64,000 nucleotides of DNA, taken from the NCBI GenBank assembly GCA_021793515.1, contig JAJYSP010000005.1, positions 1 through 64,000 on the forward strand, given 5' to 3'. The stretch is from Actinomycetes bacterium (GTDB lineage Bacteria > Actinomycetota > Acidimicrobiia > Acidimicrobiales > RAAP-2). Positions within the stretch are counted from its first letter, which is position 1. Each line of letters opens with the position of its first letter. This document shows positions 1-64,000 of this stretch, piece by piece. Below the pieces are notes generated by a model. That model had not been told where the DNA came from and made no database searches. It was given only the letters and a program-made list of their open reading frames with translations. The translations under genes and the position numbers were made by a program.

Positions 1-1
1 C

Positions 2-769
2 ATCCTCACCTTCCCGGCCAACCCGGCCGAGTGCTTCGAGTTCGCCGTCACGTCCTTTGACCTGGCCGAGCGCTTCCAGACGCCGGTCTTCATGCTGACC
101 GACCTCGACATCGGCATGAACGACTGGGTCGTGCCCAAGCTCACCTGGGACGACTCGTTCGTCCCTGACCGCGGTCGCGTCCTCAACGACGAGGACCTGG
201 CGGGGATGAAGGAGTTCTTCCGCTACGCCAACGCCGACGCCGAGCACGTGGCCGCGCGCACCGTGCCGGGCTCGGACTCCAAGGGCGCGTACTTCATCCG
301 AGGATCCGGCCACGACATGTTCGGCCGCTACACCGAGGACCCGGCGGAGTACCAGGAGGTCGTCGACCGGCTGAAGCTCAAGCACGCCGCCGCGGCCACC
401 CACGTCCCGGCCCCGATTGTGATCACGAAGCCCAACGCCTCGATCGGCATCATCACGCTCGGCAGCTGTGACCTCGCGGTGCGCGAGGCCATCGACGAGC
501 TCGCCGAACGCGGGCTGCCCGCCGACTACATGCGCGTGCGCGGGTTCCCGTTCGTCGCTGACGTGCGGGCCTTCGTCGAAAGCCACGAGCACTGCTTCGT
601 CGTCGAACAGAACCGCGACGGCCAGCTGCGCTCGCTCATCAGCGTCGAAACCGGCGTTGCGATCGAGTCGATGCACTCGATCCTCGCCTACGGCGGCTTC
701 CCGCTCAGCGCGGCCCAGGTCGTCGACGGCGTCGTCGGACACGGCATCATCGAACAGTTGGAGGACTGA
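2..769 (+). CDS. korA: 2-oxoacid:ferredoxin oxidoreductase alpha subunit (5' truncated by window edge)
   Basis: Open from the left edge (frame 2) to a TGA at 767-769, giving the last 255 residues. The visible part begins inside the domain that precedes the conserved DLD-IGMNDW segment and continues through the C-terminal half typical of KorA-type subunits. This subunit pairs with the TPP-binding subunit encoded next to oxidise a 2-oxoacid (2-oxoglutarate most likely) to the acyl-CoA with ferredoxin as electron acceptor. The stop is 1 nt before the GTG of korB, so translation is probably coupled. The substrate cannot be fixed from sequence alone; the start lies outside the window. Confidence 0.88.
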   Translation: MLTFPANPAECFEFAVTSFDLAERFQTPVFMLTDLDIGMNDWVVPKLTWDDSFVPDRGRVLNDEDLAGMKEFFRYANADAEHVAARTVPGSDSKGAYFIRGSGHDMFGRYTEDPAEYQEVVDRLKLKHAAAATHVPAPIVITKPNASIGIITLGSCDLAVREAIDELAERGLPADYMRVRGFPFVADVRAFVESHEHCFVVEQNRDGQLRSLISVETGVAIESMHSILAYGGFPLSAAQVVDGVVGHGIIEQLED

Positions 770-770
770 C

Positions 771-1826
771 GTGCCATCGATCACCAAACCACTGATCCCG
801 CTCGCCCCGCTCGCGAAGAACGAGCTCGGCCTGACGATCCGCGACTACGAGGGCGCGATGTCCACGCTCTGCGCGGGCTGCGGCCACGACTCGATCACCG
901 CGGCGATCACCCACACCTTCTGGGAACTGTCGACGCCACCGCACATGATCGCCAAGCTGAGCGGCATCGGCTGCTCGAGCAAGACCCCGACCTACTTCGT
1001 GCGCGGCGCCCACGGCTTCAACTCGGCCCACGGGCGCATGGCGACGATCGCCACCGGCGCGGCCGCGGCGAACCGCGAGTTGACCTACATCGGTGTCTCG
1101 GGTGACGGCGACTCGCTGTCGATCGGTATCGGCCACCTCGCCCACGCGATCCGTCGCAACGTGAACATGGTCTACGTCATCGAGAACAACGGCGTCTACG
1201 GACTCACCAAGGGTCAGCTCTCGGCCTCGGCCGACATCGGCACGCGCCCGAAGAAGGGTGACGCCAACGTCGTGGCCCCGATCGACCCGATCATGCTCGG
1301 ACTCGCGATGGGCGCGACGTTCCTCGCGCGCAGCTTCTCGGGTGACAAGGAGCAGCTGATCCCGATCCTGAAGGCGGCGGTCGCCCACAACGGCCTCGCG
1401 CTGATCGACGTGATCAGCCCGTGCGTGACCTTCAACGACCACGAGGGCTCAACCAAGAGCTACCGCTTCATGCGTGAGCACGAGGTGAAGGAGGTCCTCA
1501 CCGACTTCGTGCCCGAGCGCGAGGAGATCGCCGTCGCCATCGGCGGCCACGACACGCGCTCGGTCACGATGCACGACGGCAGCGTCATCACGTTCCGCTC
1601 GGTGCCCGAGGGCTACGACCCGACGAACCGGATCTCGGTCGAGGAGTACATCCGCGACCACCAGCGCCTCGGCGAGGTCGTCACCGGACTGCTGTACCTC
1701 GACGAGAGCGCCCCGAGCATGCACGAGATCAACCACACGCCCGTCGAGGGTCTCAACAAGCTCCCCTTCGAGGCGCTCTGTCCCGGCAGCGCAGTCTTGG
1801 AAGACCTGATGGCGGACTTCCGCTAA
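771..1826 (+). CDS. korB: 2-oxoacid:ferredoxin oxidoreductase beta subunit
   Basis: 351 aa. GTG start chosen because it follows the korA stop by 1 nt and begins the conserved N-terminus. Near residues 35-40 it has CAGCGHD, a typical Fe-S/TPP-proximal motif of these beta subunits. The TPP-Mg motif GDGD...ENNGVYGLTKGQ lies around residues 105-145. With korA it forms a CoA-dependent 2-oxoacid (probably 2-oxoglutarate) ferredoxin oxidoreductase, a TCA-cycle step alternative to the dehydrogenase complex. An aconitase gene lies 40 kb away. Followed by a strong hairpin terminator. Confidence 0.9.
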   Translation: MPSITKPLIPLAPLAKNELGLTIRDYEGAMSTLCAGCGHDSITAAITHTFWELSTPPHMIAKLSGIGCSSKTPTYFVRGAHGFNSAHGRMATIATGAAAANRELTYIGVSGDGDSLSIGIGHLAHAIRRNVNMVYVIENNGVYGLTKGQLSASADIGTRPKKGDANVVAPIDPIMLGLAMGATFLARSFSGDKEQLIPILKAAVAHNGLALIDVISPCVTFNDHEGSTKSYRFMREHEVKEVLTDFVPEREEIAVAIGGHDTRSVTMHDGSVITFRSVPEGYDPTNRISVEEYIRDHQRLGEVVTGLLYLDESAPSMHEINHTPVEGLNKLPFEALCPGSAVLEDLMADFR

Positions 1827-1843
1827 CCAGGCACGAAACGCAC

Positions 1844-1880
1844 CGACGACGCCCGGTCCCTTGTGGACCGGGCGTCGTCG
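1844..1880. terminator. Perfect 16-bp hairpin between korB and cobB
   Basis: Left arm CGACGACGCCCGGTCC (1844-1859), 5-nt loop, and exact complement at 1865-1880. It sits 17 nt after the korB stop and 15 nt beyond the cobB stop on the other strand, so it can serve both convergent genes. There is no clear T-run, as is common in high-GC actinobacteria. Confidence 0.8.
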
Positions 1881-1895
1881 ACTCCCGATTCTTCG

Positions 1896-3275
1896 CTACC
1901 CGTGTCCTGACTCGTGCCCGCCGTGCGCGCTGGCCGCGGCGACGAAGCGTTGCGCCAGTTCGGGCGTCGCGGCTAGGTGCTGGTGGAGATAGCTCGCAAA
2001 GAGCGTTGGCGTGTTCACCCCGCCCGGTGCGGTCCCGAAGCGACCGGCGAGGTCCATCCCCTCGCCCGCCGGCGTCACGGTTGAGCGGTGGAACTCGTGC
2101 CCGCGCAGTGCCGTGCCCGCCGGGCCGAAGATCCCTGGGCCCCTCGTGGTCGCGCGTCGGTAGCCGAGAGTCAAGCGTTCGGTCATCGTCGCGTGGGTCC
2201 CCACGAGCACACCCGCCATCGGCGTCTCGTCGAGCGACTCACAGAGCCACAGGTAGCCCCCGCACTCCGCCCAGGTGACAAGTCCCGCGCCGACCCGCGC
2301 GCGCACGTCGCCGAGGAGCCGCTCGTTCTGGGCCAACGCGCTCGCGTAGACCTCGGGGAACCCACCGCCGGCGTAGAGCGCGGCGCAGTCGGCCGGCAGC
2401 GCCTCGTCAAGAAGGGGGTCGACCTCGACGAGCTCGGCGCCGGCCTCGGCGAGCAGGGCAAGGTTCTCGGGGTAGACGAAGCTGAAGGCCTTGCCCACGC
2501 AGAGTGCGACGCGCGCGTGAGCGACGAACGCCGCGTGGGGGACGTCGTCCACCTCGTGGGTCGGTGCGCCGGTGGCGATGGCGACGAGCGCCGCGAGGTC
2601 GACGTCGCGTGCGATGACCGCGCCGAGTCGCGCGACCGAGTCGCGCGTCTTCTCGGGGGTCTCGACCACGGGCACGAGCCCGAGGTGGCGTTCGCGCCAC
2701 GTGAGGGCGTCGTCGTGTCCGAGCACGCCGAGCACCGCCACCCCGAGCGGCGCGAGCGCCTCACGGAGCAACGTCGCGTGCCCCTCGCTGGCGACCCGGT
2801 TAAGGATCACGCCCGCGACGTTGACCGAGGGATCAAAGCGCGTAAAGCCGTGCACGAGCGCCGCGACCGAGCCGCTCATCGCCGAGGCGTCCACGACGAG
2901 CACCACCGGAGCATCGAGCAGCCGGCTGACCGCCGCGGTCGAACCATCGACGCCGGTCTCGCCCGCGCCGTCGAAGAGCCCCATGACACCCTCGACGACG
3001 AGCACGTCCGCGCCGCGCGACGCGCGCGCCGCCTGTCGGCGCACCACGTCCTCACCCGCGAGGAAGACGTCGAGCGAGCGGCCGGGCCGACCCGTCGCGA
3101 CGGCGTGATAACTCGGATCGATGAAGTCGGGGCCGACCTTGGCCGAGGCGACGCGAAGCCCCGAGGCGACGAGGGCCGCCATCACGCCCGTGGCGACGGT
3201 GGTCTTACCGACGCCGGAGTGCGTGCCGGCGACGACGATCCGAGGTCCGAGGCGCGCGATGGGCCATGGTACCAG
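1896..3275 (-). CDS. cobB: Cobyrinate a,c-diamide synthase
   Basis: ATP- and glutamine-dependent amidation of the a and c side chains of cobyrinate. The frame contains the N-terminal P-loop AGTHSGVGKT, and the C-terminal half is a class-I glutamine amidotransferase domain (WAECGGYLWLCES with the nucleophile Cys). The first ATG/GTG codons (3182-3185) lie downstream of the P-loop, so the true start must be upstream. The frame is open only to a stop at 3278-3276, and no ATG, GTG or TTG precedes the P-loop, leaving CTG at 3275 (used here, 459 aa) or a rarer codon. It is separated from the main cobalamin operon by a plus-strand DUF6027/FhuF pair that starts 37 nt away and diverges from it. Confidence 0.8.
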   Translation of the reverse strand: MVPWPIARLGPRIVVAGTHSGVGKTTVATGVMAALVASGLRVASAKVGPDFIDPSYHAVATGRPGRSLDVFLAGEDVVRRQAARASRGADVLVVEGVMGLFDGAGETGVDGSTAAVSRLLDAPVVLVVDASAMSGSVAALVHGFTRFDPSVNVAGVILNRVASEGHATLLREALAPLGVAVLGVLGHDDALTWRERHLGLVPVVETPEKTRDSVARLGAVIARDVDLAALVAIATGAPTHEVDDVPHAAFVAHARVALCVGKAFSFVYPENLALLAEAGAELVEVDPLLDEALPADCAALYAGGGFPEVYASALAQNERLLGDVRARVGAGLVTWAECGGYLWLCESLDETPMAGVLVGTHATMTERLTLGYRRATTRGPGIFGPAGTALRGHEFHRSTVTPAGEGMDLAGRFGTAPGGVNTPTLFASYLHQHLAATPELAQRFVAAASAHGGHESGHG

Positions 3276-3312
3276 TCACCGCCGTCGCCACCGGGCCGGT
3301 ACGCTCGTCCCG

Positions 3313-3702
3313 ATGGACAGAGCCGCGCGCGAGCCCGCCGACGAGGTCGTCGCTCTCGAGCGCTACCGCGGACCGTGGGCAAATGACGACCCCGACGCCA
3401 ACTTCAAGGCCGACGTCGCGCTCTACGCCAACCTCGACCCGCTCGTGACCCTGCGGGGGCTCGGTACGGCGACTGGACTGTCGGTCGGAGCACTCGCGCA
3501 CTACGTGCTCGCTCGCTACGCGACCACCGGCAGCGCCGGCCTGCTCGAACTCGGCCCGACGATGGTCGAGCGCCTCTGGGCACCCGTCGAGCTCGCCGAG
3601 GCGAGCGCGACCGACGAGGCGCGCCTCGCCGCCTACCACGAGCTGCGCGCGCTGTTGTCGTGGTTGCGCGTTCCCCTCGAGGGTGACGGCGGCTACTCGT
3701 GA
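3313..3702 (+). CDS. DUF6027 family protein
   Basis: 129 aa, no signal peptide or membrane segment. The sequence (RYRGPWANDDPDANFKAD near residue 20, then LRGLGTATGLSVGALAHYVLARY, then LLELGP) matches my recollection of the actinobacterial DUF6027 family, whose function is unknown. The middle resembles a helix-turn-helix (TATGLSVGALAHYVLARY), so DNA binding is possible but unproven. ATG chosen by the conserved N-terminus. It ends overlapping the GTG of the FhuF-like gene by 4 nt (GTGA), so the two are co-translated; a role in iron or siderophore handling is an inference from that partner. Confidence 0.65.
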   Translation: MDRAAREPADEVVALERYRGPWANDDPDANFKADVALYANLDPLVTLRGLGTATGLSVGALAHYVLARYATTGSAGLLELGPTMVERLWAPVELAEASATDEARLAAYHELRALLSWLRVPLEGDGGYS

Positions 3703-4538
3703 GCCTCACCTGGCGAGACGGTGACGAGGCCGCGGCGAGTCTCGAGGCCGCCATCGCGCTCGTGGGCGCGTCGCTGTCCTACCTACGCGCCGAGGTCGGG
3801 CCGCGCTCGACGGTGGCGATCGGCGAACCCGTGCGCGACGACGCGTGGTTCAGCTGTGGCGACTTGCTCCAAAGCCCGGACTGGCTCACCGCGACGATGC
3901 ACGACACCGGGCGCGAGCTCGGCACCGAAGACCCGGTCGTCGCCGCGTCGCTCTTCGTCCAGAACTACGCCTATCGCGTCTTCACCCTCGCGGTGGCGTG
4001 CGTCACCGTCGCGGGCGTGCTGCCCGACTCGTCGCCGGCGACGATGGCCGTGTCGATGCGTCGCGGCCGACCGGCCTCACTCGCCTACCTCGACGCGCGC
4101 GTCGCGACGCTGGACCCGGCGGCGCTGCGCTGCGACCCCCGCCTCGGCGAGGACGTCGTCGACGAGCTCCTCGGGGTCGTCACGACCCACCTCAGTGCCC
4201 TCGTCGAGTCCGTTCGCGCGACGACGCGCGTCGGCAACCGCCTGCTCTGGGGCAACGTCGCGGCCTCCTGCGCCGTCGCCTTTCGAACGCTCGAGGGCGT
4301 GCTCGGGCCATGGGTGCGCCCGCTCGGTGAGTCCTTCCTCGAGCGCTCACCGTCGAGCATGCAAGGACTCGGGTCCTACCTGCTCGTCGAACGTGACGCG
4401 CGACACGGCTGGTTCTTCGAACGAACCACCTGCTGTCTCTACGACCGTCTCCCGGGGGCCGTGCGCTGCGCCGACTGCAGCCGCACGCCGCGCGACGAGC
4501 GCCGCGACGCCTACTGGCGCTCGCTCGGCGACGGCTGA
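3699..4538 (+). CDS. FhuF-like siderophore-iron reductase family protein
   Basis: 279 aa. The C-terminus carries CC-x10-C-x2-C (CCLYDRLPGAVRCADC, about residues 244-259), the 2Fe-2S ligand pattern of FhuF/ferric-siderophore reductases. The preceding region (FVQNYAYR, LLWGNVAASCAVAF) fits the same family. It probably reduces ferric chelates in the cytoplasm. GTG start overlaps the DUF6027 stop. The last 28 nt overlap the 3' end of cobQ on the other strand. Its position inside a cobalamin locus is odd; reduction of Co in corrinoids is a speculative alternative. Confidence 0.72.
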   Translation: MSLTWRDGDEAAASLEAAIALVGASLSYLRAEVGPRSTVAIGEPVRDDAWFSCGDLLQSPDWLTATMHDTGRELGTEDPVVAASLFVQNYAYRVFTLAVACVTVAGVLPDSSPATMAVSMRRGRPASLAYLDARVATLDPAALRCDPRLGEDVVDELLGVVTTHLSALVESVRATTRVGNRLLWGNVAASCAVAFRTLEGVLGPWVRPLGESFLERSPSSMQGLGSYLLVERDARHGWFFERTTCCLYDRLPGAVRCADCSRTPRDERRDAYWRSLGDG

Positions 4539-6037
4539 GGCGCGTCGAGGGCGAGTTGGACCCGCGCGGGTCGGCGCCCGCTGACGCCGCGCTCGACGAG
4601 GGTGAGCAAGGCCCCCACGTCGAGGTGCTCGTCCACGAGGTCGGCCAGCGCCTCGATGCGGGCCTCACGACGGTCCTCGAAGCAGGTCGACGGTGAGACG
4701 ACGACGCGTTTGCCCCTCGCGCGCGCGAGCTCGGTGAGAAAGGTCCGGCGCCACTCGTCGTTCTCGAAGAGTCCGTGCCAGGTCGTGCCCGAGACCGCGC
4801 CCACGACGCAGCCCTCGTCACCGACGAGGCCCTCGCCGGCCTCGCGCGTGACGACCCCGTGGTGGATCTGGTAGCCCGTGACCGTCGTGCCGTTCGCGAG
4901 ACGTGCGCTCGGGCGCGCCAGCACCTTGCGCGCGGCGAACTCGGTGCGCACCGTCAGCAGGCCGAGTCCGTCGACGCGTTCACTCGCGCTCTCGATCCCG
5001 TCGACGATCTCGCGCCCGAGCATCTGGTAGCCACCGCAGATGCCCATGATCGGCGCGCCCGACGCGGCGCGGCGCGCGAGGGCGACGTCAAAGCCCCGCG
5101 CCCGCAGCCAGCCGAGGTCCGAGACGGTGGCGCGCGTGCCCGGCAGGATCACGAGGTCACAGCCGGCCATCGCCTCGGGCCGGTGCAGCGCGCGCACGAT
5201 GACCCCCGGCTCGTCGATGAGCGGGTCGAGGTCGGTCAGGTTCGAGGCCCGCGGCAGGGCCACGACCCCGATCACGAGCACGTCGTCGCCGAGGGGGGCG
5301 GGCCCGTCGGCCCACGACGAGAAGTCCGTCATGTCCTCGGTGTCCACCTCACGCCCGGCGAGCACGGGCAGGACCCCGAACACCGGACGGTCCGTCATCG
5401 AGGTCAACCGGTCGAGGCCACCCTCGAGCAGCGATCGGGTCCCGCGGAACTTGTTGATCACGATCCCGCGTACGAGGTCCTGATCGGCACCGTCGAGCAC
5501 GGCGAGGGTGCCGACGAGGCTCGCGAAGACCCCACCGCGGTCGATGTCGCCGACGAGGATCGCGGGGACGCGCGCCGCGGCGGCGAACCCGAGGTTCACG
5601 ATGTCACTGGCGCGCAGATTGATCTCGGCCGGACTGCCCGCACCCTCACAGATCACGACGTCGAAACGACGGCGCAGGTCGTCGTGGGCCTCGACGACGA
5701 GCTCGAGCAGGTCACCCTTGGCGCGCCAGCGCTCCCCGTCGAGCTCACCGGCCGGCTGACCCAGCACGACCAGTTGGCTCGCGACGTCCGAGCCCGGTTT
5801 GAGCAGCACCGGGTTCATGCGGACCTCGGGCTCGACGCGCGCGGCGCGCGCCTGGACGACCTGGGCGCGACCCATCTCGCCGTTCTCGCTCGTGACGTAG
5901 GAGTTGAGCGACATGTTCTGGGCCTTGAAGGGCGCGACGGCGATCCCGCGACGGCGAAGCGACCGACAAAGACCGGTGACGACCGTCGACTTGCCGGCGC
6001 CCGAGGAGGTCCCGAGCACGAGCAGTGAGCCACTCAC
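4511..6037 (-). CDS. cobQ: Cobyric acid synthase
   Basis: 508 aa, usual length. N-terminal P-loop-like GTSSGAGKST (residues 9-18) followed by KAQNMSLNSYVT, the ATP/substrate region of CobQ. The C-terminal glutaminase domain includes GICGGYQMLG with the catalytic Cys and a later H-x-GLFEN segment. It performs the four amidations (b, d, e, g) of adenosylcobyrinate a,c-diamide. GTG start overlaps the cobT stop by 4 nt (GTGA), showing coupling. Last gene of the riboswitch-headed operon. Confidence 0.95.
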   Translation of the reverse strand: MSGSLLVLGTSSGAGKSTVVTGLCRSLRRRGIAVAPFKAQNMSLNSYVTSENGEMGRAQVVQARAARVEPEVRMNPVLLKPGSDVASQLVVLGQPAGELDGERWRAKGDLLELVVEAHDDLRRRFDVVICEGAGSPAEINLRASDIVNLGFAAAARVPAILVGDIDRGGVFASLVGTLAVLDGADQDLVRGIVINKFRGTRSLLEGGLDRLTSMTDRPVFGVLPVLAGREVDTEDMTDFSSWADGPAPLGDDVLVIGVVALPRASNLTDLDPLIDEPGVIVRALHRPEAMAGCDLVILPGTRATVSDLGWLRARGFDVALARRAASGAPIMGICGGYQMLGREIVDGIESASERVDGLGLLTVRTEFAARKVLARPSARLANGTTVTGYQIHHGVVTREAGEGLVGDEGCVVGAVSGTTWHGLFENDEWRRTFLTELARARGKRVVVSPSTCFEDRREARIEALADLVDEHLDVGALLTLVERGVSGRRPARVQLALDAPQPSPSERQ

Positions 6038-7104
6038 GCGTCGCGCTCGCTCACCCCGGCGGACTCGAAGGTCGCCATCTCGCCCACGATCTTCGCGGCC
6101 GCCTGGACGAGCGGCACCGCGAGCGCGGCGCCACTGCCCTCGCCGAGGCGCAGGCTGAGATCGAGTAGCGGCGCGACCCCTAGGTGGGCGAGGGCGACCG
6201 TAGCGCCCGGCTCACTGGAGCGGTGCCCGCCGATGAGGTAGCCCGTCACCGCGGGGGCCAGGGCCGCGGCCACCGTCGCCGCGGCGAGCGCGATCACGCC
6301 GTCGATCACGACCGGCACGCGCCCAGCCGCTCCGGCGAGGACAAACCCCGCGAGCGCCGCGATCTCCAGTCCCCCAACCTCGCTCAGGACCTCGAGGGGC
6401 GTCGCGTCGGGCGCGAGACGCGCCAGCGCACCGGTGATGACACTGACCTTCAGCCGCCAGGTCTCGTCGTCGATACCGGTGCCGCGACCGGTGACCTCGC
6501 TCGGGCTCGCGCCCGTCAACGCCGCGATCAGGGCCGCGGATGGTGTCGTGTTGCCGATGCCCATGTCGCCGGTCGCGAGGAGCTGGGCCCCGGCCTCGAG
6601 CGCGTCGCGTGCGACCTCGGCGCCCACGGCCAACGCCGCGCGGGTCTGCTCGGGGGTCATGGCCGCCTCGTCCGCGAGGTTCTTTGTCCCGAGCGCGACG
6701 TTGCGACGCACCAGACCCACGGCGTCGCCGGGGATCGGGGTGGCCACCCCGACGTCTACGACGGTGACCTTCGCCCCCGCGTGACGCGCGAGCACGTTGA
6801 TCGCCGCCCCGCCAGCGCAGAAGTTCGCGACCATCTGGGCGGTGACCTCACTCGGCCACGGGGTGACCCCGGCGCGGGTGACCCCGTGGTCACCGGCGAA
6901 GACGCAGATCGTCGCCGACGCGGGCACCGGCGGCGGGCAGACGCCCGCGATCGCGGCGAGCTGGGTCCCGATCGACTCGAGCAGTCCGAGCGAGCCGGCG
7001 GGCTTGGTGAGCCGACCCTGCAACACGCGCGCCGCCTCGGCCGCCGCGTCGTCCACCGGGACGATTCGGGCGAGCAACGCCTCCAACGATTCCGTACGCT
7101 CCAT
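6034..7104 (-). CDS. cobT: Nicotinate-nucleotide:dimethylbenzimidazole phosphoribosyltransferase
   Basis: 356 aa, full length. LTKPAGSLGLLE near the N-terminus, FAGDHGVTRAGVTPWPSEVT, and the GDMGIGNTTPSAALIAALTG and GGLEIAALAGF blocks are CobT signatures. It activates the lower-ligand base as an alpha-ribotide for joining to cobinamide-GDP. ATG start with GGAGAGACCC just upstream. Twelve nucleotides after the preceding aminotransferase gene. Confidence 0.96.
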   Translation of the reverse strand: MERTESLEALLARIVPVDDAAAEAARVLQGRLTKPAGSLGLLESIGTQLAAIAGVCPPPVPASATICVFAGDHGVTRAGVTPWPSEVTAQMVANFCAGGAAINVLARHAGAKVTVVDVGVATPIPGDAVGLVRRNVALGTKNLADEAAMTPEQTRAALAVGAEVARDALEAGAQLLATGDMGIGNTTPSAALIAALTGASPSEVTGRGTGIDDETWRLKVSVITGALARLAPDATPLEVLSEVGGLEIAALAGFVLAGAAGRVPVVIDGVIALAAATVAAALAPAVTGYLIGGHRSSEPGATVALAHLGVAPLLDLSLRLGEGSGAALAVPLVQAAAKIVGEMATFESAGVSERDA

Positions 7105-7116
7105 GGGTCTCTCCTT

Positions 7117-8013
7117 CTACTCGGTCGTCTGTTCCAGCAAGGGTGTAGCCGCGAGCGCTGACTCGAGCCGGGCGAGCCCCGCCTCGTCGGGCACGGCGAT
7201 GCGCACGACCCCGGGCATCGCGAAGTTGGTGCAGTCACGCGTGACGACCAGTGACTCGAGCAACGCATCGCGCAGACCGGGGCGCGCAACGAGCACCCAG
7301 TTCGCGTCCGAGGGCGCGGCGACGAGGCCGTAGCGCGCGAGCAGGGTGACGAGGTCCTCGCGCAGCGCGGCGATCCCCGCCGCCGTCGCCGCGAGGTCGA
7401 TCGGCGCCAACAGGTCGGCGAGGGACTCACCGGCGAGGCCGTTGAGCGACCAGGTCGGCTGGGCCCGCCGACACCGCTCGATGAGTTCAGGATCGGCGAG
7501 CACGTAGCCAACGCGCAGACCCGGGCAGGCGAGCAGTTTGGTGAGCGAGCCGACCACCACCGCGTCGTCGCCGCGGGTCCACGTCCCCGTCGCCATCGGG
7601 TAGAAGGCCTCGTCCCACACACCGGCGCGCTCGGAGGCGGCCGCGAGCAGTCCCGTGGGGTTGTGCGGGTTCGAGCGCCACCGCGGTCCACCGGCGCGCG
7701 GGTGCAGCGCGAACTCCGGCTCAACGACGGTGCCACCGAGTTGAGCGGCCACGAGCGTGATCGCCTCGGCGCCGCCGTTGGTGAGTAGCAGTCGCTCCCT
7801 CGCCACACCCATCACCTCGGCGAGCGCCGCGGTCGCGGGTCGGGCGTCGGGGTAGCGACCGAGGGCGTCGAGGTGGCGCGCGATCGTGGGCCGCGGGTCG
7901 GGCGCGACCGGATTGAGCGACTGGGAGAGGTCGAGCACGTCAGCGACCGCCACGCCGAGGGCGCGCGCGATCACGGCCCCGTCGCCGCCGTGGGTGGCCG
8001 GGGTCAGGCCCAC
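7117..8013 (-). CDS. PLP-dependent aminotransferase fold protein of cobalamin synthesis (CobC/CobD, threonine-phosphate decarboxylase type)
   Basis: 298 aa, fold type I. Near the N-terminus LDLSQSLNPVAPDP is the expected variant of the D-x-SxNxNP motif. NPHNPTG and the PLP lysine in GSLTKLLACPGLRVGY are present. It should supply (R)-1-aminopropan-2-ol phosphate for the nucleotide loop. It is somewhat shorter than usual (about 330-360 aa), with a reduced segment before NPHNPTG where part of the large domain seems missing. GTG start overlaps the cbiB stop. A histidinol-phosphate aminotransferase is the main alternative; the operon argues against it. Confidence 0.8.
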   Translation of the reverse strand: MGLTPATHGGDGAVIARALGVAVADVLDLSQSLNPVAPDPRPTIARHLDALGRYPDARPATAALAEVMGVARERLLLTNGGAEAITLVAAQLGGTVVEPEFALHPRAGGPRWRSNPHNPTGLLAAASERAGVWDEAFYPMATGTWTRGDDAVVVGSLTKLLACPGLRVGYVLADPELIERCRRAQPTWSLNGLAGESLADLLAPIDLAATAAGIAALREDLVTLLARYGLVAAPSDANWVLVARPGLRDALLESLVVTRDCTNFAMPGVVRIAVPDEAGLARLESALAATPLLEQTTE

Positions 8014-8939
8014 GACGCCCCACGCATTCGACGCCGGGTTACGAGGGTCGCCACTGCGACCAGGGCGAGCCCGAGGGCCACGGTCACGTCGCGACTGAGT
8101 CGGCGCGCGGCTTCGATGTCGCCGGCGCGCGCCGGGCGACCCGCACCGAGCGGGGGCCGGACCTCGACGCGCTCGCCGTAGACGTTGCGCCCACCGAGGG
8201 TGAGCCCGAGCGCCGCGGCGAAGGCGGCCTCAGCGACCCCGGAGTTTGGGGAGGGGTGGGCCGGCGCCTGAACGCGCACGGCGTGCAGCACCGCGCGCGC
8301 GCGGCGCGGGCGAACCATCGCGACGAGTGCGGCGGTGACGCGCGCGGGCACCCAGTTGGCGACGTCGTCCAGGCGCGCGGCCGCGGTGCCGAAGTGCCGG
8401 TAGCGCAGCGAGCGGTGCCCGACCATCGCGTCCATCGTGTTGATCGCGCGATAGCCGAGGGTGCCACGCGCGCCGAGCACGGCCGCGAAGAGCGCTGGGG
8501 CGACGATCGCGTCGACCGTGTTCTCGGCGAGTGACTCGACAACCGCGCGCGCCACCTCGGCCTCGTCGAGTGCACGCGGGTCACGCCCGACCAGTGCGGT
8601 GAGCCTCGCACGGGCCGCCTCGAGGTCCCCCGCCTCGAGGGGCGAAGCGACCGACGACGCACTCGAGGCGAGTGAACGCCCGCCGACGCTGAGGGCCGTG
8701 GCGAGCGCGGTCGAACTCACGAGGCGCCCGGCGATCAGACCGATCGCGAGCCCGGCGCCGGCGTAGCCGACGCCCGCCGCGCGTTCGTCGCGGTAGAGCC
8801 GTTCCTCGATCGCGCCCATCAACGTTCCGAAGTGCACGAGGGGGTGCCATCGCGTCGGCGGCTCGCCGAACGCCCGGTCCAGACCGAGACCGATCGCGGC
8901 ACCGACCAGGCGCCGCGCGGGGATCACCGCAGCGCCCAT
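8004..8939 (-). CDS. cbiB: Adenosylcobinamide-phosphate synthase
   Basis: 311 aa membrane protein (also called CobD in the aerobic naming). Motifs: LDRAFGEPPTRWHPLVHFG near residues 19-38, ENTVDAIVAPALFA, YRAINTMDAMVGH, DDVANWVPARVTA and HPSPNSGVAEAAFAAALG. It joins the aminopropanol (phosphate) arm to adenosylcobyric acid. ATG at 8939 gives the conserved N-terminus and overlaps the end of cobS by 16 nt; an upstream extension lacks family similarity. Confidence 0.94.
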   Translation of the reverse strand: MGAAVIPARRLVGAAIGLGLDRAFGEPPTRWHPLVHFGTLMGAIEERLYRDERAAGVGYAGAGLAIGLIAGRLVSSTALATALSVGGRSLASSASSVASPLEAGDLEAARARLTALVGRDPRALDEAEVARAVVESLAENTVDAIVAPALFAAVLGARGTLGYRAINTMDAMVGHRSLRYRHFGTAAARLDDVANWVPARVTAALVAMVRPRRARAVLHAVRVQAPAHPSPNSGVAEAAFAAALGLTLGGRNVYGERVEVRPPLGAGRPARAGDIEAARRLSRDVTVALGLALVAVATLVTRRRMRGASWA

Positions 8940-9631
8940 ACGACCAGCCCCAGTGTCTCGCCCACGACCCCGCTCGCCCCGAGCACGTCGCCGGTGTAGC
9001 CGCCGAGTCGTCGCGCGGCGAGCGTGGCGACGATCCCGGCGCCGAGCAATGTCGCGAGCACGCTGAGCACCCCGTGGAGCCCGCAGCGCGCGCCGAGCGC
9101 GACTGACCCGGCGAGTCCGACGACGATCGAGACGCCGAGCACCACGCGGTGGCCCCGGTTGAGGAACGCGCCCACGATCCCGCCCTCGCGCGCGTAGGGC
9201 AGGACTTGGGTGATGAGGACCATCGCGGTGCGCGACGCGCACCACAGCGCGGCAACGATGAAGAGTGCGGGCCGCGCCGAGGCGAAGGCGGCCAGGCGCA
9301 CGAGTAAGACCGCGATTACGCTGACCGCCCCGAAGGCGCCAATCGCGGGGTCGGCCATCACCGCGAGACGTCGTTCGCGCGACATCGGGGCGAGCAGGCC
9401 GTCACCGGCGTCGGCGAGTCCGTCCACGTGCAACAGACCGGTGAGTGCGAGGTCGACGACGAGCGCCACGGCGCCCGCGAGCAGGGGCGCGCCGTGACGG
9501 GCGGTGACCCACCACACCGCACCGACCACCAGACCGAGCACGGCACCCACCAGCGGGAACCACGCGAAGGTCGTCGGCGTGGGTTCGGCCGACCCGCCGA
9601 GGATCGTGAGGAAGGAGAAAGCGCGGCGCAT
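8924..9631 (-). CDS. cobS: Adenosylcobinamide-GDP ribazoletransferase (cobalamin synthase)
   Basis: 235 aa integral membrane enzyme joining alpha-ribazole (phosphate) with adenosylcobinamide-GDP. Visible: FPLVGAVLGLVVGAVWW first membrane segment, LTGLLHVDGLADAGDGL (metal/substrate motif), RERRLAVMADPAIGAFGA, and GGYTGDVLGASGVVGET near the C-terminus. The ATG at 9631 overlaps the cobU stop as TGATG. Seven or so hydrophobic stretches. Confidence 0.94.
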   Translation of the reverse strand: MRRAFSFLTILGGSAEPTPTTFAWFPLVGAVLGLVVGAVWWVTARHGAPLLAGAVALVVDLALTGLLHVDGLADAGDGLLAPMSRERRLAVMADPAIGAFGAVSVIAVLLVRLAAFASARPALFIVAALWCASRTAMVLITQVLPYAREGGIVGAFLNRGHRVVLGVSIVVGLAGSVALGARCGLHGVLSVLATLLGAGIVATLAARRLGGYTGDVLGASGVVGETLGLVVWALR

Positions 9632-10128
9632 CAGCGCAAGGCGTCCTTCACGACGACGACGCAACCGGCCACGACGAGCAGCACGGTGTCGGCCCGTGCC
9701 GCGACGGCCTGGTTGAGTCGCCCGAGCGCGTCGCGAAAGGCCCGACCGACCGCGGACTCGGGGTGCACCCCGAGCCCGACCTCGTCGGAGACCACGATTG
9801 AGTCACCCGAGCGCGCCTCGAGCGCGTCGAGCAGGGCCTCCGCGTCGACCTCGAAGTCGTCGTGGGCCGCGAGCCACGTACCGAGCGCGTCGACGACCAC
9901 GGTCCCCTCGACGCGTGCGAGCGCCTCGGTGAGCCGCGCACCGCACTCGAGCGTCGCCCAGTTCGCCGGACGGCGGCGTCGGTGCTCGGCGATGCGGCGA
10001 GCGAAGTCCTCGTCGGTGCCGGCGTCGCCGGTGGCGAGGTAGGTGACCGGGTCCGACGCGTGCTCGGCGAGCGACTCGGCGACGCCCGACTTGCCCGAAC
10101 GCGCTCCCCCGAGCACCAGGGTGATCAC
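9631..10128 (-). CDS. cobU: Adenosylcobinamide kinase / adenosylcobinamide-phosphate guanylyltransferase
   Basis: 165 aa. P-loop GGARSGKSGVAESLA at residues 7-21, YLATGDAGTDEDFARRIAEHRRRRP (the conserved region with the guanylylated His in the family), and [28 protein letters not shown]. It phosphorylates adenosylcobinamide and transfers GMP to it. GTG start overlaps the cbiZ stop by 4 nt. Confidence 0.94.
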   Translation of the reverse strand: MITLVLGGARSGKSGVAESLAEHASDPVTYLATGDAGTDEDFARRIAEHRRRRPANWATLECGARLTEALARVEGTVVVDALGTWLAAHDDFEVDAEALLDALEARSGDSIVVSDEVGLGVHPESAVGRAFRDALGRLNQAVAARADTVLLVVAGCVVVVKDALR

Positions 10129-10733
10129 GAGTCGGCCAGGCCCGCGAGCACCGCGCCGTGCACGGCCCGCGCGACGCGCGCGCCCCAGGGCGAGCGAGGA
10201 CCGGCGAAGGGCTCACGGGGCCCCTCGAGGGGCACGACCACGCACAGGGCGTCCGACGCCGTGCCGGTGCCGTCGATGCGGCGCTCTACGAGGGCTTGGG
10301 TCTTGGCCTCGGTCGCGGTCACGAGCGCGTTGAGCAGGGCGCCCTCGTCGAGGCGAACCGGGACGAAGACGACGATGTTGACGGTGCCCGGGTACGACTC
10401 GACCGGCTCGTCGGGCGCGGCCGCCCACGTCGGACGGGTCACCCCGACGGTCGCCTGGACGAGCACGTCACCGTCGACGGCCTCGCGCACGCGTCGAACC
10501 GCGGCGGCCGTGAACAGCGCGACACCCTCACCGCGCAGCGCCAAGGCGCTCGCCAGCTCCCCGGCGTGAGCGACGAGGTCGGTGCGGCCGTAGTCGTGGG
10601 GGACCTGGACATTGAGCACCCAGTGACGCAGCCCGACACCTCCCCCGACCGTCGCGGTCGAGGCGACGAGGGTCGGCCCCGTGCGCCACACGAGCAGGTC
10701 GGCCCCGTCACGCTCGACCAGCTCGGCGCGCAT
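10125..10733 (-). CDS. cbiZ: Adenosylcobinamide amidohydrolase
   Basis: 202 aa. The family block TVNIVVFVPVRLDEGALLNALVTATEAKTQALVERR (about residues 115-150) followed by GTGTASDALCVVVP is diagnostic of CbiZ. It removes the aminopropanol side chain of cobinamide or pseudocobalamin, returning adenosylcobyric acid so the pathway can attach a new lower ligand. Its presence beside btuFCD and cobU/cobS indicates corrinoid remodelling. TGATG junction with cobO. Confidence 0.88.
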   Translation of the reverse strand: MRAELVERDGADLLVWRTGPTLVASTATVGGGVGLRHWVLNVQVPHDYGRTDLVAHAGELASALALRGEGVALFTAAAVRRVREAVDGDVLVQATVGVTRPTWAAAPDEPVESYPGTVNIVVFVPVRLDEGALLNALVTATEAKTQALVERRIDGTGTASDALCVVVPLEGPREPFAGPRSPWGARVARAVHGAVLAGLADS

Positions 10734-11296
10734 CAGTACTCGATCCCCTTCATCGCTCGGATCCCCTGGTCGTAGGCGTGCTTGATGACGCGCATCTCGG
10801 TCGCGGTGTCGGCGATGGCGAGGATCGCCTCGGGCGCGTCGCGCCCCGTGATGATGACGTTGGTCTTCGCGGGACGGTTCGTGATGGTCGCCACCACCTC
10901 GTCGAGGTCAATCCAGCCGTAGGTGATCGCGTAGGTCATCTCGTCGAGGATCACGAGCTCGTAGTCGCCACTCTCGATGCGCTCGCGAGCGACCGACCAC
11001 GCGTGACGGCCCTTGGCGATGGTCTCGTCGAGGTCCGTCGACTCCCAGGTGAACCCGTCGCCGAGGGACTGCCACTCGATGCCGAGGTGCTCGGCGAGCT
11101 TGTGCTCACCGGAGCGCCACTTACCGCTCTTGAGGAACTGGACGACACAGACGCGCCAGCCCCGGGCCCAGGCGCGGCCCATCACACCGAAGGCGGCCGA
11201 GGACTTGCCCTTGCCGTCGCCGGTGTTGACCAGCACCACCGAGGTGGCGCGGCGAAGTGGCGGGGCCGGTGGCGCCTCGCGGGGTTCTTCGGTCAT
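10733..11296 (-). CDS. cobO: Cob(I)yrinic acid a,c-diamide adenosyltransferase
   Basis: 187 aa, usual length for the CobO/BtuR (CobA) family. P-loop variant NTGDGKGKSSAAFG near residues 24-37, VVQFLKSGKWRSGE, LVILDEMTYAITYGWID and NVIITGRDAPEAILAIADTATEM. It transfers the 5'-deoxyadenosyl group from ATP to Co(I) corrinoid. The ATG overlaps the btuD stop (ATGA). Confidence 0.95.
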   Translation of the reverse strand: MTEEPREAPPAPPLRRATSVVLVNTGDGKGKSSAAFGVMGRAWARGWRVCVVQFLKSGKWRSGEHKLAEHLGIEWQSLGDGFTWESTDLDETIAKGRHAWSVARERIESGDYELVILDEMTYAITYGWIDLDEVVATITNRPAKTNVIITGRDAPEAILAIADTATEMRVIKHAYDQGIRAMKGIEY

Positions 11297-12099
11297 GACT
11301 TCCTCTCTGTGCGTCGTCGGGGTATGACTATGAGCTCGCCCTCGCTGACCAGCACCTGGACCCGGGCCCCGAAGTAGTGGCCGAGGGCTGTCTCGTCGAG
11401 GACCTGCGCGGGGCTGCCGGAGGCGACCACCGAGCCCTCGTGCAGCAGCAGGAGCCGGGTGGCGAACTGGGCGGCGAGCGTGAGATCGTGCAACGCGCTG
11501 ATCACCGTGAGCCCGCGCTCGTGGCGCAGCTCGTCGACGAGCTCGAGCGCTTCGACGCGCCGACCGAGGTCGAGGGCGCTCGTCGGCTCGTCGAGCAGCA
11601 GTACCGGCGCCTCCTGGGCGAGGGCCCGCGCGAGCACGAGGCGCTGGAGCTCACCGCCGGACATGGTGCCGAGCGTGCGCTCGACCTTCGCGCCCAGGCC
11701 GAGGCGTTCGAGCAACGCCGCACAACGCGCGCGGTCGCGCTCGCCGTCGACGCCGAAGTAACCGAGGTGCGGGGTTCGCCCGAGCACCACGTAGTCGATC
11801 GCGCGCATCTGCTGGGGCAGCTCAGGCTTCTGGGGGACGAAGGCGACGAGCCGCGCGAAGTGGCGCCGCGACAGTGGTGCGGCGTTGACGCCGTCGATGC
11901 GCACGACACCCTCGTAGGGAACGAGGTGCGCGAGGGCCCGCAGCAGGGTGCTCTTGCCCGCACCGTTGGCCCCGATGACCCCGAGCCACTCGCCCGCCAG
12001 GACCGCGTCGCTCACCGCGCGAAGCGCGAGCGTGTTGTCGTAGCGCACGCTCAGTGACTGGACCTCGACGACGTAGTCGGGCTCGGCGAGCGCGGCCAT
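11293..12099 (-). CDS. btuD: Corrinoid ABC transporter ATP-binding protein
   Basis: 268 aa. Walker A GANGAGKSTLLRAL (about residues 39-52), Q-loop VPQKPE, ABC signature TMSGGELQRLVLARALAQ, Walker B VLLLDEPTSALD and H-loop SALHDL. It energises the BtuC permease. TGATG overlap with btuC; the riboswitch-headed operon makes vitamin B12/corrinoid the likely substrate instead of a ferric siderophore. Confidence 0.9.
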   Translation of the reverse strand: MAALAEPDYVVEVQSLSVRYDNTLALRAVSDAVLAGEWLGVIGANGAGKSTLLRALAHLVPYEGVVRIDGVNAAPLSRRHFARLVAFVPQKPELPQQMRAIDYVVLGRTPHLGYFGVDGERDRARCAALLERLGLGAKVERTLGTMSGGELQRLVLARALAQEAPVLLLDEPTSALDLGRRVEALELVDELRHERGLTVISALHDLTLAAQFATRLLLLHEGSVVASGSPAQVLDETALGHYFGARVQVLVSEGELIVIPRRRTERKS

Positions 12100-13166
12100 C
12101 AGAGCACGCCCTGGTGACTACGGCGCGAGCGCAGCACGAAGATGAAGAAGGGCCCACCGATGAAGGCGGTCACGACGCCGAGGGGCACCTCGCCCGGCGC
12201 GTCGAGCATGCGCGCGCCGAGGTCGGCGAGGATGAGGAACGAGGCGCCGCTGATCATCGAGACCGGCAGCACGACGCGGTAGCTCGCGTTCGTGGTGAGG
12301 CGCACCACGTGGGGCACGATGATCCCAACGAAGCCGATGAGCCCACTCACCGAGACCGCGGCCGCGGTGCCGAGCGTGGCGGCGGCCACCACGGTGAGAC
12401 GGACCCGCTGGGGGTGCACCCCGAGCGCAGCGGCCTCCTCCTCGCCCACGCGCAACACGTCGAGGAGCCGTCGATGCGCGAGTAGCACGACCGCGCTGAT
12501 GAGCACGTAGGGCAGGATCAACCCCACGTCGGACCACGACGCGACCGAGAGGCTGCCGAGGATCCACGAGTACACCGGCTGCAAGTCGGCGGCGTGCTGC
12601 TGTTGGAGGTTCGTCTGCAGCGCGGTGAAGACCGCGGCGATCGCCACGCCCGCGAGCACGATCGACGAGCCCGACGAGTGGGTCGTCGCGCGCGAGCCCA
12701 CGAGGTAGGTCAGTGTCACGGCCAGTGCGCCACCGACGAAGGCCGCCGCCGGCAGGAGGTACATCGAACGCGACGCCGAGATGATCGCCACCGTCGCGCC
12801 GAGCCCGGCGCCCGCGGCGACACCGAGCAGGTAGGGGTCGGCGAGCGGGTTGCGGAACACCCCCTGGTAGGACGCCCCCCCGGCGGCGAGCATCGAGCCG
12901 ACGAGCCCGCCGAGCACGACGCGCGGCAGCCGGATCTCCCAGACGATCGCCTGGTTGATGGCCGAGACCCCGCTGTGGGGGTGCCACCACGGCAGGTGTG
13001 AGGCGAGCACGTTGAGTACCGTCGCGAGCGACAGGTCCGCCGGCCCAATCGCGGTGGCGAGCAGCACCACCGCGACCAGGACGACGAGAGCGATCAGGAT
13101 CGGCTTGCGCGCCGACACGGGTGCCGGGGCCGTAGCCCGTGGCTCCGTGGATCGCACCGCGGTCAT
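12099..13166 (-). CDS. btuC: Corrinoid ABC transporter permease
   Basis: 355 aa FecCD/BtuC family. It has about nine to ten hydrophobic segments and the family motifs WEIRLPRVVLGGLVGSMLAAGGASYQGVFRNPLADPYLLGVAAGAGLGA (around residues 75-125) and GFVGIIVPHVVR. The gene follows btuF by 4 nt on the same strand. Confidence 0.92.
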   Translation of the reverse strand: MTAVRSTEPRATAPAPVSARKPILIALVVLVAVVLLATAIGPADLSLATVLNVLASHLPWWHPHSGVSAINQAIVWEIRLPRVVLGGLVGSMLAAGGASYQGVFRNPLADPYLLGVAAGAGLGATVAIISASRSMYLLPAAAFVGGALAVTLTYLVGSRATTHSSGSSIVLAGVAIAAVFTALQTNLQQQHAADLQPVYSWILGSLSVASWSDVGLILPYVLISAVVLLAHRRLLDVLRVGEEEAAALGVHPQRVRLTVVAAATLGTAAAVSVSGLIGFVGIIVPHVVRLTTNASYRVVLPVSMISGASFLILADLGARMLDAPGEVPLGVVTAFIGGPFFIFVLRSRRSHQGVL

Positions 13167-13170
13167 CGCG

Positions 13171-14094
13171 CTAGCCCCGTTGGCGCTTGAGCACGTTGGC
13201 GACCTCTTGGAGCAGGATCACGATGCGTGGTCCCCAGCGCGAGGCGATGCTGTCCGAGAGCGTGACGATCCGGTGGTTCGAGACGGCCGACAGCGCCGAC
13301 CAACCCGGACGTGCCGCCACCGACTGGGGCGTCGCCTGACAGCAGCCGTGGTCCGCGAGGAAGATGTAGGTCGGGTTCGCCTGCAAGATGAACTCCGCGG
13401 TGAGCTGCGGGTAGCCCCCGTTGCTGTTGACCCCGGCGGCGTCGGCGATCGAGTGCAACCCGAGCAGGCCGAGCAGCTGGCCCATGAACGTCCCCGAGGT
13501 CACCGAGTAGTAGGTCGGGTCGAGCTCGTAGTAGTACGTGGTGTGCGCGGGTGGACGCGGCGTCGACTTCACGATCGCGCTCACCACGGTGCGCAGGTGG
13601 GCGACCTCGCGCTGGGCGCTGAGCAGGTGACCGGTCGCCCGGCCGAGTCCGATGTACTGGGCGTAGGCGGCCGCGAGGTTCGGTGCCGCCGGGTCGTAGA
13701 TCACGGGGATCTTCAACTTCGCCAGTTGGGCGGCGAGCGCCGGTGGGTCGTAGGCCACGACGATGAGGTCGGGGTGGTACTTCGCGATCGCCTCGGCGTT
13801 CACGCTGTAGCCGTCGAGGCTCGTCATCGGCGTGCCGGCCGGGTAGTTCGAGTACTTGTCGACGGCCTTCACCTGGGGTCCAGCGCCGATGGCGTAGAGC
13901 ATCTCGGTCGCGGTCGCCGAGAGCGACACGATGGCCGTCGGACGTTTGGGGATGGTCACCGACCCGGCGGCGGTCTTCACCGTCACCGGGAAGCCCGAGC
14001 CGGCCGAGGCCGCCGTGGCGGCCCCGAGAATCGGGAACAACGTGGATCCGAGCACCATCGCGACGATGCTCAGACGGGAACGCACTGCATTCAT
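13171..14094 (-). CDS. btuF: Corrinoid ABC transporter substrate-binding lipoprotein-like protein
   Basis: 307 aa periplasmic-binding-type protein. The signal peptide covers roughly residues 1-31 (VAMVLGSTLFPILGAATAASAGS); no lipobox Cys is seen. Then VTIPKRPTAIVSLSATATEMLYAIGAG, the standard BtuF/TroA-like start, and PDLIVVAYDPP. ATG at 14094 preferred over TTG six nt upstream, because CGGAGA is well spaced before it. First gene after the cobalamin riboswitch. Confidence 0.9.
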   Translation of the reverse strand: MNAVRSRLSIVAMVLGSTLFPILGAATAASAGSGFPVTVKTAAGSVTIPKRPTAIVSLSATATEMLYAIGAGPQVKAVDKYSNYPAGTPMTSLDGYSVNAEAIAKYHPDLIVVAYDPPALAAQLAKLKIPVIYDPAAPNLAAAYAQYIGLGRATGHLLSAQREVAHLRTVVSAIVKSTPRPPAHTTYYYELDPTYYSVTSGTFMGQLLGLLGLHSIADAAGVNSNGGYPQLTAEFILQANPTYIFLADHGCCQATPQSVAARPGWSALSAVSNHRIVTLSDSIASRWGPRIVILLQEVANVLKRQRG

Positions 14095-14149
14095 GGTCAA
14101 TCTCCGTTACTTAGAACGGAGTCAAGAAGCTCGCCACCACTGCATCGGG

Positions 14150-14295
14150 TGAAACGAACCGTCCTTCCTCCGAGGACCGATTACGTCGATGAAGCGCAGG
14201 CGACCGGACTCGTCCCCGAAGTGGGGCCTTACCGTTGCGGGACAGTACCGGGATCTCACCGGAATTCGCTGCAACTCCATCACTGCGACGGCGTC
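14150..14295 (-). ncRNA. Cobalamin riboswitch upstream of btuF
   Basis: Read on the minus strand, the region contains the conserved cobalamin aptamer blocks in order. GCGAATTCCGGTGAGATCCCG and ACTGTCCCGCAACGGTAA come first, followed (14214-14196) by the B12 box GACGAGTCCGGTCGCCTGC. Downstream (about 14150-14180) is a small stem GTCC-TCGGAGG-AAGGAC that could hide or expose a GGAGG sequence. AdoCbl binding would repress the whole btuF-to-cobQ operon. Outer limits are approximate. Confidence 0.93.
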
Positions 14296-14306
14296 GCAGC
14301 AACCCG

Positions 14307-14336
14307 AGTATATCGACGCACGACCGGTCCGTCGAA
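14307..14336 (-). promoter_or_regulatory. Candidate sigma-70-type promoter for the cobalamin operon
   Basis: On the minus strand, TTCGAC (14336-14331) and TATACT (14312-14307) are separated by 18 nt and lie just upstream of the riboswitch. The -10 is a good match, the -35 is weak. Position is what one expects for the riboswitch transcript. Confidence 0.5.
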
Positions 14337-14347
14337 GCGTCGGGTCT

Positions 14348-15904
14348 TCAGCGCCGCGCCCGTCGCCGGGTCGCAACACCACTCGCCCACCAGAGCGCCA
14401 CGTAGACGAGCGCGGCGACGACGATGCCGCTCGGCGCGGAGAAGTCGGCCCCGCCGAACCAGCCGGCCGCGCCGCAGGCCGCGCTCGACGTGCCCGGACA
14501 GTAGAAGGAGCCGAAGTGATTCGCGATCGGGGTCATCCAGTGGAAGGGGAAGTCCACCGGCGGCGGGGCCTTTGAGAAGCTCATGGTGGCGCTCACCATC
14601 CCCGCGAGGAAGGCAGCCATACCGGACCAGTTGACGGCGCCCCCACGCCGGCCGCGCCGGGGAGTCCCCTCGAGATCGAGCGCGTCGTAGCGACGAGCGC
14701 GCAAGAGCCAGTCCATGACGAACACCCCGAACCAGGGGCCGATCCAGATGATGATCACCCCGACGAACTCCTTGGTAAAGACCGAGAATGACGACTGGAA
14801 CGTGGCCCAGATCGTGAGCAGCCCCGCGAGCACACCGTCGAGCACCACGGCCTGGTAGCGCTTGATCGGCAGCCCCGTCGCGAGCAGCGAGACGCCCGAC
14901 GAGTAGAGCACGAGGGCGTCGATGCTGAACATCTGGACGATCGCGACGACGAGCAGCGTTGCGACGACCCACGTGGGAAAGACCCCCGTGTGCACGAAGG
15001 CCTCAAAGGGGTTCGTCCCGTTCCACACCGGTATCGACGAGAGGAACGTGAAGAGCAAGGCTCCGAGGATCATCAGCACCGCCTCGGGTAGGGCCGTGCC
15101 GAGCATGATCCACCCGACGAGCGAGCGCGTGCGGGTCGAGGGGGCGACGTAGCGGGTGTAGTCGTTGCCGCACTCGCTCCAACCAAGACCCGACAGTGCT
15201 ACGACGAAGGCCAGTCCCGCGCTCTCGAGCTCCCACCCGCCAGCGACGCCGTGGAACGAGGCCGGCACGTGGTGCAGGCCGAAGAACGCGAGCAGCACGA
15301 AGACGAGCACGAAGGGCACGATCATGAAGCGAAGGACTTTGACCATCGTGGCGTGGCCGAAGTAGGGCACGATCGTTTGGATCACGCACGCGAGCACGAT
15401 GAAGACGACCTTCATCCCCGAGCTGACGTGGACCCCCGCCAGCTGGCTGAGCACGATCGCGGCCCCAACGATGAGCAGGAGTGCCTCGGTCTCAAAGCCC
15501 ACCTGGGTGAGCCAGTTGAGAGCGCTCAGCACCCGCGCACCGCGCGGCCCAAAGGCCGCGCGACTGATCGTGAAGGTCGTCGTGCCGGCGCCCGGTCCCT
15601 GGAGGGACGCCACCGCGACGAGCAGATAGGACAGGTTGCCGAGCACGATGAGGGCGATCGCGACGGGCAGACTGAACCCGAAGCCCATGAGCAGTGCCCC
15701 GTAGATGACGTAGGCGATGTTGATGGACGAGCCGCTCCACAGTGCCCCGATGTCGCGCGCGTTCGCCCATCGCTCGGCGCGGGGCACCACGTCGATCCCG
15801 CGCCGCTCGACGTGGAACGGCCGGTCGGTGGGTGACCCGTCGTGGGTCTCAAGCATCACCACTGCGTCTCTCGCGTCCAGTGGCTCGGTGTCGTCACGCA
15901 GCAC
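14348..15904 (-). CDS. NCS1-family purine/cytosine-type permease
   Basis: 518 aa, about twelve hydrophobic segments. The N-terminal GALWSGSSINIAYVIYGALLMGFGFSLPVAIALIVLGNL and TISRAAFGPRGARVLSALNWLTQVGFE are typical of NCS1 nucleobase/vitamin-precursor permeases, as is SGLGWSECGNDYTRYVAPSTRTRSLVGW. Substrate unknown (cytosine, purines, allantoin or hydroxymethylpyrimidine are all possible). It ends only about 10 nt before the predicted promoter of the cobalamin operon. The start could instead be ATG at 15856. Confidence 0.8.
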   Translation of the reverse strand: MLRDDTEPLDARDAVVMLETHDGSPTDRPFHVERRGIDVVPRAERWANARDIGALWSGSSINIAYVIYGALLMGFGFSLPVAIALIVLGNLSYLLVAVASLQGPGAGTTTFTISRAAFGPRGARVLSALNWLTQVGFETEALLLIVGAAIVLSQLAGVHVSSGMKVVFIVLACVIQTIVPYFGHATMVKVLRFMIVPFVLVFVLLAFFGLHHVPASFHGVAGGWELESAGLAFVVALSGLGWSECGNDYTRYVAPSTRTRSLVGWIMLGTALPEAVLMILGALLFTFLSSIPVWNGTNPFEAFVHTGVFPTWVVATLLVVAIVQMFSIDALVLYSSGVSLLATGLPIKRYQAVVLDGVLAGLLTIWATFQSSFSVFTKEFVGVIIIWIGPWFGVFVMDWLLRARRYDALDLEGTPRRGRRGGAVNWSGMAAFLAGMVSATMSFSKAPPPVDFPFHWMTPIANHFGSFYCPGTSSAACGAAGWFGGADFSAPSGIVVAALVYVALWWASGVATRRRARR

Positions 15905-15952
15905 CGGACATGTCTAGCATCGAGCCCGGATCCCGACCGGTACGCTACCTCC

Positions 15953-16711
15953 GTGCTCGACGCGAACGAACTCGGCCGCGACCGCGGCTTCGACGGGATC
16001 GCGAACGTGCGCGACGTGGGCGGGCTACCCACGATCGACGGGCGGCGGGTCGCGCGCGGGCGTCTCCTGCGCGCCGCCGCGCTGCATGACGCGAGCGAGC
16101 GCGACGTCGCGGCCCTGCACGAACGGGGCGTCTCGCTCAACATCGACCTGCGCGACCCCAGTGAGATTGCCTACACCGGCCGCGGTCTGTTCGAGTCCGA
16201 CTCGATCGCCTTCGTCAACCACTCCTTGTCCTTTGACCGATTGCTCGAGCGCCCGCCGGACCCCGACGCGGCGCTCGCGCCACTCGCGACCCGGTACCGC
16301 GACTACCTCGACCAGGGTCCGTCGGCCATCGTCGCCGCGATCGAGGCGATCGCCGACGTCTCGAACCACGCCGTGCTCGTCAACTGCTTCTTCGGTAAGG
16401 ACCGCACCGGGGTACTGATCGCCCTCGTCCTTGAGGCGCTCGGCGTGAAACGCGAGGCCATCGTCGCGGACTACGCGCGTTCAGCCGACCCGGTCGCGGA
16501 CATGGTGATCCGCCTCGCCGCCGACGAGGTCTACGCCGAGACCATCGCGCGCACCGACCCGTCGCGCCTCGCGGCCGAGCCCGACACCATGGTCGAGTTC
16601 CTCGCGACCCTCGACGAGCGAGACGGGGGCGCGGTGCAGTGGTTGTCCAGCGCGGGGTTGTCCGCAGAGGCTCTGGCGCAACTGCGTGCGGCCCTCCTTA
16701 AGACCGCTTAA
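15953..16711 (+). CDS. Protein-tyrosine-phosphatase-like protein (Y_phosphatase3 type)
   Basis: 252 aa. GTG start begins VLDANELGRDRGFDGIANVRDVGG, the conserved N-terminus of this family. The CX5R loop is NCFFGKDRTG with Cys145 and Arg151; the residue before the Cys is Asn instead of the usual His. Probably a cytoplasmic dual-specificity or lipid phosphatase. Its 3' end overlaps cydC (opposite strand) by 4 nt. A longer upstream extension lacks similarity. Confidence 0.82.
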   Translation: MLDANELGRDRGFDGIANVRDVGGLPTIDGRRVARGRLLRAAALHDASERDVAALHERGVSLNIDLRDPSEIAYTGRGLFESDSIAFVNHSLSFDRLLERPPDPDAALAPLATRYRDYLDQGPSAIVAAIEAIADVSNHAVLVNCFFGKDRTGVLIALVLEALGVKREAIVADYARSADPVADMVIRLAADEVYAETIARTDPSRLAAEPDTMVEFLATLDERDGGAVQWLSSAGLSAEALAQLRAALLKTA

Positions 16712-18321
16712 CGCACGACGCGCCCCGCGACGAGCTCGACGACCCGGGTCGCCACCACCCCGTCCCCCTCGCGATGCGAGATGATCACCGCGCCGTCAGC
16801 GCGCGAGGTAATGGCCGTGAGAACCCGCGACGCCGCGACGGCGTCGAGGCCCTCGGTCGGCTCATCGAGCACGACGATCGGCCACTTCGCGAGCAGGGCC
16901 CGCGCCACGCCGAGGCGCGTACGCTCGCCCCCCGAGAGTCCGAGCGAGGCGCCCCCGAGCTCGCGCGCGAGACCCGCGGGCTCGAGCAGCGCGCTGAGCC
17001 CAACCGCCTCGATGGCCTCGAGGAGCTCGTCGTCCGTGGCGTCGGGCGCCACGACGCGCAGGTTGCCGGCGAGGGTCGTCGCAAAGACGTAGGGCGCGTC
17101 GTCGACGTAGCCGACGGCGCGCCGGACCGTGGCCGAGCTCAATTCGGCGTAGTCGTTTTCGGCGAGGCTCACCCGTCCGCCCGTGGGGTCGACCAACTTC
17201 GCGAGCGCCCAGGCGAGGGTGGTCTTGCCCGCGCCGCTCGGACCACGGATTACCACGACCTCGCCGGGCGCGAGTTCGAGCGACGCGTCGGTGAGTGCGT
17301 CTCGCCCGTTCTGCGCCACGCGCAGGTGCGTCGCGCGCACCGCGCCGCGCAGGTCGCGACGTGGCCCGTCCACCTCGGCGACCGGGGCGACGCGCTCGCC
17401 GAGCGCCTCGAGACGCTGCATCGCCGCCCGATCACTGCGCCAACCCGTCATGGCGGGCCCAAGCCCACCGACGAGCTCGATCGCGGCGAGCGTCGTCACG
17501 ACCGGCACCGCCACGATCGCCGCGGCGAGGTGTCCGTGGCGTGCCGTCGCCGTGACGACGAGGGCCATCGCGGCGCCAAGTCCACTACAGGCGCTGACGA
17601 GTCCGGCGACGAGTCCGCGCACGCGACTCGCGCGTGCGCGAGCGCGGTCACGCTCGGTCTCGAGCGCGTCGAGTCGGCCCGTGGCCAGGGCCAGGCCCTC
17701 GCCCGTCGCGACACCCTCGGGGTCGCGAGCCACCTCGGCGACGAGTGCGACGAGTGCGGCGCGCGCCTCGTCGAAGGACGTCTCGCTCGGCGCCGCCCAG
17801 CGCGCGCCGAGCAGCGCGAACGCGAGGCTCGCGGCGACGGCGACGGCGAGTGCGAGCGCGGCACCGGGCACGACGACGCCACTGACCATTGCCGCGACGA
17901 GCGAGCCGGCCACGCCCGCCGCGAGCGGCGCCGCCACCGCGGTGAGCAGGTCCTGAACGCGGTCGACGTCACGGACCGCGAGATCGACCACCGACGCGCT
18001 GTCGGGTCCGAGCCCGGCCGGGACCAGCGGCTCGAGTCGGCGCGCCACGCTGGCACGAACCCGGCCCATCACCGAGAGCGCGGCGCGGTGCGTGGCGGTG
18101 CGCTCGAGGTAGCGTCCCGCGGCCTTGGCGAGGGCGAAGAGCTGGACGAGACCCATCGGCACGGTCAGTGACAGGATCGCCGGCCGCTCGCTCGCGCGCA
18201 CGATCAGCCACGCCGACGTCGAGGCGAGTCCCACCGTACTCACACTCACGAGCGCCCCAGCCCAGAGCGCTCGGCCGATGGCCGGGCGCTCGGCGGCGAG
18301 GGCCTCACCCAGCGCGGTCAT
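16708..18321 (-). CDS. cydC: Cytochrome bd assembly ABC exporter subunit CydC
   Basis: 537 aa, fused membrane and ATPase domains. It has six hydrophobic segments, then Walker A RGPSGAGKTTLAWALAK (around residue 370), signature LGLSGGERTRLGVARALL and Walker B VVLDEPTEGLD. With CydD it exports thiols (glutathione/cysteine in E. coli) needed for cytochrome bd maturation. ATG start overlaps the cydD stop (ATGA). An unusual H-loop, IISHREGD, is present. Confidence 0.9.
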   Translation of the reverse strand: MTALGEALAAERPAIGRALWAGALVSVSTVGLASTSAWLIVRASERPAILSLTVPMGLVQLFALAKAAGRYLERTATHRAALSVMGRVRASVARRLEPLVPAGLGPDSASVVDLAVRDVDRVQDLLTAVAAPLAAGVAGSLVAAMVSGVVVPGAALALAVAVAASLAFALLGARWAAPSETSFDEARAALVALVAEVARDPEGVATGEGLALATGRLDALETERDRARARASRVRGLVAGLVSACSGLGAAMALVVTATARHGHLAAAIVAVPVVTTLAAIELVGGLGPAMTGWRSDRAAMQRLEALGERVAPVAEVDGPRRDLRGAVRATHLRVAQNGRDALTDASLELAPGEVVVIRGPSGAGKTTLAWALAKLVDPTGGRVSLAENDYAELSSATVRRAVGYVDDAPYVFATTLAGNLRVVAPDATDDELLEAIEAVGLSALLEPAGLARELGGASLGLSGGERTRLGVARALLAKWPIVVLDEPTEGLDAVAASRVLTAITSRADGAVIISHREGDGVVATRVVELVAGRVVR

Positions 18322-19883
18322 CGCTCGAGCACGATCTCGCCGTCGCCGACCAGGCGGCGATGGGTCACGATGACCCGTGTCGCGGTACTCGCGTCGATGG
18401 CGGCGCGAACGGCGACCTCGCTCGCCGCGTCGAGGTGGGACGTCGGCTCGTCGAGCACCAGGACCACGGGGAGAGCCACCAGGCACGCGGCGAGCGCCAC
18501 GCGGCGCCGTTCGCCGGCGGACAGCGTCGCCCCCTCGGTGAGCGGGTGCTCGAGCTCGATGTCGAGGTCGAGCGAGTCCAGGAGTTCACGGACCACCCGG
18601 TCCTCGACGGTGCGACCTTGGACGACCGCGTCACGCACCGTCGCACCGCGAAGTACCGGCTCCTGGGCGAGCCACCCGATCCGGTCGTGCCACGCGTCGC
18701 GGTCGAGGTCGGCCAGATCGACGCCGTTGACGAGGACCGCGCCCGAGACGGGATCGGCGAGTCCCGCGATGACCGCCGCGAGGGTCGACTTGCCCACGCC
18801 CGAGGGTCCGCGAACGGTGACGAGCGAGCCCGGCTCGATCACGGCGCTCACGGGTTCCACCCCCGCGGCGACGACGAGGTCGACCAGTTCGATGCGCGGC
18901 GCACGCGCTGGCGCCGGTCGGGTGCCACTGTCCCGTTCCCCCTCGAGCAACGCGAGCACCTCTGCCGCGGCGGCCACGCCGGTCGAGGACGCGTGGTACT
19001 GGGAGGCGGCGCGTCGCAGGGGCACGAAGACCTCGGGGGTAAGTAGTAGCACGACCAACGCGACGTCGAGCGAGACGGCGCCGTGGACCAGTCGCAGGCC
19101 GAGCACCAGGGCGACGAGCGCCGTCGCGAGTGAGCTCAGCAACTCGAGCGCGAAACTCGAGAGGAACGCGACGCGCAACGTCGCCATGGTCGAGGCCGTG
19201 AGCGACGCGCCGATCGCGTCGAGACCGGCCAGCGCCGCACCCGACCGGTTGACCGACTTGAGCACGATCATCCCACGAACGACGTCGCCGAAGTAGGCGG
19301 CCAGACGCTGCTGGTCGCGCCAGCGCTGCTCCATCGCATCCTTCGCGGCGAGTCCGAGCAGCCACATGAAGATCGGTAGCAACAGCGCCGAGACCGCGAC
19401 GATCACCCCGCTCAACCAGTCCCGAGCCGTGAGGTAGACGAGCAGCGTCAGTGGCGCGAGCGCGGCGAGCACCAACGAGGGCACCGACGCCACGAGGAAG
19501 GCTTCGACCTCGTCGACGCCGCGCGTGAGCAGCTGCACCGTCGCGTCGAGGTTCGTCGAGCGCCCCTGGTGCACGAGCTGGCGAAGCGCCCGTCGACGCA
19601 GGTCCCGTCGCACCGGCGCGGCGAGCGAGGCCCCGACGGGTTCGCTCGCGCCCACGGCCACGGCCCGTACCAGGGTCGCGCCGAGCAGCCAGAGGATCGG
19701 GCCGGTCACCGCATTCGCGCGATGCGCCACCAGCGTCGAGACCGCCCCCGCGATCGCGACCGCCTGGACGATGATGGCGATGGTCGCGAGCACACCCAAC
19801 ACGCTCGCCGCCACCAGCGAACGCGTGACCAGCGGTGAGGCCCGTCGGAGCCGCGCGAGCAGCGCCGCGGGTGACTCGCTCAC
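18318..19883 (-). CDS. cydD: Cytochrome bd assembly ABC exporter subunit CydD
   Basis: 521 aa. GTG at 19883 (VSESPAALLARLRRASPL) overlaps the cydB stop. Transmembrane half, then Walker A RGPSGVGKSTLAAVIAGL, Q-loop GWLAQEP, a shortened signature TLSAGERRRVALAACL and Walker B VLVLDEPTSHLD. Heterodimer partner of CydC. An upstream extension in the same frame overlaps cydB and is spurious. Confidence 0.9.
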   Translation of the reverse strand: MSESPAALLARLRRASPLVTRSLVAASVLGVLATIAIIVQAVAIAGAVSTLVAHRANAVTGPILWLLGATLVRAVAVGASEPVGASLAAPVRRDLRRRALRQLVHQGRSTNLDATVQLLTRGVDEVEAFLVASVPSLVLAALAPLTLLVYLTARDWLSGVIVAVSALLLPIFMWLLGLAAKDAMEQRWRDQQRLAAYFGDVVRGMIVLKSVNRSGAALAGLDAIGASLTASTMATLRVAFLSSFALELLSSLATALVALVLGLRLVHGAVSLDVALVVLLLTPEVFVPLRRAASQYHASSTGVAAAAEVLALLEGERDSGTRPAPARAPRIELVDLVVAAGVEPVSAVIEPGSLVTVRGPSGVGKSTLAAVIAGLADPVSGAVLVNGVDLADLDRDAWHDRIGWLAQEPVLRGATVRDAVVQGRTVEDRVVRELLDSLDLDIELEHPLTEGATLSAGERRRVALAACLVALPVVLVLDEPTSHLDAASEVAVRAAIDASTATRVIVTHRRLVGDGEIVLER

Positions 19884-20935
19884 ACCTCGCTCGAGCGGGC
19901 GTCGACCTGGTCGGGTCGACTGACCCGCTTCTTGAAGATCCAGTAGGTCCAGCTCTGGTAGACGAGGACGAAGGGGGTGAACACGAGGGCCACCCAGCTC
20001 ATCACCGTCAGCGTGTAGGGGTGCGACGCGCTCTGGGTGATCGAGAGGTCGTAGGCCGAGCGCACCGAGCTGACGAGCACGTTCGGGTAGAGGTTGAGCA
20101 GCAGCGTCGTGAAGAAGGCGAGCACGACGAAGGCGGTCGCGATGAAGGCCCAACCCTCCAGGCGGTCGTGCACGAGCCAGCCCACTGCGGCGAGTACCCC
20201 GACCCCAAGGATCGGCAGCAGCGGCGGCACGAGGCCAGTGCGGTGCCAGGCGTGCGCGCTCAGATACGTCCAGCCGAGGAATGCCGTCACGATGACCGTG
20301 GTCGTCGGCGCCAACCATCGGGCCAACTCGCGAGCACGCTCGCGCACCGCGCCCTCAGTCTTGAGTCCGAGGTAGGTCGCGCCGTGGAGGGTGAAGAGGC
20401 TGAGCGTGGCGAGCCCGCCGAGCAGCGCGTAGGGCTTGACCAAGTCGAAGAAGGTGCCCGTCCACGCGCCGCCGGCGGTGATCGGCACGCCGTGGACGAA
20501 GTCGGCGAAGGCGACTCCCCACAGCAGAGCGGGCAGCGCCGAACCCCAGAAGAGCGCCCGGTCCCACCACTGGCGCCACCGCTCGTCGTCGCGTCGATGA
20601 CGCAACTCGAAGGCCATGCCCCGGAAGATCAGGGCCGCGAGCACGACGAAGAGCGCCAGGTAGAAGCCACTGAAGACCGTGGCGTACCAGAGCGGGAAGG
20701 CGGCGAACGTCGCACCGCCGGCGGTGATCAGCCAGACCTCGTTGCCGTCCCAGACGGGGCCGATCGTGTTGACCACCACGCGACGGTCGACGTCGTCGTG
20801 ACTGACAAAGGGCATCAGCACCCCGACCCCGAAGTCGAATCCCTCGAGGAAGAAGTACCCGAGCCAGAGCACCCCGATCAGCGCGAACCAGAGCTTCTCG
20901 AGCCCGCTGGGCGAGGTGGCGAGCAGTGCGAGCAT
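19880..20935 (-). CDS. cydB: Cytochrome bd ubiquinol/menaquinol oxidase subunit II
   Basis: 351 aa membrane protein. LWFALIGVLWLGYFFLEGFDFGVGVLMPFV (residues 14-43), GPVWDGNEVWLITAGGATFAAFPLWYATVFSGFY and RGMAFELRHR are CydB hallmarks. ATG start chosen there; eight nt after the cydA stop. The C-terminal tail is basic. Together with CydA it reduces O2 with quinol and builds a proton gradient. Confidence 0.95.
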   Translation of the reverse strand: MLALLATSPSGLEKLWFALIGVLWLGYFFLEGFDFGVGVLMPFVSHDDVDRRVVVNTIGPVWDGNEVWLITAGGATFAAFPLWYATVFSGFYLALFVVLAALIFRGMAFELRHRRDDERWRQWWDRALFWGSALPALLWGVAFADFVHGVPITAGGAWTGTFFDLVKPYALLGGLATLSLFTLHGATYLGLKTEGAVRERARELARWLAPTTTVIVTAFLGWTYLSAHAWHRTGLVPPLLPILGVGVLAAVGWLVHDRLEGWAFIATAFVVLAFFTTLLLNLYPNVLVSSVRSAYDLSITQSASHPYTLTVMSWVALVFTPFVLVYQSWTYWIFKKRVSRPDQVDARSSEV

Positions 20936-20943
20936 GACGCCTC

Positions 20944-22335
20944 CTAGTAGATGAGCTCGGGTACCCGATCGTCGAGCGCGATCGGTTCGGACGGGACCTT
21001 GGCCAGACGGATCATCAGCCCGATCTCCACGACGGCGAGCAGGGTGTAGATTGCCGTGAAGCCGATGAGCGAGGTCGCCACGTAGCCCGGGGCGATGAGG
21101 CTGACGGCGTTGGAGGTCTTGAGCAGCCCGTAGACGACCCACGGCTGTCGACCGATCTCGGTGAAGATCCATCCCACCGAGTTGGCGAGGAACGGCGCGA
21201 GGATCATCCACGTCGCGAAGCGCAAGAACGACGTGGAGCGCTCGAGCCGACGTTTCCTCATCAGCCACAGTCCGATCGCGCCGAGTGCGAGCAAGAGCAC
21301 ACCGAGGCCGACCATGATACGGAAGGTCCAGTAGAGAACCCAGATCACGGGCACGTAGCTACCCGCACCGTACTTCTTGGTCGCCTGGGCCTGGAGTTGG
21401 TGGATGCCGTCGACCTTGCCGGACCAGGTGTTGGTCGCAAGCACACTCAAGATGTGCGGCACGCGGATCTGGAAGATCGGGTTGCCCGACAGGTCCCCGA
21501 TCGTGAGCAGCGAGAAGCTCGCGCCGTTGGTCGTGTCGTAGAGCGCTTCGGCGGCGGCCATCTTCATCGGCTGCTGGGTCTCCATCTGCTTGCCCTGGGA
21601 GTCGCCGAGGAAGATCGTCCCCACCGCCGAGACGAGCACCACCACGATGGCCACGCGTGCGGCCTTGGCGAAGGCGGCCACGTCGTGGCCCTGGCGCAGG
21701 TGCCACGCCGAGACCCCGAGTAGGAAGGTCGATCCGGTGAGGAACGCGGCGAAGAGCACGTGGCCATACTCGAGCACGAAGGTCGAGTTGGTCATCACGG
21801 CCCAGAAGTTGTTCATCACGGCCTGGTGAGTGGCCGGGTCGATGACGTAGCCCACCGGGTGCTGCATCCAGGCGTTGGCGGCGACGATGAAGGCGGCCGA
21901 CAGGATCGTGCCCACGCTCGCCAGCCAAATGGCGAGCAGGTGCACTCGGGGGCTCACCCGACCCCGACCGAAGATCCACACCCCGAGGAAGGTCGACTCC
22001 ATGAAGAAGGCGAGCAGACCCTCGATGGCGAGTGGCGCGCCGAAGATGTTGCCGACAAAGACCGAGTACCGCGACCAGTCCATGCCGAACTGGAACTCCT
22101 GGACGATACCGGTGACGACTCCGATGGCGAAGTTGACGAGGAAGAGCTTGCCGAAGAAGCGCGTGGCGCGCTCCCAGGACTCGTCACCGGTTCGATACGA
22201 GGCCGTCTGCAAGATCGCGACCAGCAGCCCGAGACCGATCGTCAGGGGGACGAACAGGAAGTGAAAGACCGTGGTGACGCCGAACTGCCACCGCGCGAGC
22301 GACAGTGTCGAAATACTTCCAAGCAATGCACTCAT
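20944..22335 (-). CDS. cydA: Cytochrome bd quinol oxidase subunit I
   Basis: 463 aa. ARWQFGVTTVFHFLFVPLTIGLG at residues 14-36 carries the heme b595 His. QEFQFGMDWSRYSVFVGNIFGAPLAIE, the WMQHPVG segment and GRQPWVVYGLLKT (quinol site) are all present. Length indicates the short Q-loop form usual in Gram-positive bacteria. Heads cydABDC, 73 nt downstream of the methyltransferase gene on the same strand, so it may belong to the same transcription unit as the sulfide genes. Confidence 0.95.
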   Translation of the reverse strand: MSALLGSISTLSLARWQFGVTTVFHFLFVPLTIGLGLLVAILQTASYRTGDESWERATRFFGKLFLVNFAIGVVTGIVQEFQFGMDWSRYSVFVGNIFGAPLAIEGLLAFFMESTFLGVWIFGRGRVSPRVHLLAIWLASVGTILSAAFIVAANAWMQHPVGYVIDPATHQAVMNNFWAVMTNSTFVLEYGHVLFAAFLTGSTFLLGVSAWHLRQGHDVAAFAKAARVAIVVVLVSAVGTIFLGDSQGKQMETQQPMKMAAAEALYDTTNGASFSLLTIGDLSGNPIFQIRVPHILSVLATNTWSGKVDGIHQLQAQATKKYGAGSYVPVIWVLYWTFRIMVGLGVLLLALGAIGLWLMRKRRLERSTSFLRFATWMILAPFLANSVGWIFTEIGRQPWVVYGLLKTSNAVSLIAPGYVATSLIGFTAIYTLLAVVEIGLMIRLAKVPSEPIALDDRVPELIY

Positions 22336-22408
22336 GTCCTCAACCTACCGACGGGTAATCAGGCGAAACGGAGGTCACCCAGGTACAAAGTCACAATTCG
22401 CGGCGACC

Positions 22409-23188
22409 CTAGGCGGCGGTGTGATCCCACCAGATCGTCGTCAACGACCGGGTCGGCGACGGTGGGTGGGACTCGAGGAACGAACGGACTTCCAACTCGC
22501 GTGACGCGGGCAGACAGAGCCGGATCCGGGTGAAGTGCGCGGCCTGGTCGAGGTCGGTCTCGGTACGAAGGGACCCCTCGAAGGTCTCGGACTTCGCGTC
22601 GATGCCCATCTGGCCCAGTACGGCGAGCAGGTCATCGGGTGTGGGGCCCGACGGCCGTTCCAACGCCCAGAACGCTCGCCAGGCCGAACTGAGACTAGCT
22701 AAAGGATGTTGGTTCGGCATCTCGAGCACGACCCGCGCTCGAGCGTGGTCGTCGAGCGCGGCAAGGAAGGGCACGACGTCAGCGACGTTGTAGACGACGT
22801 GGTGCGCGGTGACCACGTCGGCGATCGCGGTGCGTGCCGCCACGGCCGGCCAGAATCCCTCGATCGTCTCGACCGAGACGCCGCGAGCTTGGGCGTTGGC
22901 CCGAAACATCGTGAGCATCTCGACCTGGTGGTCGACACCGATCACGTGGGACGCCGGCGGCGTCAGTGCGAAGGCGGCGATGCCACCACCACACCCGACG
23001 TCGAGCACCGTGCCACCGGCCGGTACCGCCTCGCGGGCCCGATCGTGTGACGGCGACGACTCGATTGTCGTGGGCACGTCGAAGAGCACTGGTGGATGGA
23101 TCCACGGGCTCTCCGGCGCCGAGGACAGGATCGCCTCGGGAATGGCCCACGCTTCGAGCGCCGCGCGCCACCGATCGGCCGCGTTCAC
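22409..23188 (-). CDS. Class I SAM-dependent methyltransferase, substrate unknown
   Basis: 259 aa. Motif I GTVLDVGCGGGIAAF (about residues 59-73), VIGVDHQVEML (motif II) and ADVVTAHHVVYNVADVVPFLAAL (post-motif). GTG start is 3 nt after the stop of the 56-aa Cys-rich gene and has little Shine-Dalgarno sequence, suggesting coupling. It lies between sulfide-oxidation genes and cydA. Methylation of a sulfur compound or quinone would fit that setting, but nothing in the sequence fixes the substrate. Confidence 0.8.
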   Translation of the reverse strand: MNAADRWRAALEAWAIPEAILSSAPESPWIHPPVLFDVPTTIESSPSHDRAREAVPAGGTVLDVGCGGGIAAFALTPPASHVIGVDHQVEMLTMFRANAQARGVSVETIEGFWPAVAARTAIADVVTAHHVVYNVADVVPFLAALDDHARARVVLEMPNQHPLASLSSAWRAFWALERPSGPTPDDLLAVLGQMGIDAKSETFEGSLRTETDLDQAAHFTRIRLCLPASRELEVRSFLESHPPSPTRSLTTIWWDHTAA

Positions 23189-23191
23189 GGT

Positions 23192-23362
23192 CTAGCGACC
23201 GCGCAAGCGCGAGAAGAAGCCGCCACTCGAGGCGCCCGACGCGCCCGAGCCGCACTGGCACCGGTCGCTCTTGGGCACGCCCGCGAGGGCCTGCTCGATG
23301 TGGTTACCGCATCCGCTCCAGGTGGGCTTGTTGCACGTACGACACGTAACTCGACTGCACAT
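23192..23362 (-). CDS. Small Cys-rich zinc-ribbon-like protein
   Basis: 56 aa. Seven cysteines in the first 38 residues: C2, C7-x2-C10 (CRTC), C18 (SGCGNH), then C35-x-C37 (RCQC). The pattern CRTC-x7-C-G-x-H is shared, as I recall, by short actinobacterial proteins of unknown function. A Gly/Ser-rich tail ends in FFSRLRGR. ATG is preceded by AAAGGA. It sits 78 nt after the CoA-disulfide reductase stop and directly before the methyltransferase gene. Metal binding is an inference. Confidence 0.7.
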   Translation of the reverse strand: MCSRVTCRTCNKPTWSGCGNHIEQALAGVPKSDRCQCGSGASGASSGGFFSRLRGR

Positions 23363-23440
23363 TGGGGGTGTTTCCTTTCATTCTCTTTTTGGTTTTGGTT
23401 TTGGTGTTGGCTTTGGTGATTCGATTGCTTCGACTTGCCG
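23363..23440 (-). other. A-rich, low-complexity leader of the Cys-rich small gene
   Basis: On the minus strand the 78-nt spacer contains repeated CCAAAA units (plus strand 23386-23418, TTTTGG repeats), followed by AAAGGAAACACC before the ATG. It stands out strongly from the surrounding high-GC DNA. It could be an unstructured ribosome-loading leader; no terminator-like hairpin is visible in it. Confidence 0.5.
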
Positions 23441-25072
23441 TTAGGCGACGAGCGCCGCGGGTGACTTGTGCCAGGTCTGGTAGCCGCCACTCAGGTTCTT
23501 CGCGTTAAAGCCGAAGTCGCGCAGCAGTCGCGTGGCGACGTGACCGCGCTGACCGACCTGACAGATCACGACGACGTCCTTCTCGCCCAGCTCGTCGAGG
23601 CGCTCGCGCAACTCGTCGACCGGGACGTTGATGGCCCCGGGCAGCGAGCCGCGAGCGAACTCACCGGCCGTTCGCACGTCCACGAGCAGGTAGCCCTGCT
23701 CGGCGTGGCCCTCGACCTCGTGCCAGTGGACCGATTCGACGAGGCCCGTGAGCAAGTTCTCGGCGATGTAGCCCAACATGTTGACGGGATCCTTCGCGGA
23801 ACTGAAGGGCGGCGCGTAGGCGAGCTCGAGGTCCGCGAGTTCGGGGGCCGTCAGGCCGCCGCGCATCGCCGTGGCGATCACGTCGATGCGCTTGTCCACG
23901 CCTTCGGTCCCCACACCCTGAGCACCCAGGATGACCCCGGACTCGGGGTCGACCAGGAGTTTGAGCGCCATCTTGGCCGCACCGGGGTAGTACCCGGCGT
24001 GGCTCGCGGGGTGGGTGTGGATCGCGAGGTGGGGACGGGACTTCGCGACGAGGCGCTTCTCGTTCCAGCCCGTCGTCGCGATCGTGAGGTCAAAGACCTT
24101 CACGATGGCGGTGCCGATGGTGGTCACGGGACGCACGCGACGACCGGCGATGTGGTCGGCCACGACGCGGCCCTGTCGGTTGGCGATGTTGGCGAGGGGC
24201 ACGAGCGACGCCTCACCGTCGAGTGCGTCGGTCTTCTCGGCCGCGTCGCCGATCGCGTAGATCGCGAGGTCGCTCGTGCGATTGAACTCGTCGACCGCGA
24301 TGCCTCCGAGCTCGCCGATGGCCAGACCTGCTTCGCGCGCGAGGGCGACGTCGGGACGCACCCCGATCGCGACCACCACGAGGTCGGCGTCGAGTACGGC
24401 GCCCGATGCGAGTTGGACCGTCCGCTCGGTGATGGTGGCGACGGCGTCGTTGAGGTGCAGTCCCACGCCGTGGCGCCGCAGCTCGTCCGCGACGAGCTGG
24501 GCCATCTCGGGGTCGAGCGGGGCGAGGACCTGCGACGTCGCCTCGACCACCGTGGTCGGAATCGACCGGTGCGTGAGGTTCTCGGCGATCTCGACGCCGA
24601 TGAAGCCGCCACCGATGACGACGGCCCGTCCGGACAGTCCCTCGACGGCCTCGGACATGCGTTCAACGTCTTCGACCGTGCGCAGCGCCAGGGCACGCTC
24701 GATGCCCGGGATCGGGGGCACGACGGGCGTCGCGCCGGGGCTCAGCACCAGGTAGTCGTAGTCGAGCTCGTAGGTGGCGCCACTCGCTAGGTCCTTCACG
24801 TGCACCACCCGCGCGGCGCGGTCGATGGCGGTGACCTCACTGGCGACGCGCACGTCGATCCGGAACCGGTCGTTCAACGACCCCGGGGTCTGCAACAGCA
24901 GGTCCTCGTGGTCCTCGATGACCCCACCGACGTAGTAGGGCAGGCCGCAGTTGGCGTACGACACGTACCCACTGCGCTCTAAGACGACGATCTCGGCCTC
25001 GCTGTCGAGGCGCCGGAGCCTCGCCGCCGCGGACATCCCGCCGGCCACTCCCCCGATGACGACAACTCGCAT
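23441..25072 (-). CDS. CoA-disulfide reductase (FAD) fused to a rhodanese domain
   Basis: 543 aa. FAD motif VVIGGVAGGMSAAARLRR at the N-terminus and redox Cys42 in SYANCGLPYYVGG, the single-Cys signature of CoADR/persulfide reductases. A second Rossmann motif VVIGGGFIGVEIAENL, an FAD-binding TSDLAIYAIGDAAE block and the dimerisation domain follow. Residues about 455-543 are a rhodanese domain with Cys504 in CQVGQRGH. Such CoADR-Rhd proteins reduce CoA-persulfide/polysulfide with NAD(P)H. ATG at 25072 chosen at the FAD motif; 8 nt after the regulator stop. Confidence 0.9.
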   Translation of the reverse strand: MRVVVIGGVAGGMSAAARLRRLDSEAEIVVLERSGYVSYANCGLPYYVGGVIEDHEDLLLQTPGSLNDRFRIDVRVASEVTAIDRAARVVHVKDLASGATYELDYDYLVLSPGATPVVPPIPGIERALALRTVEDVERMSEAVEGLSGRAVVIGGGFIGVEIAENLTHRSIPTTVVEATSQVLAPLDPEMAQLVADELRRHGVGLHLNDAVATITERTVQLASGAVLDADLVVVAIGVRPDVALAREAGLAIGELGGIAVDEFNRTSDLAIYAIGDAAEKTDALDGEASLVPLANIANRQGRVVADHIAGRRVRPVTTIGTAIVKVFDLTIATTGWNEKRLVAKSRPHLAIHTHPASHAGYYPGAAKMALKLLVDPESGVILGAQGVGTEGVDKRIDVIATAMRGGLTAPELADLELAYAPPFSSAKDPVNMLGYIAENLLTGLVESVHWHEVEGHAEQGYLLVDVRTAGEFARGSLPGAINVPVDELRERLDELGEKDVVVICQVGQRGHVATRLLRDFGFNAKNLSGGYQTWHKSPAALVA

Positions 25073-25080
25073 GTTTCTCC

Positions 25081-25392
25081 TTAGGCCAGGCTCAAGAAGA
25101 GCTTTTGTAGTTTGGTGGTGACGTCCTCGGAGTTGATCTCGGGATCGATGATGCACTCCTTCAGACTCGACGAGATAAGGGTGAACGCGGCGGTGTTGAT
25201 GGCCTTGTTCACGGCGGCCATCTGCGTGATCACGTCCTCACAGGACCGGCCCTCTTCCAACATGCGCACCACGGCGCCCATCTGGCCGTGGGCTCGTTTG
25301 AGCCGGGTGACGATGGCGTGGAGTTGGGCTTGGTCGTGCAGGACGTGTGAGTCGGCGCTCGTGGCGCCGGCGTGTGTGACGGCTTTAGGCAT
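25081..25392 (-). CDS. CsoR/RcnR-family regulator, CstR-like (persulfide-sensor type)
   Basis: 103 aa all-helical DUF156 protein. Cys51 (GRSCEDV) and Cys80 (SLKECI) keep the 29-residue spacing of the CsoR copper ligands. The His normally four residues before the second Cys is Ser (position 76). Loss of that His with both Cys retained is the CstR arrangement, which senses persulfides by Cys-Cys crosslinking. The neighbours (SQR, CoADR-rhodanese) fit. It probably represses the operon through the palindromes at 27080-27099 and 27113-27135. Confidence 0.82.
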   Translation of the reverse strand: MPKAVTHAGATSADSHVLHDQAQLHAIVTRLKRAHGQMGAVVRMLEEGRSCEDVITQMAAVNKAINTAAFTLISSSLKECIIDPEINSEDVTTKLQKLFLSLA

Positions 25393-25538
25393 CAGTGGTC
25401 TCCTTTGAAGATCATCGTGACGAAGCGCACGTTGAGCGCGACGAATCGCCACAGTTGGAACAGCACGTGGTTGCGCCGGCGCAGCGTCTGGGCCGTCGGC
25501 AGCGGTGAGTTCTTGATATCGGCAATGGCGTTGTCCAT
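25392..25538 (-). CDS. 48-aa conserved-looking small protein between sqr and the CstR-like gene
   Basis: ATG at 25538 preceded by GAAGGAGAACCACC, an excellent ribosome-binding site; TGA overlaps the regulator ATG (TGATG). N-terminus is polar (MDNAIADIKNSPLPTAQTLRRRN), then an amphipathic or weakly membrane-seeking helix (HVLFQLWRFVALNVRFVTMIF) and a short basic tail. No Cys. Position and coupling argue that it is real and part of sulfide metabolism, perhaps anchoring SQR to the membrane; this is inference. Confidence 0.72.
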   Translation of the reverse strand: MDNAIADIKNSPLPTAQTLRRRNHVLFQLWRFVALNVRFVTMIFKGDH

Positions 25539-25565
25539 GGTGGTTCTCCTTCGTTCGTTCGTCGG

Positions 25566-27023
25566 CTATTCGGGGATCATGTACCAGAAGGGGCGGGCCT
25601 TGGCCTTGTAGAGGAAGAGCACGTGGAGCATGTACTTGATCCAGTGGCCCGCGAGACCGATCTCGCCGAAGGTGTCCTTGGTGCTGCGCCCCGTGGCCGG
25701 GAAGCGTTCGTAGTCCGGCACGACCGGGTACATCGTCATCGAGGCGGCGGTGCCGCGACGAAGTCCCATGCCCGAGGACGCCACGCAGGCCGCACCCATG
25801 TCGGCCATGGACGCCTCACGTGAGCGCGAGGTCGGGCCGTTCGTGATCCGGTCGACGATGGTGAGCGCGGCCGTCTTGCCCATGACCCCCGACGGCATTC
25901 CGGTGCGCGGCGGCGAGGGTGTGATGACCGTCCCGTTCGTGCTCGAACGGGGCTGGGAGATCTGGTGGGGCGGGGCGAAGGCGATGCCCACGGCGAAGAT
26001 GTTGGCGAACCGGCTCGACTCGTAGGTGCGCGGCCAGTCGGCGGCGCTCCACTCGCCGTAGGGCTTCGCGGTGTAGTTGGCGTCCACCTTCATGAACCCG
26101 CTCGCCAGGAACACCTCGCTCGTGATGTCCTCGCCGGCGCGGTCAAAGGCCTTTAGGTCGACACCCCGGAACGGCGGCAGCAGCATCGCGAAGTCGAAGG
26201 GCAGCTCGTTCTTGGACCCGTCGAGCTGCTCATAGTGGATGACGCCGGGCTCGATCCGCTCGACGTGGGCCTGGACGACGGCCTTGACGTCACGCTCGCG
26301 GAACAGTGACTCGGTCCAGAGCTTGCTCGTGGTCTCGAAGCCGTTCTGGGTGAACACCATCCCACCGACCCCGAAGTCGCCCAGTTCGTACTCGTTGGTC
26401 ACGTAGGTGACGTCGGCCATGTCGCGCACGCCCGCCATGCGGATCTCGTGCTCGACGTTGAACGTGTACTCGAAGGCCGCGCCCTCACAGGTGCAGGTCC
26501 CGTGTCCGACACCGACGACGATGCGTTGGCGCTGACCCTGGCGCATCTTGGCGATCGCGTCGGTCAACGCCGCCGCGGCCTGCACCGCGTGGCCCGGTGT
26601 GCACACCGAGACCGTGTTGCCGTCGGGGCCGAGACCCGGCGTCGCGGCGAAGTTCAACTTCGGCCCGGTCGCGTTGATGAGGTAGTCGTAGGTGATCGTG
26701 TCGACCTGGTCGAGCCGCGCGGGGTCGGTGTAGCGAACCGTGACGAAGGGCTGGTCGATCTCGGCGGACCCTTCGGGGTGCAGTTCGGTGGCCAGTGCCT
26801 GGTGGAACGTGATGCCCTTACGCTTGTAGATCGGCGCCAACGGGAAGGTCACGTCCTCGGTGGTCATCTTGCCCACCCCGACCCAGATGTTGGACGGGAT
26901 CCAGTTCCACTTGGAGTTCGGCGTCACCATCACGACCTCGTGGGCGCGTCCCAGCCGTCGTCGAAGATGCAACGCTGCGGTGTGCCCCGAGATACCGGCC
27001 CCCAAAATCACGACTCGTGCCAT
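25566..27023 (-). CDS. sqr: Sulfide:quinone oxidoreductase family flavoprotein
   Basis: 485 aa. FAD motif VVILGAGISGHTAALHLRRRLG at the N-terminus, then SKWNWIPSNIWVGVGKM. Cysteines at VSVCTPGHA and GHGTCTCEGAAFEY are candidates for the redox/sulfur-bridging pair, and a C-terminal amphipathic helix (HWIKYMLHVLFLYKAKARPFWYMI) would dip into the membrane. It oxidises sulfide to persulfide/polysulfur and reduces quinone, which cytochrome bd downstream can reoxidise. ATG preceded by GAAGGGGTGAAGTG. First gene of the run. Confidence 0.85.
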   Translation of the reverse strand: MARVVILGAGISGHTAALHLRRRLGRAHEVVMVTPNSKWNWIPSNIWVGVGKMTTEDVTFPLAPIYKRKGITFHQALATELHPEGSAEIDQPFVTVRYTDPARLDQVDTITYDYLINATGPKLNFAATPGLGPDGNTVSVCTPGHAVQAAAALTDAIAKMRQGQRQRIVVGVGHGTCTCEGAAFEYTFNVEHEIRMAGVRDMADVTYVTNEYELGDFGVGGMVFTQNGFETTSKLWTESLFRERDVKAVVQAHVERIEPGVIHYEQLDGSKNELPFDFAMLLPPFRGVDLKAFDRAGEDITSEVFLASGFMKVDANYTAKPYGEWSAADWPRTYESSRFANIFAVGIAFAPPHQISQPRSSTNGTVITPSPPRTGMPSGVMGKTAALTIVDRITNGPTSRSREASMADMGAACVASSGMGLRRGTAASMTMYPVVPDYERFPATGRSTKDTFGEIGLAGHWIKYMLHVLFLYKAKARPFWYMIPE

Positions 27024-27054
27024 CACTTCACCCCTTCAACCGATATGGCGTCGC

Positions 27055-27070
27055 GCCTCGTCGACGAGGC
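27055..27070. repeat. 16-bp perfect palindrome in the sqr leader
   Basis: GCCTCGTCGACGAGGC, immediately downstream of the predicted sqr -10 and 31 nt before the ATG. It may form a stem at the 5' end of the mRNA or be another protein site. Its sequence differs from the two CstR-type sites. Confidence 0.45.
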
Positions 27071-27078
27071 ACTGAGCC

Positions 27079-27107
27079 AGTATACCCCCTAGGGTATACG
27101 CGCGCAA
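27079..27107 (-). promoter_or_regulatory. Predicted sqr promoter overlapped by operator 1
   Basis: On the minus strand TTGCGC (27107-27102), 17 nt, TATACT (27084-27079). Operator 1 is the inverted repeat GTATACCC-CCTA-GGGTATAC at 27080-27099, with the C/G run flanked by A/T that CsoR/CstR-family repressors recognise. It covers the -10 and spacer, so binding would block RNA polymerase. Confidence 0.68.
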
Positions 27108-27112
27108 GCACG

Positions 27113-27135
27113 CCAATACCCCCGCGGGGTATTGG
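27113..27135. promoter_or_regulatory. Operator 2 (CsoR/CstR-type palindrome) upstream of sqr
   Basis: CCAATACCCC (27113-27122), CGC, GGGGTATTGG (27126-27135): 10-bp perfect arms with the ATACCCC...GGGGTAT core of CsoR-family sites. It lies just upstream of the predicted -35 and shares its core with operator 1, centre-to-centre about 34 bp. Confidence 0.65.
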
Positions 27136-27211
27136 ATCTTCGGTGTGGCACGGCCACGTTCGGCGCCGCTCGCGCTGCGGCCCGTATTCCAGCGGCGCTC
27201 GCGCGAAATCC

Positions 27212-28669
27212 CTAGCGCACGAGGAAGTTCGTGAACTGCCAGGGGTCGTCGCGATCGAGCTCGCGCCCCGACCAGCGGTCGAACCAGTCGGCGTGCGTCG
27301 AGACGGGGTCCCAGTCGATCGGGCCGGACCAGGTCGTGCCCACGTAGGGAGTCGCCACCGCGAGCACGTCGCGCCACGGCAGCTCGTCGGGCACGTGCAC
27401 ACCCTCGCGCGGCGAGCGCAGGAGCCAGTCGATCGCGCCGAGGATCGACGCCGCAACCTGGACGGTCGTCGCGCTCTGGTGGGGCGCGACGGCGCGCGCC
27501 TCGTCGATGGTGGTGCGCATGCCGGTCCACCACGCACCGTAGGGGTGGCCCATCACGAGCACGCCGAGCTCGTCGCGGCCCTCGATGATGTCGTCGTTCA
27601 TGATCCGTTGGACCTCGGGGTACTGGTATTGGGCGCCCTCGAGCTCGACGAAGCTCGCCCACGCGGCGTCAGTCGGGCAGTACGCGTAGTGCACCGTCGG
27701 TCGGTACAGCGCCTCGCCGTCACGCCAGACGGTCAGGTGGTCACAGATCGTGAACGACTCGCCGTGACGGATGACCATGCCGATGATCGGACCCGACGGC
27801 ACGACCGAACGGACGATGGTCTGGTGGGCCATCTGGGCGAGACAGATCTGGTTCAAGGGGCCTTCACCCTGGTGGGTGAGGCCGAGCGGCGGCAGGCGCT
27901 TCTCGTGGGTTCCCCAACCCATCTCAGCGGGAGCCACCCCCTCCTCGTAGAACCCGTCCACTGACCAGGTGTTGACGAACTCACCGACCCGCTTGGGATC
28001 GCGACTGATCTGGGTGTCGCGTTCGGCGATGTGGATGGTCTTTACCTCGAGGAGCCGGGCCAACTCGTTGAAGGCACCGCTCGCGAGAGCCGCCTCAATG
28101 TCAGCGCGGCGCTCGTCGAGCAGTCCGTCGGCCAGCACCGCGGTCGCGATCTCGCTCAGGGCCTGCTTCACGTAGTGGCTCACGAGTCCGGGGTTCGCGC
28201 CGTGTTCGACGACCGCCGACGGGCCATCGTTCGTGCCCCAGCGGGCGATCTGGCGCCGCAGTGCCATGTGACGCCAGTAGAGGGTCCGGTCCTGGGGCGA
28301 AACCGCGCCCGGGTCGTCGTAGGGGTCCCACACCTCGACCGAGGTGTTGAGGTAGCGCACGTTGTGCTCGCGACACCAGTCGAGCAGTTCCGTGAGTCCG
28401 ATATTCCAGGCCAGGTCGATCAAGAGGTCACCGTCGTCGAGGTACGTCGAGAGGACGTCCGTGAGGTTCTCAGGCGTGATGGTCACCGTCTCGTAGCCCA
28501 CGCCGCGCTCGAGCGACGACGCGAGGCGCGCCCGGTTGTCACGACTCTCGAGCACCGTGACGGATCTCGGGTCGAGTGGGAAGTGGTCGAGCAGGAGCGG
28601 CAGGAGGCACTGGGCCACCGATCCGGCTCCGAGGATGACGACGCGACGGGGCACGTGGAGTTCGGACAA
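27212..28669 (-). CDS. Homospermidine synthase-like / saccharopine dehydrogenase-fold protein
   Basis: 485 aa. NAD-binding RRVVILGAGSVAQCLLPLLLDHF at the N-terminus. DLAWNIGLTELLDWCREHNVRYLNTSVE, VEHGANPGLVSHYVKQAL and the C-terminal WWTGMRTTIDEARAVAPHQSATTVQVAASILG resemble bacterial homospermidine synthase, which makes homospermidine from putrescine using NAD. TTG start at 28669 with GAGGTC upstream; GTG 15 nt later is an alternative. 66 nt downstream of the mycofactocin-linked SDR and same direction. Role in mycofactocin metabolism unknown. Confidence 0.75.
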   Translation of the reverse strand: MSELHVPRRVVILGAGSVAQCLLPLLLDHFPLDPRSVTVLESRDNRARLASSLERGVGYETVTITPENLTDVLSTYLDDGDLLIDLAWNIGLTELLDWCREHNVRYLNTSVEVWDPYDDPGAVSPQDRTLYWRHMALRRQIARWGTNDGPSAVVEHGANPGLVSHYVKQALSEIATAVLADGLLDERRADIEAALASGAFNELARLLEVKTIHIAERDTQISRDPKRVGEFVNTWSVDGFYEEGVAPAEMGWGTHEKRLPPLGLTHQGEGPLNQICLAQMAHQTIVRSVVPSGPIIGMVIRHGESFTICDHLTVWRDGEALYRPTVHYAYCPTDAAWASFVELEGAQYQYPEVQRIMNDDIIEGRDELGVLVMGHPYGAWWTGMRTTIDEARAVAPHQSATTVQVAASILGAIDWLLRSPREGVHVPDELPWRDVLAVATPYVGTTWSGPIDWDPVSTHADWFDRWSGRELDRDDPWQFTNFLVR

Positions 28670-28735
28670 TTAGGACCTCGATTCGTTGGCGGCCGTAGTA
28701 CCGCGCGAACGACGCTAGTGCAGTGGCGAGCCCGG

Positions 28736-29521
28736 CTAGGAAACCGTCATCCCACCGTCGACGGCGACGTCCGCGCCGGTCATCGCCGAGGACGTCGGCG
28801 AACAGAGCCACGTGATCGCCGCGGCGACCTCGGCGGGCTCAATTAAACGACCGATCGGCTGTTGCAGGGCGAAGGCCTCGCCCGACTCGAGGCCGTAGAC
28901 CCGCGCCGACGCCTCGAGGATGGCCGTGCGCGTGGAACCCGGGCTGACTACGTTGGCGGTGACCCCGTACTCGGCGAGGTCCATGGCGACAGCGCGGATG
29001 AGCCCGACCACGGCGTGCTTGGCCGCCGAGTACGCCGCCAGATGACGCAATCCCTGGGTCCCAGCGGCCGACGCGACCGCGACGATGCGCGGACTGGTCG
29101 AGGCACCGCGGGTGATCAGGATCGGGGCCGCGGCCTCGACCAGTCGACGGACCCCGAGCACGTTGACCGTCCACACGGCGTCCCAGGCACCGTCGGTAAC
29201 CGTCCAGAGCGGTCCGCCCGCGGCGACGACCCCGGCGGCGGCGACGACGGCGTCGAGTCGTCCGAAGTGGCGTGTGGCGGTCTCGACGGCCAGACCCATG
29301 TCGGTCGCGCTGCGCACGTCGCCCACGAGTCCGAGCACCGCGTCACCGTGGCGCGAGACGACCGCGTCGAGGTCCGCCGGGCTCGCCATCGGATAGGGCA
29401 CGTCAGCGATGTCGCGACAGCGGTCGACCGCGACGACGCGGTAGCCCTCGTTGACCAGGGCGTCAACGGTCGCGGCACCGATGCCGCGCGCCGCACCCGT
29501 TACGACGGCGACACGGTTCAT
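28736..29521 (-). CDS. Mycofactocin-coupled SDR family oxidoreductase
   Basis: 261 aa. TGAARGIG cofactor motif (residues 8-15), ASAAGTQ Ser and YSAAKHAVV catalytic Tyr/Lys. After VVAVDRC is an extra loop (RDIADVPYPMASPADLDAVV) seen in the SDR subgroup that keeps NAD(H) tightly bound and uses mycofactocin as external electron acceptor. ATG overlaps the mftD stop by 4 nt (ATGA), so it is translationally coupled to mftD. Confidence 0.85.
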   Translation of the reverse strand: MNRVAVVTGAARGIGAATVDALVNEGYRVVAVDRCRDIADVPYPMASPADLDAVVSRHGDAVLGLVGDVRSATDMGLAVETATRHFGRLDAVVAAAGVVAAGGPLWTVTDGAWDAVWTVNVLGVRRLVEAAAPILITRGASTSPRIVAVASAAGTQGLRHLAAYSAAKHAVVGLIRAVAMDLAEYGVTANVVSPGSTRTAILEASARVYGLESGEAFALQQPIGRLIEPAEVAAAITWLCSPTSSAMTGADVAVDGGMTVS

Positions 29522-30690
29522 GGTTTCACGCTCCGGGTGAATCCCGCCGGCACGATCACGTCGTCAGCGCCGAGCTCGCCCACGCTCGATCGGCCGAGGG
29601 CGAGCAGCGTCGAGTCGATGCCCCCGCGCAGCACGTCGAGTACGTTCTCGACACCCGCCTGGCCGTTCGCGGCGAGTCCCCAGAGGTAGGCGCGTCCGAT
29701 CATCACCGCGCGCGCGCCGAGCGCGAGCGCCTTGACGACGTCACTGCCGCGCCGGATCCCGCCGTCGAGCAGGACCTCGACGTCCGTCCCGACGGCCTCA
29801 GCGACCGCTGGCAACCAACGCAGGGCCGCCGGAGTTCCGTCGAGATTGTTGCCGCCGTGGTTGGATACCGAGAGCGCACTCGCCCCCGCGTCGACGACGC
29901 GCTTGGCGTCATCGACGCGGCTGACGCCCTTGACCATGAAGGGCCCCTCCCACTGGCTGATCAACCACGTCACGTCGGCCCAGCTGGCCGGCGGGCTCTG
30001 CATCCACTCGTAGTACGCCTGAAAGAACGTGGGCGCTGGCGCCCCGGGCTCGGCCATGTTGGGCGTCGTGAGGTCTGGGACGTGACCGGCCTTCAGATAG
30101 GACCAGGTCCAGGCTGGTCGGGCGATCGCCTCGGGCGCGAGACGGGCCATGGCGCGCAGGTCCATCCGCTCGGGTATCCAGGGGCTCCCCCAGTCGCGCC
30201 CATTGGCGAAGGACCAGTCGAGGGTGAGGATGATCCCGACGGCGCCGGCGGCCCGGGCGCGCTCGAGTCGCCGAACCATCGTCTCGCGCGAGCCCGACCA
30301 GTAGAGCTGGAACAGCACCTGGGCGTTGACTGCGGTGACGGCCTCGAGCGGTTGGCTCGCGAAGGAGCTGAGCCCCATCGCGACGCCTCGGTTGGCGGCG
30401 GCACGGGCGACGGCGACCTCCCCCTCGGGGTGCACGGCCTGGACCCCGGTCGGCGAGAGCAGCACCGGCATCGACATCGACTGGCCGAGCACGGTCGTCG
30501 TCTGGTCTCGCACCGGTGCGTTGCCCGCGACGTGGGGGGCGAAGCCGAGCTCGTCGAAGGCCGCGAGGTTGTCCGCCGCGGTGAGACCCTTCTCGGAACC
30601 CGCGATGAGCGCCCCGTAGACCGACCGCGGGAGCCGTTGTTTCGCCCGGCGCTGTGCGATGGCGACGGTCTCGAACCACTTGTTGGTCAC
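29518..30690 (-). CDS. mftD: Pre-mycofactocin synthase (FMN-dependent alpha-hydroxy-acid-oxidase fold)
   Basis: 390 aa, full length. The N-terminus WFETVAIAQRRAKQRLPRSVYGALIAGSEKGLT and blocks PTGVQAVHPEGEVAVARAAA, SNHGGNNLDGTPAALRWLP and DGGIRRGSDVVKALALGARAVMIGRAYLWGL are MftD signatures; SNHGG contains the catalytic His. It converts the AHDP core made after MftC/MftE action into the redox-active dicarbonyl pre-mycofactocin. GTG start behind GAGGGGGA. Only 37 nt separate it from the IS630-type end that now cuts it off from mftABC. Confidence 0.94.
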   Translation of the reverse strand: MTNKWFETVAIAQRRAKQRLPRSVYGALIAGSEKGLTAADNLAAFDELGFAPHVAGNAPVRDQTTTVLGQSMSMPVLLSPTGVQAVHPEGEVAVARAAANRGVAMGLSSFASQPLEAVTAVNAQVLFQLYWSGSRETMVRRLERARAAGAVGIILTLDWSFANGRDWGSPWIPERMDLRAMARLAPEAIARPAWTWSYLKAGHVPDLTTPNMAEPGAPAPTFFQAYYEWMQSPPASWADVTWLISQWEGPFMVKGVSRVDDAKRVVDAGASALSVSNHGGNNLDGTPAALRWLPAVAEAVGTDVEVLLDGGIRRGSDVVKALALGARAVMIGRAYLWGLAANGQAGVENVLDVLRGGIDSTLLALGRSSVGELGADDVIVPAGFTRSVKP

Positions 30691-30727
30691 ATTCCCCCTC
30701 GACTCGAGTCGAGACTAACCGAGCAAC

Positions 30728-30906
30728 TAGTGGTCCGTCCTTGAATTGACGGAAGCGAGTTTCGATCGCCTGCGCTGAACCTACGCGACGATCTCGTCGG
30801 CCGACTTCTTCCAGATGAATGGTTGCGGATCGTCGTTCCAGCCGTCGGTCCAGATTCCAACCGTCTCTTCGAGTTGGTCCACTGAAGTGAACGTGCCCTT
30901 CTCCAG
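30728..30906 (-). repeat. Inverted partial copy of the IS630-type element (left boundary)
   Basis: Matches the 3' end of the right-hand element in inverted orientation. On the minus strand it still encodes the transposase C-terminal stretch WNDDPQPF.WKKSADEIVA followed by TAG. Unlike the right copy it has no premature stop at the position where that copy has AGC TAG (here ATC TGG). Ends abruptly at 30906, 24 nt before the carboxypeptidase stop. Confidence 0.85.
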
Positions 30907-30929
30907 ACCCAAGTTGTAGTGACGGTGGA

Positions 30930-32237
30930 TTAAACGTGGGTAAAACGCCACCAGAGTGATGACCCTGTAAAGCCGGTGGCGATTTGAAGCGAACTTGTCG
31001 TGCGCTGCACGCCTCGAATAAAGGTGACGCTACCGACAACTGTTCCTGCAGCCAGACCGGTGGCGATACGTCTCGTCAATCGCGTCTCGACGTGAAGCGA
31101 TTCGCCATTCATCGCGAGAAGGTGTAGGTGCGAGGTCGTCACGAGAGGAATCACTTGTCCGTTGGCGGCGTCGTAGTTCTCGATGGTGGTACCCGCCTTG
31201 ATCGCGACCACGCGTAGGCCTGCGCCGAGGTTGGTGACGAGGTGGCGCGCCGCCCGTAACACCGAGGGAATCGGCGTGAGGCCTTGCTGGCCGAGTATGA
31301 CACCAAGAATTGAAACGTTCTTGGTACCGACGCGATAGTGCGCGGCGATCACGACGCAGCCTCCGCTTTGGGGAAGCCAGCCGGTCTTCACTCCGTCAAT
31401 TCCGTCGGTGCCGAGATCGGCATTCACGTTGTAGACGACTCCCGCGACGGGTAGCGTCGCCTGCGCCATCGAAACGGTCCCCGCAAAGACCGGGTTTCTC
31501 ATCGCGAACTGGGCGATGAGTAGTTGGTCGTTCGCAGTGGAGACGCTTTGGGGATTGACGCCACTCACTCCGGCGTAGGTGGTGTGACGAGCACCAATCG
31601 ACTGGGCCAGCGCGTTCATCTTGGCGACGAAGGCGCTCTGGGTGCCAGCGTCCCACTGCGCGAGTAGTTGCGTGACGTTGTCCGCCGAGGGGATGAGTAC
31701 GGCCTCGAGCGCCTGAAGTTCACTGAGCGTTTCTCCCGCATGAACGGCGACGACGGAGTCGCCTCGGGACTTTTCGAGATGGTACTGCGCAACGTCACCG
31801 GCGTTGACGACCAGATTGGGTCCGTTTTGACCGAGTGTCAGAGGATGGTCGTGCAAGATAACGAGCGCGGTCATTATCTTGGTCAAACTGGCTACCGGGG
31901 TGGGGGTATTAGCGTTTGCGGAGGTCACTGTACCCAGGCCAGCGACGGCAACGGTCTCTTCCATACCTAAGGAAGGGGCGACGCGAAACGGTTGCCCCGA
32001 AATAACTTCGTTGGGACCAAGCACTGCGACGACGTGGGGAGTGGGGAGCGGGCGAAGTAGCGCGAAGGCGCACCAGCCAGCGACGACTACGACGAGCACG
32101 CCGAGGTTTCTAAGGCGCCGGCGCCGTCGACGAGCGCGTCGAGTTGACCTGGAGCGACGCACGGTCGGGTCTGAGTGATGCACGAGAGTCTCCGCGGACG
32201 TGGTCGTGTCGTCGTGATCGTGTGCGCGTGTACTCAT
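30930..32237 (-). CDS. D-alanyl-D-alanine carboxypeptidase (peptidase S11)
   Basis: 435 aa. Basic N-terminus (RRARRRRRRLR), then one membrane anchor (LGVLVVVVAGWCAFALL, about residues 44-60). Penicillin-binding motifs in order: SLTK (about residue 117), SADN (about 185) and KTG (about 285). It trims the terminal D-Ala of peptidoglycan stem pentapeptides outside the membrane. 55 nt downstream of the L,D-transpeptidase gene, same operon. Base use is less GC-rich than flanking genes. The stop lies 24 nt inside the left IS copy. Confidence 0.88.
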   Translation of the reverse strand: MSTRAHDHDDTTTSAETLVHHSDPTVRRSRSTRRARRRRRRLRNLGVLVVVVAGWCAFALLRPLPTPHVVAVLGPNEVISGQPFRVAPSLGMEETVAVAGLGTVTSANANTPTPVASLTKIMTALVILHDHPLTLGQNGPNLVVNAGDVAQYHLEKSRGDSVVAVHAGETLSELQALEAVLIPSADNVTQLLAQWDAGTQSAFVAKMNALAQSIGARHTTYAGVSGVNPQSVSTANDQLLIAQFAMRNPVFAGTVSMAQATLPVAGVVYNVNADLGTDGIDGVKTGWLPQSGGCVVIAAHYRVGTKNVSILGVILGQQGLTPIPSVLRAARHLVTNLGAGLRVVAIKAGTTIENYDAANGQVIPLVTTSHLHLLAMNGESLHVETRLTRRIATGLAAGTVVGSVTFIRGVQRTTSSLQIATGFTGSSLWWRFTHV

Positions 32238-32292
32238 GGGCTAACGCTGCGGTCCACGGAGTCAATGTCGGTGTGACGGAGAACGCGGCGCG

Positions 32293-33498
32293 TCACGAGG
32301 CGAGGGGCTTTGCGGTCACGGTCACGAGAGTCCCTAGCGGATCGAAGCCGTACACAATCTTGGCGGCGGCGAGGGGAAGTTCAATGCAGCCAGCGCTTTG
32401 GGGAAACCCGTAACTCGCTCGCGGGTAACCGTGGACCGCGTCGGAACCGTGAAAGTACGCGATGTAACGGATGCCGGGATCAACGTAGTGCACGCCGTTG
32501 GGATTGGTGCCGGACATTGTTTGTGATGGGATTCGTAAACTGACGGGCCACGTGCCTACGGGTGTGGCGGCGCCGCTGACGCCCGTGTTCACGAGCGTCG
32601 TGTAGATAATTGATCCATTACTCCATACCATGAGTCGCTCGGGCAGAGCCTTTGACGCGAGCAGATAACGATACGAAAGGGGATCGACTTGACGCCGGGC
32701 GACGGCGTTGAGAAGTGTCGACCACACGGGGGTACTCGGCACACCGTCAACTCTAAGTCCGTGAGCGGCCTCGAAACTCATCACCGCGCCCTGGTCGAGA
32801 ACACTCCAGTACCCGGGTCGAAAGAGACCCTGCAATGTTGGTGGAGTGTTGGAATAGCGCCAAGCGAAGAGACCGTTTTGGGCGCTGAGTGGAATCGCGG
32901 CGGGCGTCGTGGGTTCGTTGACAAGAGCGTTCGACCCTGACGATGCTGAAGGAGTAAAGGTGACGGGAAGATAGTCGAGTTCGGAGAGAAGTTCTTGAAG
33001 TCGAGTGATTGAGGGAAGGGCGACGGCGAAGTGTACGGTTGTCGCCGACCCGGCGGCTCCACGCGTTCCTTCGGGAATAGAGATTGTGTAGTTCATACCG
33101 GGTGTGAGTCGCTCACTCGGGTGGAAGATGATGGTGCGCGTCGAACGCCAGAACCAACGTCCCTTCACGCTTGGTGTCAGGTGTGGAAGTTGCGCCGCGT
33201 TTCGGAGAGGCTGAGTGAGTTGCACGGAGATCGAGGGTGACCAACTCACGTTTTGCGCACCCGTCAGAGGGACGGTGGCGAGCACGTGAGAACTCGAGTG
33301 CGCGAGCGTTGTCGCGGGTGCCGCGGCGAAGGCGTGTGGTTGACGAACGTGCGCGACCACGACACCGGCGACACCGGCGACACCGAGCAGGATCGCCAAG
33401 ACAGCAAGAGCCCGAATGGGGTGACGCCGGGGGGAGCGATGGCGAAAGCGCGTACTTCGGTCTCGCGCTCTACTCATGTAGTTATCTTTGTCGGGCAC
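32293..33498 (-). CDS. L,D-transpeptidase (YkuD) with Ig-like and peptidoglycan-binding regions
   Basis: 401 aa. N-terminal anchor ALAVLAILLGVAGVAGVVVAHV, an Ig-like region (VPLTGAQNVSWSPSISVQLTQPLR...), a peptidoglycan-binding-like helix set (VMSFEAAHGLRVDGVPSTPVWSTLL), then the YkuD domain. Catalytic HGYPRASYGFPQSAGCIEL contains SxGC with the nucleophilic Cys. It makes 3-3 crosslinks from tetrapeptides, exactly the products of the carboxypeptidase encoded next. Start GTG 33498 or ATG 33477. Confidence 0.88.
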   Translation of the reverse strand: MPDKDNYMSRARDRSTRFRHRSPRRHPIRALAVLAILLGVAGVAGVVVAHVRQPHAFAAAPATTLAHSSSHVLATVPLTGAQNVSWSPSISVQLTQPLRNAAQLPHLTPSVKGRWFWRSTRTIIFHPSERLTPGMNYTISIPEGTRGAAGSATTVHFAVALPSITRLQELLSELDYLPVTFTPSASSGSNALVNEPTTPAAIPLSAQNGLFAWRYSNTPPTLQGLFRPGYWSVLDQGAVMSFEAAHGLRVDGVPSTPVWSTLLNAVARRQVDPLSYRYLLASKALPERLMVWSNGSIIYTTLVNTGVSGAATPVGTWPVSLRIPSQTMSGTNPNGVHYVDPGIRYIAYFHGSDAVHGYPRASYGFPQSAGCIELPLAAAKIVYGFDPLGTLVTVTAKPLAS

Positions 33499-33504
33499 CT
33501 TCGC

Positions 33505-33539
33505 GCTAGTCCAACTAGCAGAATTACGATTATCGATAA
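33505..33539. promoter_or_regulatory. Divergent control region between ldt-like and lysR genes
   Basis: Only 50 nt separate the two starts. It contains GCTAGT-CCA-ACTAGC (33505-33519) and the perfect palindrome TTATCGATAA (33530-33539). Short AT-rich dyads in such a divergent spacer are typical of LysR-type operator sites. Confidence 0.5.
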
Positions 33540-33548
33540 CATTTACTT

Positions 33549-34430
33549 ATGGACCTCCGGCGCTTATCTATATTTCTCGAAGTCACGAATGAGGGAAGTT
33601 TCACCGCCGCGGCCGACGTGTTGGGTTGTTCGCAGCCCGCAGTATCTCAAGCCATCCGCGAGTTAGAGAGTGAGTTGGAGACGCCTCTCTTTCACCGCAT
33701 CGGCCGGCGAATTCAACTCACGCCAGCGGGTGCCGTTCTCGTCGCGCCGGTACGGCGTTTGTTGCGCGACGTTGAGGTGAGTCGGGCAACGGTGCGCGCG
33801 GTGGCGAATTTGCAAGACGGCCAACTCGATCTGGTCTGTTTGCCTACACTCGCGGCCGCACCGCTAGCACCTCTCGTTGGAGCATTTCGCCAACGTCACT
33901 CCGGCGTTCTCGTGACGATCGGCGCGCCGGAGGATACGGAAGAACTCATCGAACAAGTTCGACGGGGTCACGCCGAACTCGGAATTGTTGACGATGTGGC
34001 GGCCCCGGACTTACGGGCAGTCAGCCTCGGTCGTCAGGACTTTCTCGCGGTGTTTCCGCCCGGAACACCCTGTAACACGCGAATCGCGCTTCGTGAGCTT
34101 GTCACGTTTCCCCTTGTGGCGTCACAAAAAGGAACGTCGTCGCGGCGTCTGCTTGACGACGCCTTTGCTGCGGCTGACGAAACGCCGCGCGTTGGAGTCG
34201 AAACTAGCCAACGCGAGGCGTTATTGCCCCTCATCCTTGCGGGTGCCGGCGTTGGCCTTCTACCTCGGCCTCTCGCGTCGTACGCCGCAACTCTCGGGTG
34301 CAGTATTGCGGAACTGACCCCGCGCGTCCAGCGCTCTATCGTTTTAGTTCACCGCAAGGGTCCTCTGACCCCGGGCGCGCGCGCTTTCATTAACTTGATC
34401 GACGAAACCCTCTTCAACGTCGCCATCTAG
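33549..34430 (+). CDS. LysR-family transcriptional regulator
   Basis: 293 aa, full length. N-terminal winged HTH: MDLRRLSIFLEVTNEGSFTAAADVLGCSQPAVSQAIRELE then LFHRIGRRIQLTPAG. The C-terminal ligand-binding domain contains VCLPTLAAAPLAPLVGAFRQRHSGV. Divergent from the peptidoglycan enzymes, which it may control. Its TAG stop lies on the first bases (TAG) of the IS630-type terminal repeat, so the insertion of that IS copy abuts or created the stop. Unlike neighbours outside the insert, it uses many A/T-ending codons. Confidence 0.88.
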   Translation: MDLRRLSIFLEVTNEGSFTAAADVLGCSQPAVSQAIRELESELETPLFHRIGRRIQLTPAGAVLVAPVRRLLRDVEVSRATVRAVANLQDGQLDLVCLPTLAAAPLAPLVGAFRQRHSGVLVTIGAPEDTEELIEQVRRGHAELGIVDDVAAPDLRAVSLGRQDFLAVFPPGTPCNTRIALRELVTFPLVASQKGTSSRRLLDDAFAAADETPRVGVETSQREALLPLILAGAGVGLLPRPLASYAATLGCSIAELTPRVQRSIVLVHRKGPLTPGARAFINLIDETLFNVAI

Positions 34431-35065
34431 TGGTCCGTCGGTTAGATAGTAGAAATGGTTAGAACATCGCGATGGCATCGAAACTCGCGACGCCATCCTT
34501 GCAAGTGACCACGGAGCAACAAGCAGTGCTGCAAGCGAAGGCGCTACTGACGTCAGCCAATGGCGAAGCCGTCTACGAAGTCGCTCGTCGCCTTGAAGTG
34601 GGTTCCAACTCGGTGCGACGGTGGCGACTGGTCAGGTGCTCTATGACGCCAAGAACCAACACTCGTCGAAAGAGGTCCTCACCTTCGTCCGGTTCATTGA
34701 CCCGCCCGTGGTAAAGGACCTGGAGATCCACGTCGTGCTCGACAATCTGTCGGCACACAAGGCCGAACCGGTCGTGACCTGGCTCGCGCATCCCAAGGGA
34801 GCGACGTGGCACGTGTACTTCCCCCCACCAGTTCATCGTGGCTCAACCTCGTGGAGAGTTGGTCCAGCCAACTCACCAACCGACGACTGAAGAAGGGCAC
34901 GTTCACTTCAGTGGACCAACTCGAAGAGACGGTTGGAAGCTAGACCGACGGCTGGAACGACGATCCGCAACCATTCATCTGGAAGAAGTCGGCCGACGAG
35001 ATCGTCGCGTAGGTTCAGCGCAGGCGATCGAAACTCGCTTCCGTCAATTCAAGGACGGACCACTA
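34428..35065 (+). mobile_element. Decayed IS630-type insertion sequence (right boundary)
   Basis: 638 bp between terminal repeats TAGTGGTCCGTC (34428-34439) and its complement at 35054-35065, both at TA. IS630 elements are usually about 1.1 kb, so roughly 40 percent is lost, mainly from the middle of the transposase. It supplied or shares the outer end found inverted at 30728. Confidence 0.82.
34472..35012 (+). pseudogene. IS630-family transposase remnant
   Basis: The N-terminal HTH part (34472 to about 34625: LQAKALLTSANGEAVYEVARRLEVGSNSVRRWR) runs into a deletion and frame change. The next piece is the DDE catalytic portion (about 34630-34835: LEIHVVLDNLSAHKAEPVVTWLAHPK), then another frame change to SSWLNLVESWSSQLTNRRLKKGTF, interrupted by TAG near 34942 before WNDDPQPFIWKKSADEIVA. 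At least one deletion, two frameshifts and one nonsense change; it cannot make active transposase. Confidence 0.85.
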
Positions 35066-36178
35066 GAACGCGCTGTGAACCGGGATGCGCACGCGCGAGT
35101 GGTCCGGGGCCGACCGAGGTCGGATTGCCACCGGGTGCGCCATGAGCGCCTGTTCGCCCAGACCGAAGACGCACTCGGGGTCCGGGTCGTCGAGTTCGAG
35201 CCCGGTGAAGAACTTCGCCGCGAGGCAGCCGCCGCGACAGGCGTCATAGGAACCACAGGCCGAGCACGCGCCCGCACTCCCGGGTTCGCGCAACTCGCCA
35301 AACAACTCGCTGTTGCGCCAGACCTCGGCGAAACCGCCGTCGCGGATCGTGCCCGCGCGAAAACGTTCGTGGATGACGAAGGGGCACGCGTAGACATCGC
35401 CGACGGGGTCAACGAGACAGACCACCCGCCCCGCTCCGCAGAGGTTGAGTCCGTCGAGCGGGGCGCCGAGGGGCGAGAGGTGGAAGAACGAGTCGCCCGT
35501 CAGCACGCGCGGGTGCCCGACCAGCCAGTGGTAGAGCATCTCGTTCTGGGCACGTGTGGGATGGAGGTCCGCCCACGAGTCGACCCCGCGCCCCGAGGGT
35601 CGCAGCCGGGTGAGTCGGAGTTGGGCACCGTAATGGGCCGCAATCGCGGCGAAGTCGTCGAGTTGGGTCACGTTCTCGCGCGTGACGACGACCGAGATCT
35701 TGAACTCGCCGAAGGCAGCGTCGGCGAGGTGCTCCATGGCGCGACGGGCCGCGGCGTAGCTGCCAGCCCCGCGCAGTCGGTCGTTGGTGGCCGCGTCCGC
35801 GCCGTCGAGGGACACCTGGACGTCGAGGTAGTCCATCGCCGCGAGTCGACGCGCCGCGCCGGCATCGATGCGTGTGCCGTTGGTCGAGAACTTGACGCCC
35901 ACCCCCTGGGCGACCGCGTAGCCGATCAGTTCGAAGAAGTCCCGTCGGATCATGGGTTCGCCCCCACCGACGTTGATGTAGAAGACCTGCATCGCGGCCA
36001 CCTCATCGATGAAGGTACGGGCCTCGTCGGTCGTGAGCTCGCGTGGATCGCGCCGACCCGAGGCTGAGAGACAGTGTGAGCACGACATGTTGCAGGCGTA
36101 GGTGAGCTCCCAGGTGAGACAGATCGGCGCGTCAAGCCCGCGCTCGAATCGGCTGCGCAGCAACGAGTCAGCACCCAC
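35063..36178 (-). CDS. mftC: Mycofactocin radical SAM maturase
   Basis: 371 aa. Radical SAM cluster C29-x3-C33-x2-C36 (CNMSCSHC), GGGEP, and a SPASM domain with Cys-rich CGAGRVVCLVDPVGDVYACPF and CSACGSYDACRGGC for auxiliary 4Fe-4S clusters. It oxidatively decarboxylates and cyclises the C-terminal Val-Tyr of MftA. GTG at 36178 overlaps mftB by 11 nt. The TAG stop sits on the TA where the IS630-type insertion landed; the pre-insertion sequence also reads TAG, so the protein is not truncated. The tail is slightly shorter than in mycobacterial MftC, as I recall it. Confidence 0.95.
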   Translation of the reverse strand: MGADSLLRSRFERGLDAPICLTWELTYACNMSCSHCLSASGRRDPRELTTDEARTFIDEVAAMQVFYINVGGGEPMIRRDFFELIGYAVAQGVGVKFSTNGTRIDAGAARRLAAMDYLDVQVSLDGADAATNDRLRGAGSYAAARRAMEHLADAAFGEFKISVVVTRENVTQLDDFAAIAAHYGAQLRLTRLRPSGRGVDSWADLHPTRAQNEMLYHWLVGHPRVLTGDSFFHLSPLGAPLDGLNLCGAGRVVCLVDPVGDVYACPFVIHERFRAGTIRDGGFAEVWRNSELFGELREPGSAGACSACGSYDACRGGCLAAKFFTGLELDDPDPECVFGLGEQALMAHPVAIRPRSAPDHSRVRIPVHSAF

Positions 36179-36446
36179 TGAGGATCTCCGATTTCGCGAG
36201 GGACGCGAGCGCGTTGGCGAAACGATCTCGCTCTTTGGGCTCGACCATCGCGTCGAGCGCGTCGTCCACGGTCTCGTAGTCACCGAGTCGGCGCAGCACG
36301 TCGGTGAGCAGTGGCGACTTCACGAACACGAGACGACGCGTCCCGTGATGGTACGCGAGCGCGCCGAATGACTCTTCGCGAAGTGACACCTCGCCGCTGA
36401 GCGACCAGTGTCCACTGCGCGTGAAGGGCCGAGGGTCGTCGGCCAC
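36168..36446 (-). CDS. mftB: Mycofactocin RiPP chaperone
   Basis: 92 aa. WSLSGEVSLREESFGALAYHHGTRRLVFVKSPLL is the RiPP recognition element typical of MftB, which binds the MftA leader and delivers it to MftC. The GTG at 36446 is 4 nt after the mftA stop; longer readings in the same frame would overlap mftA and lack similarity. Overlaps mftC by 11 nt. Confidence 0.9.
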   Translation of the reverse strand: MADDPRPFTRSGHWSLSGEVSLREESFGALAYHHGTRRLVFVKSPLLTDVLRRLGDYETVDDALDAMVEPKERDRFANALASLAKSEILSGC

Positions 36447-36450
36447 GGCT

Positions 36451-36555
36451 TTAGTAGACGCCGCAGAGACCGTCGATGGACACCTCTTCGACGAGCAGGT
36501 CATCGACCTGCTCAACGTCCACGTCATCGAATTCGATCACAGTCTCGGTCGGCAC
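36451..36555 (-). CDS. mftA: Mycofactocin precursor peptide
   Basis: 34 aa, acidic leader (EFDDVDVEQVDDLLVEE) and C-terminal core IDGLCGVY. The final Val-Tyr is what MftC and MftE convert into the redox cofactor. Usual consensus is IDGMCGVY; here Met is replaced by Leu. GTG start with an ideal GAGGAGGA 4 nt upstream. Directly followed by mftB and mftC; divergent from mftF, with a 72-nt promoter space between. Confidence 0.95.
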   Translation of the reverse strand: MPTETVIEFDDVDVEQVDDLLVEEVSIDGLCGVY

Positions 36556-36627
36556 GGTTCCTCCTCGAACCTCCCCATTCTGTCGTCTCGGCGCTCGCCT
36601 CGCTAGTGGTTCTGCGAGACTCGCCAC

Positions 36628-38031
36628 GTGCCCGAGTTCCACCCGGCCCCGCCACCGCCAAGCGCCCCGCTGCCCCCCGGCACGGTGCTCGATTTCACCG
36701 ACGCCACGTTCCCCTCGAGGGCCCTGCTCGCGGGTGGTTCCCCCTGGCGCCTGGTGCGACTGGGGGAACGGGCCCGCGCCACCGTCGACCGGTGGCGAGC
36801 CGGCGAACACCTCGCGGCGACCGAGGCGGTCCTTGCTCGCACCCTCGTCGATGCCGGGCTCGCGCGACCTCGCTGGGCGCCGAACGGGGACCGCGACGCC
36901 ATCGACGTCGTGGTGCCCGTTCGCGATGACACCGCCGGGCTCGCGCGACTCCTCACCGAGCTCGACGGATTCGCGGTGACCGTCGTCGACGACGGGTCCG
37001 ACGACGCCGACGCCGTGGAGCGGTGTGCCCGGGTCGCCGGGACCCGACTCGTGCGCCTCGAAGGCAACCTCGGGCCCGCCGGCGCGCGAAACGCCGGGGC
37101 CCGTGCGACGACGCGCCCCTGGCTCTGGTTCATCGACGTTGACGTCGTGCTCGACGACGCAGCCACGCTCGGCGCTCGGCTCCTCGCATCGGGCACCGAC
37201 CCCCGCCTGGGCGCGGTCGCCCCGCGCGTGCGCGGGGTCGGTGCGGGGGTGCGCGCTCGATTCGAGCGCGACCACGGACCTCTGGACATGGGCCCGCAGG
37301 GCGGACTCGTCGTCCCGCAGACGGCGCGCAGCTACGTGCCGAGCGCGTGTCTGCTCGTGCGACGCGACGTCTTCGCCGTGGGCTTTGACGAGACCTTGCG
37401 CGTGGGCGAGGACGTGGACCTCGTCTGGCGGCTCGTCGACGCGGGCTGGCTCGTTCGCTACGACGCGGACCTCGTCGCGGGGCACCTCGCGCGCGCCACG
37501 TGGCGCGCCTGGTGGCGTCAGCGCGTTACCTACGGCACCTCCGCGGCATCCCTCGCCTCCCGCCACCGCGACCGACTCGCCCCGGTCGTGCTCGACGAGA
37601 CGATGGCCCCGGTCCTCGTCGGACTCCTCGCGCGACGCCTCGGGTTCGTCGCGACGGGTGTCGCGATCCTCGCCCGACGGATCGACCACCAACTCCCGCG
37701 TGACATCGAGCGACGCGCAGCGTTCGTCACTCGACTGCTCACGCGCGCGACCTTCGGCAGTGCCGGCGCCTTCGCGCGCGCCCTCGTGCGCTCCTACGGT
37801 CCGATGCTCGCCGTTGCCGTGATCGTCCCGAGACTGCGCCGTTCTGTTGGGCTCGTGGTCGCCGTGGGCACGCTGTGGCGCTGGCGCGACCGCGGGCGGG
37901 TTCGAGCACGCGACGTGCCCCTCGCGATGGCCGACGACCTTGCCTACGGCCTCGGCGTCTGGCTCGGGGCGTGGCGCCAACGAGACGCGACGGCACTGAC
38001 ACCAACGATCACAGCGACGCCTCGCCGCTAG
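36628..38031 (+). CDS. mftF: Mycofactocin glycosyltransferase
   Basis: 467 aa. The GT2 domain starts around residue 90 (IDVVVPVRDDTAGLARLLTEL, VVDDGSDD). LEGNLGPAGARNAGARATTRPWLWFIDVDVVL follows (DxD-like), as does FDETLRVGEDVDLVWRLVDAGW, with a C-terminal region having membrane-associated helices. It adds the oligoglucose chain to (pre)mycofactocin. GTG start. Divergent from mftABC, unlike the common single-direction mft operon; its end overlaps the alcohol dehydrogenase gene tail-to-tail by 4 nt. Confidence 0.9.
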   Translation: MPEFHPAPPPPSAPLPPGTVLDFTDATFPSRALLAGGSPWRLVRLGERARATVDRWRAGEHLAATEAVLARTLVDAGLARPRWAPNGDRDAIDVVVPVRDDTAGLARLLTELDGFAVTVVDDGSDDADAVERCARVAGTRLVRLEGNLGPAGARNAGARATTRPWLWFIDVDVVLDDAATLGARLLASGTDPRLGAVAPRVRGVGAGVRARFERDHGPLDMGPQGGLVVPQTARSYVPSACLLVRRDVFAVGFDETLRVGEDVDLVWRLVDAGWLVRYDADLVAGHLARATWRAWWRQRVTYGTSAASLASRHRDRLAPVVLDETMAPVLVGLLARRLGFVATGVAILARRIDHQLPRDIERRAAFVTRLLTRATFGSAGAFARALVRSYGPMLAVAVIVPRLRRSVGLVVAVGTLWRWRDRGRVRARDVPLAMADDLAYGLGVWLGAWRQRDATALTPTITATPRR

Positions 38032-39179
38032 AAGCGCACCACGCCGCGCACGTTGCGCCCGGCGGCGAGGTCGTCGTAGCCGAGTTGGACCTCATCGAGG
38101 GTGTACTCACGCGTGATCAGTTCGTCGATCTTCAGTTGGCCGTCGTGGTGGAGTCGCAGCAGCCGCGGGATCTGGTAGCGGGGGTTGACCGAGCCGAAGA
38201 CCGTGCCGCGCAACTCCTGGTTGTACATGGAGAACATGAACAGGTTGAGGTCGACCGACTGCTGGTTGTAGGGCGCGATCGACGTGGCGACGATGATGCC
38301 ACCCTTGGCGGTGATCGAACGGGCCTGCTCGACGAGCTCGCTGCTCAGCACGCCGGTCGTGATGATCACGCTGTCGCAGTTGCGCCCCATCGTGAGGTCG
38401 GGCAGGAACGTGAAGGCGGCGTCGAGGGTCGTCGCGCACCCGTGGGTCGCCCCGAGCGCGAGCGCCCGCTCGACCTTGCTCGCGTCGGTGTCGATGGCGA
38501 TGACCGCGCGCGCGCCGGCGTGCAGCGCGCCCTGGATTGCGCCGGAGCCGACGCCGCCGCAGCCGATCACGGCGACGACGTCGCCGGGCTTCACCTCGGC
38601 TCGGTTCGTCGCCGAGCCGAAGCCCGTCGATATCCCACACGAGATCAGTGCGGCCGCGCGTAGGTCGTACCAGGGCTCGATCTTGACGAGGGATGCCTCG
38701 TGGGCGACAACGTACTCGCTGAACGACCCGAGCTGGGTCATGCGGTTGAGGTCGACGTCGCCGAGGTGGTGGCGCCACGTGCCGTCACTGATCATCGGCC
38801 CGGCGAGGGTCGTCGCGCCGAGGTCACAGAGGTACTGCCGTCCCGACGCGCACGCCTCACACGTGCCACAGGACGGGACGAAGGACACCGCCACGTGGTC
38901 GCCGGGTTGGAGTGACGAGACCCCCTCGCCGACCGACTCGACGACGCCCGATCCCTCGTGGCCACCGATGATCGGGAACATCGAGGGTCTACCGGAGATG
39001 AGTTCGAGCACGGCGGGGTCCTGGGCGATGTCACCAGTGCGTAAGTGCTCATCGGAGTGACACATGCCCGCAAAGGCCATCTTCACCTTCACCTCGTGGG
39101 CGTGGGGTTCATCGATCGTGATGGTCTCGGTGCGCCACGGACCATTGATCTCACTGACGACGGCGGCCCTGACCTGCAT
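38028..39179 (-). CDS. NDMA-dependent alcohol dehydrogenase (mycofactocin-associated, zinc type)
   Basis: 383 aa MDR/zinc ADH. GMCHSDEHLRTGD and GGHEGSGVVESVGEGV hold the catalytic zinc ligands; SCGTCEACASGRQYLC is the structural zinc loop; VIGCGGVGSGAIQGAL is the NAD site. The subgroup has tightly bound NAD and needs an external acceptor: the dye NDMA in vitro, mycofactocin in vivo. ATG at 39179 follows GGGGGGAAT; an upstream extension is not supported. Convergent with mftF. Confidence 0.88.
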   Translation of the reverse strand: MQVRAAVVSEINGPWRTETITIDEPHAHEVKVKMAFAGMCHSDEHLRTGDIAQDPAVLELISGRPSMFPIIGGHEGSGVVESVGEGVSSLQPGDHVAVSFVPSCGTCEACASGRQYLCDLGATTLAGPMISDGTWRHHLGDVDLNRMTQLGSFSEYVVAHEASLVKIEPWYDLRAAALISCGISTGFGSATNRAEVKPGDVVAVIGCGGVGSGAIQGALHAGARAVIAIDTDASKVERALALGATHGCATTLDAAFTFLPDLTMGRNCDSVIITTGVLSSELVEQARSITAKGGIIVATSIAPYNQQSVDLNLFMFSMYNQELRGTVFGSVNPRYQIPRLLRLHHDGQLKIDELITREYTLDEVQLGYDDLAAGRNVRGVVRF

Positions 39180-39274
39180 GATTCCCCCCGGATTCCGGTG
39201 CCGAGGCGGCACCTGGGGTCATGATAGCCAGGGCCCACGACCCACCATCACCGTGGCGTCGTGGCGTGCTGGTG

Positions 39275-40990
39275 CTACATCCGCTCGGGGGCGGCGATCC
39301 CGAGGGCCCCGAGTCCGAGGGCGAGGGTGCGCGCCGCGAGGTCGCACAACGCCAGTCGTTCTACGCGCACGGCCCCCTCGGCGTTGAGCACCGGGCAGGC
39401 CTCGTAGAAGGCCGTGAGCCGCTGGGCGAGGTCGAACAGGTAGGTACACAGCCGGTGGGGTGCGGCACCCTCGAGCGCCGAGGCGACCGCGTCGGGCCAG
39501 CCGAGTAGCGCGAGCGCGAGGGATCGCGATGGGGTGTTCTCGAGGCTGAACGTCGCTCGTTCGAGCTCGACCTCCCCGGCCCGGCGCAGGATCGAACGCA
39601 GCCGCGCGTGGGCGTACTGCAGGTACGGACCGGTATCACCCTCGAAGGCGAGCATCCGGTTGAGGTCGAAGACGTAGTCACGCTGGCGCTCGGTCGAGAG
39701 GTCGGCGTACTTGATCGCCGCGCGCGCGATCTGGGTGGCGAGCTCGCGACGCGACGCGTCATCGAGGTCGGTGCCGCGCGCGACGAGCGCCTCGTAGGCC
39801 CGTTCGATCGCCTCGTCGAGCAGTTCGACCAGCTTGACCGTCTCGCCACTTCGCGTCTTGTACATCTTGCGATCGGGCCCGAGCACGCTGCCAAAGGCCA
39901 CGTGCTCGCAGCGAACGGTGTCGGGCAGCCACCCGGCGCGACGCGCCACGGCAAAGACCATGGCGAGGTGCTGGGCCTGGGGGGCGCCCACCACGTAGAG
40001 CAGCTCGTCGGCGTGGAGGTTTCCGACCCGGTCACGTACCGCCGCGAGGTCGGTCGCGGCGTAGCCGAACCCCTCGTCGCGCTTCTGGACGATGAGGGGC
40101 AGCGGCTCGCCGTCTCGATTGGTGAACCCCGGCGGGAAGACACACCGCGCGCCGTCGCTGTCCTCGAGGAGCCCGAGTGCGTCGAGGTCCGAGACGACAC
40201 CCTCGAGGGCGTCGTTGTAGAACGACTCACCGACTACGTCATCGGGCGTCAAGGTCACGTCGAGCTTCGCGTAGACCTGGCTGAAGTAGGCGACGGACTG
40301 GTCCACGAGGATGTGCCAGAGTCGGCGGGTCTCGGGGTCGCCGCCCTGCAGCAGCACGACCCGGGCGCGGCTGCGGCGTTGGAACGCCTCGCTCGCGTCA
40401 AAGGCGGACCGGGCACCCTGGTAGAAGGTGTTGAGGTCCCCGATGGACAACTCGGCGATCGCGCGGTCCTCGCCCAGGTCGAGGAGGTGTTCGATGAGCA
40501 TCCCGAAGGGGGTGCCCCAGTCACCGACGTGGTTGCGGGCGATCACCTGGTTGCCGACGAGCCGTTCGGTGCGCGCCAATGCGTCACCGATCACCGTCGA
40601 GCGCAGGTGACCGACGTGCATCTCCTTGGCGACGTTCGGGGCCGAGTAGTCGATGACGACGGTCTTGGGTGGCGCGACGAGGGTGAGCCCGAGCCGTTCG
40701 TCGCCGATGAGTGCGCGCAACTGCGAGGCGAGGAAGGCCGGATCGAGCGTGATGTTCAAGAAGCCCGGCCCCGCGACTTCGATCGTCGCGACACCGTCGA
40801 GATCGCCGCTCGCGGCGATCTCAGTCGCGACGTCACGCGGGGGGCGGCCGAGGGACTTGGCGACCGCCATGACGCCGTTCGCCTGGAAGTCGGCCCGCTC
40901 GGAGGTCCGAAGCACCGGGTCGCTGCCCGGCACTAGGCGCTGAAAGGATCGCGCGAGCCGCTCGACCAAGATCTCGTAGGTTGAGCCCAT
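39275..40990 (-). CDS. argS: Arginyl-tRNA synthetase
   Basis: 571 aa, full length. HIGH motif HVGH within [29 protein letters not shown]-like KMYKTRSGE, an N-terminal ArgS-specific domain (DVATEIA...[11 protein letters not shown]) and a C-terminal DALR domain ([18 protein letters not shown]) ending in PERM, the usual ArgS C-terminus. Charges tRNA-Arg in the cytoplasm. Confidence 0.97.
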
Positions 40991-41059
40991 CGGGCCAGTC
41001 TCCCACGCGCGGCCCCGCGGCCGAAGACGGTACCTCGCCAGAGGGGGCAGAATGGGGGG

Positions 41060-43738
<2,679 letters not shown>

Positions 43739-43748
43739 TCAGTCGTTG

Positions 43749-43790
43749 CTACACCTGCACCGGCGTACCTGTACGCCGGTGCAGGTGTAG
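43749..43790. terminator. 20-bp perfect hairpin after aconitase
   Basis: CTACACCTGCACCGGCGTAC (43749-43768), CT, then the exact complement 43771-43790. Very stable and only 10 nt after the acnA stop, so a terminator. It ends 10 nt before the next ATG (43800) and contains the only AGGTG that could be that gene's ribosome-binding site, so it may also gate its translation. Confidence 0.8.
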
Positions 43791-43799
43791 CGTCCGATC

Positions 43800-44054
43800 A
43801 TGGGCGCCCCATCGGACGAGCACTTCGAGGACGCGGCAGTCGAGGCGTTCGTGTCCCAGCCGGCGCGGCACGCCGACGAGGACGAGGCCACCGCCGACGA
43901 ACCTCGCGTCATCGTGCACGCGTCGTGGCGAGCGCGTCTCACCCACTTCTTCTTCGAGAAGAAGCCGAGCCAGTACTCCTCGATCGCCCCGCGCACGCCC
44001 GATGGACGACGGACCAAGCCCTTCTTCTTCAACGGCAACGGTCGTGGGCGCTAG
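43800..44054 (+). CDS. Hypothetical 84-aa protein
   Basis: Acidic first half (EHFEDAAVEAFVSQPARHADEDEATADEP), then WRARLTHFFFEKKPSQYSSIAPRTPDGRRTKPFFFNGNGRGR, a basic aromatic tail with FFF repeated twice. No membrane segment or known motif. Ribosome-binding site weak (AGGTG inside the preceding hairpin). The next gene begins 11 nt before its stop, which supports it. Not recognised. Confidence 0.5.
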   Translation: MGAPSDEHFEDAAVEAFVSQPARHADEDEATADEPRVIVHASWRARLTHFFFEKKPSQYSSIAPRTPDGRRTKPFFFNGNGRGR

Positions 44055-44331
44055 CGCGCCACTCGTTCGCGCCAACCACGGTGACACCCGCAACGCGGGG
44101 CGCCTCCTTCGGGCACAGAATCGGCTGCGCGCGCGTTCCTGGAAGATTGCGATGCTCGGTCTCCTCGTCGGCCCCTTTCTGGCACTCACCCAGGCGGGAC
44201 CCGACGCCGCCGGCGTAACCGATCTCCACCGAGCGATCGTGTCCATGATCGTGGTCACGACACTCGTGCTCGTGGGTGAGGGCGCCTCGATCCTCTACTA
44301 TCTGCACGACCGCCGACGCTCGCACGACTAA
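44044..44331 (+). CDS. Small two-helix membrane protein
   Basis: 95 aa. GTG start overlaps the preceding gene. A basic stretch (RLLRAQNRLRARSWK) precedes helix 1 (IAMLGLLVGPFLALTQA), then a short loop and helix 2 (IVSMIVVTTLVLVGEGASILYYL), ending in the basic tail HDRRRSHD. Topology probably both ends in the cytoplasm. Function unknown. Confidence 0.6.
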   Translation: MGASAPLVRANHGDTRNAGRLLRAQNRLRARSWKIAMLGLLVGPFLALTQAGPDAAGVTDLHRAIVSMIVVTTLVLVGEGASILYYLHDRRRSHD

Positions 44332-44475
44332 CCGAAGCGTCACCGACGCCATAGGGCCCGAACTCGCACGCGCGAGTCCTCGCGGCTCGGCTGAAAATCA
44401 TCTCAGTCACCGGCGGCAACGACCGTTGCCACGCCGAGCCCGAAACGCAAGAATCGCCTCGATACGGGGAGGGCG

Positions 44476-47400
44476 ATGGGCACGATGGCGAGACCGCGTT
44501 GGCGTCGCGCGACCACCGTCACCCTCGCCGCAGCACTCGTCGCCACGTTGACGAGTGTCGGTGTGGTGATCGCACCGAGCGCGAGCGGCGCCGCGACGAC
44601 ACTCGAGGTCCTCAACCTTCACGGCACACCCCTGTCACGGGTAGAACTGCACGCCAGCGGCGTTGACGTGGTGCCCGTCGCGCTCATCGATCAATCGGCG
44701 AATACGGGACCGACGACTCTACGGCTGACGGTACCTCGTGGCTTTCGTGTCGCGGGACTGAGCAGCGTCGACGCGACGGGCGGGCGGCCAACGGGCGGCC
44801 ACTGGTCCTGCTCGACGCGACACGCGACGACGTCGTGTTCACTGCACCACGCCGTCTCCTCGTCGCCGACGATCATCGCCTACGTCGAACTCGTAAACCA
44901 TCGCTCCGTAGCCCAAGGGCCACGCACTGCGCTCTCGATACGCGGATCACTCGACGGCGCGCCAGCGAGTTCGCTCGACGTGCCGGTCTCGATCGGGCCG
45001 ACGAACCTCCCCTCGGTCTCACTCGATCGTTCGATGACGCCCGTCGTCTCTGGTAACGCCGCCGGGTCGGTCAGCTACGTCGTGCACGACAACGCCGGCG
45101 CACCCGTCGCCGCCGGGGCCGTCGCCGTCGACCACGCCCTCCCCCCATCGATCCGTTCGTGGCAGTCTCGTTCACCAGGCTGGCGATGCGCGGGCGCACC
45201 CACGTCGAGTCCGACCTGCACGTACGAGCACGGAATCAGCGTGAACGCAGCGGCCTCGCCGCTCACCTTGACCTACCGCGTGAACGGACCCGCGCTCCTG
45301 CGAGGTCACGACCGCGCGAGGGACGCCTGGTCGAGCTCGCTCGTCGTCACCGGACCCTACGGCGTTACCTTGCAGCGTGCGGTCCCTGGTGCGGTGGCCG
45401 TGACGTCGTCGGCGGTGGGTTCCTTACGCGTCCAAGTGGAGACCGTCGGGAGCCAGAGCGTTTCACGGGGCGAGACCTCGAATATCGCCATCATCCACCA
45501 AGCGAGCGACGGCGTGGCGAGCGGTCTCGCCGACACGATCATCGTGCCGACCGGCTTCACGATGCTCGCCGAGCACGTCGATGGCTGGAGCTGTCCGGGC
45601 GGCACGGGCAAGCTCACGTGCCAACACCCCGCACCCATCCTCACCAACGCACCGTTCGTACTGCGGGTCGCACTGCGCGCGAGAACGGATGCGCCAGTGG
45701 GCATGGCCATCGTCGCCGTCGTCTCAATCGCTCGTGACGCAAGTGTGAAGAACGCCGGTCTCGCGATCGTCAACGTCCTTGGTCACCCGGCACCCACCGC
45801 ACCGGCGGCGCCCGCAACACCGGTGCCGGCGGCACCGCCGCCACCTGGCTCACCGACGTCGCGAGCGTCATCGACGTCAACGCCGTCACCCGCGCAGCCG
45901 ACACACCCCACGACGCCCGCGCCCGTTCACACCGCGTCCGCATCGCGTGAGTCGAGCGCGAGGTCGTCCCACGCCGTGTCGGCGACGACCGTGCCGGTCG
46001 CCACGACGGCGACGCCCCACGTCACCTGTCCCGGCGCCTCGGTCACGCTCGGGCCATTCGCACTCACTTCAGCCACGTGGACCTCGAACTCGACGTTCTG
46101 CAGTGGCACGGCCACGATCGATCTCGGGTCGGGGTTGTCGCTCTTCTCGGGCGCATCGATCGCCGTCAACGTCACTTACAGCGACGCGGCGGACTGGACG
46201 GTCACCATTGCGGCGACCCAGACGGGTATCACGTTCTTTGGGATCACGCCATCCTTCACCGGCACGGTCACCGCCGTGAACGGGACGATCTCCGGTGCTC
46301 TCTCGATCGACCTCTCGCCCGTCTCGGCGATCGCGCTCGGTGGGGGCGTCACCCTTTCCGGCTCGATCACACTCAGCTCCAGTAGCGGCACGACCCCCAC
46401 GCTCAGCGCGAGCGCCGACCTCACCATCGGACTCGTCAACTCCAGCGTGGCGATCCCGGTCTCGCTCACCTACACCAACTCGTCCACCTGGAGCGTGACG
46501 GCCCAGAGCGGCACCATCGCCTTTGACGCCCCGGGCACGGTTGCGAACCCGTCCCCGACGCCGGTCACCATCGCCGTCAGTGGTACCGTGACCGACTCGA
46601 GCGGCGCGCTCGCCACCACGCTGACGGCTTCGACGGCCGCTCCGGTCACGATCGTGCCGGGCGTCACCTTCGAGGGATCGCTGAACCTGTCACTCGCGAC
46701 GGGCGCCGCCAGCGCGACCTTCACGGGGACGGCGACCTTGACCGTGGGGACCCTGAGTCTGCCGGTTAGTTTCACGTACACCGACCCTCGGAGCTGGTCG
46801 GCCAGTCTCTCGATGTCAAACTCGTCGGGTTCCATCGCGATCACACCGGACTTCTCAATCCCGCTGTCGAACCTCTCCGGCACCGTTGCCTACGGGTTCG
46901 CCAACGGCAGCGACTTCCCGAGCGTGCAGTGGAACGTCACCGCGTCGCTCTCGCCCGTCACGCTGATAGCGGGCGTTGCGCAACTGAGCTCACTCACCCT
47001 CACGATCGCCAACACCTGTCCGACGGCGAGCACCCTCCCCTGTCCGGCGGCGAACAACGACACCTACATCGCCCTGAGCGGGAACCTCGCGCTCACCTTC
47101 AGCCCCCTTTCGACCCAGGACCTCACCTTCAGCGCGTTCTACGACCTCACCACGAAGGCCTTCGACCTGGCGGCCTCGATGCCCGGTCCGATCACCGTCG
47201 TGTCGAACGTGCTCACCATCTCGAACCCCACCTTCGAGCTCGCCTACAACGACCCGACGTTCGCCAACCCCGGCAGTGCCGTCTCCCTCAACGGGCTGGG
47301 CACCGCGTCGGGATTCTCGCTCCTCGTGAGTGGGACCGTGAGCCTCACCTTCGCCGGTACCGCACTCACCACCACGGTGAGCCTGGTCTACGACACCAAC

Positions 47401-49425
47401 GGCCTGGCGGTCGTCGCGGACTTCACACCACCTTTCGAGCTCGGCTCGACCGGCGCCTCGATCAACACCATCGCCTACGTGACGACGTCGGCCACTCTGT
47501 CCCTCAATGGTGTCAGCGTCAATGTCCCGGCGAACACGTTCGTCCTCGGGGGATCGCTCAGTCTGCCGAGCTTCATCGCGACGTTCCTCGGCCAGACGTC
47601 ATCGATCTCGATCTACGTCACCTACACCTCGGCCAGTGACTTCTCGGTCAACGCCGTCTTCCCCATGAGTGTGCCCGTCAGTGCCTCCTCGGAGTTCTCC
47701 TTCACCTTCGGCGACCTCGCGCTCTCCGCGGGGATGTCGAATGGAACGGCGTTCATCACGCTCTCAGAGGCCGGGACCCTCACGATCAGTGGTGACGCCG
47801 CCGGCGACACCCCCCAGAGCGTTGCCGTAACCCTCGCGCTCAGCTACCAGCCGACAACGAGCACGCTGGTGTTCTCCATCGCCGGCAGTGGCGTCAACGG
47901 TGCGCCGGCGTGGCAGAACGCCTTCGGTTACCCCGGCCTTGACATCACGAACTTCGGCATCCAAGCCGGCGTCACCCTCGTCGCGCCGATCCCGTTACCG
48001 AGTTTCGGTCTCACGGCGTCGGGCTCACTGCCCGCGACCATCACGAGTGACCTCGGCATCGGCACCGGACAGGATGTCCCGCTCTCATTCACCATGAACA
48101 TCTCGGCGACCATCCCCTGTCTCGCGGTCGCCATCGGGAACCCCGCCCCCAACGCGCCGAGCGTGGTGGACATCGGAAACGGCGTGTTGACGGCGAGCTA
48201 CGCCACGTTCGTCGCGGCGCCCAGTGGCTGCTCCGTCGCTGGCACGACGATCAGTCCCGGGTTCGCCATCGGGTTCCACGGCTCATTCGTCGGCGTCGCG
48301 GTGACCTTCGACGCGGTCCTCACGGTCAACCCCTTCACGTTCACGGGATCGGCCACGGTCGAGGGCTTCAGCGCCGGCCCCTTCACACTCCAGAACGCCT
48401 CGGTCAGCGTCACGATCGGTTCATCCTTCTCACTCACCTTCTCGGGCGGGATACAGATCCTCGGCCCGAGTAACCAGGTCCAGGTGGAGGGTTCGATCAA
48501 CTCGAGTGGCGACATCAACCTCACGGGCACGGCGAACGTCACCCTCTCGGGCTTCAGTATGTCCATGTACGTCCACGCCGAAACCATCGACCTCAGTTTC
48601 TTCGGCTTTGGTCACTTCAAATACGTCGCGGTGACCGCGAATGCCTCACTAAACGTGCTCGGATCGACCGTCTCGATCTCGGGGTACTTCGGCCCGGCGA
48701 GCGGCGGCGGCGTCGAGGCCACACTCCAGGGCAACGCCTCGTTCAACCCCGGGGGCTACAACCTGGGCAACCTCAACTTCGCGCTCACCCTCAGCCCCCA
48801 GCAGCAGTCACTCACGGTGGGCGGCAACGTCGACCTCGGTGGCGTGTTCCAAGGGTCGATCAGTGGTGCGCTCAGTGCCGTCAACGGGTCGGTGGGCTTC
48901 AATCTCAGCGTCGCGGCCTCGTTCCAACTCGGCTCCCAGGTCGCGGTGAGCGGCACCCTCTCGATTGGCAACTGCTCGGGTGCGTGCACGACACTCACCA
49001 CCCTCGGGGCGTCGGTGAGCGGTAGTTTCACCTGGGCCGGGCGCACCTACTCGTTCGCCTCGGTCTCGGTCCCACCCTCGTGGAGCTTCGCGGTGAGCTC
49101 GAGCGGCTCAGTGAACGCCCAGTCGGGCGTCATCGACACCGGACTCATCCAGTACAGCGCCTCGTTCGTCGGCAACTACTACGTGTCGATCTCGAGCTCG
49201 TCGCCCTACCTCAGCGTACGCAGTGGCTTCAACGCCGAGGTCCAGAGCCGCGGGGGCACGCTGCAGACCCACTGTACGGGTGACTGGCGACCCTGGACGT
49301 GGCACTGCGACACCTACGTCGAGTGGGGTGGCTGGTACAACCTGGCCTCAGTGGGCGTCTCAATAGACACGGCCGGCCGATTCTCCGCGACGTACCTCGG
49401 CTCCACCTACCAGGTGAGCATCTGA
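44476..49425 (+). CDS. Giant secreted beta-rich protein
   Basis: 1649 aa. Signal peptide about residues 1-40 (TTVTLAAALVATLTSVGVVIAPSASGAAT). Residues 40-435 form Ig/DUF11-like units with spaced Cys pairs (WSCSTRHATTSCS, WRCAGAPTSSPTCTY, WSCPGGTGKLTCQ). A Pro/Thr/Ser linker spans about 435-515. The remaining 1100 residues are repetitive amphipathic beta strands rich in S, T, G, V, L, with almost no Lys or Arg until near the end, which has a Cys/Trp-rich tip (HCTGDWRPWTWHCDTYVEWGGWY). No LPXTG or C-terminal anchor helix. Probably a cell-surface or matrix protein. Stop overlaps the next ATG (TGATG). Confidence 0.8.
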   Translation: MGTMARPRWRRATTVTLAAALVATLTSVGVVIAPSASGAATTLEVLNLHGTPLSRVELHASGVDVVPVALIDQSANTGPTTLRLTVPRGFRVAGLSSVDATGGRPTGGHWSCSTRHATTSCSLHHAVSSSPTIIAYVELVNHRSVAQGPRTALSIRGSLDGAPASSLDVPVSIGPTNLPSVSLDRSMTPVVSGNAAGSVSYVVHDNAGAPVAAGAVAVDHALPPSIRSWQSRSPGWRCAGAPTSSPTCTYEHGISVNAAASPLTLTYRVNGPALLRGHDRARDAWSSSLVVTGPYGVTLQRAVPGAVAVTSSAVGSLRVQVETVGSQSVSRGETSNIAIIHQASDGVASGLADTIIVPTGFTMLAEHVDGWSCPGGTGKLTCQHPAPILTNAPFVLRVALRARTDAPVGMAIVAVVSIARDASVKNAGLAIVNVLGHPAPTAPAAPATPVPAAPPPPGSPTSRASSTSTPSPAQPTHPTTPAPVHTASASRESSARSSHAVSATTVPVATTATPHVTCPGASVTLGPFALTSATWTSNSTFCSGTATIDLGSGLSLFSGASIAVNVTYSDAADWTVTIAATQTGITFFGITPSFTGTVTAVNGTISGALSIDLSPVSAIALGGGVTLSGSITLSSSSGTTPTLSASADLTIGLVNSSVAIPVSLTYTNSSTWSVTAQSGTIAFDAPGTVANPSPTPVTIAVSGTVTDSSGALATTLTASTAAPVTIVPGVTFEGSLNLSLATGAASATFTGTATLTVGTLSLPVSFTYTDPRSWSASLSMSNSSGSIAITPDFSIPLSNLSGTVAYGFANGSDFPSVQWNVTASLSPVTLIAGVAQLSSLTLTIANTCPTASTLPCPAANNDTYIALSGNLALTFSPLSTQDLTFSAFYDLTTKAFDLAASMPGPITVVSNVLTISNPTFELAYNDPTFANPGSAVSLNGLGTASGFSLLVSGTVSLTFAGTALTTTVSLVYDTNGLAVVADFTPPFELGSTGASINTIAYVTTSATLSLNGVSVNVPANTFVLGGSLSLPSFIATFLGQTSSISIYVTYTSASDFSVNAVFPMSVPVSASSEFSFTFGDLALSAGMSNGTAFITLSEAGTLTISGDAAGDTPQSVAVTLALSYQPTTSTLVFSIAGSGVNGAPAWQNAFGYPGLDITNFGIQAGVTLVAPIPLPSFGLTASGSLPATITSDLGIGTGQDVPLSFTMNISATIPCLAVAIGNPAPNAPSVVDIGNGVLTASYATFVAAPSGCSVAGTTISPGFAIGFHGSFVGVAVTFDAVLTVNPFTFTGSATVEGFSAGPFTLQNASVSVTIGSSFSLTFSGGIQILGPSNQVQVEGSINSSGDINLTGTANVTLSGFSMSMYVHAETIDLSFFGFGHFKYVAVTANASLNVLGSTVSISGYFGPASGGGVEATLQGNASFNPGGYNLGNLNFALTLSPQQQSLTVGGNVDLGGVFQGSISGALSAVNGSVGFNLSVAASFQLGSQVAVSGTLSIGNCSGACTTLTTLGASVSGSFTWAGRTYSFASVSVPPSWSFAVSSSGSVNAQSGVIDTGLIQYSASFVGNYYVSISSSSPYLSVRSGFNAEVQSRGGTLQTHCTGDWRPWTWHCDTYVEWGGWYNLASVGVSIDTAGRFSATYLGSTYQVSI

Positions 49426-50690
49426 TGGGTCGCCGTCTGGCCGGCGTCCTCGCGGGGCTCGCGCTCGCCACGGTCGCTACGCCCGCCGGCGCGGGCGCGG
49501 GCGCATCAGCATTGCACTTGACGGCCCGTAGAACCGGCACGACGGTGACCCTCACCTGGGACGCGGTGAACGGTCCGCTCCTCGGCTACGCCGTCGAACG
49601 CTCGACGACCGACCGCACGTTCGTGCCCGCGCGCAACGTCCTCACCACGCACACCACGTTCACGGGTCTGCGCGCGGGCGTCACCTACGACTTCGTCGTC
49701 GACGCGATCGGCCGTGGCGCGAGCACCAACACCATCCGCGTCATCGCCACCTCCAACGACGTCTCAGTGACTCCCGTCGGTGCCCCGAGTCCGCCGACAT
49801 CGGTGACGGCGAGTGCGCGCACGAGCGCAGTCCTCGTCTCTTTCCGCGCGCCACGCTCTAACGGCGGGTTCCCCGTGCTCGCCTACCGGGCCGTCGCATC
49901 GCCGTCGGGACGGTCCTGTCGACTGGTCTCGACCCCGACGGACCTCGGCGCCGATCCCACCGGTCCGCTGCTCTCGTGCCTGCTCACGGGGCTTCGCAAC
50001 GGTGTGCGCTACCGCGTTCGCGTCACCGACACGACGCGCGACGCCACGAGCCGACCGTCGCCGTGGTCCAATGTCGCCGTCCCCGGTCAGCGCCCGAGCC
50101 CGCCCGGTACCGTCGTCGCCGTGCCGCTCGAGCAGTCGGCGAGTGTCACCTGGCGCCCCGCCTTCGGCGGCGGCTCGCCCATCACGGGCTACGTCGCGAC
50201 CGCTGAACCTGGCGGCGCTACCTGTGCGACACACGCCAGTCGTCAGCCAGCCGGCCTCACCTGTGTCATCAGCGGACTGACTGACGCACTCACCTACACC
50301 GTCACCGTCGTCGCAACCAACGCCTTGGGCGCCTCCGCGCCGTCCAGTGCCGTCACCGTCGTGCCCGGCCCGGTGAACACCGTCGCCATCGGACCGTTCC
50401 CGAACGGCTCCGCGGTGCTCGACGGTGCGCTGGCGTCGTCGGTCACCGACCTCGCCCAGGGGATCGTGCTCAGTGGCGCCACCTACGTCGCGCTACAGGG
50501 CTACGCCGCCGACGTGAGCGGCGCCGCGGGGACGACCCTCGCCACCGAGCGGACCCGAGCCGTTGCCGCGGCGTTGGAGCTCGCGCTCGCGAGCGACGGT
50601 GCGACGGGTGTCACCGTCGCGGTCCAAACGTCGAGTGGTGCCCCGAGTGACCCCGCCGACGCCACGAGTGTGGTCGTGACCTCGAGCTAG
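49425..50690 (+). CDS. Secreted fibronectin type III protein with OmpA-like C-terminus
   Basis: 421 aa. Signal peptide LAGVLAGLALATVATPAGAGAGA. Three FN3 modules at about 28-120, 123-220 and 225-320 (PSPPTSVTASARTSAVLVSFRAP; GSPITGYVATAEPGG...TCVISGLTDALTYTVTVVATNALG). The last 90 residues (VALQGYAADVSG...TLATERTRAVAAALELAL) resemble the peptidoglycan-associating OmpA/MotB fold. Translationally coupled to the giant secreted protein, which it may tether; the tethering idea is inference. Confidence 0.75.
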   Translation: MGRRLAGVLAGLALATVATPAGAGAGASALHLTARRTGTTVTLTWDAVNGPLLGYAVERSTTDRTFVPARNVLTTHTTFTGLRAGVTYDFVVDAIGRGASTNTIRVIATSNDVSVTPVGAPSPPTSVTASARTSAVLVSFRAPRSNGGFPVLAYRAVASPSGRSCRLVSTPTDLGADPTGPLLSCLLTGLRNGVRYRVRVTDTTRDATSRPSPWSNVAVPGQRPSPPGTVVAVPLEQSASVTWRPAFGGGSPITGYVATAEPGGATCATHASRQPAGLTCVISGLTDALTYTVTVVATNALGASAPSSAVTVVPGPVNTVAIGPFPNGSAVLDGALASSVTDLAQGIVLSGATYVALQGYAADVSGAAGTTLATERTRAVAAALELALASDGATGVTVAVQTSSGAPSDPADATSVVVTSS

Positions 50691-51205
50691 TTCGCGTCGC
50701 GTTGAGCGCGTTCGTCACCCGATGCGGTGTCGGCGGCGTCACTGGTTCCAGCGAGGCTCATGCGAAGCAGGTTCAGCCCGACGAGCAACAGCACAACCAC
50801 ACCGACGCCGACCCCGACCGAGATCAGGGTGTTCGAGAAGTCACGCTCGCTCAAGCGGCCACCGATGGTGAGGTGCGCTGAGGCGCTCAAGATGTCCCGT
50901 ACACCCGCGAGCACGCCGATCTCGAGGAAGGGTCGCACGGGGAAGGAAGCGGATCGGAGCCGCCCGAAGACCGTGTGGGCGATGTCGAGCAGGATGACCA
51001 CGACGAGGATGCCGTCGATCGCGTTGATCACCACGCCGGCGAAGGACCCCTGGTGGCGCAGGAACTCCACGACGGTGCGCACGAGCACGACGCCAGCCAC
51101 GAGCAACAGACTGGCCACGATCGCGTACTCGACGGCGACGATGGCCCAGCGCAGGCACCGGTCGGGCAATGTCTCCTCGGCGTCGGCGTCGGGGAAGGTC
51201 CGCAT
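50687..51205 (-). CDS. PsiE-family membrane protein
   Basis: 172 aa, four hydrophobic helices (AIVASLLLVAGVVLVRTVVEFL; GVVINAIDGILVVVILLDIAHTVF; a third around FPVRPFLEIGVLAGVRDIL; VGVGVGVVVLLLVGLNLL). The PFLEIGVLAGVRDILS block is typical of phosphate-starvation-inducible PsiE proteins, whose role is unknown. ATG at 51205 chosen; upstream sequence in frame overlaps the next gene. Tail-to-tail 4-nt overlap with the FN3 gene. Confidence 0.75.
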   Translation of the reverse strand: MRTFPDADAEETLPDRCLRWAIVAVEYAIVASLLLVAGVVLVRTVVEFLRHQGSFAGVVINAIDGILVVVILLDIAHTVFGRLRSASFPVRPFLEIGVLAGVRDILSASAHLTIGGRLSERDFSNTLISVGVGVGVVVLLLVGLNLLRMSLAGTSDAADTASGDERAQRDAN

Positions 51206-51239
51206 CCCAGCGACCCTAGCGGCCGAGCGGGTGTCTTCG

Positions 51240-51791
51240 CTAGGCCCAGCTCGCGAGCACGTCGTTCGACGAGCTGACCGTGGCGAAGGTGCCGTCGAGC
51301 GCCGCGAGGAAGGCCGCGTGAACCTGGTCTGCGGCCACGTGCACGCCAGCAAAAACCTGGTCCCTCGTCGCACAGGCGTCGGCCACGACCACGCAGTCGA
51401 ATCCTCGCTCACTCGCGGCCCGGGTCGTGGAGTCGACGCACATGTGGGTCATCATCCCCGCGATCACGACCCGCGTCACCCCGAGCGTCTCGAGGTGACC
51501 ATCGAGCGTCGTGTCGAGAAAGGCGTTCGGCCGGTGCTTCTCGATTACGGTCTCGCCCGGTGCCGGCTCGACCGAGGGGTGGATCAGCGCGCCGTCGGTG
51601 TCGGGTAAGAAGAAGGTCGCACCGGGGCGGTCAGACACGTGACGAACGTGCACGACGGGTATCGCGTGCTCGCGACAGCGCGCGAGCAGCGCCGCGGCCC
51701 GTTCCGCCGCGGCATCGGGTCCAACGAGCGCCATGCGCCCACCCGGGAAGTAGTCATTCTGGATGTCGATGAGCAGCAGTGCGGTGGTCAC
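51240..51791 (-). CDS. Isochorismatase-family cysteine hydrolase
   Basis: 183 aa. Catalytic triad positions visible: Asp in LLIDIQNDYFPGG, Lys in VIEKHRPNAF and Cys in AGMMTHMCVDSTTRAA. Such proteins hydrolyse isochorismate, nicotinamide or other amides; no siderophore genes are nearby and the substrate is unknown. GTG start. Confidence 0.85.
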   Translation of the reverse strand: MTTALLLIDIQNDYFPGGRMALVGPDAAAERAAALLARCREHAIPVVHVRHVSDRPGATFFLPDTDGALIHPSVEPAPGETVIEKHRPNAFLDTTLDGHLETLGVTRVVIAGMMTHMCVDSTTRAASERGFDCVVVADACATRDQVFAGVHVAADQVHAAFLAALDGTFATVSSSNDVLASWA

Positions 51792-51820
51792 GGGGTAACG
51801 CTAGCGGCGCCTCGCTCGGC

Positions 51821-53524
51821 CTAGTGACCCATGGCGTGCGTCGCGGCCGCATCGACGCTGTCGAAGTGCTTCAGATCACGAACCCGGCCATCGACGGCGT
51901 TGGCGAGCTGGTGACGAACGGGCTCGTTCGCGCGCGCGACGAACACCCCGACGTGCTCGGCGTCGAGGTCGGCGACGATCTCGGTGAGCGTCTGCAGACC
52001 GGTGTAGTCGATGTCGGACATCGCGACCGCGTCGAGCACGACGTGCTTGGTCGATGGATTCTGCGCCAGTAACTCGTGGAGCTCGCGGCGAAAGACCCCC
52101 GCGTTGGCGAAGTACAGCGCCTCGTCGAAGAACACGGTGAGCACGTGGTCCACGTGCTCGACGTCGTGACAACCCATCAGCTCCCAGCTCGTGGTGCCTC
52201 GGCGGCGCCCGAGCTCGACCATGTGCGGACGCGCCGAGCGCCAGGTTCGCAGCACGACAGCGAGTCCGACGGCGACGGCGATGCCGAGCTCCACCCCGAG
52301 GACGATCACCCCGAAGGCCGAGACGAGGGCCACGACGAACTCGGCGCGGCTCGCGCGCCAGATGGCACGGAACTGCTCGACCTTGATGAGCCGGCCCGCG
52401 ATGAAGAAGAGCACGCCGGCGAGCACGGCCATCGGGATCTGGTGGGCGTAGGCGGCGAGTGGGGATAGCGCGAGTGCGACGAGCGCGGCGACCACGCCGG
52501 GGAGCCGCGTTCGCCCACCGGCGAGCCGGGTCACCGTGGTGCGCGCGGGGCTCGCGTCGACGGGGAAGGTCCCGAGCAGTCCCGCCGCAAGGTTGGCGAC
52601 GCCTACGCCGACGAAATCACGACTGAGGTCCTCAGCGACGCCGATCTCGTCGGCCGAGACCCGCGAGGTCATCGCGCTCTGAGAGATGACGACGATCGCG
52701 AGGGTGATCGAGGTCGCCACCACGACGCCCCACTGGTGGACCGAGAGCCAACGCAGCCGCCACGTGGGCACGCCGACGATCACCGTACCGAGTTCAGTGA
52801 CCCCGTGGTGGTTGAGTGAGAGAACGGCGGTCAGCGTGGTCGCCGCCACCACGGCGAGCAGGGCCGTTGGCCAACGGGGGTTGATTCGCTCCCCGATCAC
52901 CATGAGGGCGACGGTGCCGAGGGCGAGCGCGAGCGGCCAGCCCTGGACGTGGGCGAGCTCGCTCGCGACGGCGCGCAGGCGCGCGCCGACCGTCTCGCCG
53001 CCACCGAGCACACCGAGGGCCGTGGGCAACTGGTGCACGATGATGATCACCCCAATACCGGCCATGAAGCCGGTGATGATGGGCGCCGAGAGGAAGTCCG
53101 CCATCCACCCGAGGCGAAGCAGTCCCACGCCTGCGACGAGCACGCCGGTCACGACTGCCGTGGCCGCGACGAGGGAGAGGTACTGCGCCGATCCCGTGAC
53201 TGCGAGGTGCGCGATCGCGACGGCGAAGAGCGGCGCGATGGTCGAGTCGGCCCCCACCGAGACGATGGGGTTCGAACCGAAGAGGGTGAAGGCGAGTGTG
53301 GCCGCGATGAAGGCGATCATCGCGAGGAAGGCTGGCACGCCCGCCAACTGTGAGGTCGCGAGCTGCTCGGGGATCGCGATGGCGAGCAGGGTGATCCCCG
53401 CGAGGACCTCGCGCGGGGCACTGACGCGAGTGACGCCGTGAAAGAGGTTCGCGAGTCCGTGCGTCGAAACGCGCCGCGCAACTGGGGTGCGCGGCGCGGG
53501 GTGACGTTCGGATTCGTGACCCAC
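51821..53524 (-). CDS. SulP-family anion transporter with STAS domain
   Basis: 567 aa. About twelve hydrophobic segments from residue 40 (EVLAGITLLAIAIPEQLATSQLAGVPAFLAM, GFMAGIGVIIIVHQLP) and a C-terminal STAS domain (about 450-560: HVVLDAVAMSDIDYTGLQTLTEIVADL, the nucleotide-binding-like core with DYTG). The IPEQLA variant replaces the usual IPQ.MAY. Likely transports sulfate, bicarbonate or another anion; not determinable. Confidence 0.87.
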   Translation of the reverse strand: MGHESERHPAPRTPVARRVSTHGLANLFHGVTRVSAPREVLAGITLLAIAIPEQLATSQLAGVPAFLAMIAFIAATLAFTLFGSNPIVSVGADSTIAPLFAVAIAHLAVTGSAQYLSLVAATAVVTGVLVAGVGLLRLGWMADFLSAPIITGFMAGIGVIIIVHQLPTALGVLGGGETVGARLRAVASELAHVQGWPLALALGTVALMVIGERINPRWPTALLAVVAATTLTAVLSLNHHGVTELGTVIVGVPTWRLRWLSVHQWGVVVATSITLAIVVISQSAMTSRVSADEIGVAEDLSRDFVGVGVANLAAGLLGTFPVDASPARTTVTRLAGGRTRLPGVVAALVALALSPLAAYAHQIPMAVLAGVLFFIAGRLIKVEQFRAIWRASRAEFVVALVSAFGVIVLGVELGIAVAVGLAVVLRTWRSARPHMVELGRRRGTTSWELMGCHDVEHVDHVLTVFFDEALYFANAGVFRRELHELLAQNPSTKHVVLDAVAMSDIDYTGLQTLTEIVADLDAEHVGVFVARANEPVRHQLANAVDGRVRDLKHFDSVDAAATHAMGH

Positions 53525-53536
53525 GACGTCACCCTA

Positions 53537-53570
53537 GGCCCGGTGCCCGACTCACGTCGGACACCGGGCC
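53537..53570 (-). terminator. Hairpin after the secreted repeat-protein gene
   Basis: GGCCCGGTGCCCGAC (53537-53551), TCAC loop, GTCGGACACCGGGCC (53556-53570); one mismatch in 15 pairs. It lies just downstream of the gene ending at 53577 and before the SulP start. Confidence 0.75.
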
Positions 53571-53576
53571 GGACGA

Positions 53577-55112
53577 TCAGTCGTTGGGCGCGATGTTCAC
53601 AAACGTGAGCACAGTGCCCACCATGGTTGCGGTCACAGTCACGGGCGTAGTGTCAACTATTCCTGCCGGCAGGATGAAACCGGACGCCACCGTGAACGTC
53701 ATTTGGGCTGCCTGGTCGTTGGGCTGGATCGTGAGGACTTCGCCGACCAAACTGACGAACGTGCCGTCGACGTGCACCACACTGGACTGGCCACCCTGGC
53801 CACCCTGACCACCCTGGTCACCCTCGGGCTGCTGGACTCGGACGCTCTGCAGCGTCAGCGCGTTGTTGTTCGTGGCGTCAAAGAAGCCGACCGCGTGGAC
53901 GCGGGCGCCAACGGCGATGCTCGACACATCAGCCGTAAGGGAAGAAGGCACCACGAAGGTCACGGGCGCCGCGCCGTCACCGGGCTGGACCGTCAGCGTG
54001 GCCGAGGTTGTAGTTGGGATCACCGTGACGAGACCTTCGGTCTGGGTCGTCATCGAGCCGTTGCCTTCGCCCTCGATCTGCTGCAGGCGAATCGAGACCG
54101 CGGTCAGCGTGGTACCCGACAACGTCCCAGTGACGTGGACGCGCGATCCGACCTGGAGGCCGACCGGCACGGTCACGGTGGAGGGCACCGAGAAGGTCAT
54201 GGCAGCGGCACCGTCACCGGGCTGCACCGTCAGGCTTGCCGGACTGGTCGCTGTGCTGTACCCCGTGACGAGACCCTCGCCCTGGATGTAGCCCGCGCCG
54301 TTCTGGTCCATCGACACACCGTCGGTCGACTGGGTCGCCGCGATGCTGTCGTCGGTGATCGTGACGAGCGTGAAGACGTTGTTCGCCCAGGACGTAAGCA
54401 ACTCAACTTGGTCGCCCACGTTGATCGTCGGTGGGAGCGTGATTGACGAAGGGATCGTCACCGCGGTGTTAGCGCCATCCTCGACGGCGATAGTGAGCGT
54501 TGTAGGTGACGCGCTCGACGGCAGGGTGAGCAGCGTGCCCTCAAGACCGATGAAGCCGCTCAAGCCCGTCTCGGTGACTGAAGTCGCGTCGAGGCTCGTC
54601 GGGCGAATGATCACGCCGACGCGCACGTCAGTGCCAACGCCCAGCGATGAACCCGACGCGTGGCTGTGTCGGCCGGCCTTGGCCGCCGTGACAACCGCAC
54701 TGGCGTGGTCGACGGCGACCGTGCTCGCACCGGTCGAGAGCACCAGGTTGGATGCGACGTCGCTCACGACGGTGCCGTGGATCATCGCGCGATCGACGCG
54801 GCCCCGAGCGTGACTGGCGAGCGCCTTGAACGTGCCGTCGGCGAGACGCGAAGCGCGCACCGTCAGCCGAGTGCCCAAGGCGACCTTCGCGACGGCGCCC
54901 GCCGACGCGAAGCGCACGGTGTCCATCGCGTTGCCCGCGGCGATCACCAGTGTGTGCCGGGCGGTGTTGGTCGCGACGACGGTTCCCTGCACGGTGGTCG
55001 CGTTAGTTGCTTTACTGGCGCTCGCGGCGAGCGGCGCCAGGGGGATCGTCAGTGCGAGAGCGGCCGCCAGGCTCGCCGCTCGGGCCACTGGCTTGTGGTA
55101 CTTGGTTGCCAT
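53577..55112 (-). CDS. Secreted protein with DUF5666-like beta repeats
   Basis: 511 aa. Signal peptide AASLAAALALTIPLAPLAASASKA. Two to three clear repeats of about 65 residues in the C-terminal half share G.V......A.LTVQPGDGAA.[MV]TF.VPS.........VG.RVH..G...... (starting about residues 285, 360, and a diverged copy near 445). A GGQGGQGGQ spacer precedes the last repeat. ATG with GGAGAA upstream. Probably a cell-wall-associated protein of unknown function. Confidence 0.72.
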   Translation of the reverse strand: MATKYHKPVARAASLAAALALTIPLAPLAASASKATNATTVQGTVVATNTARHTLVIAAGNAMDTVRFASAGAVAKVALGTRLTVRASRLADGTFKALASHARGRVDRAMIHGTVVSDVASNLVLSTGASTVAVDHASAVVTAAKAGRHSHASGSSLGVGTDVRVGVIIRPTSLDATSVTETGLSGFIGLEGTLLTLPSSASPTTLTIAVEDGANTAVTIPSSITLPPTINVGDQVELLTSWANNVFTLVTITDDSIAATQSTDGVSMDQNGAGYIQGEGLVTGYSTATSPASLTVQPGDGAAAMTFSVPSTVTVPVGLQVGSRVHVTGTLSGTTLTAVSIRLQQIEGEGNGSMTTQTEGLVTVIPTTTSATLTVQPGDGAAPVTFVVPSSLTADVSSIAVGARVHAVGFFDATNNNALTLQSVRVQQPEGDQGGQGGQGGQSSVVHVDGTFVSLVGEVLTIQPNDQAAQMTFTVASGFILPAGIVDTTPVTVTATMVGTVLTFVNIAPND

Positions 55113-55214
55113 AGTCGGTTCTCCATTCGAATCTGCGCCGGTTGGCGTCAGACGAATCGTACGGAGACAATCTCAAGGGCTCCCGTGAGAAGCCTGAGAG
55201 TTCAATGTGAATCG

Positions 55215-55952
55215 CTACGCGGTCGTGACGACCCGGTAGGTCTCGGCTAGGCGTTTCTTGTCGAGCCCGAACCGCTTGGCGGTGGCGCGAGCCCACTGGT
55301 GCACCATTACCTCTAGGTCGTCACGGTCGCCGACTTGGGAGACGTGACGCCGTAGCGCGGCGATCTTGCGGGGAAAGGTCTTCGTGATATCGACGGTCAA
55401 CGTCGGGTCGACTGAACTCGCGAGCCAGACCGTGGTGACGGCGTGGGGTTCGAGTCCCTCGGCGAGCAGCTCGGGGAAGGCGTGGGGGTTGCGGGCGTCG
55501 GGGTAGACCGCGCGCAGGGTGGCCTCGCCGGCGGCGAGGTGGTCGGGGTGGGACGCGAAGATCCGCTCGTAGTTGCGCTCGGGACTCTGGCAGATCACCA
55601 GGTCCGGTCGCTTCTGGCGGATCACCCGCGCGATGGCCTTACGCAGCTCGAGGGTCACCTCGACCCGTCCATCACCGAAACGCAGGAAGGTGAGGTCACT
55701 CACCCCGAGCTCCTCGGCGGCGGCGCGCTGCTCGGCCTCGCGGGTCACGGCACGCTCCTCGGGCGTCGAACGCGACGAGTCACCCCCGGCGTCACCGGAG
55801 GTGACGAGACAGTAGGAGACCTCCACGCCGTCACGTGTGAGTCGCGCGACGGTGCCACCCGATCCGAAGTCGACGTCGTCGGGGTGCGCCATCACGACGA
55901 GCGCACGCTTGATTCGGGGGTCCTTCTTGTAGCGGTCGATGGTCGACTTCAC
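55215..55952 (-). CDS. PIG-L/LmbE family N-acetylglucosamine-type deacetylase
   Basis: 245 aa. Zinc motif AHPDDVDFGSGG near residues 22-33 and SHPDHLAAGEATLRAVYPDARN near 130-150. Family members deacetylate GlcNAc-linked small molecules, including mycothiol precursors (MshB) and mycothiol conjugates (Mca). The short length and C-terminal WLASSVDPTLTVDIT match a general actinobacterial PIG-L group. GTG at 55952 overlaps the helicase stop (GTGA), implying co-translation. Confidence 0.85.
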   Translation of the reverse strand: MKSTIDRYKKDPRIKRALVVMAHPDDVDFGSGGTVARLTRDGVEVSYCLVTSGDAGGDSSRSTPEERAVTREAEQRAAAEELGVSDLTFLRFGDGRVEVTLELRKAIARVIRQKRPDLVICQSPERNYERIFASHPDHLAAGEATLRAVYPDARNPHAFPELLAEGLEPHAVTTVWLASSVDPTLTVDITKTFPRKIAALRRHVSQVGDRDDLEVMVHQWARATAKRFGLDKKRLAETYRVVTTA

Positions 55953-57187
55953 AGAACCGATTCCTCCATCGTCGGCTCCCACGCGGCCAGGTCGGTGAGG
56001 TGGGGGTTGTTCGAGAACACCTCGACGATTGGTCGCTTCAGGGCGAGGCGACGCATGATCACCTGGGCCTCGATGATCTGGTTCCAGAGCAGCAGGGACA
56101 CGACGACGCCCTTTGAACCGGCGCGCGCGGTGCGCCCGGAGCGGTGCAGGTAAGCCTTGTGATCCTCGGGCGGGTCGTAGTGCATCACGCAGTCAACGGC
56201 GTCGATGTGCAGTCCGCGCGCGGCCACGTCGGTCGCGACAAGCACCGGGAGCTTGTCCGCGCTGAAGTCCGCGAGCGCCTTCTCGCGCTGGCTCTGACGA
56301 AGGTCGCCGTGGATCGCGGCGGCGCGTACGCCCTCTTTCTCGAGCTGTTCGACCAGGCGGTCGGCGCCGCGCTTCGTGCGACAGAAGATGATCGTCTTGT
56401 CAAAGGACCGACAGATCGTCGCGGCGACCTTGATGCGGTCCATCTGGTGCACGTTCAAGAAGTGGTGGGCCATCTGGGCCACCGTCTGAGTGTCGCTCGC
56501 GACCTCGTGGAAGACCGGGTCGGTCAGGTAGCGCTTGACCAGTCGGTCGATCGCGCCGTCGAGGGTCGCTGAGAACAGCAGAGTCTGGTGTGGACGGGTG
56601 GCGATGCGTCGCAGCACCCACTCGACCTGGGGCATGAAGCCCATGTCGGCCATCCGGTCGGCCTCGTCGAGCACGAGCACGTCGAGTCCTTCGACCTTCA
56701 CCTCGCCGCGGTCGCCGAGGTCGATGAGTCGACCCGGCGTGGCGATGATCACGTCGCTTCCCTTGCGCAGGTTTTTCACCTGTCGCTCGATGTCCGCGCC
56801 GCCGTAGACGGCGGTGACGGCGAGCCCGAGGGCGGCGCCGAGCGGTTCGAGGACCTCGTGGACCTGCACGGCGAGCTCACGGGTCGGCAACAGGACGAGT
56901 CCCCGGGGTCGTGCGGGACCCGAGCCGGTCGGACCCGGGGTCGCGGCGATGCGTTGGAGCATCGGTAGTCCGAAGCCGAGGGTCTTGCCCGAACCGGTCT
57001 TCGCCTTGCCACAGACGTCTCGACCAGCGAGCGCGTCGTGGATGGTCAACGCCTGGATCGGGAAGGCGGTGGTGATGCCCTGGTCGGAGAGGACCGCTAC
57101 GAGACGGGCGTCAACCTCGAGCTCGGCGAAAGTCTTATTGGTGGCGTACGAGTCGGTCGATACCGACTCATCGGTTTGGCTACTCAC
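55949..57187 (-). CDS. DEAD-box ATP-dependent RNA helicase
   Basis: 412 aa from the GTG at 57187. Q motif TFAELEVDARLVAVLSDQGITTAFPIQALTI, Walker A AKTGSGKT, PTRELA, TPGRL, DEAD box VLDEADRMADMGF, SAT, and the C-terminal motifs IIFCRTKRGAD, VATDVAARGLHID and HRSGRTARAG. Helps RNA folding or ribosome assembly. A TTG at 57253 would add 22 residues without family similarity. Divergent from bcp. Confidence 0.92.
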   Translation of the reverse strand: MSSQTDESVSTDSYATNKTFAELEVDARLVAVLSDQGITTAFPIQALTIHDALAGRDVCGKAKTGSGKTLGFGLPMLQRIAATPGPTGSGPARPRGLVLLPTRELAVQVHEVLEPLGAALGLAVTAVYGGADIERQVKNLRKGSDVIIATPGRLIDLGDRGEVKVEGLDVLVLDEADRMADMGFMPQVEWVLRRIATRPHQTLLFSATLDGAIDRLVKRYLTDPVFHEVASDTQTVAQMAHHFLNVHQMDRIKVAATICRSFDKTIIFCRTKRGADRLVEQLEKEGVRAAAIHGDLRQSQREKALADFSADKLPVLVATDVAARGLHIDAVDCVMHYDPPEDHKAYLHRSGRTARAGSKGVVVSLLLWNQIIEAQVIMRRLALKRPIVEVFSNNPHLTDLAAWEPTMEESVL

Positions 57188-57309
57188 GGAACATCCGTTT
57201 TCTCGGTTGGACCCGAAACCGGCGTTCGTAAGGAAAGGTGGGCCCGAGCTCAATCCTCGAGCTCCGCATCTAGTCTAGGTCCGATTCCCACCCAACGTAC
57301 GGAGGCGCC

Positions 57310-57771
57310 ATGAAACTCGAGATCGGTGGCCGCGCACCGGCCTTCACCTTGCACAACCAGTCGGGTGCACCCGTGCGCCTGGCCGACTTCGCGGGCCAGC
57401 GCGTCGTGCTCTACTTCTACCCCGCCGACGACACCCCCGGCTGTACGGCCGAGGCGTGCCAGTTCAACGATGAACTGTCGAGTTTCGTGGGGCTCGGGGT
57501 CACGGTGATCGGCGTCTCACCCGACGACGGCGCATCGCACCAACGCTTCATCGACAAGTACGGCCTCAACTTCGTGCTGCTCTCGGACCCCGATCGGAAG
57601 GTCATGACCAAATACGGTGCCTACGGCGAGAAGAAGCTCTACGGCAAGACCGTGACCGGCGTGATCCGTTCGACGTTCGTGATCGGCCCGACGGGACGCA
57701 TCGAGCACGTCTGGTACGGCGTGCGCGCGAACGGACACGCGGCGAAGGTCCTCGCCGCACTCAACGCGTAG
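57310..57771 (+). CDS. bcp: Thioredoxin-dependent peroxiredoxin (BCP/PrxQ)
   Basis: 153 aa. YFYPADDTPGCTAEACQFND with peroxidatic Cys45 and resolving Cys50; GVSPDDGASHQRFIDKYGL and KKLYGKTVTGVIRSTFVIG are typical. Reduces H2O2 and organic hydroperoxides. ATG preceded by ACGGAGGCGCC. Confidence 0.95.
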   Translation: MKLEIGGRAPAFTLHNQSGAPVRLADFAGQRVVLYFYPADDTPGCTAEACQFNDELSSFVGLGVTVIGVSPDDGASHQRFIDKYGLNFVLLSDPDRKVMTKYGAYGEKKLYGKTVTGVIRSTFVIGPTGRIEHVWYGVRANGHAAKVLAALNA

Positions 57772-57803
57772 AGAACGTCCATCGGCCCCGGCGTTGCCTG
57801 GGC

Positions 57804-59180
57804 TCAACGAACCCGGGTGTAGCCGGCCGGACATCGCGGCGCGTAGGACTCGACCCGGCGAATGGTCGTACCGCGCGTACAGGTGATGGTGGTCATGGGT
57901 GGCGCCGGGGCGTAGCCGACGACCTCGCTCGAGGCACCATTGGCCACAACGCGCACGCCGAAGCGCTGAGTCGTCGTGAGTCCCCCGAACCAGCACGCGG
58001 TCGAGACCGTGGTCTCGCGGATATTGGTGGGCACCACGGCACTCGCCATCAGTGTGCAGACGTACTCGAGCGCGTCGGGCACCGACGCCCAGGTCGCGAG
58101 CAGCGTCGACGCCGTTCGTACCAGTTGGACTCGCCCGGCGGTCGCCGGCGTCCGGTTCACCAGACGCCCCAAGTCGCGCAGGGGCAGACCCCAGATCTTG
58201 GCGTTGTGCCAGTCCCCCGCGTAGAGGACGCCGTTAGCGACCGCGAGTGGCTCGATGCACGTGAAGGACGGTTCAGCTCTCGTGTCGGCGATCGCCACGA
58301 CGCCACCGTTGGCCGTCGTGGCCGGTGCGCCCGTCGCGCGCGCGTGTGCGGCGGCGCCAGCGGTCACGACCCCGATCGAGAGGTGGGGCGACGAGGTCGA
58401 GGCGCACGTGGACACGTAGACGTTGTTGGCACCGTCGACGGCGAGCCCACCGGGGTTCGCGTGCGTGCCCAGGTACGCGATGACCGTCGCTCCGCGGCCG
58501 CGGGTCGCGGTGACCCCGGCGGCGAGCGTCGCCGCGGCAATGGAGTAGACGGCGCCACTGTCGCCGACGACGTCGAGGTTGCCGACGACGTCGGTTGCCA
58601 TCTCCTGGAGTCCGTCGCCCGCGGCGTCAAAAGCGACCGTGACCTGGAGTGACGACAGGTTGATCCGATAGACCTTGCCGGTACGCTGATTGGCCGCGTA
58701 GAGGAAGCGCTGGTCCGCCGAGAGCGCGAGCCCCGAGAAGCCGCTCGAAGGCGTCGAGGTCAGGGGGAGCCCGGTCAGGGTATGTCTCGCGGGCGCGAGC
58801 ACCCAGATGGTGCTCGACGAACCGGTGTCGAAGTAGATCGTGCCCGAGTCCGCCACCGCGATCCCCGCGATGCTTCGCCCGTCGGCACTCACGATCGCGA
58901 GCCGGCGCGTCGGCCCCGTGGACGGTACGCCGGCCATGGCGGTGAGGATCTCGTTCCTCGCGTAGAGGTCCAGCTGACCCGGTTCGGCGAAGCTCAGCAG
59001 GTTCCCGCCGTTGTCGAGCGCGAGACCCAGTTGGGCACCACCGGGGGCGATGGTCTGCCATTCGCCGATCGTGGTGAGGTCGCCGCTCGCCGCACTCGGC
59101 GCACCGACCGCGACAACGAGCGCCCCCACCAACGTGGCCGCGGCCACAAGGGTGCGGGTCGCGGCGCGAACGTGCCTCAT
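57804..59180 (-). CDS. Secreted beta-propeller-like protein
   Basis: 458 aa. Signal peptide RTLVAAATLVGALVVAVGAPSAAS. Repeating blade-like units of about 45 residues (GLALDNGGNLLSF, GIAVADSGTIYFD, GLALSADQRFLYAANQRTGKVYRI, GGLAVDGANNVYVST) suggest an NHL/SMP-30-type propeller to about residue 340. An FN3-like part (VQLVRTASTLLATWASVPDALEYVCTL) and a Cys-containing tail TCTRGTTIRR...PRCPAGYTRVR follow. Function unknown. Confidence 0.7.
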   Translation of the reverse strand: MRHVRAATRTLVAAATLVGALVVAVGAPSAASGDLTTIGEWQTIAPGGAQLGLALDNGGNLLSFAEPGQLDLYARNEILTAMAGVPSTGPTRRLAIVSADGRSIAGIAVADSGTIYFDTGSSSTIWVLAPARHTLTGLPLTSTPSSGFSGLALSADQRFLYAANQRTGKVYRINLSSLQVTVAFDAAGDGLQEMATDVVGNLDVVGDSGAVYSIAAATLAAGVTATRGRGATVIAYLGTHANPGGLAVDGANNVYVSTCASTSSPHLSIGVVTAGAAAHARATGAPATTANGGVVAIADTRAEPSFTCIEPLAVANGVLYAGDWHNAKIWGLPLRDLGRLVNRTPATAGRVQLVRTASTLLATWASVPDALEYVCTLMASAVVPTNIRETTVSTACWFGGLTTTQRFGVRVVANGASSEVVGYAPAPPMTTITCTRGTTIRRVESYAPRCPAGYTRVR

Positions 59181-59207
59181 CGTGAGGGAAGGTTACTTGA
59201 CCGGCTC

Positions 59208-59238
59208 CGACGACTTCGGGTCAGCGCCGAAGTCGTCG
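59208..59238 (-). terminator. Hairpin after dedA
   Basis: CGACGACTTCGG (59208-59219), 7-nt loop, CCGAAGTCGTCG (59227-59238), 12 perfect pairs, 7 nt downstream of the dedA stop. Confidence 0.72.
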
Positions 59239-59245
59239 CTCGAAG

Positions 59246-59884
59246 TCACTTCGCGTGGCGCCCGCGACTGCTCGGCGTGTCCGCGTTGTAGCGACGAACC
59301 GTGCGCACCCGGTGCCAGAACCCCCACGCGAGCGCGAGCACGATGAGCACGATCATGGGGTTCTGCAGGAGGTGGAAGTCGTGGCTCACCCGAGTCCAGT
59401 TCGACCCGGCGGCGTAGCCGAGCACCGTCAAGAGCCCGATCCACACCGCTGACCCGATGACCGTGAGGATGGCGAAGGGACCGCGCTTCATCTCAGCCAC
59501 ACCGGCCGGCAGCGAGATCACGGTGCGCACGACCGGCAGCACACGGCCAATCAGGACCGAGGCGGCACCGTAACGGGCGAACCAGCGTTCGGCGGCGTCG
59601 AGGTCCCCGTGGGTGAGCAGGATCCACTTACCCCAGCGGTCCACGATCGCCCGACCGAGGGTGCGGCCGATCTCGTAGGCGATGACCGAGCCGATCAGGG
59701 AGCCGATGACCCCGACCACGATGATGCCGAGGATCGAGAACTGGGCGTGGCCCGTCACGGCCGAGGTGGCCAGTGCACCGGCGAAGCCGAAGGTGACCTC
59801 CGAGGGGATCGGGATGAGGGCCGATTCGGCGATGGCGAGGATGAACAGCGCGAAGTAGCCGTAGTGCTGGACGAACGAGGACAT
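59246..59884 (-). CDS. DedA-family membrane protein
   Basis: 212 aa. E-x-x-x-P-x-P near residues 20-28 (AESALIPIPSEVTFGFAGAL), GSVIAYEIGRTLGRAIVDRWGKW, FARYGAASVLIGRVLPVVRTVISLPAGVAEM and a C-terminal helix. The family acts as lipid/undecaprenyl-phosphate flippases or in membrane homeostasis. ATG start; AT-rich upstream spacer (59885-60050) with no gene seen. Confidence 0.9.
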   Translation of the reverse strand: MSSFVQHYGYFALFILAIAESALIPIPSEVTFGFAGALATSAVTGHAQFSILGIIVVGVIGSLIGSVIAYEIGRTLGRAIVDRWGKWILLTHGDLDAAERWFARYGAASVLIGRVLPVVRTVISLPAGVAEMKRGPFAILTVIGSAVWIGLLTVLGYAAGSNWTRVSHDFHLLQNPMIVLIVLALAWGFWHRVRTVRRYNADTPSSRGRHAK

Positions 59885-60050
59885 CTCGATATTCTCGCCG
59901 AAAATCCCGTGAAGTCCGATTTTCCTACTAAATCTTTACCTTGGCCAGGGAACCGGGTCGATTCCGCCGTCTCGTAGCCGCGCAACCACGGGTGTCCCGT
60001 TCGAGCGGTGCAGGCGGCCGCTCCATCGAGGGCGAGCTACCCGCCGTGGT
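59885..60050. other. Intergenic spacer upstream of dedA
   Basis: 166 nt without a coding signal on either strand. The part nearest dedA is A/T-rich (about 59895-59940) and likely holds its promoter, but no confident -35/-10 pair could be fixed. The rest is ordinary high-GC sequence. Confidence 0.4.
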
Positions 60051-61457
60051 TCAGCCGATCGGTTCGAACCGGGCGAGAAAGAAACGAAGGTCGTCGGGCT
60101 CGTAGGTGAAGCGAAGCCCAGTGATCTCGTCGGCGCGCTCGAACACTTCGATCACCGACTCGGCGACCACGTCCATGTGCGCCTGGGTGTAGACCCGACG
60201 CGGGATCGTGAGGCGAACGAGCTCCAGCTTGGGGTGGTGGTTCTCCCCGGTCTTCGGGTCACGGCCGGCCGACACGATGCCGCGTTCCATCGAGCGGACC
60301 CCCGAGTCGACGTAGAGCGCACTCGCCAACGCCTGGGCCGGCAACTGCTCCTGGGGGATGTGGGCGAGGATCTTTCGCGCGTCGAGGAACACGCCGTGAC
60401 CGCCGATGGGCACCACGATGGGCACGCCCGCGTCGAGCAAGGTGTGACCCAGGTACTCCACCTGTCCGATTCGCGCGGCGATGTGGTCGTCGGTGTCGAC
60501 CATCTCGCGGATCCCTTCGGCCAGGGCCTCCATATCGCGCCCGGACATCCCGCCGTAGGTGTGCAGACCCTCGAAGGCCACGAGCAGGCCCCGCGCGCGA
60601 CGCGCCAGCTCGGGGTCGCGCAGCGCGAGGAAGCCGCCGATGTTGACGAGGTTGTCCTTCTTTGACGACACGGTCGCGCCGTCGGAGTAACTGCAGATCT
60701 CGCGCAGGATCACGCGCACGCTCTTGTCCGCGTAGCCCGACTCGCGCTGCTTGATGAACCACGCGTTCTCAACGGCCCTCGTGGCGTCGAGCATGAGATA
60801 GATCCCGTTCGCGCGGCAGAGCTCGTAGGTGGCGCGCAGGTTCGCCATGGAGACCGGCTGGCCGCCGGCCATGTTGACGTTGGTCTCGACCGAGATGTAG
60901 GGAATGCGCGCGGCGCCGTACTCGTCGATGACCGCCTGGAATTTGGCGAGGTCGACGTTGCCCTTGAAGGGGTCGGTGCTCGCGGGGTCGTGGGCCTCGT
61001 CGACGATGACGTCGATGAAGGTTCCGCCGGCGCGCTCCTGGTGGAAGCGGGTCGTCGTGAAGTACATGTTGCCCGGCACGACGTCGCCCGGCTTGATCAG
61101 GATCTGGCTCAAGATGTGCTCGGCGCCACGACCCTGGTGAGTTGGGACGAGCTCCTCGTAGCCGTAGACCTCGCGCACGGCGTCTTCGAGGTGGTAGAAG
61201 GACCGACTCCCGGCGTAGGCCTCGTCACCGAGCATCAGGGCCGCCCACTGACGGTCGGACATCGCGTTGGTGCCCGAGTCGGTGAGTAGGTCGATGTAGA
61301 CGTCCTCGGACCTGAGCAGGAAGGTGTTCCAGCCGGCCTCGGCGATCGCGCGTTCGCGGTGCGCTCGCGTGGTCACCGTTATCGGCTCGACCATCTTGAT
61401 GCGAAAGGGCTCCGCCCAGCTGCGCGTGCGTCGCGCCTTCGCGTCTGCGTCCATCAT
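60051..61457 (-). CDS. tpl: Tyrosine phenol-lyase (beta-tyrosinase)
   Basis: 468 aa fold-type I PLP enzyme. IDLLTDSGTNAMSDRQWAALMLGDEAYAGSRSFYHLE, PTHQGRGAEHILSQ, GNMYFTTTRFHQE, PLP lysine in SSKKDNLVNIGGF and SGVRSMERGIVSAGRDPKTGE (with the substrate-binding Arg) match tyrosine phenol-lyase better than tryptophanase. It splits L-tyrosine to phenol, pyruvate and ammonia (reversible). ATG at 61457 behind GGAGGAGGACCC; ATG three nt later is possible. No phenol catabolism gene is adjacent. Confidence 0.88.
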   Translation of the reverse strand: MMDADAKARRTRSWAEPFRIKMVEPITVTTRAHRERAIAEAGWNTFLLRSEDVYIDLLTDSGTNAMSDRQWAALMLGDEAYAGSRSFYHLEDAVREVYGYEELVPTHQGRGAEHILSQILIKPGDVVPGNMYFTTTRFHQERAGGTFIDVIVDEAHDPASTDPFKGNVDLAKFQAVIDEYGAARIPYISVETNVNMAGGQPVSMANLRATYELCRANGIYLMLDATRAVENAWFIKQRESGYADKSVRVILREICSYSDGATVSSKKDNLVNIGGFLALRDPELARRARGLLVAFEGLHTYGGMSGRDMEALAEGIREMVDTDDHIAARIGQVEYLGHTLLDAGVPIVVPIGGHGVFLDARKILAHIPQEQLPAQALASALYVDSGVRSMERGIVSAGRDPKTGENHHPKLELVRLTIPRRVYTQAHMDVVAESVIEVFERADEITGLRFTYEPDDLRFFLARFEPIG

Positions 61458-61583
61458 GGGTCCTCCTCCGACGGTCAGGGGGCACCCAGTTGCGGCCTCA
61501 CTGACGCACTGAATCACTTCAGTCGAAGCGTAGGTCGCGCCGAGGGCGCGCGTCGCGACTCCCGGGCGCTTTGCCCGACCGAC

Positions 61584-62366
61584 CTAGCGCTGGTGCACGC
61601 TACAGAAGTACGTCGTTCGCCCACCGATCGTCTCGATGCGCATCGCCCCGCCATCGCGCGGGCACAGGCCACCGGGGAATCGCGAAACCATATGGTCACC
61701 GGTGTGGGATCCTCCCCGACGTCCGAGGGTCCGCATCGTCTGGGTGAAGGCCCGGTAGAGCGCCGTGCGTTGCGCGGAATCGAGGCGCCCGACGGGGGTC
61801 CGCGGGTCGATTCCGGCGCGAAAGAGCATCTCGTCGGCGAGCAGGTTGCCGACGCCGGCGATACGGGACTGGTCTAGGAGCCGAGCCTTGATCGCGGGTC
61901 CCTCCCCACGCGCGCCGAGTGCCGCGTCAAAGGCCGAGCGCGACATCGCGAGCGCGTCCACGCCGAGCTCGTCGAGGTCGGGATCGATCTCGACGCGCGC
62001 GAGTCGCCGTGGGTCGTGCACGACGAGCGAGCGGCCGTCTTCGAACTCGAGGCCAGCGCGCACCCAGTCGCTGCGGTACTCGTGGGGGCCGTAGAAGAGT
62101 CCCTCGAGGCCGGCCTCACCGTCGAGCAGCAGCACCCCGGTCATCCCGAAACGCAGCGCCAGGGTCACCCCGTCGGTCTGCAGCACCAGCAGCTTGCCGC
62201 GCCGATCCGTGGCGGTGATCGTCAGCCCGGCGACGACCCTCGCCCACGCACTCGGTGCGGTGAGCTTCTTCGCCGCGTACTCGTCGGCCCACCCACGCGA
62301 GACTCTCGCACCGACGACGCGCTCGGCGAGACGTCGATACGACTCGATCTCCAGCACTTCGGGCAC
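61584..62366 (-). CDS. Fpg/Nei-family DNA glycosylase
   Basis: 260 aa. Starts P-E (MPEVLE) with the catalytic N-terminal Pro; RRGKLLVLQT beta-hairpin Lys, LRFGMTGVLLL, and the H2TH segment SRIAGVGNLLADEMLFRAGIDPRTP. The C-terminal zinc finger is altered: CPRD...CSVH, Asp and His where Fpg has Cys. Excises oxidised bases. GTG start. Confidence 0.85.
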   Translation of the reverse strand: MPEVLEIESYRRLAERVVGARVSRGWADEYAAKKLTAPSAWARVVAGLTITATDRRGKLLVLQTDGVTLALRFGMTGVLLLDGEAGLEGLFYGPHEYRSDWVRAGLEFEDGRSLVVHDPRRLARVEIDPDLDELGVDALAMSRSAFDAALGARGEGPAIKARLLDQSRIAGVGNLLADEMLFRAGIDPRTPVGRLDSAQRTALYRAFTQTMRTLGRRGGSHTGDHMVSRFPGGLCPRDGGAMRIETIGGRTTYFCSVHQR

Positions 62367-62413
62367 CGCGCCAGGGTAGCGGCAAGCGAGGGCACCCTCA
62401 CTAGCATGATTGG

Positions 62414-63532
62414 ATGGTCGACAAGCCCCAATGGCGAGAACTCTTTAGCGAAGTCGTCACCTCGGGGCTGTGTACGGGCTGTGCGGCCTGTGTCATCGCG
62501 TGCCCCCACGACGTGCTCGACTACGACGACCAGGACGGTCACTACAAGCCCTGGCACCTCGACATCGACGGCGGACGCGAGGACTGCACCCACGGCGTCA
62601 AGGGCTGCACAATGTGCACCCGGGCCTGCCCGCGCTTTCGCTCCTGGGAGAGTGAGATCGACGTGCACCGCGTGGGCCGCGAGCGCACCGAGGACGAGGT
62701 CTACGGCATCGGCGACGTCGTGCTCGCACGGGCCCTCGACCCCGAGGTCGCCTCGACCGGACAGGACGGCGGCGTGGTGTCGGCGATTCTGCTCTACGCG
62801 CTCGAGCACGACCTGATCGACGCCGCGCTCGTGAGTGCCACGGCCGGTGACGGGTCGTGGCGAGCCGTGCCGGCGGTGGCGCGAACCCGCGCCGACGTGC
62901 TCGCGACTGCCGGCTCGCGCTACACCTACAGCGCCAACCTCCTCGCCTACCCCGAGGCCATCGAGGGCGGCGCCGAGCGCATCGCGCTCGTCGGCATGGG
63001 CTGCATGGCCTCAGCACCGGGCGCGATGCAGGTCCGCAAGTCCGGCAAGATGGCCCGTCGACTGAGCCTCACCATCGGTCTGCTCTGCTCAAAGACCTTC
63101 GATGACCGTATCTTCGAGGAGCTCTTCGAGGCGAAGTACGGACTCAAGCGCGACGACATCGTCAAGATGAACATCAAGGGCGTCTTCCAGATCTGGACGC
63201 GCGACGGCGTGCTGCACGAGGTACCCCTGAAGGAGGCCCACGCCTTCACCCGTGAGGGCTGCGTGCAGTGCCCCGACTTCGCCGCCGAGCACGCCGACAT
63301 CTCGGCCGGTGGCATCGGCGCCTTCGGGGACTGGACACTCCTCATCGTGCGCACCGACCTCGGGCGCACGATGCTCCAGGGCCTGATCGACGGCGGGCGC
63401 ATCGAGGTGCGCCCGGGCGACGACGACCCCGGCGCGGTCGCCCTCTTGCACAAGCTCGCCCAGGTCTCGCGCCGTCGCTGGCCCGAGACGGCCGACCCGA
63501 AGCCCCGACGGATTCCGGTGCGTCCCTCGTGA
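62414..63532 (+). CDS. FrhB-like F420 hydrogenase/dehydrogenase beta-subunit family protein
   Basis: 372 aa. Two 4Fe-4S motifs at the N-terminus (CTGCAACVIACP, residues 20-31; CTMCTRACP, about 65-73), then the FrhB N domain (STGQDGGVVSAILLYALEHDLIDAALV) and C domain (RIALVGMGCMASAPGAM, CVQCPDFAAEHADISAGGIG). Proteins of this kind pass electrons between F420 or ferredoxin and a partner. A link to the korAB ferredoxin pool is possible. Overlaps the next gene as GTGA. Confidence 0.85.
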   Translation: MVDKPQWRELFSEVVTSGLCTGCAACVIACPHDVLDYDDQDGHYKPWHLDIDGGREDCTHGVKGCTMCTRACPRFRSWESEIDVHRVGRERTEDEVYGIGDVVLARALDPEVASTGQDGGVVSAILLYALEHDLIDAALVSATAGDGSWRAVPAVARTRADVLATAGSRYTYSANLLAYPEAIEGGAERIALVGMGCMASAPGAMQVRKSGKMARRLSLTIGLLCSKTFDDRIFEELFEAKYGLKRDDIVKMNIKGVFQIWTRDGVLHEVPLKEAHAFTREGCVQCPDFAAEHADISAGGIGAFGDWTLLIVRTDLGRTMLQGLIDGGRIEVRPGDDDPGAVALLHKLAQVSRRRWPETADPKPRRIPVRPS

Positions 63533-64000
63533 AGCGCGCCGCGACCACGGTGTTGCTCGTGCGCCACGGCCAGACCCCGACCACGGGGTCGGTGCTGCCC
63601 GGGCGTGCGCCGGGCCTGCACCTCAGTGACCGCGGCCGGGCCCAGGCCGAGCGGGTCGCCACGCGACTCACTGAACTCGCCTCGGCACCCGTTGCCATCT
63701 ACAGTTCGCCCCTCGAGCGCGCACGCGAGACCGCCGCGCCGATCGCGCGCGCGCTCGGACTTCGCACGCGCAGTGAGCGCGGACTGCTCGAGTGCGACTT
63801 CGGCGCCTGGACCGGCCAGTCACTCTCGCGCCTGCGCCGGACCCGTGAGTGGCGCGCCGTCCAGCACGCCCCGAGCACGTTCACCTTTCCCGACGGCGAG
63901 TCCTTTGCCGCAATGCAGCGGCGCATCTGGCAGACCATCGAGCGTCTCGTCGAGGCGCACCGCGGTGACTCGATCGTGCTCGTGAGCCACGCCGACCCGA
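63529..64000 (+). CDS. Histidine-phosphatase (phosphoglycerate-mutase-like) protein, 3' truncated by window edge
   Basis: 157 codons visible. LLVRHGQTPTTGSVLPGRAPGLHLSDRGRAQA carries the catalytic RHG His; SSPLERARETAAPIA and LLECDFGAWTGQSL, then VLVSHADP, are typical. It resembles the actinobacterial MSMEG_4193-type putative phosphomutase. GTG start overlaps the FrhB-like stop by 4 nt, so the two are co-expressed. The gene runs past the window. Confidence 0.88.
   Translation, partial: MKRAATTVLLVRHGQTPTTGSVLPGRAPGLHLSDRGRAQAERVATRLTELASAPVAIYSSPLERARETAAPIARALGLRTRSERGLLECDFGAWTGQSLSRLRRTREWRAVQHAPSTFTFPDGESFAAMQRRIWQTIERLVEAHRGDSIVLVSHADP

Follow-up and report, generated by a model that had tools for sequence, protein, structure and literature searches.

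The window (the whole stretch of 64,000 nucleotides that was analysed) contains a gene for a giant protein of the exported type, P0001, much of which carries hardly any Lys or Arg, joined stop to start to the gene of a second exported-type protein, P0002. The locus raises the question of what the two proteins build together, and why one of them is so poor in charge. Several relatives of the giant keep this close pairing, a sign that such proteins may be building blocks of the cell surface from a family about which little is known; its exported-type members reach about 4,300 residues, have no model in the libraries searched and are scattered across one bacterial order. Our best explanation, held tentatively and with slightly less than even confidence, is that the two proteins are exported to the cell surface as a co-translated, accessory pair, in which the core of the giant forms a fibre, sheath or coat.

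The giant gene and its partner

All the features described here are on the forward strand. The gene of P0001 (44476–49425) is an ORF open for 1649 codons, giving 1649 aa, and is preceded by a likely ribosome-binding site read from the sequence (GGGGAGGG, 44466–44473). Its first 38 residues or so (44476–44589) have, by eye, the basic start, hydrophobic stretch and Ala-rich end of a signal peptide, in keeping with the earlier note, which had described the protein as secreted and very large. The N-terminal part that follows (residues 40–435; 44593–45780) is basic, with normal Arg and scarce Lys, and by eye divides into three units with one WxC...C pair apiece (C112/C121, C238/C248 and C373/C382). 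The mutual alignment of these units is weak, and a Pfam profile search of this part matched no family. Next comes a linker rich in Pro/Ala/Ser/Thr (residues 436–515; 45781–46020), with a comparable one visible in the sequence of the relative L030, and then the charge-poor core (residues 516–1649; 46021–49422), predicted to be all-beta with amphipathic strands, which is the module common to the family. The C-terminal end of the core, about residues 1553–1649 (49132–49422), is marked by conserved alignment columns and carries C1600/C1611 and a Trp-rich segment; neither a sortase nor a membrane anchor was seen by eye at the C-terminus.

At the junction of the two genes (49412–49427), AGGTGAG at 49412–49418 is followed by a TGATG overlap at 49423–49427, in which the stop codon of P0001 (49423–49425) shares a base with the ATG of P0002 (49425–49427), in agreement with the TGATG given in the first reading. 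P0002 (49425–50690) has 421 aa and a signal peptide by eye. Three fibronectin type III domains cover about residues 30–312 (49512–50360, the outer limits being approximate) and match Pfam fn3 (PF00041) in three stretches with an E of 8.7e-28 and 96.8 bits, against a gathering score of 25. P0002 therefore resembles FN3-repeat proteins, but differs from them in its stop-start junction with a charge-poor giant gene and in a degenerate OmpA-like end.

OmpA-like domains contact diaminopimelate through an Asp and an Arg, and carry an NRRxE motif. On the whole of P0002 the Pfam OmpA profile (PF00691) gave an E of 0.095 and 13.5 bits, and on its tail alone 0.0082 and 16.9 bits, both below the cut-off of 27.2, and the match (residues 325–386; 50397–50582) spans only positions 2–66 of the 98 in the profile, the last third of the domain being missing. 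The tail nevertheless resembles the OmpA tail of L050 (E 7.8e-5), and aligns with it and with that of the partner of L015, whose OmpA domain is above the Pfam cut-off (E 4.3e-9, 37.1 bits). The three tails share an invariant Arg; in P0002 the usual Asp position is shifted by one and the NRRV motif is absent, so the pair may lack an anchor. As for the peptidoglycan docking proposed earlier, these alignments show a degenerate relative of OmpA domains that stays below the Pfam cut-off.

Composition of the core

Among the 1021 residues from 520 to 1540 (46033–49095) there are 2 Lys, 2 Arg, 29 Asp and 9 Glu; a couple of Lys and a single Arg had been claimed, which is right as to the low charge and one Arg short. 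The calculated pI of the core is 4.05 and its net charge at pH 2 about +14. For comparison, 298,604 bases of the source genome, namely the window and 14 other stretches, two of them chosen for OmpA matches, yielded 167 putative genes under a simple ORF rule with no gene finder. The median content of Lys plus Arg was 9.1%, and P0001, with 2.5% overall, was second lowest. The lowest value, 2.0%, belonged to another giant, C13:247-5622 (1791 aa), a Ser/Thr-rich repeat protein unrelated to P0001 and just as poor in these residues. These two were also the only proteins, among the 68 of at least 400 aa, with a 400-residue stretch free of Lys and Arg. The charge poverty of P0001 is thus not unique within its genome.

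Outside the core the picture is different for Arg, but not for Lys. Residues 38–515 of P0001 contain 27 Arg in 478 (5.6%) and 2 Lys, with a pI of 9.3, and P0002 contains 27 Arg in 421 (6.4%), with a pI of 9.1 and not one Lys, against about 6 expected (P 0.0017 at the genome's 1.5% Lys). Arg poverty is confined to the core of P0001, whereas Lys scarcity extends along both proteins.

Predicted structure of the core

The core had been described as endless amphipathic beta repeats, and the amphipathic beta prediction and repeats in parts were both recovered. In self-alignments against 30 shuffles per segment, internal repeats were detectable at residues 501–850 and 1401–1550 (z about 4–9), with units of ~100 aa at 573–805 (46192–46890). 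Between about 900 and 1400 the self-alignments showed none (z up to 1.7), so that "endless" overstates the case. The AlphaFold2 model of the full core, built from 7 sequences and of modest confidence (mean pLDDT 61.5), has 74 strands with a median length of 10, and 44 of the 73 gaps between strands are 2–4 residues long. Folded alone, residues 1195–1649 gave a mean pLDDT of 68.5 and a pTM of 0.54, with ten-residue blocks at pLDDT 71–91 in about residues 1285–1454. Hydropathy alternates within the predicted strands (1.35 versus 0.64 in shuffles, z 11), and in 60 strands of the model one face has 64% large hydrophobics and the other 62% Ser, Thr, Asn and Gln. Rather than disorder without repeats, the models thus predict an all-β meander with a hydrophobic face and a Ser/Thr/Asn/Gln face.

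The core could not be assigned to a known family. P0001 matched none in the Pfam, NCBIfam and PHROG profiles at E up to 1, and nothing in the PDB by sequence or by profile. Scanned singly, the cores of the relatives gave scattered sub-threshold matches only, among them RSC4_Ig_like and RibLong in two relatives (E 0.11 each) and DUF748, presumably AsmA-like, in L019, one of the 14 core loci scanned (E 4e-4, 19 bits against a cut-off of 50). Among the open-licence papers listed for giant or Lys/Arg-free surface proteins and for Acidimicrobiia envelopes, none was relevant. By structure, the nearest shapes to the core models in Foldseek and VIA were outer-membrane β-barrels (LptD, ushers, TonB receptors), which together with apolipoprotein B (ApoB) head the lists, Ig domains not being among the leaders. 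The barrels differ, however, in their rmsd (mostly 14–46 Å; 14–26 Å for the 455-residue model of 1195–1649), share 4–13% sequence identity and are matched with no closed barrel in evidence. With a best TMq of 0.32 over all the structure libraries searched, no fold match to the models is specific. The viral structure library gave no match below an E of 0.013, and repeating β-groove structures were absent among the best 50 VIA matches for each core model, which excludes nothing.

Relatives and conservation of the pair

Relatives of P0001 were found in 15 of 100 genomes of the family and 14 of 248 genomes of the order, with a core identity of 58% in L030 and 26–39% in others. In two relatives, FN3 domains are fused to the core itself on its N-terminal side, in eight stretches in L017/L033 and five in L062. 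The C-terminal 270 residues of P0001 had no match in 20 other same-genus genomes, and a more conserved piece matched one of 26. In G002, the end of acnA (95% over 39 residues) and psiE (89%) flank genes other than the pair. Exact peptide patterns retrieved no close relatives of the full proteins from genome contigs (P0001) or viral contigs (P0001 and P0002). A phage origin is without support, since tblastn of P0001 in plasmids and phages and a core alignment search of viral contigs gave no match.

The pair itself recurs in several relatives; a lack of conservation would have counted against the first reading. Eleven loci have a core scoring at least 200 bits and DNA available downstream, counted without requiring a BLAST match to the C-terminal end (so that L019 and L022 are included), and in eight of them a secreted repeat-protein partner starts on, at or just before the stop codon of the giant. 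The partner is an FN3 protein in five and a pentapeptide protein in three, and all eight have the stop-start overlap or abutment despite the two classes. A junction kept in 8 of the 11 strongest loci although the partner class changes makes pairs of the P0001 type a good case for how bacteria hold giant surface proteins and docking partners in ratio. L019, L020 and L022, as well as the more distant loci, have no adjacent partner; L022 still aligns to the C-terminal end of the core. An unrelated gene, rimO-like by eye, begins 12 bases after L019, so tight spacing alone proves little.

Arg makes up at most 1.1% of the core in 21 of 26 relatives, among which Lys ranges from 0.09 to 4.5%. In this set the match covered no more than 405 residues for six cores, G034 and G076 contribute two loci each, and G026, G274 and some second places per genome were left out. 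The closest relative, L030, is as charge-poor as P0001 (K 0.09%, R 0.27%), and Lys is at 0.09–0.18% in P0001, L030 and L020. Five distant relatives (L064–L067 and L069) have 2.1–5.3% Arg. Across these sequences, what the family has in common is the loss of Arg, more than that of Lys, a pattern for which selection by Sec export is at least as good an explanation as low pH.

Possible causes of the charge poverty

Export alone could be the cause. Translocation would be slowest at Arg, especially where it lies among bulky hydrophobics, so that giant substrates made of hydrophobic strands would lose it. PMC9110029 reports Arg transport as rate-limiting and Arg as under-represented in secreted proteins; in the source genome it falls from 7.7% overall to 4.5% in 23 secreted-like genes, and in most relatives it is Arg that is low while Lys varies. 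We regard this as somewhat unlikely to be the whole cause, as Arg-specific selection does not predict the near-zero Lys of P0001, L030 and L020 or its absence from P0002, for which G+C content accounts only in part, ordinary Arg is retained in P0002 and in the N-terminal part of P0001, and the five distant cores keep their 2.1–5.3%. With Arg nearly absent from most of its members, the family lends itself to testing whether, as proposed, Arg transit limits Sec export.

Adaptation to an acidic habitat, in which few basic residues would avoid mutual repulsion once Asp and Glu are protonated, had been suggested at first and is now unlikely. PMC6172347 offers a precedent in acid-stable amylases with reduced K+R+H, but also gives an exception to the rule, a maltose-binding protein that is acid-stable although its surface is basic. 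The pI of the core, its charge at pH 2 and the equal poverty of L030 agree with the idea, and a habitat effect could explain the scarcity of Lys along the whole pair. It is weakened by the fact that the N-terminal part of P0001 and P0002 would face the same medium with normal Arg and a pI above 9, that most relatives lack Arg and not Lys, and that the distant relative G245, taken as the marine beach-sand isolate Ilumatobacter coccineum, has a core with 4.5% Arg and 12.7% Asp plus Glu. The module is therefore not tied to acid, while the cause in P0001's own branch is unaffected by that comparison. A model of rusticyanin, an acidophile marker, had no match in the source genome and was uninformative, since it matched only one of 14 control genomes.

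Proposed role of the pair and alternatives

The reading we favour builds on things observed, namely the composition, the gene junction and its conservation in several relatives, the family, the FN3 fusions and the other genes at the site in G002, and on a predicted meander with two faces and signal peptides read by eye. From these we infer surface location, co-translation, self-association, anchoring and a cause of the composition as follows. Sec would export P0001. Its N-terminal units, with the linker rich in Pro and Thr, would span the wall or remain close to it, and the core would project outward as a long antiparallel β-meander, hydrophobic along the whole of one face and uncharged, with Ser/Thr/Asn/Gln, on the other. 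The hydrophobic faces of several copies would most likely bind one another, giving a fibre, sheath or coat. Through the stop-start overlap, P0002 would be made in ratio with P0001; the FN3 domains of P0002 would hold or extend the giant, and its OmpA-related tail would earlier have tied the complex to peptidoglycan, as it may still do. The scarcity of Arg and Lys in the core would follow from positive charge being a hindrance to the Sec export of long hydrophobic strands and also to the close stacking of sheets.

P0001 might instead be an ordinary multidomain adhesin, with separate β-sandwich or β-solenoid repeats, no continuous sheet, and a low charge that follows incidentally from repeats rich in Ser/Thr/Gly. 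Giant adhesins made of repeats are common, and the ~100-aa repeats at 573–805, the equally Lys/Arg-poor C13:247-5622 and the sub-threshold Ig-like matches in two relatives all speak for it. We consider it rather improbable, as the core has no family match above threshold, no repeats are detectable between about 900 and 1400, and an up-down meander is predicted, with fold lists led by outer-membrane barrels and ApoB instead of Ig domains.

It is less likely still that the core works on lipid or another hydrophobic substance, serving as a coat on a globule or mineral or as a lipid carrier, either as an open amphipathic β-belt like that of ApoB-100 or as a groove of the AsmA/TamB type. ApoB-100 has long antiparallel strands with one hydrophobic face, and the apolipoprotein B-like large lipid transfer family has an N-terminal lipovitellin-type lipid-transfer domain. 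The ApoB-100 segment 9coo_A matched the 1195–1649 model with a Z of 15.0 and an rmsd of 8.6 Å over 278 residues, an analogy only but far below the rmsd of the other listed VIA matches (14–26 Å), and ApoB is also among the best Foldseek matches of the full-core model. In VIA, however, the ApoB alignment to the full-core model has an rmsd of 16.9 Å, TM-scores to ApoB chains are below 0.3 (0.12–0.28 by query length), there is no sequence match, and the barrel matches of similar Z suggest that the search responds to any long β-meander. With AsmA/TamB/YhdP proteins the core shares repeated amphipathic strands; the DUF748 match in L019, where a helical-looking tail replaces the C-terminal domain, is confined to that one locus, and P0001 has none. 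The bacterium, moreover, probably has a single membrane, which leaves no obvious second membrane for a secreted protein to serve.

The boldest reading, which we regard as quite improbable, would make the core a fold class new to bacteria, an amphipathic β-belt of a thousand residues, secreted and almost without charge, that wraps around hydrophobic surfaces or stacks on them in the manner of apolipoprotein B. Its co-translated docking partner would be delivered in fixed ratio and be exchangeable, either FN3-OmpA or pentapeptide.

Organization and composition of the gene pair

Positions 44476-50690 are filled by two genes on the + strand, encoding the giant protein P0001 (44476-49425; 1649 aa) and its partner P0002 (49425-50690; 421 aa). 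P0001 has an N-terminal export-type start, judged by eye, three N-terminal units with a Cys pair beside Trp in each, a linker rich in Pro, Ala, Ser and Thr (residues 436-515), and a charge-poor core common to its relatives (residues 516-1649). P0002 also has an export-type start (by eye), then three FN3 domains, and then a tail that matches OmpA weakly in Pfam. At the TGATG junction the P0001 stop and the P0002 ATG have one base in common, and an AGGTGAG motif at this site ends six bases ahead of the P0002 ATG. We tentatively favor a co-translated, accessory cell-surface fiber or coat, in which we infer that the two proteins are co-translated, reach the surface, assemble and are anchored.

The Lys and Arg content of the core (0.18% and 0.53%) is far outside the norm of its own genome, as 1.50% Lys and 7.74% Arg were found in a pooled sample excluding P0001, and 1.50% and 4.49% in its 23 secreted-like genes. 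This sample comprised 298,604 bases and 167 putative genes, called by a simple ORF rule, from 15 sources: 12 picked blind, the window, and two stretches with OmpA matches (L049 and L050). Residues 520-1540 hold 2 Lys, 2 Arg, 29 Asp and 9 Glu, so the couple of Lys described in the earlier note was recovered, with two Arg instead of one. Nor is P0001 the sole protein of this kind. In the genome sample, a 1791-aa protein (C13:247-5622) is lower still, with K+R of 2.0%, and a 400-residue stretch without K or R is present in both.

That protein (L048:247-5622, - strand), whose K+R is the lowest among the sampled genes, is an exported-type giant made of tandem repeats of ~90 aa; it is unrelated to P0001 and matched nothing in Pfam at E up to 0.01. 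The window also encodes an exported-type 511-aa protein (53577-55112, - strand) with K+R of 4.3% and a DUF5666-like segment (E 0.023, under the cut-off).

The scarcity of Arg is confined to the core (pI 4.05), being absent from P0001 residues 38-515 (27 Arg, pI 9.3) and from P0002 (27 Arg, pI 9.1). That of Lys extends further, with 2 Lys in residues 38-515 and 0 in the 421 residues of P0002. Among the cores of 26 relatives, six of which matched over 405 residues or fewer, 21 have Arg of at most 1.1%, with Lys of 0.09 to 4.5%, and five distant ones retain 2.1-5.3% Arg.

Among candidate causes, we rank Sec export first, as a possible explanation held less firmly than the fiber or coat. PMC9110029 reports that Arg transit is limiting for Sec export, chiefly amid bulky hydrophobic residues, and that secreted proteins under-represent Arg, matching an Arg loss limited to the hydrophobic-strand core; the near absence of Lys in the core and in the relatives L030 and L020, and the Lys-free P0002, are left unexplained. 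Acid stability comes second and is improbable. PMC6172347 describes reduced K+R+H in acid-stable amylases, with one named exception to the rule, and the low-pH idea of the earlier note would cover both the Lys and the Arg scarcity of the core, but it expects less Arg also in the N-terminal part and in P0002, both of which are basic. Close sheet stacking is a possible third contributor. The export and acid readings concern composition only, and their likelihoods overlap with those of the readings of function and fold.

Conservation of the partner

The junction was compared in the 11 loci whose core match reaches 200 bits or more and whose downstream sequence is present (the window, L015-L022, L062 and L063). 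The earlier note had proposed a search for the pair in related genomes; a tightly joined partner is found in 8 of the 11. These are exported-type repeat proteins whose nearest start overlaps the stop of the giant by 1-8 bases or abuts it: an FN3 protein, in most cases beginning with a propeller, in the window, L015, L016, L017 and L018, and a pentapeptide-repeat protein in L021, L062 and L063. The exceptions are L019, whose C-terminal domain is replaced and which is followed after 12 bases by a rimO-like gene; L020, where an FN3 gene lies 3.1 kb downstream; and L022, with nothing comparable to a partner downstream. Three further loci (L030, L061 and L068) end too soon downstream to be judged. 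L029 (160 bits) has an adjoining FN3/propeller gene that is convergent, and no such partner was seen at more distant loci. FN3 stretches are also fused N-terminal to the core in one polypeptide in L017/L033 (eight stretches) and L062 (five), which is separate evidence that the FN3 part and the core work together.

The L015 partner ends in an OmpA domain above the Pfam cut-off, and the tails of P0002 and of the L018 and L050 proteins can be aligned to this domain, one Arg being invariant; on this alignment the P0002 tail is OmpA-related. The NRRV motif is lost from the P0002 and L018 tails. Thus, of the OmpA-like docking proposed earlier, the relationship holds, and peptidoglycan binding by the tail of P0002 itself is uncertain.

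A possible further surface pair lies elsewhere in the same genome (G000:C23, L050:13-3295). Its first protein (603 aa) is Ser/Thr-rich, with a Pro-rich linker and an OmpA tail at 20.1 bits in Pfam, under the cut-off; a propeller/PKD protein, 488 residues or longer, begins 7 bases after this gene and runs to the locus end.

Predicted structure of the core

AlphaFold2, given the core and six homologues (window and related-locus sequences only), predicted 74 strands of median length 10, with 44 of the 73 inter-strand gaps being 2-4 residues (mean pLDDT 61.5, pTM 0.33). Residues 1195-1649 modeled alone reached a mean pLDDT of 68.5 and a pTM of 0.54, with ten-residue blocks at 71-91 across about 1285-1454. 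The amphipathic beta character noted earlier is borne out in this all-strand prediction, as hydropathy alternates along the predicted strands with a z of 11 against shuffles that had equal freedom of face choice. In 60 strands, one face has 64% large hydrophobics and the opposite one 62% Ser/Thr/Asn/Gln and 6.5% charged residues, percentages somewhat inflated by picking the higher-hydropathy face per strand. The neutral reading of the models is a long open antiparallel sheet.

Fold searches with these models gave no specific relative (TM-scores up to 0.32, rmsd mostly 14-46 Å); matches were outer-membrane barrels, LptD, ushers, S-layer porins, RHS proteins and ApoB-100. An ApoB-100 segment (9coo_A) matched the 1195-1649 model with Z 15.0 and 8.6 Å over 278 residues, an rmsd outlier among the matches listed, and the full-core model at 16.9 Å; this predicted likeness is a lead, not membership. 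Among rivals to the fiber or coat on function and fold, that of P0001 as an ordinary multidomain adhesin is unlikely. Binding of lipid or a hydrophobic surface by the core is more unlikely still.

Distribution and genomic context

Searches with P0001 against Pfam, NCBIfam, PHROGs, PDB sequences, plasmids and phages gave no match, and its core had none in viral contigs or, by profile, in the PDB. A 270-residue piece (residues 1180-1449) has matches in 15 of 100 genomes of the family (E up to 0.05) and in 14 of 248 of the order (E up to 0.001), own genome included in both; one of 26 other genomes of the genus had a match. The open frames of relatives reach 4352 codons. The closest relative, L030, shares 58% identity across core positions 2-1134, the remaining long matches share 26-39% (BLAST), and that in genome G245 is a remote one, with 25.5% across part of the core.

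In G002, of the same genus, the acnA end (95% over 39 residues) opens a contig and is followed by a relative of orf44002 (58%), with psiE (89%) 3 kb beyond; the place of the pair is taken by a small gene together with aquaporin-like and MFS-like transporter genes (functions by eye). Because this genome carries other genes between the acnA end and psiE, the pair is probably accessory, on the evidence of one relative. At ten other psiE loci, none of the remaining window neighbors was present.

The core relative in L019 (L019:2-4777; G034:C19) has a long helical-looking tail in place of the C-terminal domain, with sub-threshold matches to apolipoprotein A-type (E 0.14) and baculovirus PEP_C (E 1.7e-4) families.

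Elsewhere in the window, a 180-nt inverted repeat (30727-30906 and 34887-35066; 98% complementary) bounds 3,980 nt with D,D-carboxypeptidase-like, L,D-transpeptidase-like and LysR-like genes (by eye), a candidate insertion or invertible segment. It adjoins a radical SAM/SPASM gene and a dehydrogenase, both of which look like mycofactocin genes.
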